From positions 2,448,501-2,512,500 of the forward strand of contig OZ029929.1 in the NCBI GenBank assembly GCA_964023275.1: DNA of 64,000 nucleotides, in the 5' to 3' direction. The DNA is from Norana najaformis. Lineage: Eukaryota > Annelida > Clitellata > Crassiclitellata > Hormogastridae. Made by a program: the position numbers and the translations under genes. Shown here piece after piece: positions 1 through 64,000 of this stretch. The notes below the pieces were generated by a model. It had not been told where the DNA came from. It searched no databases and saw only the letters and a program-made list of their open reading frames with translations. Position 1 is the stretch's first letter, and each line of letters starts with the position of its first letter.

Positions 1-104
1 GATGTGCTTAAACGATTAACCTAATAATAGAATAGAAGATGAGATACTTTAAAACACAGGTCTTTGATCGATGCGATATATATTCATACATATCTTGTGC
101 GATT

Positions 105-260
105 ATTACCCCACCACTGTCACACTCGGGTAGTGCCAGTCCCTAGCCTGTATAAAGGAGGAGGGCGACGTCAACGGCCTTTGCTCCCATATAATATCGC
201 TAAGCATTGGAAACTAATACCCCAATAGTTCTAGTAGCATGAAACAACGTTTTTGTAAGA
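105..260 (+). repeat. Dispersed repeat family R6 (GACGTCAACGG type), copy 1
   Basis: The stretch has the family hallmarks: a GTGCCAGTCCC...GGATAAAGGAGGAGGGCGAC block, then GTCAACGGCCTTT and a TCGTTAAAC-like end. Further pieces lie near 750-1110, 1380-1440, 10790-10850 (reverse), 24640-25000 and 25775-25945. The 'AAGCC(C/T)GGATAAA...GGAGGG' block resembles 3' tails of RTE/L2-like LINEs and their SINEs in other animals, so this is probably a retrotransposon tail. That link is inference. Confidence 0.5.
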
Positions 261-329
261 TAAGGTTAGGACGACGTCAAATGTCGTTAAACTCGCTCAT
301 CTTCTTACTCACTCTTGCCCGTCCCTCTG

Positions 330-720
330 TAACTCCTCATCTGAAGTTCTTTAACTGATCCTTACTCTATACACTGCACCTCGACTCCGGAACGATCTCC
401 CTCAAGAATTTCGCAAATTCTCCGTCCTTCTACCCCTTATGTCGTTCACCCACAATCATTTGAATCAAACCCCCTACTTATTACTCCACAAGCATTCCAT
501 TCAAAACTGGTCTCACCTTTCCAAAAAAAAATCTTACCCGGATCCATCCAGTCCAAACCAACCTAACATTTCTCTGTCCCCTTCTCTCTGGTCTTCTGGC
601 AACCGGCTTTGTTCTTTTTATGGCAGCTTTGGATAACCCCTCTGACTTGACGCAGCGCTCGTGAATAAGCTGATGCCCTGCTTAGCTTTTATGTAGTGCT
701 TTAGATTTCTCAAGATTACG
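330..720 (+). mobile_element. LINE reverse-transcriptase C-terminal relic
   Basis: Reading on the plus strand around 385-430 gives 'RLRNDLPQEFRKFS', the degenerate form of the W/R-N-x-LP-x-E-h-R motif near the end of CR1/L2-like LINE ORF2. An open stretch continues to about 636. The 3' part (650-720) has GCGCTCGTGAATAAGCTG and CAAGATTACG, like the tail family described below. No start, endonuclease or catalytic RT motifs remain. It is a 5'-truncated, dead copy. Confidence 0.5.
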
Positions 721-749
721 ATTGACTTTTCATCGGCTGCGTTAAGCGG

Positions 750-1110
750 GTTGGAAACTCAGCCACTATCTTTGGGTGGTTCGGGAGAGCCATTCGAAGC
801 CTGAATAGGAGGGCGACGCTAATTATCTTCGTAATGACACAGCGTTCTTAAACAGAAAATATTATTTACTACAAATGGCCGCCTGTAATGTGAAATTAGC
901 AGTTGGTTAATGTCGATGTCAACGGCCCTGACAGCCGCAATATGTCACTAACCAACGAATAAAAGAACAGTTGAGATTCGACACCTTTAAAAAGCTTTAC
1001 ACCAATGCTATATAATTTTCGACTGCGTTTAGTTTCTGGAAAATATCGCATGAAATGTTTTTGCAACCGACGTCAACGGTCCTGGCAGCCATAAGAAATC
1101 GTTAAACAAT
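750..1110 (+). repeat. Dispersed repeat family R6 fragments
   Basis: Two pieces carry the R6 signature: a GGAGGGCGACGCTAAT block near 808-825, and GTCAACGG(C/T)CCTG followed by a TCGTTAAAC-like end near 915-960 and 1070-1100. No reading frame is supported. Confidence 0.4.
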
Positions 1111-1345
1111 GGAAACTATAACAATCGTAATCGTAATCTCGAGATTTCTACAGCGCTCAACTAAAGCTAAGTCGCGGGAACCAGCTTATTCACAGGCGCT
1201 CAGTCAAAACAAAATCGATAGGCAAAAGGGTCAAGATCCAGGAGTCAGGCACTCAGACAGTCGGACGGCTACGGTGGATGCTGTTTGAAATTGAAGCGAG
1301 AAGAGAGATAAGAGGAAGAGGAAGAATCAGGATAAGATTTCAGGA
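1111..1345 (-). mobile_element. LINE 3'-tail family T, minus copy
   Basis: Family T is the commonest dispersed repeat here. Its sense strand reads CTTGACCTGGAACCGAACCC, then TATCGATTTTGTTTTGACTG, a GCGCCTGTGAATAAGCTGG block, and ends GCGCTGTAGAAATCTCGAG followed by a short ATTAC-type tail. Longer copies add upstream sequence that encodes the end of an RT ORF. This copy is reverse, with its tail at about 1111. Confidence 0.75.
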
Positions 1346-1482
1346 TAAGATTTCAATAGGCAGCTTAACTCCTCCACTTCCTTTAGTCGGGGTTGCTAGT
1401 CCAAAGCCCGGTTAACGGAAGAGGGCGACGCTAATCATCTTTGTCATTAAACAGCAACTTCACACAAGCGCTAATTATTATT

Positions 1483-1625
1483 ATTCAACCGATATGATCC
1501 AGGATCTTGACCTGGAACCGAACCATTTTGCCTATCAATTTTGTTTTGACTGAGCGTCTGTGAATAAGCTGGTTCCCGCGGCTTAGTTTTCGTCGGGCGC
1601 TGTAGAAATCTTGAGATTACGATAT
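1483..1625 (+). mobile_element. LINE 3'-tail family T, plus copy
   Basis: Sense-strand copy with all family landmarks (GATCTTGACCTGGAACCG, TTTTGTTTTGACTGAGCG, AATAAGCTGGTTCCCGCG, GGGCGCTGTAGAAATCTTGA). It lies about 140 bp from the reverse copy at 1111-1345, making a loose inverted pair. Confidence 0.75.
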
Positions 1626-2734
1626 GATCTGCAATTCGTCGTAAACATTCGTGCCAGCCAGAAATTGTAAACAATGGGAACTTACAATGTCACATTTAAC
1701 AATTATATATTGAGACAGACACCAAAATTCTTATAAAATTTATTTACGATTCACAAGCTTTAGCGCAATCCGTCACAGTCATCAAATGCATCACTGTAGC
1801 ACTGTCAAAGTGCTATACTGTAGCTACGATTTTAACAGCATATTCAAAGTTACTAAGTAACCACAGTTAAACACATAGAAATCCGTAGCAGTTTCACTAG
1901 CAAGTTTAAACTTCTGTGGCAGTGTGTGTGCAAAAATGCAATGAAAACGCACACATATACAATACAAAGAAACAAGGACAGTTATACATGTACACAGTGA
2001 ATGGGAAAAAACAAGCCTTTAAATTACTGTTAAATCAACTGTCTGAAATTTCACAAAACTGAAACTGTCTAAATAATCATGGCTGTAATTTGCAACAAAC
2101 TTCTAAATTATAACAGGCCCTGCTTAAAATTAAAGTAAATTTAATAAATTTTTCTAATTTAGATTAAACTTTAATAATTAATTTCCTTTCGTTATTGAAA
2201 TAATTCTAGAAGTTCGCTTTTCCCCTTCACAGTCAGCACAGGTAAATATACACAGGTATATACCTACAAAGGCATATACCTGAAGGTATATACCTGTATA
2301 CGATACAGGAAGACAAGTAAACAACCAAACAGACACAAACAAACAAACACATCCACACAGACACGAAACGGCAAACACACATGAATGTATTATCCAATTA
2401 TATAGCGCCTTTACATACACATGTATTATCTAGGTATTTAAGTACAGCCTTTCATTAACCTCTCAAAGGCGCACACATGATATCCAATGGTCACTTATTT
2501 AGCGCCCTTTGTAAAACTCACTCGTGCTTCTACATTTATGAACAGTTATTTTCCTAGCCAAAAACGTTAGTCAGGTATCACAAAAGCAAATCATCTCCCA
2601 GTAGTTTTACTGCGAAAAGATCTATAAACAAATCTACCAAATCAATATGACACAGACAGTGCCTTTCCCACCTCCCTGCAACAACCAACCCCTCATAGCC
2701 CAAAAACAGATGATACACCAGCTAAAGGGATCTT
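1626..2734. other. No gene seen; AT-rich spacer
   Basis: No exon, RNA gene or transposon was recognised. 2235-2310 holds several copies of a short palindromic block (AGGTATATACCT type), which would fold but has no evident function. Confidence 0.5.
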
Positions 2735-2880
2735 AACTCACAACTCTGCCGGACTCTTGGATCTTGACCTTGAACTGAACCCTTCCTGCCTATCGATTTT
2801 GTTTTGACTGAAAAACCTGGTTCCTGCGGCTTATATTTCATTGGGTGCCGTAGAAATCTCGAGCTTACAATTACGACCCA
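2735..2880 (+). mobile_element. LINE 3'-tail family T, plus copy
   Basis: A diverged sense copy containing GGATCTTGACCTTGAACTG, TATCGATTTTGTTTTGACTG and a GGGTGCCGTAGAAATCTCGAG end. Part of the middle block is deleted. Confidence 0.7.
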
Positions 2881-3908
2881 ACTAAGAATTTCCACCCCAA
2901 TTTCATGCAACACAAGTTAAATACCTCCTCCAAATGCACCCACAGATGCATAAAATTACTACATAAATATTACATAAGTATTCTGTACAAAACAAGTAAA
3001 ACATGACAATACAGTTTACAGCTACTGTAATGTAACATTCGTGTTCTCTACAAACAAAACTGGCGGTCTGCAGAGTCATCTGTGGTTGTGGAGTCAAAAA
3101 ATCCTTCAACTCGAGCAAAATCTTCGTCCACCTAGTTGCATGATGGCTCTACAAGTCTGCTCAAGGGTGGACCCAAGGTCAGGGTCATGCCTTCCTTCCC
3201 TCCTCTAAGTTTAGGAAGCCAGCGAAGAAAAGACAGCCGAGTACAAGGGTGATCTAGAACAACCTGGGCCTATGCGCTCCTCCATGTAGAGCTGCAAAGT
3301 GCCAGGGTAGTGCAAAGAACAAAGCAGCCGTTTGGAGGTGGACCCAGGAAGTCACTTCAGCTGTGCTGTCCTCCAACGTTAGGAACCCAGTGCAAAGAAC
3401 TTTGCACTGGCTTTTTATGCACTCGAGTGCTATTGCTAGGTTCTTCGAAGGCGCTAAACAAACGGACAGTACACATATACACGGAACAGAGTCGCAAGGG
3501 TGGACCCCGGAGAACTGGCCCCTCCATCCCTCTTAACTCAGAAGAGAGGAACCATGGCCGGCACTGCCTCCTCTGGATACACCAGTCACCTCTCTGAACA
3601 CAATGAGATTGGAACCTGTGTTTAAAGATAGATACAGGTAGATGCAGCAGCAGACAGCAATAAGCACTGACATTTTCCTTACCCAGTTCAGAATCAGAAA
3701 CCCATATTAAAGCAACGGTGCTTCCAGATCGGTCACAGAGACAGTAAAAGCATGCCACATAAAACGGACATAGGACAAAAAACTACAGTTACTGCTCACA
3801 AAAACTCTTTGTCAGCCGTAGGAAGAAAGAATTTAACATGCAGTGCTGAAGCCCAACCACACAGCAAAACAACTGCCTACTTACTTCCAGGGTGAGGTTG
3901 GAAGTGAT
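2881..3908. other. No gene seen; possible decayed LINE
   Basis: Nothing is supported as coding. Near 3395-3430 the plus strand can be read as 'RTLHWLF', which recalls the LHWLPV motif of LINE RT tails, but the context does not extend the match. Confidence 0.4.
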
Positions 3909-4148
3909 TAAGTAAAGTAAAGTATCCCATATCCCACAAGTGAGACGTAGGGGAGGCGCTCATTTCCTTTTCTTTAAGCCCTTGAGCCGGCAACGGACGA
4001 ATCCCAAGGTCCTGGACACAGGGCCAGAGCATTGCAGGACTTGCCGTTTACTTCCCAGGCTATGCCGGTACCAAATTCTACTGCTTGGTAACAGAGGCAC
4101 GGTTTGCGCAAACAACTTGCCCAAGGTCGTTACACAGAGTGATTAGAG
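3909..4148 (-). mobile_element. tRNA-derived SINE family 2, minus copy (head truncated)
   Basis: SINE2 sense strand: a tRNA-like head (GGTCTAACGGTAACGCG ... GGGTTCGACTCC), then ACCCTGGGCAAGTTGTT, a central TTTGGTACCGGC block, GACCTTGGGATTCGTCCATTG, and a GGGATACTTTACTTT tail. This copy is reverse and lacks the promoter-like head. Related copies lie at 13105-13345, 20710-20863, 20866-21172, 22890-23157 and 34900-35168. Confidence 0.75.
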
Positions 4149-4424
4149 TAAATTTATCTCCTCTCAGGGGCAAAATAAGTGGGAAAACCTCCAAATGGTC
4201 TGAACCAGTGAGGGAAGTTTCCCAAAATAAATGGGGTGATGTACAACTAATGGTCTGACCTAATGAGGGGCAGCTTTCCCTTCAATCCTACAAAATACAT
4301 TCCATTTATGATGTACTTCTACCAGTGAACAACGCTAGAGGTCTTGTTGCAGAAGGCTGAAAAGAAACGACAACCAGCTTGAAGGATCTTTTGAAAGAAG
4401 CACAAATATGACATGGCAACCTAA

Positions 4425-4770
4425 CAACTGGCCAATCCGGCAACCGGACAACCCAGCAACCAACACCCCATAACCAACAACCCAGCAAACCGACTACCCC
4501 ATCAATGACAACCCAGCAACCAGACAATCCAGCAACTGACAACCCAGCAACCAACAACCCAGCAACCGACAACTCCATAACCGACAACCCAGCAACTGAA
4601 CAATCCAGCAATCCATAACCCCATAACCGACAACCCAGCAACCGACAACCCAGCAACCAGACAATCCAGCAACCAGACAATCCAGCAACCTACAACCCCA
4701 TAACTGACAATCCAGCAAACCGACAACCCAGCAACCAAAAATCCAGCAACTGGAAAACCCAGCAACTGGC
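4425..4770. repeat. Tandem array of AACCCAGCAACCGAC-type units
   Basis: About 345 bp of imperfect 15-18 bp units (ACAACCCAGCAACC with variants ACAATCCAGCAACC and ACCCCATAACCG). Open minus-strand frames over it read as Cys/Trp/Val/Gly repeats in several frames at once, the sign of a repeat rather than a gene. It lies about 110 bp downstream of the stop of the DHxY gene. Confidence 0.85.
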
Positions 4771-4880
4771 CAATCCATTTTTTTCCTTACATGTAACACA
4801 GCTTACATAAATGAAGCATCAGTTTCAAATGAGGTACAAAATAGATTCGCAATTTATCACAATCGCAGAGGAAATCGTTG

Positions 4881-5236
4881 TCAGGCGTTGTCCACAATTT
4901 TCGTTCTGAGATATGTGTGATCGTGCAACCGCAGACTCAGCAGTTGATCGCGACACGGCACCACGTTGCTCTTGTCTGCCATTTTCGATCGTACTGAAGA
5001 TGGCATCGATCGTCTGTGAGTGCCAATGTTGCTCTTCAGATCATAGGCATGATCGAGGCGTATGCCGCTTATTTGGGTGTCGATGTTGTCAAGATCACAG
5101 CTGGCGAGATGCATGTCTTCAAAGCAGATGTTTGCAATCGGTGGGCGATTGGCTAAAGCCAGGGAGGGAAGGTGAGAAAACTGGTTCCTTTCAGATGATC
5201 CCAAAACCTCCTCGAGTTTTCTGTTGTCTATTCGAT
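4881..5236 (-). CDS. DHxY gene, last coding exon
   Basis: Starts after TTTTGGCAG with two bases completing a codon, then 117 codons and TGA. It carries the DHAY and DHTY motifs, the second close to the C-terminus. The overlapping plus-strand frame is a shadow. No AATAAA was seen on the minus strand just beyond 4881. Confidence 0.65.
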
Positions 5237-5933
5237 CTGCCAAAATGAAAATGCACAAATTTACTAACAATATACCAGACACCATCCTTCATCATGACAC
5301 AATTCTGAATTAATGTGGTTCCACATTGTTCTGATTGGCCATTTTCAATCAGAAGAAAGACAGAGAGAAATTCAGGTTCCACGCTTCTTTAAGTAATTGT
5401 TTATTTTTCCTCAGTCACCATGGTAACAGTGTCTCACTCATCACCAGTGGTAATGTTTTGGAGTGACACTGCTACCATGGTGACAGTGACATTTCGAAGG
5501 CCTCCAATCTCTCCTCCTTTCTCATGGTCCACGTTTTGGATCCATATAACACCACGCTCCATATCAGAGCTTTAATCATTCGCTTCTTTAAGTAATTGTT
5601 TATTTTTCCTCTCACAAGTTTTATAGATCAGACTGACCACTTACTAAACAGCGTTTGAGCATCGTTTTGCAGAAGACGAGGAATGCAGTCGCCAACGTCT
5701 TCATCGTTGCCGGAACAGACTGTGTCGCCATCTATGAGCTCCGTCAATTGGATGACGTGGTCCGGACGAACGTACGAGTGGTCTTGACCTATTGAACTCC
5801 GACTTGACTCCTGATGCTCTTTCATTAACTGTGCCTTTCGCAGGACGACCTTTGGTGTTTTCTTGGCAACTGTGAAGTACGAGTGATCCGTCTTCTGGAC
5901 CTTTTCACGTTCGGTTGAATATGAATGATCCAT
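4881..5933 (-). CDS. Protein with five HCF-1-binding-type (D/E)HxY motifs, two coding exons
   Basis: Two minus-strand exons, 5933-5645 and 5236-4881, join in frame across a consensus GTAAGT donor and a TTTTGGCAG acceptor. The split codon is AAT (a/at). From the ATG at 5933 the product is 214 residues. That ATG has A at -3 and G at +4, but a CTGCAG acceptor lies just upstream, so a 5' exon is likely. What is seen: DHSY at residues 2-5, two further DHSY in the first exon, then DHAY and DHTY in the second, the last about 11 residues from the stop. The pattern (D/E)HxY is the established HCF-1-binding motif of CREB3, CREBZF, E2F and THAP proteins. I see no zinc finger, bZIP or other domain. A role as an HCF-1 partner is inference. 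No homologue is recognised, and more upstream exons cannot be excluded. Confidence 0.65.
5382..5610 (-). mobile_element. Small LINE fragment flanked by a 30-bp exact direct repeat
   Basis: Two exact 30-bp copies (5382-5411 and 5581-5610, beginning CGCTTCTTTAAGTAATTG) bracket 169 bp. Read on the minus strand, that insert gives 'LIKALIWSVVLYGSKTWT', a hallmark of the C-terminal part of many LINE RTs (LYG-ETWTLRK type). This fits a target-site duplication around a short retroposed fragment inside the DHxY gene intron. Confidence 0.6.
5414..5484. repeat. Inverted repeat with about 24-bp arms
   Basis: GTCACCATGGTAACAGTGTC (5414-5433) is matched in reverse by GACACTGCTACCATGGTGAC (5465-5484) with one mismatch. 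The pairing continues for ACTC after a 2-base bulge. It would fold as a hairpin with a loop of about 21 nt inside the intron. Confidence 0.7.
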
Positions 5934-5936
5934 CGT
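5645..5936 (-). CDS. DHxY gene, first recognised coding exon
   Basis: A CTGCAG acceptor precedes ACG ATG GAT; the exon ends TTT A before GTAAGTGG. It carries three DHSY motifs and a Lys/Glu-rich stretch with the short repeat VQKTDHSY. It may be the first coding exon or an internal one. Confidence 0.65.
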
Positions 5937-6382
5937 CTGCAGCAAACGGAGATTTTTTTCAAGAACAAAATTAAGACAACAGTCAAATTTTACTTCATTA
6001 AATCTCCAAATGAACAAGCTTTTAGCAACAAAAATGTGGAAAATAGAAAACACTCAACTTTTACTTCGTTTTAAATCTCTGATTTCATTTAACGAAATCT
6101 TGCAAGAAGAAAGGAAGAACAAAACAAAACGTGTGATTTTACTTTTTAAAATCTTGACCCAATACGCAAAAAAAACAGCTGACTGCAACTTTTTAAAAAT
6201 CTCGACTCAGTGGCTTTTCACTTTCAGAGGCAGGCACATTTTGTGGAACCCATAATGGAATACGTCCAAAAAGAAGCTACCAGCTAATTGTAATTTCAAC
6301 GAGGGATTCATATAGCCACATTTTAAAGTCCTCTGGTTCTTGCCACATAAGATACCATTCAGTAGTTTTGCTGCTGTCCTTT
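5937..6382. other. Spacer, no exon seen
   Basis: AT-rich sequence upstream of the DHxY gene. An 81-codon plus-strand open frame (6010-6255) is AT-biased and lacks recognisable features; I do not call it. Confidence 0.4.
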
Positions 6383-6560
6383 AAATGTAAATGTAAATGG
6401 TTTTATAGTGACCGTATGGCTTTGACCCTGCTCATTTTTCAATGAATTTATTGCGTGAGATCCTTCACCACTGCTGCCTGTTTGAATGGGTGCCACACCA
6501 TTTAAGGGCCCCGTGTACGGACCTTTAATGCATTTCTGGTCACTGATTGTGTAAGGGTCA
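6383..6560 (-). mobile_element. SINE-like dispersed repeat family 3, minus copy
   Basis: Family 3 sense strand: ACGGACC, ACCTTAAATGGCGTGGCGCC, CCATTCAAACGGGCAGCGG, TGGTGAAGGATCTCACCCG, TGAGCAGGGTCGAGGCC, then an ATTTAC-repeat tail. Other copies lie at 10573-10735, 18810-18975, 23820-23965, 25978-26060, 45925-46040 and 49045-49215. No clear pol III boxes, so the head type is unknown. Confidence 0.65.
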
Positions 6561-7699
6561 TATGGTGCAATATTTTAGAGGAATGGAGGAAGATCACTGC
6601 CTCAGTGGAGATGTGTGTTACACACGTGTTTACAACACCAGCATATTGGGACCAAAAACCAAACAAACAAATTAAAACTTATAATGTAGAACAATTAAAA
6701 TAAAAAATAATTAATTTTCTTCTCGAGCAATTTTCTTGCTTCTGCGGGTAAGAAACTTTAAAAAATTAAAGAAGATAATTCATAAGATTAAAATTGTGGA
6801 TTGTTGTCACTTGGGCTGGGAGGCCAATACAAAACTACACCTTGTGGGTTGCTGATTTCTGGATTCGCATGGCCTCAACATCTTAATAAAGGCTGTGATC
6901 AGTTGCAAGGAATTTGATTACACTCAGCCCTCTTTTGCTGAAAAGACCGTGTTTCAATTAAGCCATAATCATTTAACAAAACAATCTTTCTTGGTGGCAC
7001 CGTTTTCAATGCAAGAAACGCGAGACTGGCTATATTCTCATAAGACTGTCTTCTTGCGCGTTAGCCACGTACAGAGTCTACGAGTTAGTGTAAACTGCTG
7101 CGCTATATAAAAGCCCGAATAAATAACATCGCATTATTCTGATCGATTAAACTACAACACGTGGTTTTTGTTTTAACAGGACGACCACAATCGCTCGGTA
7201 AAAGGGCCTCAAAGGCGGCGGGCCTCAGTACTCCACATGCATCGTGTTCATAGGGTCTAAATTACAAGATCTGTACTGTATCTAAATTAGAGCCCTTTAT
7301 GTTGGCGTCTACATATGGGATGTCAAACTCCGCACATCAACCACTCTAAATGTTCGTCGCATTTCTGTGTTCGCATAACACGAACAACTCTCACCGAACA
7401 GCATCAATACCAGGGCATCACTGAAGGATTTTCGCCGTTAAGTCGTTTAAAAATTTGTAACACAAGGGTTTTTAACTAAGACTGCCCCTTGTCTTTTAAA
7501 CCTCACTGTAAACCAAACTACCTTCGCCAATATTACTACTGAATCCAACTATTACGTTGTTATATACCTTGAACTTCCGGCTTTGCGTTAGACTGCTTAA
7601 CGCCCGCCAAAAGAAATCTCGATATTGTAGCGCTAAGCTTTCTTAACAAAACATTATTAATTGAGAAAATGTTTTAAGTACCAATAAGAATATAAAAGC
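6561..7699. other. No gene seen
   Basis: AT-rich spacer. No splice-bounded open frame, RNA gene or familiar transposon was recognised. Confidence 0.4.
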
Positions 7700-9840
7700 G
7701 TACAAATCGGGACGTACTAATGGAGTGCCAATCCATTTTCTCTCGGAAAGATTCACGCTGCGCTCGTGTATAAGCTGGCCATGCGCCACTCTCGACTTCC
7801 CTCAGATCTTAATAGGTTTAACCAACAGTGCAAACTTGTGCGTAAACTTGTTTCTTCGGCAAAATCAGAATATTTAACTAATTTAATTGCTGAAAGTTCT
7901 ACATCTCCAAAAACTCTGTGGATGGCTTTGAATAAATTACTACACAGAGAGAAGTTAAATTTATCTTTTGATGTGTTCTGTGCTACCCAAGAGCTAGCCA
8001 GTAAATTTTTGACCTTTTTTGCTGATAAGATTTCTGGTACAAGGCTGAAATTTATTGGTTATTCGGTATGTGATAAATTTCTTCATCCTAGTTCTTCTCC
8101 TTCTATCTTGAATTACTTTCTGCCAACAACTCTTGCGGAGGTTCGCAGACTCATGTTTTCTTCATCTGACAAAACCGCTCTCCTAGATACCATTCTCACT
8201 TCTTACCTAAAAGAATGTTTTGATGTCCTGGGTCCAAAATTACATCAATTATCAATTTCTCATTGCTTGAAGGATCCTTCCCATCTGCTTTTGCTCATGC
8301 CATAGTTCATCCTCTGCTAAAGATACCTTCTCTCGCTCCAAGTGACCTGTCTAATTACAGACCCATCTCAACTTTGAATTTTATATATAAAATTCTTGAA
8401 CGGGTAGTTTTGAATCGTATGCAAGCTCACCTTTCTTCCAACCCACTAATTTATCCATTTCAGTCTGCATACCGTAAATTTCATTCAACAGATTCGGCCC
8501 TGCTTGCTGTTCATAATGACATCATGCGCTCCATGAATAAGGGTAAGGTGACAGGCTGACAGCACTTGTTCTCCTTGATTTGTCTGCTGCCTTTGATACT
8601 GTCGACCACTCTCTCCTTTTGCATCGTCTTCAGCACTGGTTTGGGGTTTCTGGTCCTGCCCTACACTGGTTTGCTACTTACATCAGCCTTCGCACTCAAT
8701 CCGTATATTTAAATGGATATTCTTCAGCTAGTGCCTCGTTGATCCGTGGCGTTCCGCAGGATTCTGTACTTGGTCCTCTTTTGTTTACATTATACACCAC
8801 ACCTCTTGGTACTCTGCTAGACAATCATTCACTGGGATACCATTTCTATGCTGATGATACCCAAATCTACATCTCATTTGACAGTGTGACTTGTCACTCG
8901 TCTGTGCAACTTGTCTGATGCATTTGAAGAGCTGCAGTCTTGGATGGCGGCTAATAAACTCCTCCTTAACCCGTCGAAGACTGAATTTCTTCTACTTGGC
9001 ACTCCTCAGCAACTTAAGAAATTCGAATGGCTTAAATCCGTAAAACTGGGTGATTCACTCATTGAGATGACTGATACTGCTCGTTACTTGGGTGTTGTTT
9101 TTGGTTCTACCATGTCTCTCACAAACTATGTAAATGGTACTTGTAAGTCATCATACATGTATATTCGTGACATACGCAGAATTATGCATTATGTCCCCAT
9201 GTCTTCCAGAATATCCTTAGCTAACGCATTGGTCTCCAGTCGCCTAGACTATTGTAACTCCATTCTTGTTGGTATCACTAAGTCAAACATGCAGAAACTC
9301 CAAACAGTTCAGAACTCCTTGGCTAGAGCCATAACAAATACTTCTAAATATGAGCATATAACCCCTGTGCTTAAATCTTTACATTGGCTTCCTGTTCAGC
9401 AAAGGATTTGTTTCAAATTAGGACTTACAGTTTATAAAACATTGAACTACGGCCCACCACAATACTTGAAATCAGTCCTTATTCCCCAGACTTACCATTA
9501 TTCTGCAAGGTCATCTGATTGTCTTTCTCTGGTCATACCTTGGGCTAGAACTGTTCTGGGTAAACGGGCTTTTTCGGTTGCTGGACCAAAATTATGGAAT
9601 TCTCTCCCTGTGTCTGTTCGTTCTGCTCAGTCGCTTCTGTCATTTCGTCCTCAGCTTAAAATTTGTTTCGAATTGCTTATCCACCATAGGCTGCCTCTCT
9701 GTCGTGCGGACTGACCTTCTGGATATCGACCTGATTGTGGCTTGGTTTTGGTGTGCCATCGGTTGATGCCTTGTGCAGTAGACACCGGCGCATTAGAAGT
9801 TGCTAATTATTATTTATATATCTTTTAAGAAGCCTTTTAA
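7700..9840 (+). mobile_element. 5'-truncated, frameshifted non-LTR retrotransposon (CR1/L2-like RT)
   Basis: The reverse-transcriptase ORF is spread over three frames (about 7766-8280, 8280-8559, 8560-8910, 8911-9714). RT blocks in order: SNYRPIS (8350), FQSAYRKFHSTDSAL (8459), DLSAAFDTVDHSLL (8578), GVPQDSVLGPLL (8751; the usual Gly is Asp), FYADDTQIY (8846, catalytic Asp pair kept). Then follow YLGVVF, RLDYCNS, LHWLPVQQRI and LWNSLPVSVR near the C-terminus, and a TAG-terminated end at 9712. The N-terminal endonuclease is absent. At least three frameshifts make it inactive. YADDTQ and LHWLPV place it in the CR1/L2 group of Jockey-type LINEs; the exact clade is not certain. Confidence 0.9.
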
Positions 9841-10084
9841 TTAGAAATTTCCGAGTTTGCGGTTTACAATTTTTAGCGGTCTTTATTGATCGAGAAAAGC
9901 TTAGCTTTCTGAGCTGTGGAACTGCGCTGTATCATTTGCCTTATTTACATTACATCGCATCACCATTCAGATATTAATGGCTTAATATGGAAAGATATTT
10001 TAAAACGTTTTTAAATCTAGCTTCCACAGCTGATAAAGTCTAGGCCTTCCTAAACACAGATTGTAGGGCAGACGGACAGACATG
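9841..10084. other. Spacer after LINE
   Basis: Nothing recognised; probably includes the LINE 3' UTR, whose end I cannot fix. Confidence 0.3.
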
Positions 10085-10270
<186 letters not shown>

Positions 10271-10334
10271 AAGACAGACAAGATCTGCATGCATTAATAA
10301 ATTTAATGGGTACTTGCTGCAAAGGAATACTTGA

Positions 10335-10480
10335 CCTTAATCGTAATTGTAATCGTAATCTCGAGATTTCTACAGCGCCCAACGAAAGCCACGTCACGGG
10401 GACCAGCTTATTCACAGGCGCTCAGTCAAAACAAAATCGATAGGCAAACTGGGTTCGATTCCAGGTCAAGATCCAAAATT
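10335..10480 (-). mobile_element. LINE 3'-tail family T, minus copy
   Basis: Reverse copy: TAATCTCGAGATTTCTACAG, CAGCTTATTCACAGGCGCTC, CAAAACAAAATCGATAGGC, then GGTCAAGATCC. Confidence 0.75.
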
Positions 10481-10572
10481 ACTCTAGGTTGAAGGTCATG
10501 AACTCGGAACCCCAGCCAACTAAAATGCGTACTGTGTAGCAAAAGATATAAACGCTCGACTAAATGGCTGAC

Positions 10573-10735
10573 TTTTGTGTAAAATGTAAATGTACGCTGT
10601 TTTCTATAGCGACCTCGACCCTGCTCATTTTCAATGAATTTATCAGGTGAGATCCTATACCACCGCTGCCCATTTGAATGGGCGCCACGCCATTTAAGGT
10701 CCCTGTGCACGGACCTCGCTAAACCGAGATTAAAA
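10573..10735 (-). mobile_element. SINE-like family 3, minus copy
   Basis: Contains the tail AAATGTAAATGTACG, then GACCTCGACCCTGCTCATTT, GGTGAGATCCTATACCACCG, GGGCGCCACGCCATTTAAGG and CACGGACC. Confidence 0.65.
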
Positions 10736-11743
10736 TCTTTGAAATTAGCGACGACTGGGATCTTCACGCACAGAGGCTCCTTGACGCCAACGCAGTATTT
10801 TTCAAATGTTTAACGACATCTTCTGGCATCAAAGGCCGTTGACGTCGACTGCACAAATTTTTAAGGTCTCACTTTATTCGGTCTAGTAAGTGAAGATTAA
10901 CTACATGCGTTAACCAGTCCAGTAGGCTACATTTGATCAGATAAGCATAATCAGATTGTTAGATTTCACTACTCGAGATTAGATTAAAGTATATTATATA
11001 TAATAAGTGATTAGATTAAAGCATGTTTGGTAATAAATGACAACATGTGCTGCAGCTATAAGATTTATTTCACATTTTTCGCAAATACAGTAATTCAGAA
11101 ATTTTCAATAGCAGAAAACACAGACAATTAACCTGCATCACTTTTGTTACAAATTTGAATGACATGTTACGGCACCGTACGCCCTATTTTAAGATTTATT
11201 TAGACTTATATTTAATTAAAATTGGAAAACGGGAAAACTTCTAAAAACGCTACTTGAAAGTTATAATTAAATGCAAGGCACATGGTTGCAACAGAATTTA
11301 GGTAAAACAGAATTTGTCACAGTAAATAGGTTAACATCGATTCATGACCATCCATTGATGCTTTGGGCATTATAATAGTGGCGCTATATAAATCATTAGA
11401 TTATATTAGAATAAATCAAGGGGTTTATATAGCGTCCTACATCTTTAAGTAGTACAGCAGAGAGAATCCCATTAAACTTTAGTGACTTGTTAGATTTCGA
11501 TCATTAATTTTAAAACAATGCAAAAGATTTGTGTTGAAATTTCCAGTTGTATGCATAGTTTGCAGTTTTTAGACTTCCAATAAAAAGAAATGCCAACAAA
11601 TCGCTGGAACAGAACTGGCGAGAAAGTTCTCTTGCAGCCAATCGGAAATTAATTTTGCGCCCGACATGTTTTCAGTAGGTGAATTTCGTGAACACATTGG
11701 AAAATTACCCATCCGAGGGTTCATGGGGTCAGTTCTGTTGGGG
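10736..11743. other. HPD 3' flank; R6 fragment and AT-rich spacer
   Basis: 10790-10850 is a reverse R6 copy (TTTAACGACATCTTCTGGC...GCCGTTGACGTC). The rest is AT-rich with no exon. A minus-strand AATAAA at 11200-11195, about 545 bp past the HPD stop, could serve as its poly(A) signal. Confidence 0.4.
11195..11200 (-). terminator. Possible poly(A) signal of HPD
   Basis: TTTATT on the plus strand is AATAAA on the minus strand, downstream of the HPD stop at 11744. No transcript data support its use, and other AT-rich signals are present. Confidence 0.25.
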
Positions 11744-22118
<10,375 letters not shown>

Positions 22119-22660
22119 GGTTCCCTAAAACATACAAACTGCTGAATGAATGTCATATTATGCAGCAATTGTAATATGTATGTATGAACGTTTCTATGTA
22201 TGTATGTATGTATGTATGTATGTATGTATGTATGTATGTATGCATATTGTATGTGCATGTCGTATGGGGTAGGATGGTCAATCAGGCCCTCGCCACATCT
22301 GAAATTTCCTGCCTCAACTCCCACCCACAACACCGAAACCCCCTCCAAACTTATCTTTACTCTCCACGGCTCCGTATATTTCTGACTCCGCCAAGTCCGC
22401 TCACCCGATGTTGTAATAGCTTAGCGACATCTTGTGGCCGCGAGGACAGTTACGATGACATCACGTTACGCCCAGTGTAAGCTGGATGACCTTACCATAT
22501 GCAAACGTATAGGTTCCCACAGTTTCTAAGCGAAGAAGTACATTTGACGACATCTTATGAAAGTGAGCAAGGTCTAGGCTTTTACAATTGCTATAGAAAA
22601 AAGCGTGAAAACTGTACACTCAGTTGATCTAATGTCGTTCGATAGATTATTGCCTAAAGG
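22119..22660. other. HPD upstream region with (GTAT)n
   Basis: 22186-22242 is a (GTAT)n run about 70 bp upstream of the HPD start codon. No TATA box or initiator can be assigned with confidence. 22420-22560 has R6-like words (TTAGCGACATCTTG, GACGACATCTTATG). Confidence 0.45.
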
Positions 22661-22729
22661 TGACACGATGGTCGAGAGACTAACGCTTTGGCTTTTCACC
22701 TCTCCATCCCGGGTTCGAATCGCGGACCT
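22661..22729 (+). mobile_element. tRNA-Glu-like relic
   Basis: The order GATGGTCGAGAGACTAACG, TTGGCTTTTCACC, CCCGGGTTCGAATC matches the D arm, anticodon arm (TTC with one extra T) and T arm of tRNA-Glu. Stem mismatches and the extra base argue against a working tRNA. It is probably a SINE head or pseudogene. Confidence 0.4.
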
Positions 22730-22737
22730 GTCACGTG

Positions 22738-22895
22738 AAGCACGGTAGCCGATTGGTTAGAGCGCCCGGCTTGTAACGCGGAGAGTACGGGTTCGAAACT
22801 TCCTTGAGACGGTTACTGTGTAGGGACCTTGAGCAAGTCCTTCACTCGCAATTGCTCAGCGCCATCGACTGATGCTGAGTCGTTAGATAGCAAAG
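22738..22895 (+). mobile_element. tRNA-Thr-derived SINE family 1, plus copy
   Basis: The head reads GGTAGCCGATTGGTTAGAGC (A box), CGGCTTGTAACGCGG (anticodon-like TGT, Thr) and GGGTTCGAAAC (B box). The body follows: ACGGTTACTGTGTAGGGACC, TTGAGCAAGTCCTTCACTCG and CAATTGCTCAGCGCC. A reverse near-full copy lies at 34117-34268, and reverse fragments at 29889-29978 and 32848-32940. Confidence 0.85.
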
Positions 22896-23157
22896 TATCC
22901 CATATCTCACAAGAGAGACGTAGAGGAGGCGCTCCTTTCCTTTTATTTAAGCCCTTCAGCCGGCAATGGACGAATCCCAAGACCCTGCATCACAGGACTT
23001 GCTGTGTACTTCCCCGCTTACGCCGGTACCAAATTCTACTTCTTGGTGACAGAGGCACAGTGTGTGCTAACAACTTGCCCAGGGTCGTTACACGGAGTCA
23101 AACCCGCAACCGCATGATCACTGACCAAACGCGTTACCGTTAGACCGCCGTGCCGCA
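22890..23157 (-). mobile_element. tRNA-derived SINE family 2, minus copy, near full length
   Basis: Starts with AAAGTATCCCATATCTCACA and ends with the reversed head (GACCAAACGCGTTACCGTTA, GACCGCCGTGCCGC). The SINE2 tail abuts the SINE1 body at about 22892. Confidence 0.8.
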
Positions 23158-23444
23158 TATTAGATCGTGGCGCTTAATAAATGCAAAAGTAATACTAACT
23201 TATCGAATTATTAGGTCTAGGCAATACGTACCATTGCAAGCGAATGTTAAAATCTCAAAGAACAACGAATGGCCTGTCTCGTACGGACGGTTTGATCACA
23301 AGTGAGGCCAGTTCGTAAACAAGAGTTAAATTTAAGACTCTTGAATAATCGTTAACTATTTATAAGAAGCGGAGCAGAAGCAGAGGTCAAAGTTCGAACT
23401 GTCTCCGTACTTTGAACCGAGCATTCCGATTGTGTCTGGACCAA

Positions 23445-23815
23445 TTAGATTGATCCAAGGGTTTGTTCATAGGCTCTACCCTCAACACATGTCCACAGAA
23501 TTAGTGCACACGCGTCTTGGTCTAAAGTGCTGGCAGCTTTACAAATTCCAGGATGGGGTATCCAGATGAGGCCGTGTGAAGCCAATTCATGCCCAGGCGA
23601 AAACAGTTCCGGGAAATAATCGGATTGGTTACCGATGTGAATAGGGCGTGAAAACGTGTTTCTGAAACTAGAAATGTTCTGCCGATACTGTTTGTTGCCC
23701 TTTAGTTCGTCAAAATCATGTCTTGTCACAAATATAGACTGTATGGGCTTCTGATTTCCACGTCCACCAAATGTTGCTATAAAGGCAACAGGATAATTCT
23801 CTCAGATATTTGAAT
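23445..23815 (-). other. Minus-strand open frame, faintly polysaccharide-deacetylase-like
   Basis: An open frame of about 118 codons ends at 23445. It contains NQKPIQSIFVTRHDFDE and DYFPELFSPGHELASHG. The order '(G)-x-PI-x-(A/S)-x-F-V' then 'E-L-x-x-x-GHE-h-ASH' recalls chitin deacetylase-like proteins (GHEIASHS). The second metal-binding His of HxxxH is not evident, and no splice sites or start fit clearly. It may be a relic exon or chance. Confidence 0.2.
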
Positions 23816-23819
23816 CTCG

Positions 23820-23965
23820 GGCTAGCACGGTCCGTACGAGGGACTTTAAATGACTTGGGATTCAAACCGGCAGCGGTGGTGAAGGATCTCACCCGATCAA
23901 TTCATTGCAAAATGAACAGGGTCGAGGCCATACGGTCGCTATAGAAACGTGTACATTCACATATA
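23820..23965 (+). mobile_element. SINE-like family 3, plus copy
   Basis: CGGGCTAGCACGGTCCGTAC, GCAGCGGTGGTGAAGGATC, GAACAGGGTCGAGGCCATAC and an ACGTGTACATTCAC tail, all in sense order. Confidence 0.7.
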
Positions 23966-24099
23966 TTTTAACATGATACTTTTTTATTTGCCTCGCTGTT
24001 TTGTGCCAAAAGTGGACCGATTCGGAACTGTCTTCACCCAGGAACCGATTTGGCAACACACCGCCAATACCTCCCTCCGAGTTCAGAAACCTAACGCAA

Positions 24100-24380
24100 C
24101 GAAAACAGGGTAGGCATGTAAGGGCGGATCCAGATCGGCCAGGTACCCCATTTACGCTCAGATGGGAACAGCCGAGGCCGCCTAGGTCCGCCACTGCAGC
24201 GGTCACGTTAATGGTAGAGTCGAATCGACTCGAAGTTTCTGACTCAAATGTGCAGTCCGAAAGAAGTAGACATCGAAATAAGCCACAAAGGCGACCAACA
24301 ACTGCTTTAATATAGTGGCGCTATAGAAGTTTTCAGACTACTGAGATGCGCTATAGAAGTTTTAAGATTACCGAGAGTAC
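24100..24380. other. hAT-MITE-like fragment and repeated GCTATAGAAGTTTT words
   Basis: 24115-24200 has GCGGATCCAGATCGGCC and CCGCCACTG, like degraded MITE ends. 24312-24375 has two near copies of GCGCTATAGAAGTTTT(C/A)AGA, a retroposon-tail motif seen elsewhere here. No gene. Confidence 0.35.
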
Positions 24381-24639
24381 AGCGTGAGTAGCCTATATCC
24401 CGGAAATGCCACAGTTGTTCTTTTGAGCTACTTTCACGCAGCTGTGCTCAAAAGCTGAAACCTCAAGAAGTAGCCTACCTTTCTGCGCTTTCTTCTGCTC
24501 GAATACCGACTTTCCACCAAAACTAAACATGCTTATATCCCTCCAGACATCGTGACCCAAAGCCTCTTTGGGCTGGCACGGTTCTCTCACGGTTCGCCCT
24601 GACCCCGCTCTCTACAGAATTGCCTCTACTGTAGGTCCA

Positions 24640-25000
24640 TTTTCTAATTATCTGATTGACTAATGTTTAACGGCATCTTTCGTCTGCTATTTTTATATGA
24701 TGGATATAGGACAGCTTCTAGAAACTGAACGGCAGCGGAGACTGTAACCTAAAGCAAGGTCGACCTCAAAGGCCCTGGTACCCACAAGATGCAGTAATGA
24801 AAAATGCAAAGCTCTTCTTTGACACCTTTAAAACGGGTTCCACCGACGCTATATATTCAGCGACCCACGTTTAATCGTTGGTAACTCCGCCACTGCCTTG
24901 TTTGGGGGTAGTGCCAGTCCCAAGCCTGGATAAAGGAGGAGGGCGACGGCAACGGCCTTTGATGCCGTAAGATGTCGTTAAACTGAGGAACTAATCGTTG
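24640..25000. repeat. Dispersed repeat family R6, long copy
   Basis: 24870-24985 is the clearest R6 copy: GTTGGTAACTCCGCCACTG, TAGTGCCAGTCCCAAGCC, GGATAAAGGAGGAGGGCGAC, GCAACGGCCTTTGATGCCG, TAAGATGTCGTTAAAC. 24640-24700 holds another end piece. Confidence 0.6.
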
Positions 25001-25403
25001 GTTTCTACCAGTAGTATGTAGTTATAGTAATTGTATAGCTAATGAGCGAGGAAAGATTGGATTATCGCTCGGTAAGGGCAATATTTCTACAATCAAGTCA
25101 AACAGTGATTTCTAGAGTAAAGTATTTCAATCATTAAAGTTGTTCAATTATTAAAGTACTTTTGATAATTTGCCTACTGACATTACGCTTTGAGAAGGTT
25201 GCTGCCTCGTGTTCTGCGGTGAACTGTCGTATTGCGGGTTGCTAGGTAGAGTCGTATATGCATAGGCATAGCGCCTACACACCGCTCGCATTCAACACTA
25301 AATTCTCAGCAATATAGCCAACGTATTTACTTAAAACCCGCGTACAGATTGTGACTAAGTGACATAGGAATCTATCGGCTTCAGTACATTTTGCAGTTAC
25401 GTA

Positions 25404-25736
25404 ATGGATTTCTTGACAGACATCGGGAAAGTTGACGAATTTAATACTGGTTTTAATGTAAACAAATTCTTTCCACCCTTACCGAAGTCTCGCCTGATTC
25501 GCCATCGGCTACAGGCCAATTGCCTAAGCTCTATCAATCCAGTATTATTAATAGACACCAGTAGTTTTTTTTTTGATAGAGCCCTCAATTATATAATCGA
25601 AGGCTCTCGGTTTTTTACAGAAAGATCCCCTTCGCATATTCCGGTCTTCGGTGAATACCTAAACTCCAGAAGGAATATCAGAAAACCAGCGAAATACGAA
25701 CTGAAAATGTTAAGACGAACGATCGAAAACCAATAA
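25404..25736 (+). CDS. Orphan 110-residue ORF, unrecognised
   Basis: An intact single-exon frame from ATG (MDFLTDIGKVDEFNTGF...) to TAA. It is mixed in composition and does not overlap a simple repeat apart from a short T run near 25566. A basic C-terminus (RRNIRKPAKYELKMLRRT) follows an FGEYLNSRR segment. AATAAA occurs 15 bp after the stop (25751) and again near 25762. I recognise no family. It is flanked on both sides by R6 repeats, so it could be a small gene, a retrocopy or chance. Confidence 0.3.
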   Translation: MDFLTDIGKVDEFNTGFNVNKFFPPLPKSRLIRHRLQANCLSSINPVLLIDTSSFFFDRALNYIIEGSRFFTERSPSHIPVFGEYLNSRRNIRKPAKYELKMLRRTIENQ

Positions 25737-25750
25737 CAGAAAATATGAAC

Positions 25751-25756
25751 AATAAA
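25751..25756 (+). terminator. Possible poly(A) signal after the orphan ORF
   Basis: AATAAA 15 bp past the stop at 25736. The region is AT-rich, so this is weak evidence. Confidence 0.2.
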
Positions 25757-25774
25757 CTGTAAATAAATAAGAAT

Positions 25775-25945
25775 TCTAAAGACGTCAACGGCCTCTGCAG
25801 GCATAAGATGTCGTTAAACTGTGGAAATAATAACAATCGTTGGCTTAGAACAAGTGGTTCAAAACTTAAACAGTGAAAACTGCAACTTTTTCCAATCGAC
25901 GTCAACGGCCTTTGATGCCATAAGACGTCGTTAAACATTGGACTT
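25775..25945 (+). repeat. Dispersed repeat family R6, two end pieces
   Basis: Two copies of GACGTCAACGGCCT(C/T)TG followed by a CATAAGA(T/C)GTCGTTAAAC end, at 25781-25820 and 25898-25938. Confidence 0.6.
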
Positions 25946-25977
25946 TAATAGGTGCTCGTTGGTCTTCATTTAAATCT

Positions 25978-26060
25978 CGGACTAGCAGTCAGTGCACGGG
26001 GACCTTAAATGCATTGATGCCCATTCAAACAAGCAACGGTGGTGAAGGATCTCACCCGGA
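25978..26060 (+). mobile_element. SINE-like family 3, plus fragment
   Basis: Only the first half: GACTAGCAGTCAGTGCACGG, GACCTTAAATGC, GCAACGGTGGTGAAGGATCT, CACCCGG. Confidence 0.6.
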
Positions 26061-26314
26061 ATCTGTTTTGCCGCAGCCTCTGTTTGAGCGAGGAATTGCG
26101 TTTCAACCGGTCTTCAACTAGAACCGGTCTGTGCAAATCTGAACTGGTTGTCAGACAAAAGGTTCAAAGTGCAGTCGGTTATCAGGAGCAACGCAGAGGG
26201 ACCCGGGGGGGGGGCTTAATGGTCCATAAACAAGGCGGTCTAAACGTCTGGGTTGACGGGTAATTAGCCCAACTAAAAGGTCATTACGCGCCAAGCTGCA
26301 ACTTGCACAGGGTA

Positions 26315-26545
26315 TTCGTAAGCTCGAGATTTCTACAGTGCCGAACGAACTCCAAGACGCGGGAACCTGCTTATTCACAGGCGCTGTCAATACAAAATCG
26401 ATAGGCAGAAAGAGCCAGAATCGGTTTCAAGTCAAGATCCAAGAGTCAGACGGCTACGGTGGATGATGTTTGGAATTGAACCGGAAAGTGATTTAAGGAT
26501 GAATCAGAAGAATCAGGATAGGATTTGTGGAAGAGGAGTATCGTC
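26315..26545 (-). mobile_element. LINE 3'-tail family T, minus copy
   Basis: Reverse copy from AAGCTCGAGATTTCTACAG through CTTATTCACAGGCGCT, TACAAAATCGATAGGCAG and the GACGGCTACGGTGGATGATG block that precedes the end of the RT ORF. Confidence 0.75.
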
Positions 26546-26769
26546 TCTACGCACTCTAACTTTAAAGCCTGAAGCCGCCCCGGAAAATCTCTTATGTAGC
26601 GCCCTCTGATAGGTCGCTTATTAATCTAAAGGCGCTCTATCAATGTCCAGATAAACAGATACAAATCAGAAGTCTCGGTAACTTCAGCGATTGTAATGCC
26701 GTTGACCAATAAGCAACAGAAATCAAAGTTTCAACTGTTCCTTCGTAAAAGACTTAGGGAACCAGCGAT

Positions 26770-27220
26770 GGGCATAAACTACTTTAAAAGTAGCGTAACT
26801 ACAATTACTTTTCAGCTACATTTGAAGTAGTTTAACCATGGGCACAGACTACTTTAAAAATAGGTTAACTACAACTATCTTTTAAACGACTTTTGAAGCA
26901 ATTTAACGGGTAGCTAGTAATCAGATTTAGAAAGAGTAGCTAATTACTTCATTGGTAAATGCCTGCGAAGGTCGCAGACTACTTTAAAAGTAGCGTAACT
27001 ACAACTACTTTTTAACTACACTTGAAGTAGTTTAACTTAGCTAGTAATCAGTTTTAGAAAGAGTAGTTAATTACTTTTGTAAATGCCTGCAATGGGCACA
27101 GACTACTTTGAAAGTAGCTTAACTACAACTAACTTTTAAACGACTTTTGAAGCAATTTAACTAGTATCTAGTAATCAGTTTTACAAAAAAGTAGTTTATT
27201 ATTTCCGCAACTACTTTTTC
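26770..27220. repeat. Tandem GGGCACAGACTACTTTAAAAG units, about 145 bp, 3-4 copies
   Basis: Each unit has ACTACTTT(A/G)AAAGTAG, AACTACAACTA, TTGAAG(T/C)A(G/A)TTTAAC and TAGTAATCAG(A/T)TTTA. Related AGTAGTT/AACTACT sequence recurs at 27600-27800 and 30690-30890. AGTAGTT-rich units of this kind are common in DNA-transposon-derived repeats of many animals. Confidence 0.65.
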
Positions 27221-27370
27221 TCATGCTGTAAGACAGGTATAGAGTTGCTGGATAATAGGCGCAACTGATCTACTGATCTTCACCTTAAATAAAACAGCAT
27301 ACAACGTTCTTATGTAATGTTCAACTATTTTACGACCGAAAATACAACCTAACACGGAGGGAGGGCTGTC

Positions 27371-27524
27371 CAGTGGGGGATCCAGTAGTGCCTGCGCAGG
27401 GGACGGGCATTCCTGAAGTGGCGCCACATTCTGGCCGTCCACCATTCACGAGTCGGCCTGAGTGGCGCCGGTATATAACCAAGAGGGTCGAACCGTCCCT
27501 GGCCTAGAGCTAAATGCGCCACTG
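27371..27524 (+). mobile_element. hAT-like MITE, plus copy
   Basis: Begins CAGTGGGGGATCCAGTAG and ends ATGCGCCACTG. The left boundary of the 3-kb tandem duplication (27486) falls inside it. Confidence 0.6.
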
Positions 27525-27964
27525 GTTCTGCCAACTGTGAAAGAAAATAATCTGGAGAAACTTGAGGAAAGCTCGTTCAGTATGCAACTGAACATCTCTC
27601 TTGCTGAAAAAGTAGTTAACTACAAATTTAGATATTGTAGTTTAACTACTATAGTCAAAAATACTTTTAGAAAAAGTAGTTAAAAGTAACCATAAATTGA
27701 TATTGTAGTCTAACTAGTATAGCTACAGCTACTTTTGGAAAAAGTACTTAACTACTTTTTAACTACTTAAAAAGCAGTTTAACTACAGTTGTTAACTGTC
27801 CCTCAGCTGGAGCTGATCTGCAAAACAGAAGGAATCAAATCTTCGGTTTTTCCTATGTCTCTGTAACAAAAAACACTGAAAAATGAAAATGGTGAAGTGA
27901 TTCGTGTAGATATTGTTTCAGTTCAGCTGTCGGAACAACTAACGGAAATGATATGAACACATCA

Positions 27965-28570
27965 AAGCATAACGATTAACTGCTAACAGTTAAACATGAT
28001 AATGATTAACTGCTAACAGTTAAACACAATAACGATTAATTGCTAACAGTTAAACATGATAATGATTAACTGCTAACAGTTAAACACAATAACGATTAAC
28101 TGCTAACAGTTAAACATGATAATGATTAACTGCTAACAGTTAAACACAATAACGATTAACTGCCAACAGTTAACATGATAACGATTAACTGCTAACAGTC
28201 AACATGATAACAATTAACTGCTAACAGTTAACATGATAACGATTAACTGCTAACAGTCAACACGATAACGATTAACTGCTAACAGTTAACACGATAAAGA
28301 TTAACTGCTAACAGTTAACACGATAGCGATTAACTGCTAACAGCTAAACACGATAACGATAAACTGCTAACAGCTAAACATGATAATGATTAACTGCTAA
28401 CAGTTAAACACAATAACGATTAACTGCTAACAGTTAAACACAATAGCAATTAACTGCTAACAGTTAACATGGTAAAGATTAACTGCTAACAGCTAAACAT
28501 GATAACGATTAACTGCTAACAGCTAAACACGATAACGATTAACTGCTAACAGTTAAACAATGATAAACAG
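27965..28570. repeat. 30-bp palindromic satellite in copy A, about 20 units
   Basis: Units read AACACGATAACGA plus TTAACTGCTAACAGTTAA. The second part is an inverted repeat (TTAACTG/CAGTTAA around CTAA), so every unit can form a small hairpin. Units vary between 29 and 30 bp with A/G and T/C changes. Confidence 0.9.
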
Positions 28571-28766
28571 CTAACAGTCAGACATAGTAACTGCTAACAG
28601 CAGAACATGCAACTAACAGTTAAATAAATTGACTAACTGCTAACAGTTACACATAACAACTAAATATTAACAGCTAAACCAGGGGCTTTTAAAAGTTCTC
28701 CATAGGCGCTACATAAATATAGAGATACATACATACATAGCGACTAACTGCTAGTCTAATCCATAG

Positions 28767-28933
28767 CAGTGGCGGCTCCAGGATTTCTTGCGTGGGGAGG
28801 GCAAGAGCATTTCCAGAGAGGCAACACATTGTGGCAGTCCACCATGCGCCAGTCTGGTCAGAGGGGCACCGATATCTAACCAAGAGGGGTGGGAGGCGAA
28901 CCGCACCCCACCCCTATAGCTAAAACCCCACTG
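28767..28933 (+). mobile_element. hAT-like MITE in duplication copy A
   Basis: 167 bp from CAGTGGCGGCTCCAGGATTT to AAAACCCCACTG. Its partner in copy B is 31725-31891, same length. Confidence 0.65.
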
Positions 28934-29604
28934 GTCTCTAGACGTCAAGATAATATAGCTAAATTATCTAGACATCTATGTCTAGTCTTAGACAGTCGCA
29001 GTCATAAGGGTGGAACTTTAGAGTTGATCTCACCTGTATTACCCCTCCACCCCACTGCCTTCAGAGCTTGTGGTCCAATTAAAGGAACGGTAAAGTAATG
29101 GCAGGGTAGCAAAAGGGGCTAGGGGAACAAATACCCCTGGGCGCAGATGATAAACAGGGCGCAAGACGAGGTTTGTTGGCAAACAACAAGAAACATTGGA
29201 GATGGGGCTGTAAATTTGAACTTTGTCCCCAGGTGGGGGTCTGGAGCTCTTTCTTACTAAGCCACTGGGAAATGGTCCAAATACTAAATGCACTCTCCAG
29301 ATATACGCTTATCACCAGATGTAAAGGGGAGCTAGATCATTAGGCAGATACGACAACATTGATATACAACGACTGGACAACCGTTGCTCAAAGGTTGCAA
29401 GTTTCAACAACAAACATCGGTTGTCAATCTCACTGCGATTTGAATCACAACTCGAACCAAAATTTGCTGTTGTTCTGTACCTCAGTCAAAAGAGCTTTTA
29501 ATATTATTATTATTTATATTTCATTATCATCATCATTAGTATTAGTATTATTATTATTATATCTGACAGATTATGTCCCAAGTGTGTGTTATAAAAATCA
29601 CATG

Positions 29605-29745
29605 AAATCTAATCTAGAACGATCTAATGACCTCAAGGGCACCATTATCATAATGCACAAGACATCAACCGATGGTCAATAAATTGTAACTGCAGTCAAA
29701 AAGCATAATCTGTTGGAGAAGTCTGGTTGAAAATGGACAAGTTAG
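29605..29745 (+). repeat. Family R5 copy in duplication copy A
   Basis: Has ATCTAATGACCTCAAGGGC, TTATCATAATGCACAAGAC, ATCAACCGATGGTC and TTGGAGAAGTCTGG. The copy B partner is 32585-32735. Confidence 0.55.
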
Positions 29746-29888
29746 AGAAACTAAGTTGGGTAAATGAAAGATATGTACTTCATCTGGAATGGTTAGTCTT
29801 TGCTGATGTTTAGCTGATGGATACTAGATTAGATATCATGTCATTAATATAAAATTATTCTCTGTTACTGCAAACTTATCAACAATTG

Positions 29889-29978
29889 ATGGCGCCGGAC
29901 AATTGCGAGTGAAGGACTTGCTCAAGTTCCCTACACAGTAACCGCCTCAGGGAGGTTAGAACCCCTACATGTTACATT
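29889..29978 (-). mobile_element. tRNA-Thr-derived SINE1 fragment, copy A
   Basis: Reverse body only: ATGGCGCCGGACAATTGCG, AGTGAAGGACTTGCTCAAG, CCCTACACAGTAACCGC. The tRNA head is missing. The copy B partner is 32848-32940. Confidence 0.7.
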
Positions 29979-30099
29979 CAAGGAACCCAGTAACAGAAAT
30001 CCCTGACCCCTAGCTGGTCTGCCCTTCTGAAATAAACTCCCACCAGAATTATGACAATTACATGACCCATCCAACAAACTCACCAACACTTCACCACTT

Positions 30100-30325
30100 G
30101 CTATTTCTGTGCAGGTCTTTCAATCAATCATGAAAACACTCCTCTTCCACAAATTCTATCCCGATTCCTCCTCTTGCCCTTATCTCTATCAATGTTGACC
30201 AGGAACTGAACCTGACCTTATGTGCCTATCGATTTTGTTTTGACTGAGCGCCTGTGAAAAAGCTGGAGCCCGTGACTTGGCTTTCTTTGGATGCTGTAGA
30301 ATTCTCGAGATTATGATTACAATTA
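30100..30325 (+). mobile_element. LINE family T 3' end, duplication copy A
   Basis: Includes the end of the RT ORF (TTTCTGTGCAGGTCTTTC, ATCATGAAAACACTCCTC, TTCCACAAATTCTATCC) and the tail through GATGCTGTAGAATTCTCGAG. The copy B partner is 33060-33292. Confidence 0.75.
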
Positions 30326-31067
30326 CAAGCAAGCAGCTGTGGAAAACACAGATCTGCAATCTCTATAGACTGTCAACGAATCCGTTATTCCACATACATT
30401 TCAGAGGTCCACAAAAGACGCTACAAAATATCCAGATATATTCATGCATCCATAAATAACTTTAACCACTAGAAAACACTATACACAATTAAAGCAACGT
30501 TAGCGTTCAAGAACAGTGCGGTTCTTTCACGTAGTACCTATACAGCTGCATATTCTCAGTTTCCGCAAATCGGTCGAACCGCCTCTGGCCTAGAGCTAAA
30601 TGCACCACTGGTTCTGCCAACTGTGAAAGAAAATAATCTGGAGAAACTTGAGGAAAGCTCGTTCAGTATGCAAATGAATATCTCTCTTGCTGAAAAAGTA
30701 GTTCAAAAAGTAGTTAACTACAAATTTCGATACTGTAGTTTAACTACTATAGTCAAAAATACTTTTAGAAAAAGTAGTTAAAAGTAACCATAAATTGATA
30801 TTGTAGTCTAACTAGTATAGCTACAGCTACTTTTGGAAAAAGTACTTAACTACTTTTTAACTACTTAAAAAGCAGTTTAACTACAGTTGTTAACTGTCCC
30901 TCAGCTGGAGCTGATCTGCAAAACAGAAGGAATCAAATCTTCGGTTTTTCCTATGTCTCTGTAACAAAAAACACTGAAAAATGAAAATGGTAAAGTGATT
31001 CGTGTAGATATTGTTTCAGTTCAGCTGTCGGAACAACTAACGGAAATGATATGAACACATCTAAGCA

Positions 31068-31525
31068 TAACGATTAACTGCTAACAGTTAAACATGATAA
31101 CGATCAACTGCTAACAGTTAACACGATAACGATTAACTGCTAACAGTTAACACGATAACGATTAACTGCTAACAGTTAAACACAATAACGATTAACTGCT
31201 AACAGTTAACACGATAAAGATTAACTGCTAACAGTTAAACACGATGGCAATTAACTGCTAACAGCTAAACACGATAATGATTAACTGCTAACAGCTAAAC
31301 ATAATAACGATTAACTGCTAACAGCTAAACACAATAACTATTAACTGCTAACAGTTAAACACAATAGCAATTAACTGCTTAACAGTTAACACGATAAAGA
31401 TTAACTGCTAACAGCTAAACATGATAACGATTAACTGCTAACAGCTAAACACGATAACGATTAACTGCTAACAGTTAAACATGATAACGATTAACTGCTA
31501 ACTGCTGAACATAATGATAAACAGC
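31068..31525. repeat. 30-bp palindromic satellite in copy B, about 15 units
   Basis: Same unit as 27965-28570, with fewer copies; the difference suggests unequal exchange or slippage after duplication. Confidence 0.9.
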
Positions 31526-31724
31526 TAACAGTCAGACATAGTAACTGCTAACAGCTGAACATGCAACTAACAGTTAAATAAATTGACTAACTGCTAACAG
31601 TTACACATAACAACTAAATATTAACAGCTAAACCAGGGGCTTTTAAAAGTTCTCCAAAGGCGCTACATAAATATAGAGATACATACATACATACATAGTG
31701 ACTAACTGCTAGTCTAATCCATAG

Positions 31725-31891
31725 CAGTGGCGGCTCCAGGATTTCTTGCGTGGGGAGGGCAAGAGCATTTCCAGAGAGGCAACACATTGTGGCAGTCCAC
31801 CATGCGCCAGTCTGGTCAGAGGGGCACCGATATCTCACCAAGAGGGGTGGGAGGCGAACCGCACCCCACCCCTATAGCTAAAACCCCACTG
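31725..31891 (+). mobile_element. hAT-like MITE in duplication copy B
   Basis: 167 bp, nearly identical to 28767-28933. Confidence 0.65.
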
Positions 31892-32847
31892 GTCTCTAGA
31901 CGTCAAGATAATATAGCTAAAATATCTAGACATCTATATCTAGTCTTAGACAGTCGCAGTCATAAGGGTGGAACTTTAGAGTTGATCTCACCTGTATTAC
32001 CCCTCCACCCCACTGCCTTCAGAGCTTGTGGTCCAATTAAAGGAACTGTAAAGTAATGGCAGGGTAGCAAAAGGGGTTAGGGGAACAAATACCCCTGGGC
32101 GCAGATGATAAACAGGGCGCAAGACGAGGTTTGTTGGCAAACAACAAGAAACATTGGAGATGGGGTTGTAAATTTGAACTTTGTCCCCGGGTGGCGGTCT
32201 GGAGCTCTTTCTTACTAAGCTACTGGGAAATGGTCCAAATACTAAATGCCCTCTCCAGATACACGCTTATCACCAGATGTAAAGGGGTGGCTAGATCATT
32301 AGGCAGATACGACAACATTGATACAATGACTGGACAACCGTTGCTCAAAGGTTGCAAGTTTCAACAACAAACATCGGTTGTCAATCTCACTGCGATTTGA
32401 ATCACAACTCGAACCAAAATTTGCTGTTGTTCTGTATCTCAGTCAAAAGAGCTTTTAATATTATTAATATTATTAATATTATTATTTAAATTTCATTATC
32501 ATCATCATTAGTATTATTATTATTATATCTGACAGATTATGTCTCAAGTGTGTGTTATAAAAATTACATGAAATCTAATCTAGAACGATCTAATGACCTC
32601 TAGGGCAGCATTATCATAACGCACAAGACATCAACCGATGGTCACTAAATTGTAACTGCAGTCAAAAAGCATAATCTGTTGGAGAAGTCTGGTTGAAACT
32701 GGACAAGTTAGAGAAACTAAGTTGGGTAAATGAAAAATATGTACTTCATTTGGAATGGTTAGTCTTTGCTGACGTTTAGCTGATGGATACTAGATTAGAT
32801 ATCATGTCATTAATATAAAATTATTCTCTGTTACTGCAAACTTATCA

Positions 32848-32940
32848 ACAATTGATGGCGCCGGACAATTGCGAGTGAAGGACTTGCTCAAGTTCCCTAC
32901 ACAGTAACCGCCTCAGGGAGGTTAGAACCCCTACATGTTA
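32848..32940 (-). mobile_element. tRNA-Thr-derived SINE1 fragment, copy B
   Basis: Same truncated SINE1 body as at 29889-29978; carried by the segmental duplication, not an independent insertion. Confidence 0.7.
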
Positions 32941-33059
32941 CATTCAAGGAACCCAGTAACAGAGGTCCCTGACCCCTAGCTGGTCTGCCCTATTGAAATA
33001 AACTCCCACCAGAATCATGACAATTAGATGACCCATCCAACACACTCACCAACACTTCA

Positions 33060-33292
33060 CCACTTGCTATTTCTGTGCAGGTCTTTCAATCAATCATGAA
33101 AACACTCCTCTTCCACAAATTCTATCCCGATTCCTCCTCTTCCCCTTATCTCTATCAACGTTGACCAGGAACTGAACTGACCTTATGTGCCTATCGATTT
33201 TGTTTTGACTGAGCGCCTGTGAAAAAGCTGGAGCCCGTGACTTGGCTTTCTTTGGATGCTGTAGAATTCTCGAGATTATGATTACAATTACA
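33060..33292 (+). mobile_element. LINE family T 3' end, duplication copy B
   Basis: Same as 30100-30325. The overlapping 76-codon minus-strand frame is a shadow. Confidence 0.75.
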
Positions 33293-33531
33293 AGCAAGCA
33301 GCTGTGGAAAACACCGATCTGCAATCTCTATAGACTGTCAACGAATCCGTTATTCCACATACATTTCAGAGGTCCACAAAAGACGCTACAAAATGTCCAG
33401 ATATATTCATGCATCCATAAATAACTTGAAACCACTAGAAAACACTATACACAATTAAAGCAACGTTAGCGTTCAAGAACAGTGCGGTTCTTTCACATAG
33501 TACCTATACAGCTGCATATTCTCAGTTTCCG

Positions 33532-33893
33532 TAAAGCCCTCTCTGTTGGAGAGCCTCTCCAGTGTTCTTCCCGTAATACGCGCTTAGAAACGTCACCAGT
33601 TCAACAGAAAACAACGCGGACATGATGCACTGAATAAATTAACGACAACAGTTGGCCAAACTAACTCTACGACAACAGCGAGACTATATCTCTCCTATCC
33701 TCCGAATTCCATGTTGGCAGTCCGCCAAATCCGGATCCAAATTTGAATCCGCCCGTGTCATCTTGCTGCGACTGTCCATGCTACGTTTGTCTTCTTCGAA
33801 CGTTGGATGGCGTAGAATTCTGAGGGGGCCTCTTCCTCCGGGGCGCGGAAGCCGCATACCAGTTCGGAGAAAATTCTGGGGTTGATTGATCGA
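33532..33893. other. Distal POU6F 3' UTR/flank
   Basis: No exon or recognised repeat. No AATAAA was seen on the minus strand in this stretch, so the 3' end of the distal isoform is undefined. Confidence 0.4.
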
Positions 33894-34027
33894 TCATGAG
33901 TTGGGCGACTGCGGCGATTTCAGTTTTTTTATCGTGTTTTTGAGTGTCTGACGTTTGTTACAGAACCAGACACGAATGACCTCGCGGTCAAAGTTCAACT
34001 TCTCGGCCAGTTCCGTCATCTCCGAAC
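33894..34027 (-). CDS. POU6F: POU6F alternative last exon 8b (distal homeodomain second half)
   Basis: 134 bp after GGTGCAG: SEMTELAEKLNFDREVIR, VWFCNKRQTLKNTIKKL, KSPQSPNS stop. Same phase as 8a. Over the 35 comparable residues the two exons differ at about 11 positions, all outside WFCNKRQ. This one is closer to the vertebrate POU6 sequence (EMTE-AEKLN-DREV-RVWFCNKRQ). Confidence 0.95.
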
Positions 34028-37000
34028 CTGCACCAGAAACAACAAGAAGACAAATATTATTAGACAATTATAGAAGCACTTGTATTTGCAATTTGTATTT
34101 ATTAAGCTCCACTATCTAATGACTAACTGACGGCACTGAGCAGTTGTGAGTGAAGGACTTGCTCAAGGTCCCTACACAGTAACCGTTTCACAGGGAGGAA
34201 GCTCTAACGCGTACTCTCCTCGGCGTTACAAGCTGAGCACTCCAACCAATCGGCTACCATGCCTCACAGGCAGCAACCATTGAAATTCGTGCAGAAGAAG
34301 TATGGCACCACTTTCATCATCGTGTCCAAAAACATACCGAGTAGAAAGCAAAAACACTGCAGTGAGTCCTAGAGAAGCAAGGCCCCACAGAAATTTATGC
34401 AGCCAGGAAAATTATGAAACCTTGGGTTACAATCATCATCCATTATAGTGTCCAGCAAGGAACTAATGAATTTCGATGGTATGGACCCCAGAAGAAGCAG
34501 ACGGCATTACCATCTTATTATTATTATTATTGTTGTTGTTGTTTTTGTTATTTGAGGTACAAAGCGATTCCTCAGAATTACTAAATTAAGAATGTCCAGC
34601 ATTTTCCGGAATGTCAAGTCTCGTTGATGAGGTTCCTGGTGGCAAAGGCTCCGTGGAAAGCAGCAGCACTGAAGCGATGGATGGCATATATTAGAGCCCG
34701 CACAGGAATGTCGTCTCCCTGTTGTTGTTATTATTGTTCGCTTAGGCTGGTCTAATTCCTCAGCAAAGACCAACGTAACAAGCACTGAACTGTAAGTACG
34801 CTTCCACAGAAACTCTTCAGAGGCAGGTCCTATGGTCATCTGTTTGATGTGTTAACAGCAGCTCAATAACAAGACACCTTTTAAACCTCCCAACTAAAAC
34901 GGTGGTCTATCGGTAATGTGTTTGGTCAGTGATCATCATTCGGTCACGGGATTCGACTCCGTGTAATGACCCTGGGCAAGTAGTTTGCGCATACTGTGCC
35001 TCTGCCACCAAGCAGTCTAATTTGGTACCAGCATAAGCTGGGAAGTAGAGGGCAAGTCCTGCGATGCGCTGGCCCTGTGTCCAGGACCTTGGGATTCGTC
35101 CATTGCTGGCTCAAGGGCCTAAAGAAAAGGAAATGAACGCCCTCCCTACATTCCTCATGGGACATGTGGAATTTTATTAACTACTAACTAGCATTGTATA
35201 TATTTAAGACCCCAAAGTGGACGCCAGATGGCGAGGTATTCCACGGACGATCACTCTCCAAGTACCAACTGGGTTCATCTAGCGAAAACAGATGCAGTTA
35301 ATTTGCTATGCATTTGAAACAAATTCAGCTCCAAATCATTTGCTACGATTCAAACTAAGTCACGAATGAAACTGTGAACCTTGAGCCCATAATTACAGGA
35401 CAGGCAAGATTTAAAAACACATAGCAAAACAAGCAAATGAGAAACACAGCCCATGCAAATACGAAGACAGAAATAAAAAGGGAGGCACAAGGAAAATGAA
35501 AACAACGTTCATCAACAGACATCAAGAACTACTCTCAAGCAACAAAATCACCAACTGACGTCAATACCATGATGAGAAAACGTCTCTACAAACTAATATA
35601 ACATCTCTGTTTACTTTTACATACAAACAAATACATATAGATAATAATAATAATAATAATTATCATCATCATTACTATTATATCTGTGTCATAATGACAT
35701 CAACTGTCTAGTAAGAAAGCACAGCCAGTGTGACCTTTGGACAGACATTATTGTGGCCTTCTGAAGTAATTACACAATGCATGCACCATCTGCTTCTGAT
35801 TTAAGTTTTACATCTGGCACATTAATCTCATAACAATAACAATAACAACAACAAAACAACTACAATAATAATAATAATTATTATTATTACTACAACCCTT
35901 TTCAAAAGGCAGATATGAACCATCAGGATTTAACAAAATATATACAAAGTAAATAAATTATCTGGATCAAATTCAGGCACAGTGAAAGTGTCACAGCATA
36001 CAACAGCCATGAAGCACCGAGTTGCAATTGCAAGATGATTACAATTAATATTATTATCATTATTATCATTATTACCATTATTAATACTATTATTATTATA
36101 TTTTGACACCAGACTGTTTATTTCTAGGAGCAATTTAGTCACCCTGGTGTCTATACTTATCATACATTACTCTGAACAGTAGAGGTTCCCGAAAAGGCGC
36201 TACAAACGTCCACACACACACACACACACATCCACACTTTAAACAGTATAGTTTGAAGCCCAGGAAGTTCAGAGAGAAGGTGTCGATCGGTATGAAGCAC
36301 ACCTCTTATCGCGGTCTCGTCAGTTAGTTCCTGGGCGTTAGTTGTCTTATCGTGTTTTTGAGAACTTGTCGCTTATTGCAGAACCAGATTCGTATGATCT
36401 CACGGTCATAATTCAGATCAGTGGCCAGCTTAGACATCTCCGCTCCTAATCCAGCGCCGAAAATAAACAGAAAACAGACACATGCAAACGTCCACCTAAA
36501 ACTTAACACAAAACCAGTAGTAGCGACACACAGTGTTCCCTCTAAGCCAAGCAGGTGCATAGTCGCACAGCCATTTTGTGGCTTTGCGCAGGAGTTTTGT
36601 GGCTTTGCACAGGAGTTTTGTGGCTTTGCACAGGAGTTTTGTGGCTTTGTCCAGGAGTTTTGTGGCTTTGCACAGAAGTTTTGTGGATTTGTGCAGCAGC
36701 TTTGCGCTGCGAAAAATGCTTAAGCAATTCAGACACATCTAAAAAATCTTTTTGTGCAACAAGTTCAGAAATTTGCACCCTGAATTTTAAATTAAGAGGG
36801 AACGCTTGTGACACCTCAAACTTTTAAATCTTCCCTCTGCCATACATTCCTGATATAAGTTTTAAAATGTGTAAGCAGATATCGACTCTAATCTAAAAAC
36901 TTCTATAACGTTGTTATCAATATATACACAAGGGGCACTGGCATTGATTGATGGCCACTTCAAAATCAAACTGCATAATGATTCATAATTCTTTGGAAAG

Positions 37001-40000
37001 AACTACGGTATTATTTCTGCATTTATTAGGCACCACAAACTATGGTAGTCACAATCCAAAAAACCTCAAAGACTTCAAGACAGATGACAAGAACTCAAGA
37101 TTTCGTCCACATCTGAACCAAAGATCACAGAGTACACTAAAACATGAGGTGGTCAACAAAGCAAAACGGCCATACCGACTAGCCGCAGGTATGATAAATA
37201 AAGAGTCAGATGATACGGCAACGCTCACTGGGGTCCATTAAATAACATGACTTTGCTGATTGGGTGCACAACTTTGTCGACTGCAACACCACCAAGCAGA
37301 CAAAAACAATTACTGAATTCCACAGTCTTGGACCAGCAAACAAGAAAGTTCATGATTCTTTAACTGGTCTAACAGGCCAAAGTGGATAAACAATCCAAAA
37401 AAGAAGTTTTAAGCCGAGACCTGAACAGTGAAGAACTGGCAGGATAGATACAAGCATGTACTGAAGTCTAGAGCTTTAGACCAGCAACCGGGAAATCCAG
37501 AGAATCAGAGAACACAAGACTGTATTGAATTCTAGAGCTTTGGACCAGCAACCAGGAAATCCAGAGAATCAAAGAACACAAGACTGTATTGAATTCTAGA
37601 GCTTTGGACCAGCAACCGGGAAATCCTGAGAATCAGAGAACCCAAGACTGTATTAAATTCTAGAGCTTTGGACCAGCAACCGGGAAATCCTGAGAATCAA
37701 AGAACCCAAGACTGTATTAAATTCTAGAGCTTTGGACCAGCAACCAGGAAATCCAGAGACTCAGAGAACACAAGACTGTATTGAATTCTAGAGCTTTGGA
37801 CCAGCAACCAGGAAATCCTGAGAATCAAAGAACCCAAGACTGTATTAAATTCTAGAGCTTTGGACCAGCAACCAGGAAATCCAGAGAATCAAAGAACACA
37901 AGACTGTATTAAATTCTAGAGCTTTGGACCAGCAATCGGGAAATCCAGAGAATCAGAGAACCCAAGACTGTATTAAATTCTAGAGCTTTGGACCAGCAAC
38001 CGGGAAATCCAGAGAATCAGAGAACCCAAGACTGTATTAAATTCTAGAGCTTTGGGCCAGCAACCGGGAAATCCTGAGAATCAGAGAACACAAGACTGTA
38101 TTAAATTCTAGAGCTTTGGACCAGCAACCAGGTAATCCAGAGAATCAGAGAACCCAAGACTGTATTCAATTTTAGAGCTTTGGACCAGCAACCGGGAAAT
38201 CCTGAGAATCAGAGAACACAAGACTGTATTAAATTCTAGAGCTTTTGGACCAGCAACCGGGAAATCCAGAGAATCAGAGAACACAAGACTGTATTGAATT
38301 CTAGAGCTTTGGACCAGCAACCGGAAAATCCAGAGAATCAGAGAACCCAAGACTGTATTAAATTCTAGAGCTTTAGACCAGCAACTGGGAAATCCAGAGA
38401 ATCAGAGAACCCAAGACTGTATTGAATTTTAGAGCTTTGGACCAGCAACCAGGAAATCCTGAGAATCAAAGAACACAAGACTGTATTGAATTCTAGAGCT
38501 TTGGACCAGCAACCGGGAAATCCTGAGAATCAGAGAACCCAAGACTGTATTAAATTCTAGAGCTTTGGACCAGCAACCGGGAAATCCTGAGAATCAAAGA
38601 ACCCAAGACTATATTAAATTCTAGAGCTTTGGACCAGCAACCAGGAAATCCAGAGACTCAGAGAACACAAGACTGTATTGAATTCTAGAGCTTTGGACCA
38701 GCAACCAGGAAAACCTGAGAATCAAAGAACCCAAGACTGTATTAAATTCTAGAGCTTTGGACCAGCAACCAGGAAATCCAGAGAATCAAAGAACACAAGA
38801 CTGTATTAAATTCTAGAGCTTTGGACCAGCAATCGGGAAATCCAGAGAATCAGAGAACCCAAGACTGTATGACTGTATTAAATTCTAGAGCTTTGGACCA
38901 GCAATCGAGAAATCCAGAGAATCAGAGAACCCAAGACTGTGTTGAATTCTAGAGCTTTAGACCAGCAACCGGGAAATCCAGAGAATCAGAGAACACAAGA
39001 CTGTATTAAATTCAAGAGCTTTGGACCAGCAACCGGGAAATCCAGAGAATCAGAGAACCCAAGACTGTATTAAATTCTAGAGCTTTGGACCAGCAACCGG
39101 GAAATCCTGAGAATCACAGAACCCAAGACTGTATTAAATTCTAGAACTTTGGACCAGCAACCGGGAAATCCAGAGAATCAGAGAACCCAAGACTGTATTA
39201 AATTCTAGAGCTTTGGACCAGCAACTGGGAAATCCAGAGAATCAGAGAACCCAAGACTGTATTAAATTCTAGAGCTTTGGACCAGCAACTGGGAAATCCA
39301 GAGAATCAGAGAACCCAAGACTGTATTAAATTCTAGAGCTTTGGACCAGCAACCGGGAAATCCAGAGAATCAGAGAACCCAAGACTGTATTAAATTCTAG
39401 AGCTTTGGACCAGCAACCAGGAAACCCAGAGAATCAGAGAACTCAAGACTGGTCTAACAAGTTACCAAAGATAAGCAATCCAAACAGAGACCTGGACGAT
39501 ACAAGAGAACCAGGAGCACAGACAGAAACAGACCTGTATTTTATTCCAAAGCCTCAGACCAGCAAATCCCTGAAACTCAACCAGGATGGGTGTAGCTCTT
39601 GGGTACAACAAGAGTCAAAGTGATGAACAAGTGCAACATTTACAAGTTTAAATCAGTTGAGCCAAAGCAGTACAATAGACTCAAGGCACAAAGCACCAAT
39701 TTCTGACCTGTGAAACATGGGCAAAATAGGTGAAAAAGCACTTTTGATCTCGGCAACATATGTTACAACTTAACACGACCAACACGACCAGGTCAAATCA
39801 CAATGTTACATACACGTTTGGCAATTTGTAGTCATGCAATTGGAACATGTATCGTTTGTGACAAAAAGCTGGCATATTCAGCAGACTGAAACCTCCTCAC
39901 GTGAACCACTTCAACATAAATTCTACTACAACGAAGACCTGGCCATGGAACTCATTGTACGGGCCACCTCAACATAACACAACACTAGATTTAGCACTGA

Positions 40001-43000
40001 AATATAGCATTACACTAACTTTCCAGCATAAATGTTACTCAGCAGTTATGCATATGTCTGTACTATAGCAACTGGTGACTGAATCCAAGGTACCAGTGAA
40101 TCTGTGCTTCATGTGAATCTAGGTTCTCAGATAATTGTCAGATTCATTTGTTTTGCATCTTGCCATTCCGCAGCTTAATGGCAATGCTTCTTTTAAGTGT
40201 CCCCTAGACTGCAAACTTAAAGGAAACTTTCAACTACTTCAGATGAATTCAAATCTACCACAGTGACATTTCCACTAAAAGCAGGTCCATCATCAAGTAT
40301 TCATCTATGATTGTCATATTTAAAAGAGATAAAGACTGGTGGACTTAAAACAGATACGTCTCACAATGCAGAAGTTCAAAACTAAATTTCTAGAAGACGA
40401 ATTTTAAAAATAATTCAGTATTAGACTTGATCCAATCAGATGCAAACTCTAAGCACCAAACGCTAAACTACTCATCCCAATCAGCCAAAAAGCAACTACA
40501 CGCTACACTGCCATTCACTACGCTGGCTCGATCCACATACACAGCGAAGCAAATTAAACGAAAACAAATTACAGAATCTTATAATTCAGCAAGACAACTC
40601 GAAACATTGAAGATGGTGCACAACATTCTACCAACTCTTAAAAAAAGTCGTGCATATACACAGTGAAACCTCATTACCGCACGAAACTTGTGAGCTGTAC
40701 ATGCCACTAATTATTATTACTATTATTTATGTTTTGCCCAAGATAAGTGTAATTCCCTCAGGAATTAAAAAATTATGCTAGGACCTGTTAAAGGGTATCT
40801 GGGAAATCAGGCCTCATCCTCAGCAACACCAGAAAACATGCCCTGAAAAGCAATGGCATTGAAGTGCTGGATACAGGTAGAGAGGCGCTGAGAAAGGAAA
40901 CTGGCTTCACGTAACTTTCCAGAGACGGTTGAAAGGCAACCTCAAGGATGAAATCAACCCTGGCAGTGTTTCGAGGCGATGGGTGGAAAAAATATGTAGA
41001 TGTGTCAGTGTATTGTTATTATTATTATTATTCCTACTAATACTACTACAAAAATTGTAATGCACACAAAGTGGCAGAGAAATCGTATCTAAGTACTGAA
41101 TGTATAAAGTGTCATAACTGCATGAGGTCCTCTGCCTGATAAAGACTAAGCAAGGGCTTTGCAGGCGTTAATGAATCAAGCCCCTAGAGATTGGAAGAGG
41201 CCGCCTGGTAGACCCAGAACTACGTGGACCAGGACAGTTTCAAAGGATCTGGAAGAAAATGCTTTTGGCCTGCATGCTGCATGGAAGAAGGCCAGGACAG
41301 GAAGGTGTGGTGACACACTGTGGAAACGGCTACACTCATATGAGTTTGCCACTGGAGAGAGAGTCGCTATCAAATGACACACATCAACCGATAGTATTCA
41401 ATGCTGACTTGTGTAATCTTACAAGCCAAGAACTCAAATAATCAGTCACAGAATCTAGTTACGCTGAGACTAGCAGCGCACAGAAGTCTCCAACAGACAT
41501 GTGTAAGAGTAACAAGAGAACAGATCAGTAATATTCAAACGGAGAGCTGGTAGCAATAACCTTGCAAAATGACTGTAGCAATATTGCAAATTGGGAGCAT
41601 GCAGTAACCTGGTAAATTGACAGCAAAATATTGCAAATTGGGAGCAGAAGCCTAGCAGTAATCTTAAATGGCAATATCTTGCAACTGACAGCAACATGCT
41701 TGTAAAACTGGAGCAACAAAATTGCAAGTTATGGCAAAAATGTCAAAAACTGCAAGCAGTGAAACCGAAAATCCGGAGTTGCAATCGAGCTCAGTAAATA
41801 TGCATGCTGTAATGAGGTTTCTCTCTACCATCGACTAATGCAACACTCAAAGTACAAAAGACAGACGAACTATACAAATCAGTGATTTCCAACTCTATGC
41901 CCCATAAGTGGCCTTGTGGAGAGCAGAAATGAAGCTCAAAAACCATCATTGCATGTTGTACAATTAACACTCAATTTAAGATATTTAAACAAAACATGAT
42001 TAAGAAAATTCAAATTTAAGTTAAAATTTTTGAAGAATTTCAAGCCCAGAAAACTTTCAGGCATATCACTTAGATACGGCTGCAGAAATCTGAAAATTTT
42101 GATGAGAAATTCTAGCAGCTTGCATCTGAGTCAAACGAATCTCGGGGCACCTGTACTCTTTCCCTATTTTCTGCAAGTTGTTTTGATTGGTTTGAAAGAA
42201 GAGCTTAGTTACACATTGCCCCACAAACTCGCAATGCTCAAGTTAAAGCCATTCTGTCCCCTAGTATTCCACCAACCCATGTCTCCAGATTGCGTCTTTC
42301 TAGTAGTGAATAGAACTGTATGACCGGTCAATAACAATTACTGCAATTCTTCCCAGTCATTGTAATTATGACTGTAATTTCCATCCATTATGGTTATGAA
42401 TGTAAACCTTTAGTCATAATTACAACTGTAATTTTACCGTTTTACAGATAATTCTATCGTCCAGCTGGAGATGGCTAGATTTATTTCTGTCAATTACGAG
42501 CATGCCTGTAATTCTTCCCAGTTTTAAAAGTTTCTATCCAAAATGAGAAATACAAACAGTTGATAATCACAGCAGCCGTAATTCTTCCCAGTTCAACGGC
42601 CCTCCTAATCCAAAAAGCTGGAGATCACTGAACAACACGTGGGCAGACGATCGATCACAGCCCAAACATCTAAACAAAACACCGAAAGCGGAACTGGAGA
42701 AGTTGTACCTGACGGATGAGTACTTCGTTCAAAATGTTCGTTTAGCAGTTCAAGCGCCTGGGGTGTAAACGACGTCCTCCGTTTGCGTTTCTTCGACGGC
42801 TCAAGGCCGATGAACTCGGAGAGATTCTGCATCCCGTTCTTGTATCTCTCCTCGGCCATTGCCATCCATCGCTCCAGGACTGGTTTTATCTTCTGAGCGC
42901 TCTTCGGAGTTATGTCCAACTTCTCGAACCTGCAGCACCACGTGGATTCATGTTCAGACTGCAACACTTGAAGCATTCATATAGCACCACTCCGCGCATT

Positions 43001-46000
43001 TATAAAGCGCCACTTAAGCATTTTACACAGTGCCACTATAAGCACTAAATCTCTCCATATACATGTACATTTATATCTACCACCTTTGTCAAGCTCTTAA
43101 AAGGCTCTGCATAAATAGCCAGATACATATATGTGTGTGTATGCACGTACATGTATGTATGTATGCAAGTGTGTATGTAAGTGTGTATGTATGCAAGTGT
43201 TTAAATGTATGTATGTAAGTCTGTATGTATAATTATATATGTATGAACTTAAGTATTTATGTATGTAGATATGTTTGTATGCACATATGTATGTGCATGT
43301 CTAATCATTTATATAGCGCCTGTATGAGCTTCAATTTATTAGCGTCAGTAGTGGCAACTTGCCTGCAGATGGCCGACTGACTGTACGAAGGGCCTTCGGT
43401 GACGCTCAGGGCCTGGCCAACCTGCGTCTGGGTGAGGCCGAGCGACAGCCGACGAATCTTGAACTGTTTGGCAAACTCCCTCATCTCGTCCAGGTTTACT
43501 CCGTCGACGACTGTGCCTTCCCTCGTGCTGCTGATCGTGTCTTTGTTAGCAGAAAACAACAGAAATCTATCGATAGTCGACGCATTAACAGTAAGTCAGG
43601 TACAAAGTTTCCACAGTAAAATTCTTGAATTAACAGAATTGTTTGGTATATCTTGGGATAATAAGTAAATCGTAATCGTGATATCAAGATGTCTACAGTG
43701 CCAACAAAAGCCAAGTCGCAGGAACTAGCTTATTCACAGGCGCTCAGTCAAAACAAAATCAAGAGGCAGGAAGAGTTCAGTTCCAGGTCAAGATCCAACA
43801 ATCATGGAGGTAGGTAGGCAGACGGCTACGGGTGGTGGTGTTTGGAATTGAACCAGAAAATGAGATGAGAAAGAGGGAGAATCACAATAGGATTTGTGGA
43901 CGAGGAGTGTTTTCAGTTTTGCTTGAATACCTGTGCAGAAATTGTTGGACATGTACACCGTTAAACTTAATGTACAGTATATGGAACTTACATTTCCAGT
44001 GGAGAGAGTTTCAGTTTTCTTTTCATTTTTCTAATTTTCCCCCTAATGTGACTTTGTTTGCACTGTCTGTCTGTCTTGTGCAGAATTAAAATGTCTGTTT
44101 CTTTCTATAAAGAAACTTCCCAAAAAGATGACCATACTTTACCATCACTTCTTTACCTTACTTTACCTTACCAAACCTTACAGTGCCTCTTTCTTTGGCC
44201 TTGGCTGAGCTGTGGTACTAAGTAAACTGCCTTATTCTGATTAATACATAACCTTGCCCCACTTGAACTTGGCTGCCTTGAACTTACGATGTTAAACTGA
44301 ACTGAACTAAAGAAACCTTATTGAACATCAGGATCTTTTCCTTCCTTCAATTACCCACCTAATCTTTCTTTGCTTTACCACACAATACCATATCTTACCC
44401 TACCTTACCTTACCTTACATTACCCTACCTTACATTACCCTACCTTACCTTACCTTACATTACATTACCCTACCTTACCTTAACTGACTCGGTGCTTTCC
44501 CAAGTACTGACTTGGTAGTAGTTGGTTGATGTTGGGCGTCACCCCATTGACTCCTCCTCCTCCTCCGCCTCCTCCTCCCGCCCCTCCAGCCGCGGCCGAG
44601 GTTCCTCCCGTCGGCCCAGCGCCTCCACCGGTCGTCGACACCGCCTCTCCCCCAGTCGCCTGCACGACTCCCGTCCCGGCCGACAGCAGCGCCTGCGTCA
44701 TCTGGGCGATGTTGATCTGCAGCGCCTTCTGCGGAGTCCCGGACGAAGGGGCCCCAGTAGCGGCTGCGGCGATGGGCGTCGTTGCCAGGGTGAGCGTCGT
44801 CGCCTGGGCCCCTCCACCGGCCGTCGACGAGGCGGCTGATGCCGAGGAGCCGGTCGCGACGTCGACCGAGGCGGCTGCAGCCACCGCGGCAGCCGAGCGC
44901 TGCAGCTGCTGGACGAGCTGACCGATCTTCGTTGACCCGGCTGAGCCGCTCGTGCTGTTTGTCACGACGTTCTGCTGCAGGAGCTGCAGGGACCATTATG
45001 CAACGACCAAGTAAGGCGATGTTACACGTAACATAACATAGCATAGCATAACATAGCATAACGTAACAACGTAACGTAACATAACATATAATATAACCTA
45101 ACACAGCATAACATAATATAACATATATTAGCATAGAATAGCATAACGTAGCGTAACATAGCATAAAACAACATTAAGATCATAGCATAACATAATATAA
45201 CATAGCATAACATAACAGATGTGTCATCCGATCCAATTAAAACCTTTGTTATGTTTTGTTACATTATATAATGCTATGCTATGTTATAATGCTATGCCAT
45301 GTTATGTTATGCTATGTTGTTATGTTACTTTACGTTATGCTACATTGTTATGTTATTCTATGTATATCCTTATATTATCCTACGCTGTTAGGTTATGTTA
45401 CGATATGCTGTGCCATGTTGTTACGCTGTTATATTACGTTATGCTATGCTGTTATGTTGTTAAACAGCTGCAAATTAACCGGGAATACTTAAAAGCCAAT
45501 ATGAGACAATTCCATCACCCAAACCATTCTACAGATCAACAACTCTTGCACCAAAGTATCTCTGCCATAATATTCCTCATGGTTTCTTAAATAATTTATA
45601 CCCGTGGCCTCAAGTCGCTGCTGCCAATTCAAAGAACCTCTCACGATGCACTGCTTCCTTTCCAGTGATCACCTTATAAGCTTCATTTAGGTCCCCTCTA
45701 CTCCTCCTTCTCTTCAGTGTCGTTAGCCCACACCTTTGCAACCTTTCTTAACTGCTCAGATCCTTGTAACCCTAAATCGGTTTAGTAGCCCTCCTTTGCA
45801 CCGTCTCCTGTTGCCCTACGTCATGTTTCAGATGTGGATTCCATACACGGCGCTTAATAACTGCAGAAATAATAATATTATTACAGCTGACGGTTAGAGT
45901 TTGGCAGCTAACAGCTAGCAGTCTAAAGACCACTTAACCAGGCAGCGATCGTGAAGGAGCTCACCCGATTACTTCATTGATAAATGAGCAGGGTCGAGGC

Positions 46001-49000
46001 CATACGATCGCTAACAAAAAACATGTACATTTACACTTACTTCTGGACAGGCTTAAATTACCCAGGTAATGTGTGTGAACAAGTGTCAGATGCAGGAAGG
46101 TCAGTCAGGTTTACCTCTGATCTTTCGATAGATCTTTTTCGACAGACCTTTTAACAAATGTCAAATGTTTAAGTGTACTAATAATTCCAATCGTGGAACA
46201 GTTACCTGCGGTGAACCGATTGCAACGATCTGGCCCTGGGCATTAGTAATGATCTGAGGGATGTTCGTAGATGGGGCCAGTGATGCAGTCGACGTCCCAG
46301 ACTGTTGCTGCTGCTGCTGAACCAGCTGCCGAAGAGCCAGGTTCTGAATGTTCTGCGCTACGTTGGCTGCACAAGAGGAACAAACGGATTTATGAGTAAT
46401 ACAGAAAGAGTCGATACTTGCATTGTTAATCATTAACATTACAGATTAAGACTTGTTATATGTGTTCTTTATAACATGAATTCTCATATAAAATGACTGG
46501 AGACAAGGATCTCAAAGTTAATTCACCTATAGAAAATAAACTTACTTAAATTATTTCTGCATTTACCTCTCAAGAGGGCAGCATAAATGACAAGGCTGTC
46601 TAAATGATCGAAACAAATGCATTTTAAGGTACCCAGAAACGTCTCACAACACAGAAGGCGTCAATCAATGTGTTTGCCTTGAAGAAAAACTGTTGTCTAT
46701 GAACTAACAGAAAGGTATAGCTGAAATACAAGAGGTCCTCCTTAGTTGGAATGATCTGTTTGGGTGACCTATTGGCACATGCTGAATCTAATCTAATCTA
46801 AAGACTTCTGTAGCGCCATTATCATAATGCTCAGTCAACGGTCACTTCAAGTCAAAATCGCAATCCAAAATCATAATTCGTTGGAGAAGCCGGGTCGAAT
46901 TCCAATATGTCAGAGAAACCAGAAGCCAGGCTCAGAGATCCAAGTCTTGATCTCTGAACTTAGATTTCCTTGGGTTAGAAGACAACTAAGCTGAAACGAA
47001 CCACAACTATGCGGACTGTTGACAGTCTTCACCAGTGGACAATCAATGTTATCAAATGCCTTAATGTAATCAAATAAAAGTCAAAATATTTTATCAATAA
47101 GCCAAATCAAACCAAAAAATTAAAAGGAAACGTATAAGAAAGAAACGATATATGTGACAAACTGAAAAGATTTAACATATTTAGGTAATGTGATGCTGTA
47201 CCAAATGCCTCCACTGATATAGCGCTTTTAACAGAGTCCCTACACAGGACCTATATCAATTTTACGAAATAGGAATGCAGAGCTCCATAATATATTCCGA
47301 AACTGCCCTAACTATCAAGATCTGCTCCAAGAAGAGGAGGATTTCCAGATTGGCCGATTAGTGTAATACTTATAAGCAAATTTGCACATTAGTAAAATAC
47401 TCATTGGAAGATTAGTAAAATACTTATTGGCAAATTGTTAGATTATTAAAATACTGATTGACAAAAATTGGCAAATCACTAGAACACTTCTTGTGTCACA
47501 CACAGATTACCTACTAATTAAACTGAGAGGTGAAGCGACCATTACGAGCGGTTGCAGAGCGTTGCCTGTAACAACAGATCGACTGTGTAGCGCAGTGAGA
47601 CAACGATAGACAACTGAATGCTAATCACAACAACAAACTATGTCGAAACACAAAGCGAATCAATCAACTGAGAAACAACGATAAATCAAAGACAATCAGA
47701 AGAAAACATTAAAATGATCAAATTCAAAAGATACTATTTGAAAGATCGTTTTCATACAAATATACTAAAAGATCACATTCAAGATATCAAAAGCAAACAA
47801 CAACGTTTAAGCATCAACTCAAAATTAAGCCTTAAAATAAAATAATGACAAGGTGCTTTGAAATTTCAACTCTGCAAGAGTCTGGAGTTAAACTTCTAAG
47901 GCCTTCGTAGCTCATCCACCCACAAGGACTGTAATGAACTGGTAAAGTTACGTAATGTAAACGTAGAATCACGTTACACCTGGCAAGGTATCTGCTTGGG
48001 AAAGCGCTCTAACCAAGCCAAACAGCTTAAATGTGGAAAATCCCATGGAAAAACAACTGCTTACTCTTACCAAAATCTACGCTGTCCATAAAAATATCCA
48101 ACGATTAACGAAGAGACTAAACTCTTCAAAATATTCTCTACTGAAAGACAACGCTAGTAAGACTAGACTGCTCATAAAGACATAAACTGTCTGGCATCAA
48201 AGCCACCCACCCTGCCATATAGTTTCATCTAATTACAAGTACTACAAAAGACACAGCAATGTCTGGTAACTTCTGCGGCACTGATAGTTAAACGTACAAA
48301 ATGGTTGCCTCTAAGAAAAATTGCAATCATAATCCCAAACAACACTAACTTCAATCAAAATTTGTGCTGTGCTGGTTCCACCCAGCCTTGAATAATACTG
48401 ATATGAGCCCAATGATAAGACAAATCCTTGCAACACAAAAATTTCAAAATTAAAATGAGGTTACACTCTTAAACAAACTGAATCGAGATAAAATCGAAAC
48501 AACATTCGCAAATGAACTGAGAAGAAAGTCCAAAACGTCGCCCGACATTCTTACTCGACGTAGGAATCGTCAGGTTCAGCTGTGGTGCAAGGCCAGCCAT
48601 ATTGGTCGCGATCAGCTGACCACTAGATGTCGCCAGCAGCTGCATCTGGTTACCAAAGCCGGCGGCGAGCGACAACGGGATCGAGACGAGTTGCTGCGTA
48701 CCGTTGCCCGTGGACACAGGAATGAGGAGGTGCTGAATGGGCATCGTCGAGGGTGACGCAAGGCCCGTCTGGTTGGCGATGAGGAACTGTGGCGCCACCT
48801 GTGGCTGGCCGAGAAGCTGCTGGTGTGGGCTGGAAAGTGTCGGAGAGAAGACGCCTGAAAATTAATCAGTTTGTTTATGTTTTTAAAGCACAAACTCAGT
48901 ACATCTGAATCTGAGGCACGGATGAATGTCCGCTAGTAAAATGGAAACATAACATGGAAAAACCCAGAATACTCGTCTAACAGAACCATCTATCTAATGT

Positions 49001-50827
49001 CACCTAATCTAATGACTTCCATTGGCCACTGTCATCATGCACAAGGTAAATGTAAATGTACACAATTTTGCATAGGGACCGTATAGCCTCGACCTTGCTC
49101 ATTTTTCAAAGAATTGATCCTTCACCACTGCTGCCCATTTGAATGGGTGCCATGTCATTTAAGCTCCTTATGTACAAAACGTGCTAGCCGGAGATTCAAA
49201 TCTGTAAAACATAGCCATGATCGGCATGCAAACTGGCATCCTTGAGGTTTGATCACTTCAAGGAAACCACAGTCAAAAGTTCTAATTCATTGGAGAAGCC
49301 AGGTCAAAATCCAAAAGGTCAAATCTAATGACTTCTATAGTAGCATCATGATAATAATAAAGCAGGCGTGAATCAATCGTCGCTTCAAGTTAAACTGTAG
49401 TCAAATCATGATTGACTGAAGAAGTCTGGTCGAAATCTGACAGCGAGTAAACCATGAGTTAGGCTATGAGCACTGTTCCCGCTAAGCTGTGCGCATGTGC
49501 GCGCACACACGTCGTGAGACGAGCGCACACAAGAAAACATGGAGCGTATAAGAAAAATCTTCCTTCAAAACATGTTTTTTGCATAAAATATTATTTCAAA
49601 CACGTCCTTGTAAAATGTTGCAGAAAAGAAATTTTATGTGCACACAGACTCCAAAGAATTAGAGTGAACACTAGCTATGATGGGTATGAGCAAACTCAAA
49701 GAAGCAAGTCTTGAGTTCAAGACCCGCCGCTGTGTCACCTGACGTCTGGTCGCTGCGGTGAAGTTCTGCGAGGTCCGTCATTCCAAGGGGCTGGATTCCA
49801 AGGAAGAAGTTGTCTCCAAGGGCAGCAACGCCTGACGACGAGGAACTCATCGTGACTGGAACAGAGAGGGAAGGAAGGGCAAGAGACGAAGACAACGGAG
49901 ACGCCTGCTGATTCACTCCTGACAACATCACGTCCTAACAGGAAAACCACAATGACAACCACATCGAGTGCATCACACAGGTATAACACCAGATCAAGTT
50001 CTAATTAACACCAGTTATTATCATTACACTGGAAACTTGTTAAAACGTGGTCTCTGGGAGACAAGAATTTCAAGAACGTCCTTACAACTAGGTTGTGGTT
50101 TAGCAAGTTTATTTCCTATATGGCTTGTCAAAATTTGGATCTACGTCTTCAGCCACGTTTTATCAGAACTCAAGTTATAATGAAGTGCATTAAGACGAGT
50201 CCCTGGTTTATTGTTAATATCAATCAGATGTTTATATTGCGTTAATTTATAAATTCACCTTATACATGCAAGTAGCTGGCAAAAGCTGAAAATTATCACT
50301 CTAATTTATCTCTATAATAATACCCAATTCTAATAGCCAACTTCAAACATCGCTGCCTAACTTTTAACAGCCAACATTTAATAGCTATTGCGTAATTCTA
50401 AAAGCCAACATTTAATAGCTATTGCCTAATTCTAAAAGCCAACATTTAATAGCTATTGCCTAATTCTAAAAGCCAACATTTAATAGCTACTGCCTAATTC
50501 TAAAAGCCAACATTTAATAGCTATTGCCTAATTCTAAAAGCCAACTTCAAAGGTCGTTGCCTGGATGTCACCGACCTTGTTGATGATCGCTGCTTGGATG
50601 AGAGTCGAGGAGTCATGCTTGACGTCTCCATTGAGCGCATCTCCGATGCCCGGAACCGAGTCGTTGGTGTCAGCATCCATTGGCGGATCAGGGTTTGGAG
50701 ACAGTTCCCAGTGGGGATCCACTATGGTCAGCTTGTCACCACGCAGTGCTTCAGCCAACAACTCGAACACCAGCTGCAGCCGAGAAGATGCACCCGACAG
50801 ACCTAAGAACATCGAATCAGAAGCCAT
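33894..50827 (-). CDS. POU6F: POU class 6 homeodomain transcription factor with two alternative last exons
   Basis: A nuclear DNA-binding regulator. Minus-strand coding exons: 50827-50576, 49934-49739, 48854-48555, 46366-46206, 44983-44512, 43540-43363, 42929-42709, then either 36445-36324 or 34027-33894. Phases agree at every junction. The product would be 633 residues (proximal end) or 637 (distal end) if translation starts at 50827; human POU6F2 is 691. The N-terminal part is rich in Gln, Ser, Gly and Ala (TNAQGQIVAIG resembles vertebrate POU6). The POU-specific domain begins near VDGVNLDEMREFAKQF and continues KIRRLSLGLTQTQVGQAL to SAICR, then FEKLDITPKSAQK. The linker and homeodomain follow: SKKRKRRTSFTPQALELL, then WFCNKRQ from either last exon. 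KIRRLSLGLTQTQVGQAL and SKKRKRRTSFTPQA identify class 6. The start codon is the weakest point. Confidence 0.95.
34117..34268 (-). mobile_element. tRNA-Thr-derived SINE1, minus copy, near full length
   Basis: Reverse of 22738-22895: CACTGAGCAGTTGTGAGTG, GACTTGCTCAAGGTCCCTAC, then the head with GCGTTACAAGCTGAGC and CCAACCAATCGGCTACC. It inserted between the two alternative homeodomain exons. Confidence 0.85.
34900..35168 (+). mobile_element. tRNA-derived SINE family 2, plus copy, near full length
   Basis: Sense order: GGTGGTCTATCGGTAATGTG, TTTGGTCAGTGATCATCATT, GGGATTCGACTCC (B box), ACCCTGGGCAAGTAGTTTGC, TTTGGTACCAGC, CCTTGGGATTCGTCC, CTCAAGGGCCTAAAGAAAAG. The only copy in this orientation. 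Confidence 0.8.
36117..36122 (-). terminator. POU6F: Likely poly(A) signal for POU6F exon 8a
   Basis: AATAAA on the minus strand about 200 bp beyond the TAA at 36324. Confidence 0.4.
36324..36445 (-). CDS. POU6F: POU6F alternative last exon 8a (proximal homeodomain second half)
   Basis: 122 bp after GGATTAG: AEMSKLATDLNYDREIIR, IWFCNKRQVLKNTIRQL, TPRN stop. It completes the split Gly codon from exon 7 in frame. A minus-strand AATAAA at 36122-36117, about 200 bp beyond the stop, supports its use as a true terminal exon. Confidence 0.93.
36570..36712. repeat. 21-bp minisatellite, about 6.5 units
   Basis: Units TTTTGTGGCTTTG plus CACAGGAG; 21 bp is seven codons, so every frame stays open (plus-strand FCGFAQE repeats). 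It lies just upstream of exon 8a in the intron. No splice logic supports it as coding. Confidence 0.9.
37440..39450. repeat. 64-bp satellite, about 31 units, with 14-unit higher-order duplication
   Basis: Each unit reads GACTGTATT(G/A)AATTCTAGAG, CTTTGGACCAGCAACC, (A/G)GGAAATCC(A/T)GAGAATC, A(A/G)AGAAC(A/C)CAA. Unit variants recur in the same order 897 bp apart: for example the CAGAGACTCA variant occurs at 37754 and again at 38651. That equals 14 units plus one base, and a single inserted T near 38243 accounts for the extra base. Confidence 0.95.
41159..41375 (+). mobile_element. LINE RT C-terminal relic
   Basis: The frame reads RDWKRPPGRPRTTWTRTV, then WKKARTGRCGDTLWKR. The GRPRTTW-x-x-x-V pattern is the standard C-terminal end of RTE/Nimb-type LINE ORF2. 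Only the last 70 codons or so remain, inside the POU6F intron. Confidence 0.6.
42709..42929 (-). CDS. POU6F: POU6F exon 7: end of POU-specific domain, linker, first half of homeodomain
   Basis: 221 bp: FEKLDITPKSAQKIKPVLER, MQNLSEFIG, SKKRKRRTSFTPQALELL, NEHFERSTHPS, then G of a split Gly codon. It encodes homeodomain arm, helix 1 and the loop; helices 2-3 come from one of two downstream exons. Confidence 0.97.
42930..43362 (-). other. POU6F: GC-AG intron inside the POU-specific domain
   Basis: The intron begins GCAAGT and ends GCTGCAG, splitting the Arg codon of SAICR. Its middle holds a (TATG)n run (43130-43300). Confidence 0.85.
43363..43540 (-). CDS. POU6F: POU6F exon 6: most of the POU-specific domain
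   Basis: 178 bp: EGTVVDGVNLDEMREF, KIRRLSLGLTQTQVGQAL, GPSYSQSAIC, then AG of the split Arg codon. The donor is GCAAGT, a GC-AG intron with a perfect AG/GCAAGT context. The open frame reading through it is not family-like. Confidence 0.96.
43668..43965 (-). mobile_element. Long LINE family T 3' end, minus copy (POU6F intron 5)
   Basis: Reverse copy from TCGTAATCGTGATATCAAG through CTTATTCACAGGCGCTCAG and CAAAACAAAATCAAGAGGC to the RT-ORF end (GAATACCTGTGCAGAAATTG). Confidence 0.75.
44140..44490. repeat. CCTTA-rich pentanucleotide stretch
   Basis: CCTTACCTTAC and CATTACCCTAC units, densest at 44395-44485. It ends about 20 bp from the donor of POU6F exon 5. The unit is not a telomeric repeat. 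Confidence 0.75.
44512..44983 (-). CDS. POU6F: POU6F exon 5 (Ala/Gly/Ser-rich, GC-rich)
   Basis: 472 bp; begins LLQQNVVTNSTSGSAG and contains KIGQLVQQLQRSAAAVAA, LQINIAQMTQALLSA and a run of nine Gly before VNGVTPNINQLLP. It ends in phase 1 at a GTCAGT donor. A second CTGCAG (44974) gives an alternative in-frame acceptor three codons in. The exon is far richer in G+C than its surroundings, which opens false frames on both strands. Confidence 0.88.
45015..45465. repeat. Inverted pair of ACATAAC/GTTATGT microsatellites
   Basis: Left arm 45020-45215: ACATAACATAGCATAACATA-type units. Right arm 45247-45465: the reverse complement type (GCTATGTTATGTTATGCTAT). About 30 bp of ordinary sequence separates them, so the region can form a long imperfect hairpin or cruciform. 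It sits just upstream of the acceptor of POU6F exon 5. Confidence 0.9.
45466..46205. other. POU6F: Rest of POU6F intron 4
   Basis: 45925-46040 is a family 3 SINE-like copy (plus sense: GCAGCGATCGTGAAGGAGC, TGAGCAGGGTCGAGGCCATA). The remainder, about 45600-45850, is unrecognised. Confidence 0.5.
46206..46366 (-). CDS. POU6F: POU6F exon 4 (Gln-rich)
   Basis: 161 bp between TTGTGCAG and GTAACT: NVAQNIQNLALRQLVQQQQQQ, then IITNAQGQIVAIGSPQ. The TNAQGQI block is shared with vertebrate POU6 proteins. Confidence 0.93.
46367..48554. other. POU6F: POU6F intron 3
   Basis: 46785-46940 is an R5 copy (ACTTCTGTAGCGCC, CTCAGTCAACGGTCACTTC, TTGGAGAAGCCGGGTCGAA). 47340-47480 has short repeats of TTAGTAAAATACT. 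The rest is AT-rich without recognised content. Confidence 0.5.
48555..48854 (-). CDS. POU6F: POU6F exon 3
   Basis: 300 bp between TTTTCAG and GTAAGA: VFSPTLSSPHQQLLGQPQ, IQHLLIPVSTGNGTQQLVS, MQLLATSSGQLIATNM. Hydrophobic/Gln-rich segments resemble the activation region of vertebrate POU6F2 (ILIPFN...). Confidence 0.9.
48855..49738. other. POU6F: POU6F intron 2
   Basis: Contains a family 3 SINE-like copy (49045-49215, minus sense) and two R5 pieces (49000-49045, 49315-49440). The family 3 copy interrupts R5-type sequence, suggesting nested insertion. Confidence 0.55.
49739..49934 (-). CDS. POU6F: POU6F exon 2
   Basis: 196 bp between CCTGTTAG and GTGACA: DVMLSGVNQQASPLSSSLA..., SSSSSGVAALGDNFFLGIQP, ending in phase 1 (Ser-Gly split). 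Confidence 0.8.
50330..50550. repeat. 34-bp minisatellite, about 6 units, abutting POU6F exon 1
   Basis: Units ATTGCCTAATTCTAAAAGCC plus AACATTTAATAGCT. The array ends about 30 bp inside the intron from the proposed donor at 50576; the first and last units are diverged. Confidence 0.9.
50576..50827 (-). CDS. POU6F: POU6F putative first coding exon
   Basis: From ATG, 84 codons: MASDSMFLGLSGASS..., LTIVDPHWELSPNPDPPMD, ending IQAAIINK before GTCGGT. TTCTTAG at 50803 could instead be an acceptor, in which case the start lies upstream. The donor is weak, but only this cut keeps the frame of the next exon. Confidence 0.6.
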
Positions 50828-52900
50828 CAGTAATCTCCGTTAGACTTAGGTTATTATTACGTTTAATTATTATTAATCAGATATTTATGAATTCACTAAT
50901 TTATGAATTCACCTCAAAAGCGAGGGTAGCTGCAGAAAGGTAAGTCTTCAGTTGTTTGCGAAATGAAATAAGAGAACGAGAAGGTCAACTAGAAAACAAC
51001 CCAAGTCAATATCTAGGTCAGGCAAACAGCGTTATGGCAACGTAGAGCAACTGGGTAAGGTTAAGAAAATTAAGGTAAGGTTAGTTAATCAGTTAGTTAC
51101 CAAGCTTAATATAGCACCTTTCCATCAGGCCTAACTTCCAAAAGTGCTGTCTATGCTAACCCTCAATGTCATTGAAACAAAGTCATTAAAAACAAAATGT
51201 TCATTAGTAAGCAAAGGGTGCTCAAACAAAGGTAAAGTAAGTGAGTCAGGGCAAGGCAAAGTAACAATAAAAGGGGTAAGGCTAAGAAAGGTAAAGCAAG
51301 ATAAGTAAGGTAATTTAAGGCAAGCTAAACCATGGTAATGAAGAGGTTATGCAGCTGTCCAAGATGAGAAACAGCGTGCTAACCAACAAAAATATGACAT
51401 AAAAAATCAGAACAATCTCAGACAGACTAAGGTTAACAACAAATCATCCAAGGTAAGCTGGGGTAATGCAAAGCAAGGTATGGCAAGGTAAAGTATGCCA
51501 TGGTAAACCATGGCTGTTAGTACCCAAGGTCGTGAAGTATAGCAGTAAGTAACTTTCATTGGGTTTATGTAAATCTACCTCAGTGACACATGATAACATG
51601 ATCAGCGAAACATAACGTTCAAGTGACAAGTGCAACATATGCAAACATGAAACATGCAACATATAACTGCAACATATGTTCACAAGTTACTTGCAACGAC
51701 AGTTAACATGACAACTGCAGCATATGTTAACAAGACACACCACATGTTTACAAGATAACTGGAACAACAGCTAACATGATAACTGCAGCATAAGTTAACA
51801 AGATGCAACATATGGTTACATGATAACTGCAAAAAAGCTAACAATAACAGCAGCATATGTTAACAAGATAACTGGAACATAATACAACTGCACTCTGAAC
51901 ACATACAAACACACCCAGATGAGAGATCAACAGACACACTAGAGCTCCACAACAAAACCCTTTCAGAGATGCTGTTCTCACATAAAACTAGTAATAAAAC
52001 TGCAAAAAAGCTTCACTGCAAATCCAAAAAATCTTTGATTACCAAACTCCAGATACGGCCTTGCGAGAACACAAAAGGATTTCATTAGCAATAAATTACA
52101 ACATGCATAAATATCAAGCTAAAAACAGCTAAACGTGCAACATGGTTGCACAGGATCAGATATAGCGCACAACGCCATCCACGAAGCTTAGATAATTACA
52201 TCAAAAACAGATCACAAATAATCGGGGACATATTCTGTGACACGGCTACACTGTTTAAACCAATCAGACCTTCCTCTTGTAAATGTAAATCGCCTAAACT
52301 TCTCAGCATCACACATATCCTGCACCAGGGAGCCCAGCCTATTCACCAGCGCTTGGAACAGTAGTCTTCCATCAAACTATATGTACTGCTTTGCGACATA
52401 CAGCTCAACAAACTTCTCCGTTCACCTCAAGTTGCACATATCTAGATCTGTTAGACAGCTGTGTAACGTTTCTAAAAGGCTCTACTTAAGTGCTTTGATA
52501 CACACTTATATGCACTTGTGTCTGTAGTTGCCAGACATTACTGTGAAGTACGCAAAGCGGCACCAGAGAACTCTAGGTAGAAGTTGCCCCCTTTACAGCC
52601 TGACTTCTGGTTTCCCTCACTTGTCGTTTTTCGACCGGATCAAAACAGATCAGGATTTTTTTACTATAGTTTCATTTGAAGCGATTGTCGATGGATACCT
52701 AACGCATTATGATAACGGCTCTAGAGAGGACACGAGATTAGCATGGATTAGAAAGGAATGCAACTAAGAACACACATACACATTAACTGTACAGGCTTTT
52801 AGGCACAGCTCTGCCAGACAGCTGTACATCGCTGAAGACTGTCATGGTTTTGTCGTGTGGAAAGAATGCCTGATGGCTGGATTCCACGCAGTGTGCTACA
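50828..52900. other. Upstream of recognised POU6F; no exon supported
   Basis: GGTAAGGT-rich microsatellite-like sequence (51040-51330, 51450-51520) and an AACATATGTTAACAAGATAAC word repeated at 51600-51880. An 79-codon plus-strand frame at 52528-52767 (ends WIRKECN) has mixed composition but no recognised domain; I do not call it. Any further 5' POU6F exon could be here or outside the window. Confidence 0.4.
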
Positions 52901-53229
52901 GAGAAGTTTTGAAGGAAAGAGAAACAAACGAAGACCATGATTGCGCTGGATAGACAGAAGATATTATTTTAATGCATTTATTAAGAGCCACTAATGAAAA
53001 ATAATAATAATAATAATAAGACAATTTATATAGCGCCGTAACACGGCCGAGGCCGAAGAGAAAGCATCAATCGATGGCTCTGATGAGGAGGAGTAGGAGG
53101 AAGAGGATAGGGTTGGTGTGGAGGTGGCCCGCACTGTGCCTCTGGTGGCCAGCTATGGGCCCAATGAACATGGCTGTGAGAGGAACCAGTGGGGTATACA
53201 TTCCACTTTCCCCAACAAAGTGCACCCAA

Positions 53230-53620
53230 ATCAACCAGACAGCAGTCTTGCTAACTCCATGGTCTCCCTGACCGCACACCGCTTCCTCTAACCCGACTCT
53301 TGCACCAGGCTGCACAACTCTGTCCTGAGACCACAACCCACCTGCTCCTCATTCTCTGCACTGGCTTCCTGTATCTGAGTGCACCCGCTTCAAGCTGGGC
53401 ACACCTCATGTACAAAGCACATGCACATCATCTGCTATCCAACCTACGATCCATGGTTCCACGCTGTAGCTCTGTTAAAGGCCGATCCGATCCTCAAGCA
53501 ATGACTTCTGGAAAGTATGTTGTTCCTGTCTGGGACACATCTTGTCTTTCCCTCCATCTGAAACTAAATACCTCCTCGTGTTCACAACTCTCTTACGGAG
53601 ACCATCTTTCTCTTTAACGT
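53230..53620 (+). mobile_element. Decayed LINE RT C-terminal fragment
   Basis: Across frameshifts the plus strand gives 'LHWLPVSECTRFKLGT', followed by 'LMYKAHAHHL', in the order of CR1/L2 RT tails (compare LHWLPVQQRICFKLGL in the 7.7-9.8 kb element). Confidence 0.45.
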
Positions 53621-54044
53621 GAACCCTACCTCTTCCAGTCTGTCTAAGGTTTGTAACGTTTCCTGTTAAATGGCTTCCATAAACACTCCTGAACTTTGTA
53701 AGGAGGGCATCATCAAATTTCAGTGGCATCGTCCTAACATCACTGATCCCCGCTGGCACAACGGAAGATACAGAGACTACAATACTCGATGTGTTCCTCT
53801 ACTTGACCTAGTTCTGCTGTCATCTGATCTAGTTTTCTTGTCTCCTCTATAAGCAGGCAACGGCGCCCTACATCATAATTATGGGCTGAGGAAAATTGGC
53901 AGCAAATCATGACATAATTGGGCTTTTTTGAGGTCCCAACCCCAAACATAAACATTGAGTTACACATGCCAACTGGAAAAATAGATGCTTAATAGCGCCA
54001 AAGGCCGGCGAAACACAACTACTAACCACCGCGCTATAAATCGT

Positions 54045-54130
54045 CTTCTTCTCCTCCTCCTCCTCCTTCTTCTTCCTCTTCTTCTTCTCCTCCTCCTCCT
54101 CCTCTTCTTCTTCTTATTATTATTATGATC
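54045..54130. repeat. CTC/CTT/TAT trinucleotide run
   Basis: Polypyrimidine (CTC)n(CTT)n tract followed by TAT units. Confidence 0.9.
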
Positions 54131-54719
54131 ATCATCATTTTAATATTGTGATTATTATTATTATCAAAAACTGTTTTAAAAGCTTTGAGAGACTGCACCC
54201 AGAATCCTAGCAGATATCAATTATTGCATAATATGTAACTAAGTGAGCAATTAAGCTAAACAGCCATCAGATACTGTAGCAGTAGAGCACAGTCGCTGTG
54301 GCCAATATGTCCTAAACAGTAATGTCTGGAAACGCCAGACACTAATGCACCAGAACGTTCTCAGACATAAACTGTCTCATAATAAGTAACCAAGTAACGG
54401 TTAAGCTGATCAGACATCAATACTCTGATAATAAGTGTGGCCTCTAGCCAGACAGTAAGGTGTGCATTCTGTAGCCAGACAATATATACATGCATGCACA
54501 CTCTGTGCCTCTACCTTTGCGTTTATGTGCCATTCTGTATGTCTGTCTTTGCGATTGGGTTTCATTCTGTATGTCTGTCTTTGTGGCTGTGCATCTTCCT
54601 TTATTTGTTTGCTGTGTTACGTATTTAATTGTTTGTGTATTATATCCACACCTACGATTTCCCGCTCAGCCGATGGACATATGGAGTCTTAACAAATGCA
54701 TTACTTACTTACTTACTTA

Positions 54720-55480
54720 CATTAACATTAAGAACCACGCAAGCAGAACACAAGAAGAACGTGTTCTGCTTAGAGTGAAAGCTGGAGGGCTCTGTCGAAA
54801 CACAACTGCAAGCAGAGTGGAAAATTCAAGACGGCGTGGACAAGCAATCGTAAATGAGCGCTGGTCACAGACAGGATGGGTACAAAACACCTTAACAGAC
54901 CCGCTCCACTCTGGAGACTGCCTAGAGAAAGAGGAGACCTGCTCCACTCTGGAGACTGCCTAGAGAAAGAGGAGACCTGCTCCACTCTGGAGACTGCCTA
55001 GAGAAAGAGGAGACCTGCTCCACTCTGGAGACTGCCTAGAGAAAGAGGAGACCTGCTCCACTCTGGAGACTGCCTAGAGAAAGAGGAGACCTGCTCCACT
55101 CTGGAGACTGCCTAGAGAAAGAGGAGACCTGCTCCACTCTGGAGACTGCCTAGAGAAAGAGGAGACCTGCTCCACTCTGGAGACTGCCTAGAGAAAGAGG
55201 AGACCTGCTCCACTCTGGAGACTGCCTAGAGAAAGAGGAGACCTGCTCCACTCTGGAGACTGCCTAGAGAAAGAGGAGACCTGCTCCACTCTGGAGACTG
55301 CCTAGAGAAAGAGGAGACCCACTCCACTCTGGAGACTGCCTAGAGAAAGAGGTCATCCAAGGCACAACTCCTGTATTCTGAGCTCGGTTAAGACCTAAGA
55401 TGACATGGACAGACAACATAAAGCCGTGGTTACAGGAGACAAAGGGACAGAAACATATAGCACAAAATTGTTGTCTGTAG
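54720..55480 (+). mobile_element. LINE tail relic carrying a 38-bp minisatellite
   Basis: The upstream part (54720-54900) reads as an open frame (LCRNTTASRVENSRRRGQAI), and the downstream part (55385-55450) reads RPKMTWTDNIKPWLQE, a typical LINE ORF2 C-terminal pattern. The minisatellite lies between them, so it probably expanded inside the LINE remnant. Confidence 0.45.
54900..55350. repeat. 38-bp minisatellite, about 12 near-identical units
   Basis: Units CTGCTCCACTCTGGAGACTG plus CCTAGAGAAAGAGGAGAC. Each contains CTCCACTCTGGAGACT, a partial palindrome. Units are almost invariant, so the array is young. Confidence 0.95.
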
Positions 55481-55499
55481 TGCAGCCAATCCTTGGCTT

Positions 55500-56420
55500 G
55501 AGGACTTGTAATTGTAATTTAAGATTTATAAAGCGCCTCTTAGAAAATAAACTCAACAGAGGCGCTCCTGACCTGAACAAGTAAAATCACTGTTAAACAG
55601 TATAGTCTTCAGGCGCCTGTGAAACCCTGAGAGGGGAAGATAGAGGAGCTCGAGTCGCAGATCTCGAGAGAGACGGTTTCAGCAGGTGGGACCGACGTAC
55701 ACAAAGCTTCTGGACTGGGCGGTAGCACTTCACATGCGAGGGACAAACAAGAGATCATGGATGGCCGAACGGAGGGTGCTACGGCCCGGTAACGAGGAGA
55801 CTAAAGTGCAAAAGTCCACGAAGTAAAGAGGACGGATGAAGCAAAAAGAGACAATAGACCAGCAAGGATATGAACCCTCTATCTTTGCACTATACTCAAA
55901 ATCGCAATAAAAAGCCCAGCTTAGAATATTTGAAACCCAGGACTTGAACCCTCTATTTTCGTACTGTATGCTAACCCCAACAACCACATTAGCTGAGCCA
56001 ATTTGTTGTCACAAAGCGGGCCAGCTACTGGCCCAATGAAGGTGGTTGTCTCAGAAATCCCAATTGCAATCCAGCTCACAGGATTTGAAACCTGGAATTT
56101 GAATCCCTTATCTCTACTCTGTAAGCTAATTCACACATCCAGCTTAAAAGATTTGAAACTTGGGATATGAACTGTTGCCCTCTACGCTAAATCCCAATCA
56201 CCAAGCCAGTGTGTTGCCGATTGGTTCCGCGGCAAATACGGTCCTAACTCTGCCCACTTCTGCACAATACAGTGAGGTGAAGTTTAAAATATCCGGTTGC
56301 CTTGCTAGCAAAAGCTGATATGGGATCATTTTTAAAGTGGAAATCCAGTCAATCTGCACCAATGCAGTTGTAATCAGCACAAAACACGATTCTGATGAAC
56401 AAGGAAGCAGCAACTGGTTT
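55500..56420. other. No gene seen; old repeat sequence
   Basis: 55500-55580 has TAAGATTTATAAAGCGCCTC, a LINE/SINE tail-like motif. 55860-56190 has loose repeats of AGCTTA(A/G)AA(T/G)ATTTGAAAC and GAACCCTCTAT. Nothing coding. Confidence 0.4.
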
Positions 56421-56424
56421 TGAC

Positions 56425-56550
56425 CGAATCGAACCCTTCTTGCCTATCGATTTTGTTTTCACAGAGCATCTGCGAATAAGCTGGTTCCCGTGGCTTCGCT
56501 TTCACTGGGCGCTGTAGAAATCTCGAGTTTACAATTACGATTACAAGTTG
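56425..56550 (+). mobile_element. LINE 3'-tail family T, plus copy
   Basis: GACCGAATCGAACCCTTC, TATCGATTTTGTTTTCACAG, GCGAATAAGCTGGTTCCCG, GGGCGCTGTAGAAATCTCGA. Confidence 0.75.
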
Positions 56551-56889
56551 TATTGGTAGAAAAATTTCATAATAATTTCCGGAACCGTTTTTGCTTGGGT
56601 CTCAAAATGTCTTCACACCAGCGTACAGCTTAAAGAAGTGCGTCGGACAGCCACCGTCGTAATCTCTGCCCCGGATCGATAATGCCCGAGCCGCCACTGC
56701 ACTTGGCGGGATCAATAAGCGCCCCTTAGCAACCCGACGTCAGTCCATCTCGGCCTCGGTCAACTCCATCACACGTTGGCTGCCAACAGAGCGGCAACCG
56801 TCGCCGACACACTCAACCAACCTTGACAATAATTGCACCCTGAAGTGACCGGGGCTTGACAGCACGCCCCGTTTTGTGTAATGTCTGCT

Positions 56890-57345
56890 AGCTGCAGACA
56901 TCAGTATGGTTAGTTCAAGTAATGGCTCTTCTCAGCACACATTAGTCTGGCTAATTCAAGTAGTGTCTGCTGTTAGTGCAAACAAGTGTGGCTAATTCAA
57001 GTAATGTTACCTGCTAACAGACACTAGTGTTGTTACAAGGTTTGCTGTTAACAAACACTACTATGGCTAGTTCAAGTAATGTCTCTTCTCAGCACACATT
57101 AGTGTGGCTAATTCAGTAGTGTCCGCTGTTAGCACAAACAGGTGTGGCTAATTGAAGTAATGTTAGCTGCTAACAGACACTAGTGTTGCTACAATGTTTG
57201 CTGTTAACAAATACCAGAATGGCTAGTTCAAGTAATGTCTCTTCTCAGCACACACTAGTGTGGCTAATTCAAGTAATGTTTGCAGTTAACAGACACTGGT
57301 GTGGTTACAAGTAACGTTTGCTGTAATGACCAGTGTCACTAGTTC
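56890..57345. repeat. 156-bp tandem repeat, about 3 units
   Basis: GGCTAGTTCAAGTAATGTCT, TCTCAGCACACATTAG, a TGTGGCTAATT block and CTGCTAACAGACACTAGTG recur at 56908, 57065 and 57221. Each unit itself looks built from older 50-bp repeats. Confidence 0.8.
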
Positions 57346-58020
57346 AAATGTCTGTTCTTAGGACACACTAGTGTGCCTAGACATTTTCCAGCCGTACTTT
57401 ACAAGTGATTTCTGATAGTTTGAGACACATTTTAAAACAGATTATGTTTGCTGTAACAACGCAGAGTCCCTGACATGTGCATATGATAGCTTTTAATTGG
57501 TTTTAGCGTTTGATAACAGTGCACCAATGTGCTCTAATACTCAGACATAAAATGTCTGGTGTCAAATCACATTTAGCATCACTTAAACTGCCAGAAAAGT
57601 TTGAATAGGTACTACAGAAACTGGATACATAGGACACAGTGACTGTACATTACACCAGACAAATGATGTAGCATTCTAGCTACACTGACGTCTGCTGCTT
57701 CCAGACATTAGCTTTGCAAGTAGAAATTGGCCACAGTAACCTGTGCATTAACACCAGACAGACTGTGCCTATGAGCATTCTGACAGCATTAGGTCATTTT
57801 ATAGTGTCCAGATTAAGACTATGAAGGCAGTGTTGAAAATCTAAGTTGAGCAATTCAGCCTTCTAAACAATTATTTCTCCAGCGCCTTGCACCACAAGAA
57901 GACCAAACTCAGTGGAATCAGAAACTTTGAACTGACAGAAACACTTCCCAACTGCCAAATTAGTCAGACTGCTCAAATATCAAACAGCTAAACGGGTTTC
58001 AGTTCATGAGTTGCAACAGC
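57346..58020. other. No gene seen
   Basis: Plain AT-rich sequence without recognised elements. Confidence 0.4.
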
Positions 58021-58024
58021 TGTC

Positions 58025-58425
58025 AACATACATCTAAACTAATCTAATCTAATCTTCAAAATTAAACAACTAAACAGCAGCTTCAGTGTAGCAAATGCAC
58101 AGAGGTTCACAAAATCTAATCTAATCTAATCTTCAAAATGATTCTAGCTTCAATACAGGAGTCCCAGAGCCGTCAGCATACATCTAATCTAATCCAATCG
58201 AATCTAATCTAATCCTCAAAATGAAACTAGTTCCAGTACAGGAGTTCTATTGCAGTCCAGTTAAAACTAATCTAATCTAATCTTCAAGCAGATAAACAGC
58301 TTCACTGCTGCAGTTCCACGAGGTCCACACACATCTAATCTAATCTAATCTTCAAAACAAACCAGCTAAAATATAATTCCTTTTTAATTGCATTTCTTTA
58401 TCTGCCCAAACACATCTAATCTAAT
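58025..58425. repeat. ACATCTAATCTAATCTAATC-type interspersed units
   Basis: About five blocks of CTAATCTAATCTTCAAAAT alternate with unrelated 50-70 bp spacers (some share CAGTACAGGAGT). This is the same pentamer family as the start of R5. Confidence 0.7.
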
Positions 58426-58679
58426 AAAACAGGAAAACTCCTATTGCTTCACTTTCATACTACACTAAGAGATCTAATCCCAAAGTCTGAATCAAATTCC
58501 TTAGTGGAGGCGTTTGTGACTCCATTCTGCTCCCGTGTGTTCCACTGGATAAAGAGCAGTGAACACCATGTGGGAGGGGAGACGGCGTGAAGTGGTGAGG
58601 AGTGATTCCAGGAAGCTGGCTGATCTCCAGGAAGCTTCTCCAGAGCAGTAAACCAGATGTGGTCGACTGTGTGTTTACA

Positions 58680-59110
58680 CAAGACAGACAACCGGATTGA
58701 TGGATTAGATGGATGGAAATACGGAACGAGTAGCTGCGTGGATGAATGGATGGATGAATGGAATACACGCATACAATACAGGGATAGAATAAATGGACGG
58801 AATGTATGGAAGGAATGGAAAGACGGAATAGATGGGTTGAAGATACGGATGAAAATATGGATGGATGGATAGATGGACGAACGGAAGAAATAGATGGAGG
58901 AAACACGCAATCTATGGATAAAAATTATGAATGAATTGAAAAACCGTATAACTGATAGACGAAATATATGGATGGATTAATGGATAGATGGAAGGATGGC
59001 TGCAATATATGGACAAAAATGAATGAACTGATATTACAGATAGACTGATGGATGGATGGGGATGGATGGATGAAAAGATCAATGGATAGACAGATATGTA
59101 AATGGATACA
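58680..59110. repeat. GATG/GGAT tetranucleotide-rich stretch
   Basis: Degenerate GATGGATGGAT runs. Long minus-strand frames (Ser/Ile/His/Pro repeats) are artefacts. Confidence 0.85.
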
Positions 59111-59354
59111 CTGGATGTATCAATCACCTATTACACATCTCTATCAACTTTAGTCTTCCGAGGTCCTGGGACTAAAGGAAATTTTGGCTGAAGCCCACGC
59201 ACAACAACAGCAATCCAAAAAGGCATCTGGCTAGTTGGATTGTGACTGCCTTACCTTACCTTGAACTTCCTCAAGAGCAGTACTCATCCTCTTACAAATG
59301 CCATCCTCCACAACGATCTGCCAGTTTCACACAGCTGAAGTAGTTACGTATACA

Positions 59355-59710
59355 CTATGCATGTATGTATGTACATGTATATGTATGTATACATGTAAGC
59401 ATGCATGCATGTGTATATGTATGAAAGACTCTTGCATCCTGACCTGGAAGCAAAACCCTCCTGTCTCTCGATTTTGTTTCCACTGAGTGCCAGTGAATAA
59501 GCTGGTTCCCGCGACTTAACTTTCGTTCGGCACTACAGAAATCTCAAGTTTATGATTATGATATGTATATACATGTATGTAATACTATGTACGTATATAT
59601 GTATGTATGTATGTATGAATATATGCAAGCATGCATGTACATATGTAAGTATGTATGAACATGTTTGCATGTATGAATGTATGTATGTATGTATGTATAT
59701 ATGCATGTAT
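59355..59710. repeat. (GTAT)n/(ATGC) runs interrupted by a family T LINE tail
   Basis: 59360-59420 and 59560-59710 are GTAT-rich. Between them 59435-59555 is a plus-sense family T tail (CTTGCATCCTGACCTGGAAG, GCCAGTGAATAAGCTGGTTC). The tail seems to have inserted into or beside the microsatellite. Confidence 0.75.
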
Positions 59711-60234
59711 CTTAACAGTCAGTGCAGCACATTTTAAGAACATGACAAAGGCTCATATCTTGGATTCAAACCCTATAAAAGGCCAACGCATTACCACTGG
59801 ACCACTAAGTAAACTTTGCAGTAATGAGTTAAGAGTTAAGGGTAATCAAAAATAACGTTTCTTCGATGCTGAAAATTTTTCAACAAATGCTCAAACTGAA
59901 CAAAGAAAACCAGTTTGTTGAGCCAACCCAGAGAGGAAGCCAAGGGTATGAAGAGTTACCAACTTCATTTTCTTAGCCTCAGCATATGTGGGCAGTTGGC
60001 CAGCCCTTTCCCTCACCACCTGATCTTCCCATTCACAGTGTACAACCAATGTACTCATTTTGTATCTGAGTTCGCTAGGGACAACAGATGGAACAGAAAT
60101 CTCAAAACATCTTACTGTCCTGGCAGGATTTTATCCCAAGACACCTAGTGTCTTATGACAATTCTGACTACACTAATGTCTGCCATTTCCAGACATCACA
60201 TCTAACAGAGTGGATACACCAAAAGATCGACAAA
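59711..60234. other. No gene seen
   Basis: Short open frames only; nothing recognised. Confidence 0.4.
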
Positions 60235-61050
60235 TATTTTGACAGAAAATGGCTAACATATCTCCACGAGAAGTGACGGACAAATATCGCCACAAGAAAT
60301 GACTGACAGATATCTCCACAAGAAATGACTGACAGAATTTATACAGAAAATGACTGACATATCTCCACAAGAAATGACAGGTAGAAATTTAGACAGGAAA
60401 TGATTCCATGACAAATGACTGACAGATATCGACACAGGAAATGACCTAAAGATACCATCACAGGAAATGACCGACAGATATCTCCCCACGAAATGACCAA
60501 CAGATATCTCCATGAGAAGTGACTGACAGATATCTTCACCAGAAATGACTGACAGATATCTCCATAGAAAATAACTGACAGATATCACCACAGGAAATGA
60601 CCAACAGATATCTCCACAGGAAATGACCGACAGATATCTCCATAGAAAATAACTGACAGACATCTCCACAGGACATGACCGATAGATATCTCCATGAGAA
60701 ATGACTAACAGATATCTCGACAGAAAATGACTGACAGATATCGCCACAGGAAATGACCAACAGATATCTCCACGAGAAATGACTGACAGATATCTCCACA
60801 GGAAATGATCAACAGATATCTCCACGAGAAGTGACTGACAGATATCCACAGGAAATGACTGACAGATTTCTCCACAGGAAATGACCAACAGATATCTCCA
60901 CAAGAAATGACTGACAGATATCTCCACAGGAAACGACCAACAGATATCTCCATGAGAAGTGACTGACAGATATCTTCACAGAAAATGACTGACTGATATC
61001 ACCACAGGAAATGATTGACAGATATATCTCCAGGAAATGATTGGCAAACA
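60235..61050. repeat. 26-bp satellite, about 31 units
   Basis: Units AAATGACTGACAGATATC plus TCCACAGG with CCAAC/CTGAC and CATGAG/CACAGG variants. Three units make 78 bp (26 codons), so all frames remain open on the minus strand over long distances; the 224-codon minus-strand frame is an artefact. Confidence 0.93.
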
Positions 61051-61700
61051 TCAATCAGCTAGCTGGCCCTTTTCTATTTTTATACATGCTGAATATCATT
61101 CAACACAGAACTGATTTTGCAATCACTGCTACAAGCACTCAAATAAACTCAGCCACAACTACAAACGGGTTATATATTTTTTTATTCAGTTTATAGGGGT
61201 TTCAACTCTGAATTTAACTGAACATATGGTTTTGTTCACACAGTTGTACTCCAAGATATCGGCCTTCTCAGCAAAACATCAAACCAGAGCAAGAGACACT
61301 CTACCTTGCATGACCTTTTTATCTCATTCAATTTTTAAATTATGTATTGATAATTTTTTATGCTAATTAAAGGTGTGCTTTACCTGTGCAGGCCATTACT
61401 GTGTGCAGTTAATTGCATATAATTTTAACATGAATAATAAAACCATGATAAATTCAACATCAATATGCCAGCCAATCTTCCTTCCCTTGCAATTACATGG
61501 GTTAATGTTCTTTTCCTCAATTTTACCTCGTAACACAATGGTAATCTATTGCAAGAGCCATCATCGTAGTCGTTGTCGTCATCATCATCATACACACACA
61601 ACCAACCATGTCTGTGGACGCCCGAATGATTTATAAATTATAATAATTTCAATGTTTATGCCCGAAGCATAAATAATACCACCGATCCGGGTTTTCGCAG
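61051..61700. other. No gene seen
   Basis: AT-rich sequence with a short TCATCATCATCAT run near 61575-61590. No exon supported. Confidence 0.4.
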
Positions 61701-61706
61701 ACCTAC

Positions 61707-61877
61707 CTTGGTAAGGAATGGCGTACCCCAGTACCCTGCGATCGCAGCTGAGGTTCCTAAAGTCGTCTTGAAGGCCGGGACAAACACATCAACGTCCGTA
61801 GCGTTATTCAATAACAAAGAATTCGCAGATATCGGTTCTCGGCTGTCATAAATTATGATAATAGCGCCGATATTATG
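61707..61877 (-). other. Possible minus-strand exon, unrecognised
   Basis: An open frame ends ...VFVPAFKTTLGTSAAIAG, YWGTPFLTK exactly before a good GTAGGT donor at 61706. The composition looks protein-like, but no acceptor or start is clear. Part of it (61790-61880) is duplicated in degraded form at 61930-62010, which suggests a repeat instead. Confidence 0.25.
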
Positions 61878-62015
61878 CTAATATGGAAATTGAGGCGTCC
61901 ACAATATTCTGGCGTTGATGGCCGAGCCAGCCTCCGCAGCGTTAATCGACAACAAAGAATTCGCAGATATTGTAATAAATTATGATAACATCGTCGATAT
62001 TATGCTAAATATGCG
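61785..62015. repeat. Diverged local direct duplication
   Basis: AACAAAGAATTCGCAGATAT followed by ATAAATTATGATAA and GATATTATGCTAA occurs at about 61811-61882 and again at 61951-62007. The first copy carries an extra CGGTTCTCGGCTGTC. Confidence 0.7.
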
Positions 62016-62455
62016 CCGTTCGCGGACCACTTGCGCAAAAATATGTATCAAATTTTCAAAAAACCTCAGACTTAACAGGAAACTACAATTCTTTAGGAAT
62101 TTGGATAAAAAAGAAATATAATTTTACGGAGCTTTGTAATAATAGGGATCTTTCACTATCTTGTTTGACTTATGAGAAATAACATAAAGAGAATGCCTGC
62201 AAAAATAATTTATCAATCTACTAAATCCTTATTCGTTAGTTTTCATGTGATCTTCTTGCAACAACATTAAGATAAGTAATATAAATATTTTAATTAGAAT
62301 ACATTAATAAAAATTGGCCGGTAAAGAAATAGGATATAATGATCCCTTGGCTGTAAGCTGGTGCATTGCCCCTCTTGCATTACCGCACAAGTTTGTTGTG
62401 TAAACAATAGCCGAAACATTGCAAAAAGATGAATCGTAATCAACGGCGTGAAATA
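62016..62455. other. No gene seen
   Basis: AT-rich spacer. Confidence 0.4.
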
Positions 62456-62459
62456 TTGT

Positions 62460-62890
62460 GCAATCGTAATCGTAATCTCGAGATTTCTACAGCGCCCAAC
62501 GAAAGATAAGTCGCGGGAACCAGCTTATTCACAGGCGCTCAGTCAAAACAAAATCGATAGGCAAAAGGTTCCAGGTCAAGATCCAGAAGTCAGGCACTCA
62601 GACAGTCGGACAGCTACGGTGGATGATGTTTGAAATTGAAGCGAGAAGAGAGATAAGGGGAAGAGGAAGAATCAGGATAAGATTTTTGGAAAAGAAGTGT
62701 TTTCAGTCTTGAGTGAAAGACATGCGCAGAAACTAGAAAGAGGTGAAGAATTGGTGAGTTCGTATGGTGGATCAGATAATTGTCGTAATTCTGGCAGGAG
62801 TTTATTCCAGAGGGGTTGGGCGGCTATGGCTATGGAGCGATTTCCAAATTTTAAAGATGGGGTGAAGGGAGGGCGAAGAAGCGGCAAGCG
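62460..62890 (-). mobile_element. LINE family T 3' end with readable RT C-terminus, minus strand
   Basis: The longest family T copy. The minus-strand frame gives LKFGNRSIAIAAQPLWNKLL, PELRQLSDPP, then KTENTSFPKILS stop, followed by the family tail to 62460. The FG(D/N)R-A-(A)-LWN-LP-ELR pattern is the standard CR1/L2 RT C-terminus, so it identifies the origin of all family T tails. Confidence 0.8.
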
Positions 62891-63265
62891 CGTAAAATTC
62901 AAACTTTGCCTGCTTGGGTACAAATGTCTGAACAACTGTGCACCACGCTATCTTGCAGACAGCATCAGGCCACTATCTGATGACCAACCGACTGCGACTG
63001 CGATCATCAAAATCCGCCAATGTCTTTGTACCAGCAACTAAGACTAGAATGGGTGATCGGGGCTTTTGGGTCACTGGTCCGCGTGCATGGAACAGCCTCC
63101 CGGCATCCATTCAGGAATCCAAAAGTGTCAACCTCTTTAAAAAAAGTTGAAATTCTATTTACTTCATGACTCTTAGTACTTGGGCTGACTTGACTTTGTA
63201 AAGCACCCTAGAAGTAGCCTGCTACTAACGATGCTATATAAATTGTCGTCATTACAATTACAAGT
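62885..63265 (+). mobile_element. LINE RT C-terminus and 3' UTR, plus strand
   Basis: VKFKLCLLGYKCLNNCAPRYL, a frameshift near 63005, then MGDRGFWVTGPRAWNSLPAS, and a GATGCTATATAAATTGTCGT tail. It is a different LINE family from T and lies head-to-head with the T copy at 62460-62890. Confidence 0.75.
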
Positions 63266-63614
63266 GTTAGGACAGATGAGGAGCGGGTTGAACGGAGTGG
63301 TTGTATTGTAAATATTTGACGAAGATAGGAGGGTTGGGAGGAGGTGAGGGATAAGAATTTGTACTCTATTCGTTCTGGAGACAACGTGGTTTTCGAAGTT
63401 CCAATAGAAGCATACTGTGAGATTCGTTTGACTTTGACTGGAAAACATTACCGAATTTGATAAAATCCAACGAAAACTTCTTACATATTTGCTTTTTTTT
63501 TTGCTTTATTTCCAACCTTCTTACATATTTGCTTTATCTGAAACCTGGCTCAGTTTAAACACAACTTTTGCTCAATATCACGACTGTATGCTTCCTGGCT
63601 ACCATCTGTACAGT
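63266..63614. other. No gene seen
   Basis: Contains a short direct duplication of CCTTCTTACATATTTGCTTT (near 63480 and 63518). No exon. Confidence 0.4.
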
Positions 63615-63770
63615 ACTGTCTGACTGCCTGACTCCTGGATCTTGACCTGGAGCCGGACCCTTTTGCCTATCGATTTTGTTTTGACTGAGCGCCTGTGAAT
63701 AAGCTGGTTCCCGCGACTTAGCTTTCGTTGGGCGCTGTAGAAATCTCGAGATTACGATTACAATTACATC
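63615..63770 (+). mobile_element. LINE 3'-tail family T, plus copy (best consensus)
   Basis: GGATCTTGACCTGGAGCCGG, CCTATCGATTTTGTTTTGAC, GCGCCTGTGAATAAGCTGG, GGGCGCTGTAGAAATCTCGA, ATTACGATTACAATTAC. Close to an intact consensus of the tail. Confidence 0.8.
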
Positions 63771-64000
63771 TCGCCATACATCTCGCCATTGCAAATCATC
63801 AGCCTCTTCCAACATAAGTGGTGGGAGTATAGCATTTCTTCCCCGAGACTCTACCACCGTTCTAGACTCGCTTGGTTATTCTTTTCACTCGTTTGAATAC
63901 GCATCAAGAACTCCAACATCCTCACACAAATCTGACAGTCTTTAATGTATGTCGACTCCATCCTCCTCATACTTAAGTCCTCCATCGGTCTTCTTGAAAG

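Follow-up and report, generated by a model that had tools for sequence, protein, structure and literature searches.

A POU class 6 gene of the annelid Norana najaformis with two homologous predicted last exons, each completing the homeodomain

Introduction

Splicing alters the DNA-binding domains of several transcription factors, and the described cases differ in the part of the protein that is exchanged. In Drosophila acj6 the forms I-POU and twin of I-POU differ by two residues in the N-terminal arm of the POU homeodomain, and the isoforms of vertebrate POU6F2 have residues added or omitted within the POU-specific domain. The exon 18b form of FOXP1 has an altered forkhead DNA-binding domain, the exons concerned being internal. 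In calcitonin/CGRP a weak proximal terminal exon that carries a separate poly(A) site is used against a distal exon, and the two ends are unrelated.

In the accessible parts of the respective sources, one isoform of POU6F2 is described as skipping 108 bp of the last exon (PMC10436210), exons 18 and 18b of FOXP1 as mutually exclusive and as switching the gene programme (PMC11701043), and the splice variants of Lhx9 as having a truncated homeodomain together with another C-terminus (PMC9310833). The homeodomain splice variants met in the literature, as far as these partial texts go, truncate or lose the domain (Lhx9, PMC9310833; MEIS1). Among the literature matches listed, which comprised titles and the starts of abstracts and largely excluded subscription papers, for example those on the splice forms of fly pdm3 and acj6, none described a POU6 gene with a duplicated homeodomain exon. 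The available text on annelid and squid POU6 genes (PMC6118893, PMC4407788) gives no such homeodomain variants, and that of PMC4901127, PMC5740500 and PMC4356613 contains nothing about alternative POU6 homeodomain exons. Large homeobox gains have been reported for earthworms, with the POU genes unnamed in the main text as available (PMC4758240); partial homeodomains were merged or filtered in that survey, so an extra half-exon could have escaped notice.

The window described here is the whole 64,000-nucleotide stretch that was analysed, positions 2448501-2512500 of contig OZ029929.1 (C17) in the 608 Mb, 17-contig genome of N. najaformis (GCA_964023275.1). In that genome the Pfam family Eryth_link_C, an annelid marker, has 29 matches above its cut-off, as against none in 14 control genomes. 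Coordinates without a contig name are those of the window. A preliminary description of this stretch had proposed that a POU6F gene ends in either of two last exons, which are called 8a and 8b below.

Results

Structure of the gene

The gene is read from the minus strand. Exon 6 (43363-43541) is a coding block for most of the POU-specific domain with a 5' edge that is not fixed, and it appears to end in a donor of the GC-AG type (...TGC AG/GCAAGT, 43362-43357), the junction lying directly before the FEKLD of that domain. Exon 7 (42709-42929; 221 nt) spans FEKLDITPK to THPS and encodes the end of the POU-specific domain, the linker and the homeodomain to residue 28; its last base is the G of a split Gly codon (boundary ...CCGTCAG/GT, donor CAG/GTACAA). 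Two exons downstream, 8a (36324-36445; 122 nt) and 8b (33894-34027; 134 nt), each have a phase-matched AG acceptor and supply the remaining two Gly bases, helices 2-3 as homeodomain residues 29-63, and a stop of their own. Exon 8a (...GGATTAG/GA GCG GAG...TAA) ends in the tail TPRN and 8b (...GGTGCAG/GT TCG GAG...TGA) in the tail KSPQSPNS. The joined products end in ...RSTHPSGAEMSKLATDLNYDREIIRIWFCNKRQVLKNTIRQLTPRN for exon 7 with 8a and in ...RSTHPSGSEMTELAEKLNFDREVIRVWFCNKRQTLKNTIKKLKSPQSPNS for exon 7 with 8b, each closed by its stop. The coordinates, phases, stops and sequences of exons 7, 8a and 8b are thus as first claimed. As predicted from the DNA, two tandem, homologous and phase-compatible terminal exons each complete one POU class 6 homeodomain, and since both coding parts are terminated by a stop they are to be classed as alternative last exons and not as classical mutually exclusive exons.

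Upstream coding blocks were sought by comparing the gene strand, as 506 open stretches, with a paralogue on contig C16; 63 matched, and most of those other than the following three were judged on inspection to be repeats or shifted frames and discarded. The block at 48589-48849 belongs to the same gene (tblastn to C16:14783545-14783823, E 1.7e-28), and those at 46200-46289 (C16:14785306-14785395, E 1.2e-5) and 50573-50722 (C16:14777240-14777374, E 9.4e-8) probably do; all three are on the minus strand and have exon edges that are not fixed. No other homeodomain exon was found in the window, as the POU pieces recovered by a motif scan were exons 6, 7, 8a and 8b alone, together with three unrelated motif matches on the plus strand, and a tblastn search of the window with the three last exons of the genome (8a, 8b and the paralogous 8c) returned 8a and 8b only, the next best match having an E of 0.27.

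Elsewhere in the window there is a match to the type-P1 twister ribozyme (24878-24947; 68 bits against a cut-off of 67.2), and fragmented open frames at 7721-9714 resemble, by eye, a non-LTR reverse transcriptase (FYADDTQ motif).

Assignment to POU class 6

Both joined products are recognised by the Pfam Homeodomain model (58.8 bits for exon 7 with 8a and 65.6 bits for exon 7 with 8b; cut-off 22.9), and the best PDB match of both is human POU6F1 (3d1n; E 1.8e-44 and 4.4e-46, respectively). When exon 6 is added to the 8a form, the product scores 101.5 bits with Pfam Pou and 58.4 bits with Homeodomain; its best solved relative is again POU6F1 3d1n (E 4.1e-70), followed by Pit-1 (E 1.6e-35). A change from Glu to Leu at alignment position 134 is given as a mark of class 6 in the available part of PMC4245813, where the final dipeptide of the homeodomain is also suggested to have aided the divergence of the POU classes. 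We infer that this position corresponds to homeodomain position 56. Leu56 is present in 8a, 8b and the paralogous 8c, and absent from all 15 of the other POU homeodomains compared (10 Glu, 4 Gln, 1 Asp). On these sequence comparisons the gene is a predicted POU class 6 transcription factor (POU6F / pdm3).

The genome holds at least 15 POU homeodomain loci beyond the two POU6 genes, of which, judged by eye, several are presumably POU3-like and four POU4-like. This large set agrees with the reported earthworm homeobox gains.

Differences between the two homeodomain halves

The two exons are identical at 24 of 35 comparable residues, 11 of those 24 being encoded by different codons, and differ at exactly 11, where about 11 had been estimated. 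Aligned with each other, the exons score 49, whereas shuffled sequence scores 8.7 on average and 0 of 500 shuffles reach 49, and by this comparison a chance likeness is not a credible account of the pair. In homeodomain numbering, with W48 as the reference, the differing positions are 29, 32, 33, 36, 37, 40, 44, 47, 55, 61 and 62.

Homeodomains usually contact bases through positions 50, 51 and 54, and W48, F49, N51 and R53 are the usual invariants; all four invariants are present in 8a. The helix-2 surface contacts partners in other POU factors. Within helix 3 the exons differ at 44, 47 and 55 only (V44I, V47I and T55V from 8b to 8a), residues 48-54 (WFCNKRQ) being identical, and the remaining differences are mostly in helix 2, with E33K, E36T and K37D among them, and in the tail. 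In engrailed the recognition helix comprises residues 47-55, as given in the available part of PMC3874178, so that position 47 lies inside it. The proposal that the exons supply different DNA-contacting recognition halves consequently stands for the differences at 44, 47 and 55, but was too strong given the identity of residues 48-54. The Ile44/Ile47 pair of 8a occurs in 0 of 17 other POU homeodomains compared in the genome, all of which have Val/Val; the 17 are 8b, 8c and 15 non-POU6 matches, weaker homeodomain matches being left out.

The paralogue on contig C16 and the ancestry of the exons

Contig C16 carries another POU6 gene, in which the exons are laid out in the same way but a single last exon was found. 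Exon 6' (C16:14788035-14788214) is the paralogue of exon 6, with 90% identity over 60 residues (tblastn); exon 7' (C16:14789242-14789462) has 221 nt, the phase of exon 7 and the donor CAG/GTAAGT; and exon 8c (C16:14791913-14792046) has the 134 nt of 8b. Searches of the genome with 8a and with 8b gave three class 6 last exons, namely 8a, 8b and 8c. In residue identity to 8c, exon 8b reaches 28 of 35 and 8a 24 of 35; to human POU6F1 the figures are 23 of 32 for 8b, 19 of 32 for 8a and 20 of 32 for 8c. As 8b is closer than 8a to both 8c and the human protein, 8b is best read as the canonical exon, and it looks to be the ancestral form from these identities, with 8a an extra, derived copy.

Third-position differences per 35 codons are 15 for 8a and 8b, 21 for 8a and 8c, and 18 for 8b and 8c; the order of exon and gene duplication is not recoverable because third positions are saturated. 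All three exons are distant at these sites, which would suit an origin of 8a from a third, tandem POU6 gene that has otherwise been lost, instead of from an exon duplication, and the presence of two POU6 genes indicates that whole-gene duplication has occurred in the lineage. Such an origin is nevertheless improbable, as the genome searches gave exons 6 and 7 in two copies and the last exon in three, and revealed nothing of a third gene. A remnant of 8a beside the C16 gene was sought as well and rejected, as C16:14760001-14820000 searched with 8a gave 8c and nothing else below E 0.13.

Splice sites and polyadenylation signals

Splice sites were scored with a matrix entered by hand, and ranks are among the gene-strand sites of the window. 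On this scale the donor of exon 7 scores 4.9 (rank 274 of 4360 GTs), as against 12.74 for the CAG/GTAAGT donor of the C16 paralogue. The acceptor of 8b ranks 10 of 4013 AGs, that of 8a (TTAG) scores 3.62 (rank 672 of 4013), and that of exon 7 scores 4.69 (rank 422 of 4013). A weak shared donor with a weak proximal and a strong distal acceptor fits regulated use of 8a and default use of 8b.

With the same matrix, two AGs upstream of 8a, at 36495 and 36541, outscore its acceptor. By eye, a junction at 36495, where the AG before it scores 5.04 against 3.62 for 36445, would give Gly and 15 codons to a TAG at the 8a acceptor, so the 8a region could instead yield a truncated homeodomain that runs out of frame to a stop before 8a, comparable with Lhx9a/b. 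The conserved homeodomain frame of 8a would then be without reason, and we give this reading very little credence.

A candidate poly(A) signal, AATAAA, lies on the minus strand at 36117-36122, about 200 nt past the stop of 8a, and further AATAAA hexamers occur at 35178 and 34103, before 8b. The chance of at least one AATAAA per 300 nt is 0.15, so the hexamer at 36122 lends weak support. After 8b, no AATAAA was found down to 31000, the nearest ATTAAA being at 32459.

Three TGCATG hexamers occur near 8a on the gene strand (36486, 35785 and 35457), the first ending 35 nt 5' of the exon. We take TGCATG to be an Rbfox-type motif and these to be possible regulator sites; the gene strand of the window holds 26 of them, and as they were seen post hoc they were excluded as evidence. 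The intron also contains a 64-bp minisatellite (37467-39451; 30.9 copies, 93% match), which occupies 2 kb about 1 kb upstream of 8a, and a 21-bp tandem array directly upstream of 8a (36574-36691; 5.6 copies), through which the 8a frame is open to 36719.

Age of the duplication and selection on 8a

The regions around 8a and 8b have a single strong DNA match, and it does not extend beyond the exon (36442-36340 against 34024-33922), while the 130-base flanks align no better than shuffles, the observed score being reached by 300 of 500 upstream and 84 of 500 downstream. With 400 bases the upstream flank behaves in the same way (468 of 500), but the downstream flanks depart from this pattern with a marginal resemblance (22 of 500), and there is a 26-base downstream-flank match at 36206-36181 (E 0.042). 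The 130-base flanks of 8b and 8c are likewise unalignable (220 and 480 of 500 shuffles). If the duplication carried flanks with it, the conservation of the exons beside randomised flanks would indicate that it is old and that both copies have probably been under selection for most of their history.

An assembly or haplotype duplication is ruled out by the 29 differences in 105 bases together with the unalignable 130-base flanks. A dispersed repeat carrying 8a was also rejected, as the non-self matches listed for the query 36000-36900 all fell in a trinucleotide stretch at about 36032-36108; 40 of 352 candidates were scored in this DNA search and 8b was missed as well, so its outcome means no more than that close copies were not seen. 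Viral and prokaryote collections gave 61 and 288 pattern matches, respectively, none of which was confirmed, as expected for an animal gene.

The 29 nucleotide differences between 8a and 8b are distributed as 10, 4 and 15 over the codon positions. When they were placed randomly, at least 24 of 35 identical residues were retained in 11 of 50000 trials, and stops were absent as well in 5 of the 11; this shows constraint on the pair. Pairwise dN/dS is 0.13 (NG86) or 0.29 (YN00), values that use the same data as the comparison of 24 of 35 residues. For the 8a branch alone the evidence for selection is modest: a codon model rejects neutrality (2dlnL 4.32, p 0.038), a value as extreme arose in 13 of 300 null simulations, and the changes assigned to 8a only by parsimony (5, 3 and 8 by codon position) are by themselves compatible with neutrality. 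In the same test on 8b neutrality is not rejected (p 0.76), from which it follows that power is low.

These results bear on whether 8a is a formerly used duplicate, now dead or dying and no longer spliced in. Its weak acceptor (rank 672 of 4013) would suit that reading, as would the larger number of replacements on the 8a side, the Ile44/Ile47 pair found in 0 of 17 others, which also fits relaxed constraint, and the branch test of p 0.038 only (13 of 300 simulations). Under free drift from 8b, in 20000 simulations each, at least 24 identical residues were kept in 38% of copies at 0.2 substitutions per site, 4.3% at 0.3, 0.26% at 0.4 and 0.02% (a fraction of 0.0002) at 0.5, and in none at 0.8, so a recent release of 8a from constraint stays compatible with its present similarity, but drift at 0.5 or 0.8 substitutions per site does not account for it. 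As 8a also has 122 nt without a stop or frameshift, has kept residues 48-54, and is alignable where its 130-base flanks are not, we consider its decay unlikely. The initial claim that both exons are kept by selection is thereby supported for the conserved exon beside its unalignable 130-base flanks, and only modestly for 8a taken alone (p 0.038; 13 of 300).

Discussion

The reading that we favour as probable from the sequence is that 8a and 8b are alternative last exons, 8a having the weak acceptor, and that selection has preserved 8a as a specialised duplicate of the ancestral 8b. The weak donor of exon 7 would have two possible partners, the distal 8b as the default and the proximal 8a, and a transcript spliced to 8a would end by cleavage at a poly(A) site close by, for example that signalled by the AATAAA at 36122. 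With a stop in each exon, a protein would carry the 8a half or the 8b half, and one only.

Both products have in common the POU-specific domain, the N-terminal arm of the homeodomain and Trp48-Gln54, so they would be expected to bind the same core site. Ile44, Ile47 and Val55, the charge changes of helix 2 and the altered tail may then tune affinity, dimer contacts or partner contacts. It is possible, and we put it forward tentatively, that the 8a form prefers DNA sites or partners of its own and is used in particular neurons, splicing being a switch inside the homeodomain. If this is true, splicing would adjust rather than delete the binding of a POU factor, as two complete alternative homeodomains would share their first half. 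The paralogue in the same genome, for which a single last exon was found and whose donor is perfect, offers a natural comparison.

Isoforms 1 and 2 of vertebrate POU6F2 (RPF-1) belong to the same POU class as the gene described here. They have one common homeodomain, with no duplicated exon described in the available part of PMC10436210, whereas the annelid gene has two versions of the second homeodomain half; that text likewise holds nothing contrary to the preliminary statement that class 6 splicing variation is otherwise known only in the POU-specific domain. In Lhx9a/b as compared with Lhx9c, splicing alters the homeodomain and the C-terminal sequence, as is proposed here, but Lhx9a/b truncate the homeodomain, whereas 8a and 8b are homologous and both complete it. 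The FOXP1 pair consists of internal exons in a forkhead gene, in contrast to terminal exons and a homeodomain, and acj6 / I-POU varies in the N-terminal arm, where the variation described here is in helices 2-3. The two ends of calcitonin/CGRP are unrelated, whereas 8a and 8b, of 122 and 134 nt with 24 of 35 identical residues, are homologous duplicates.
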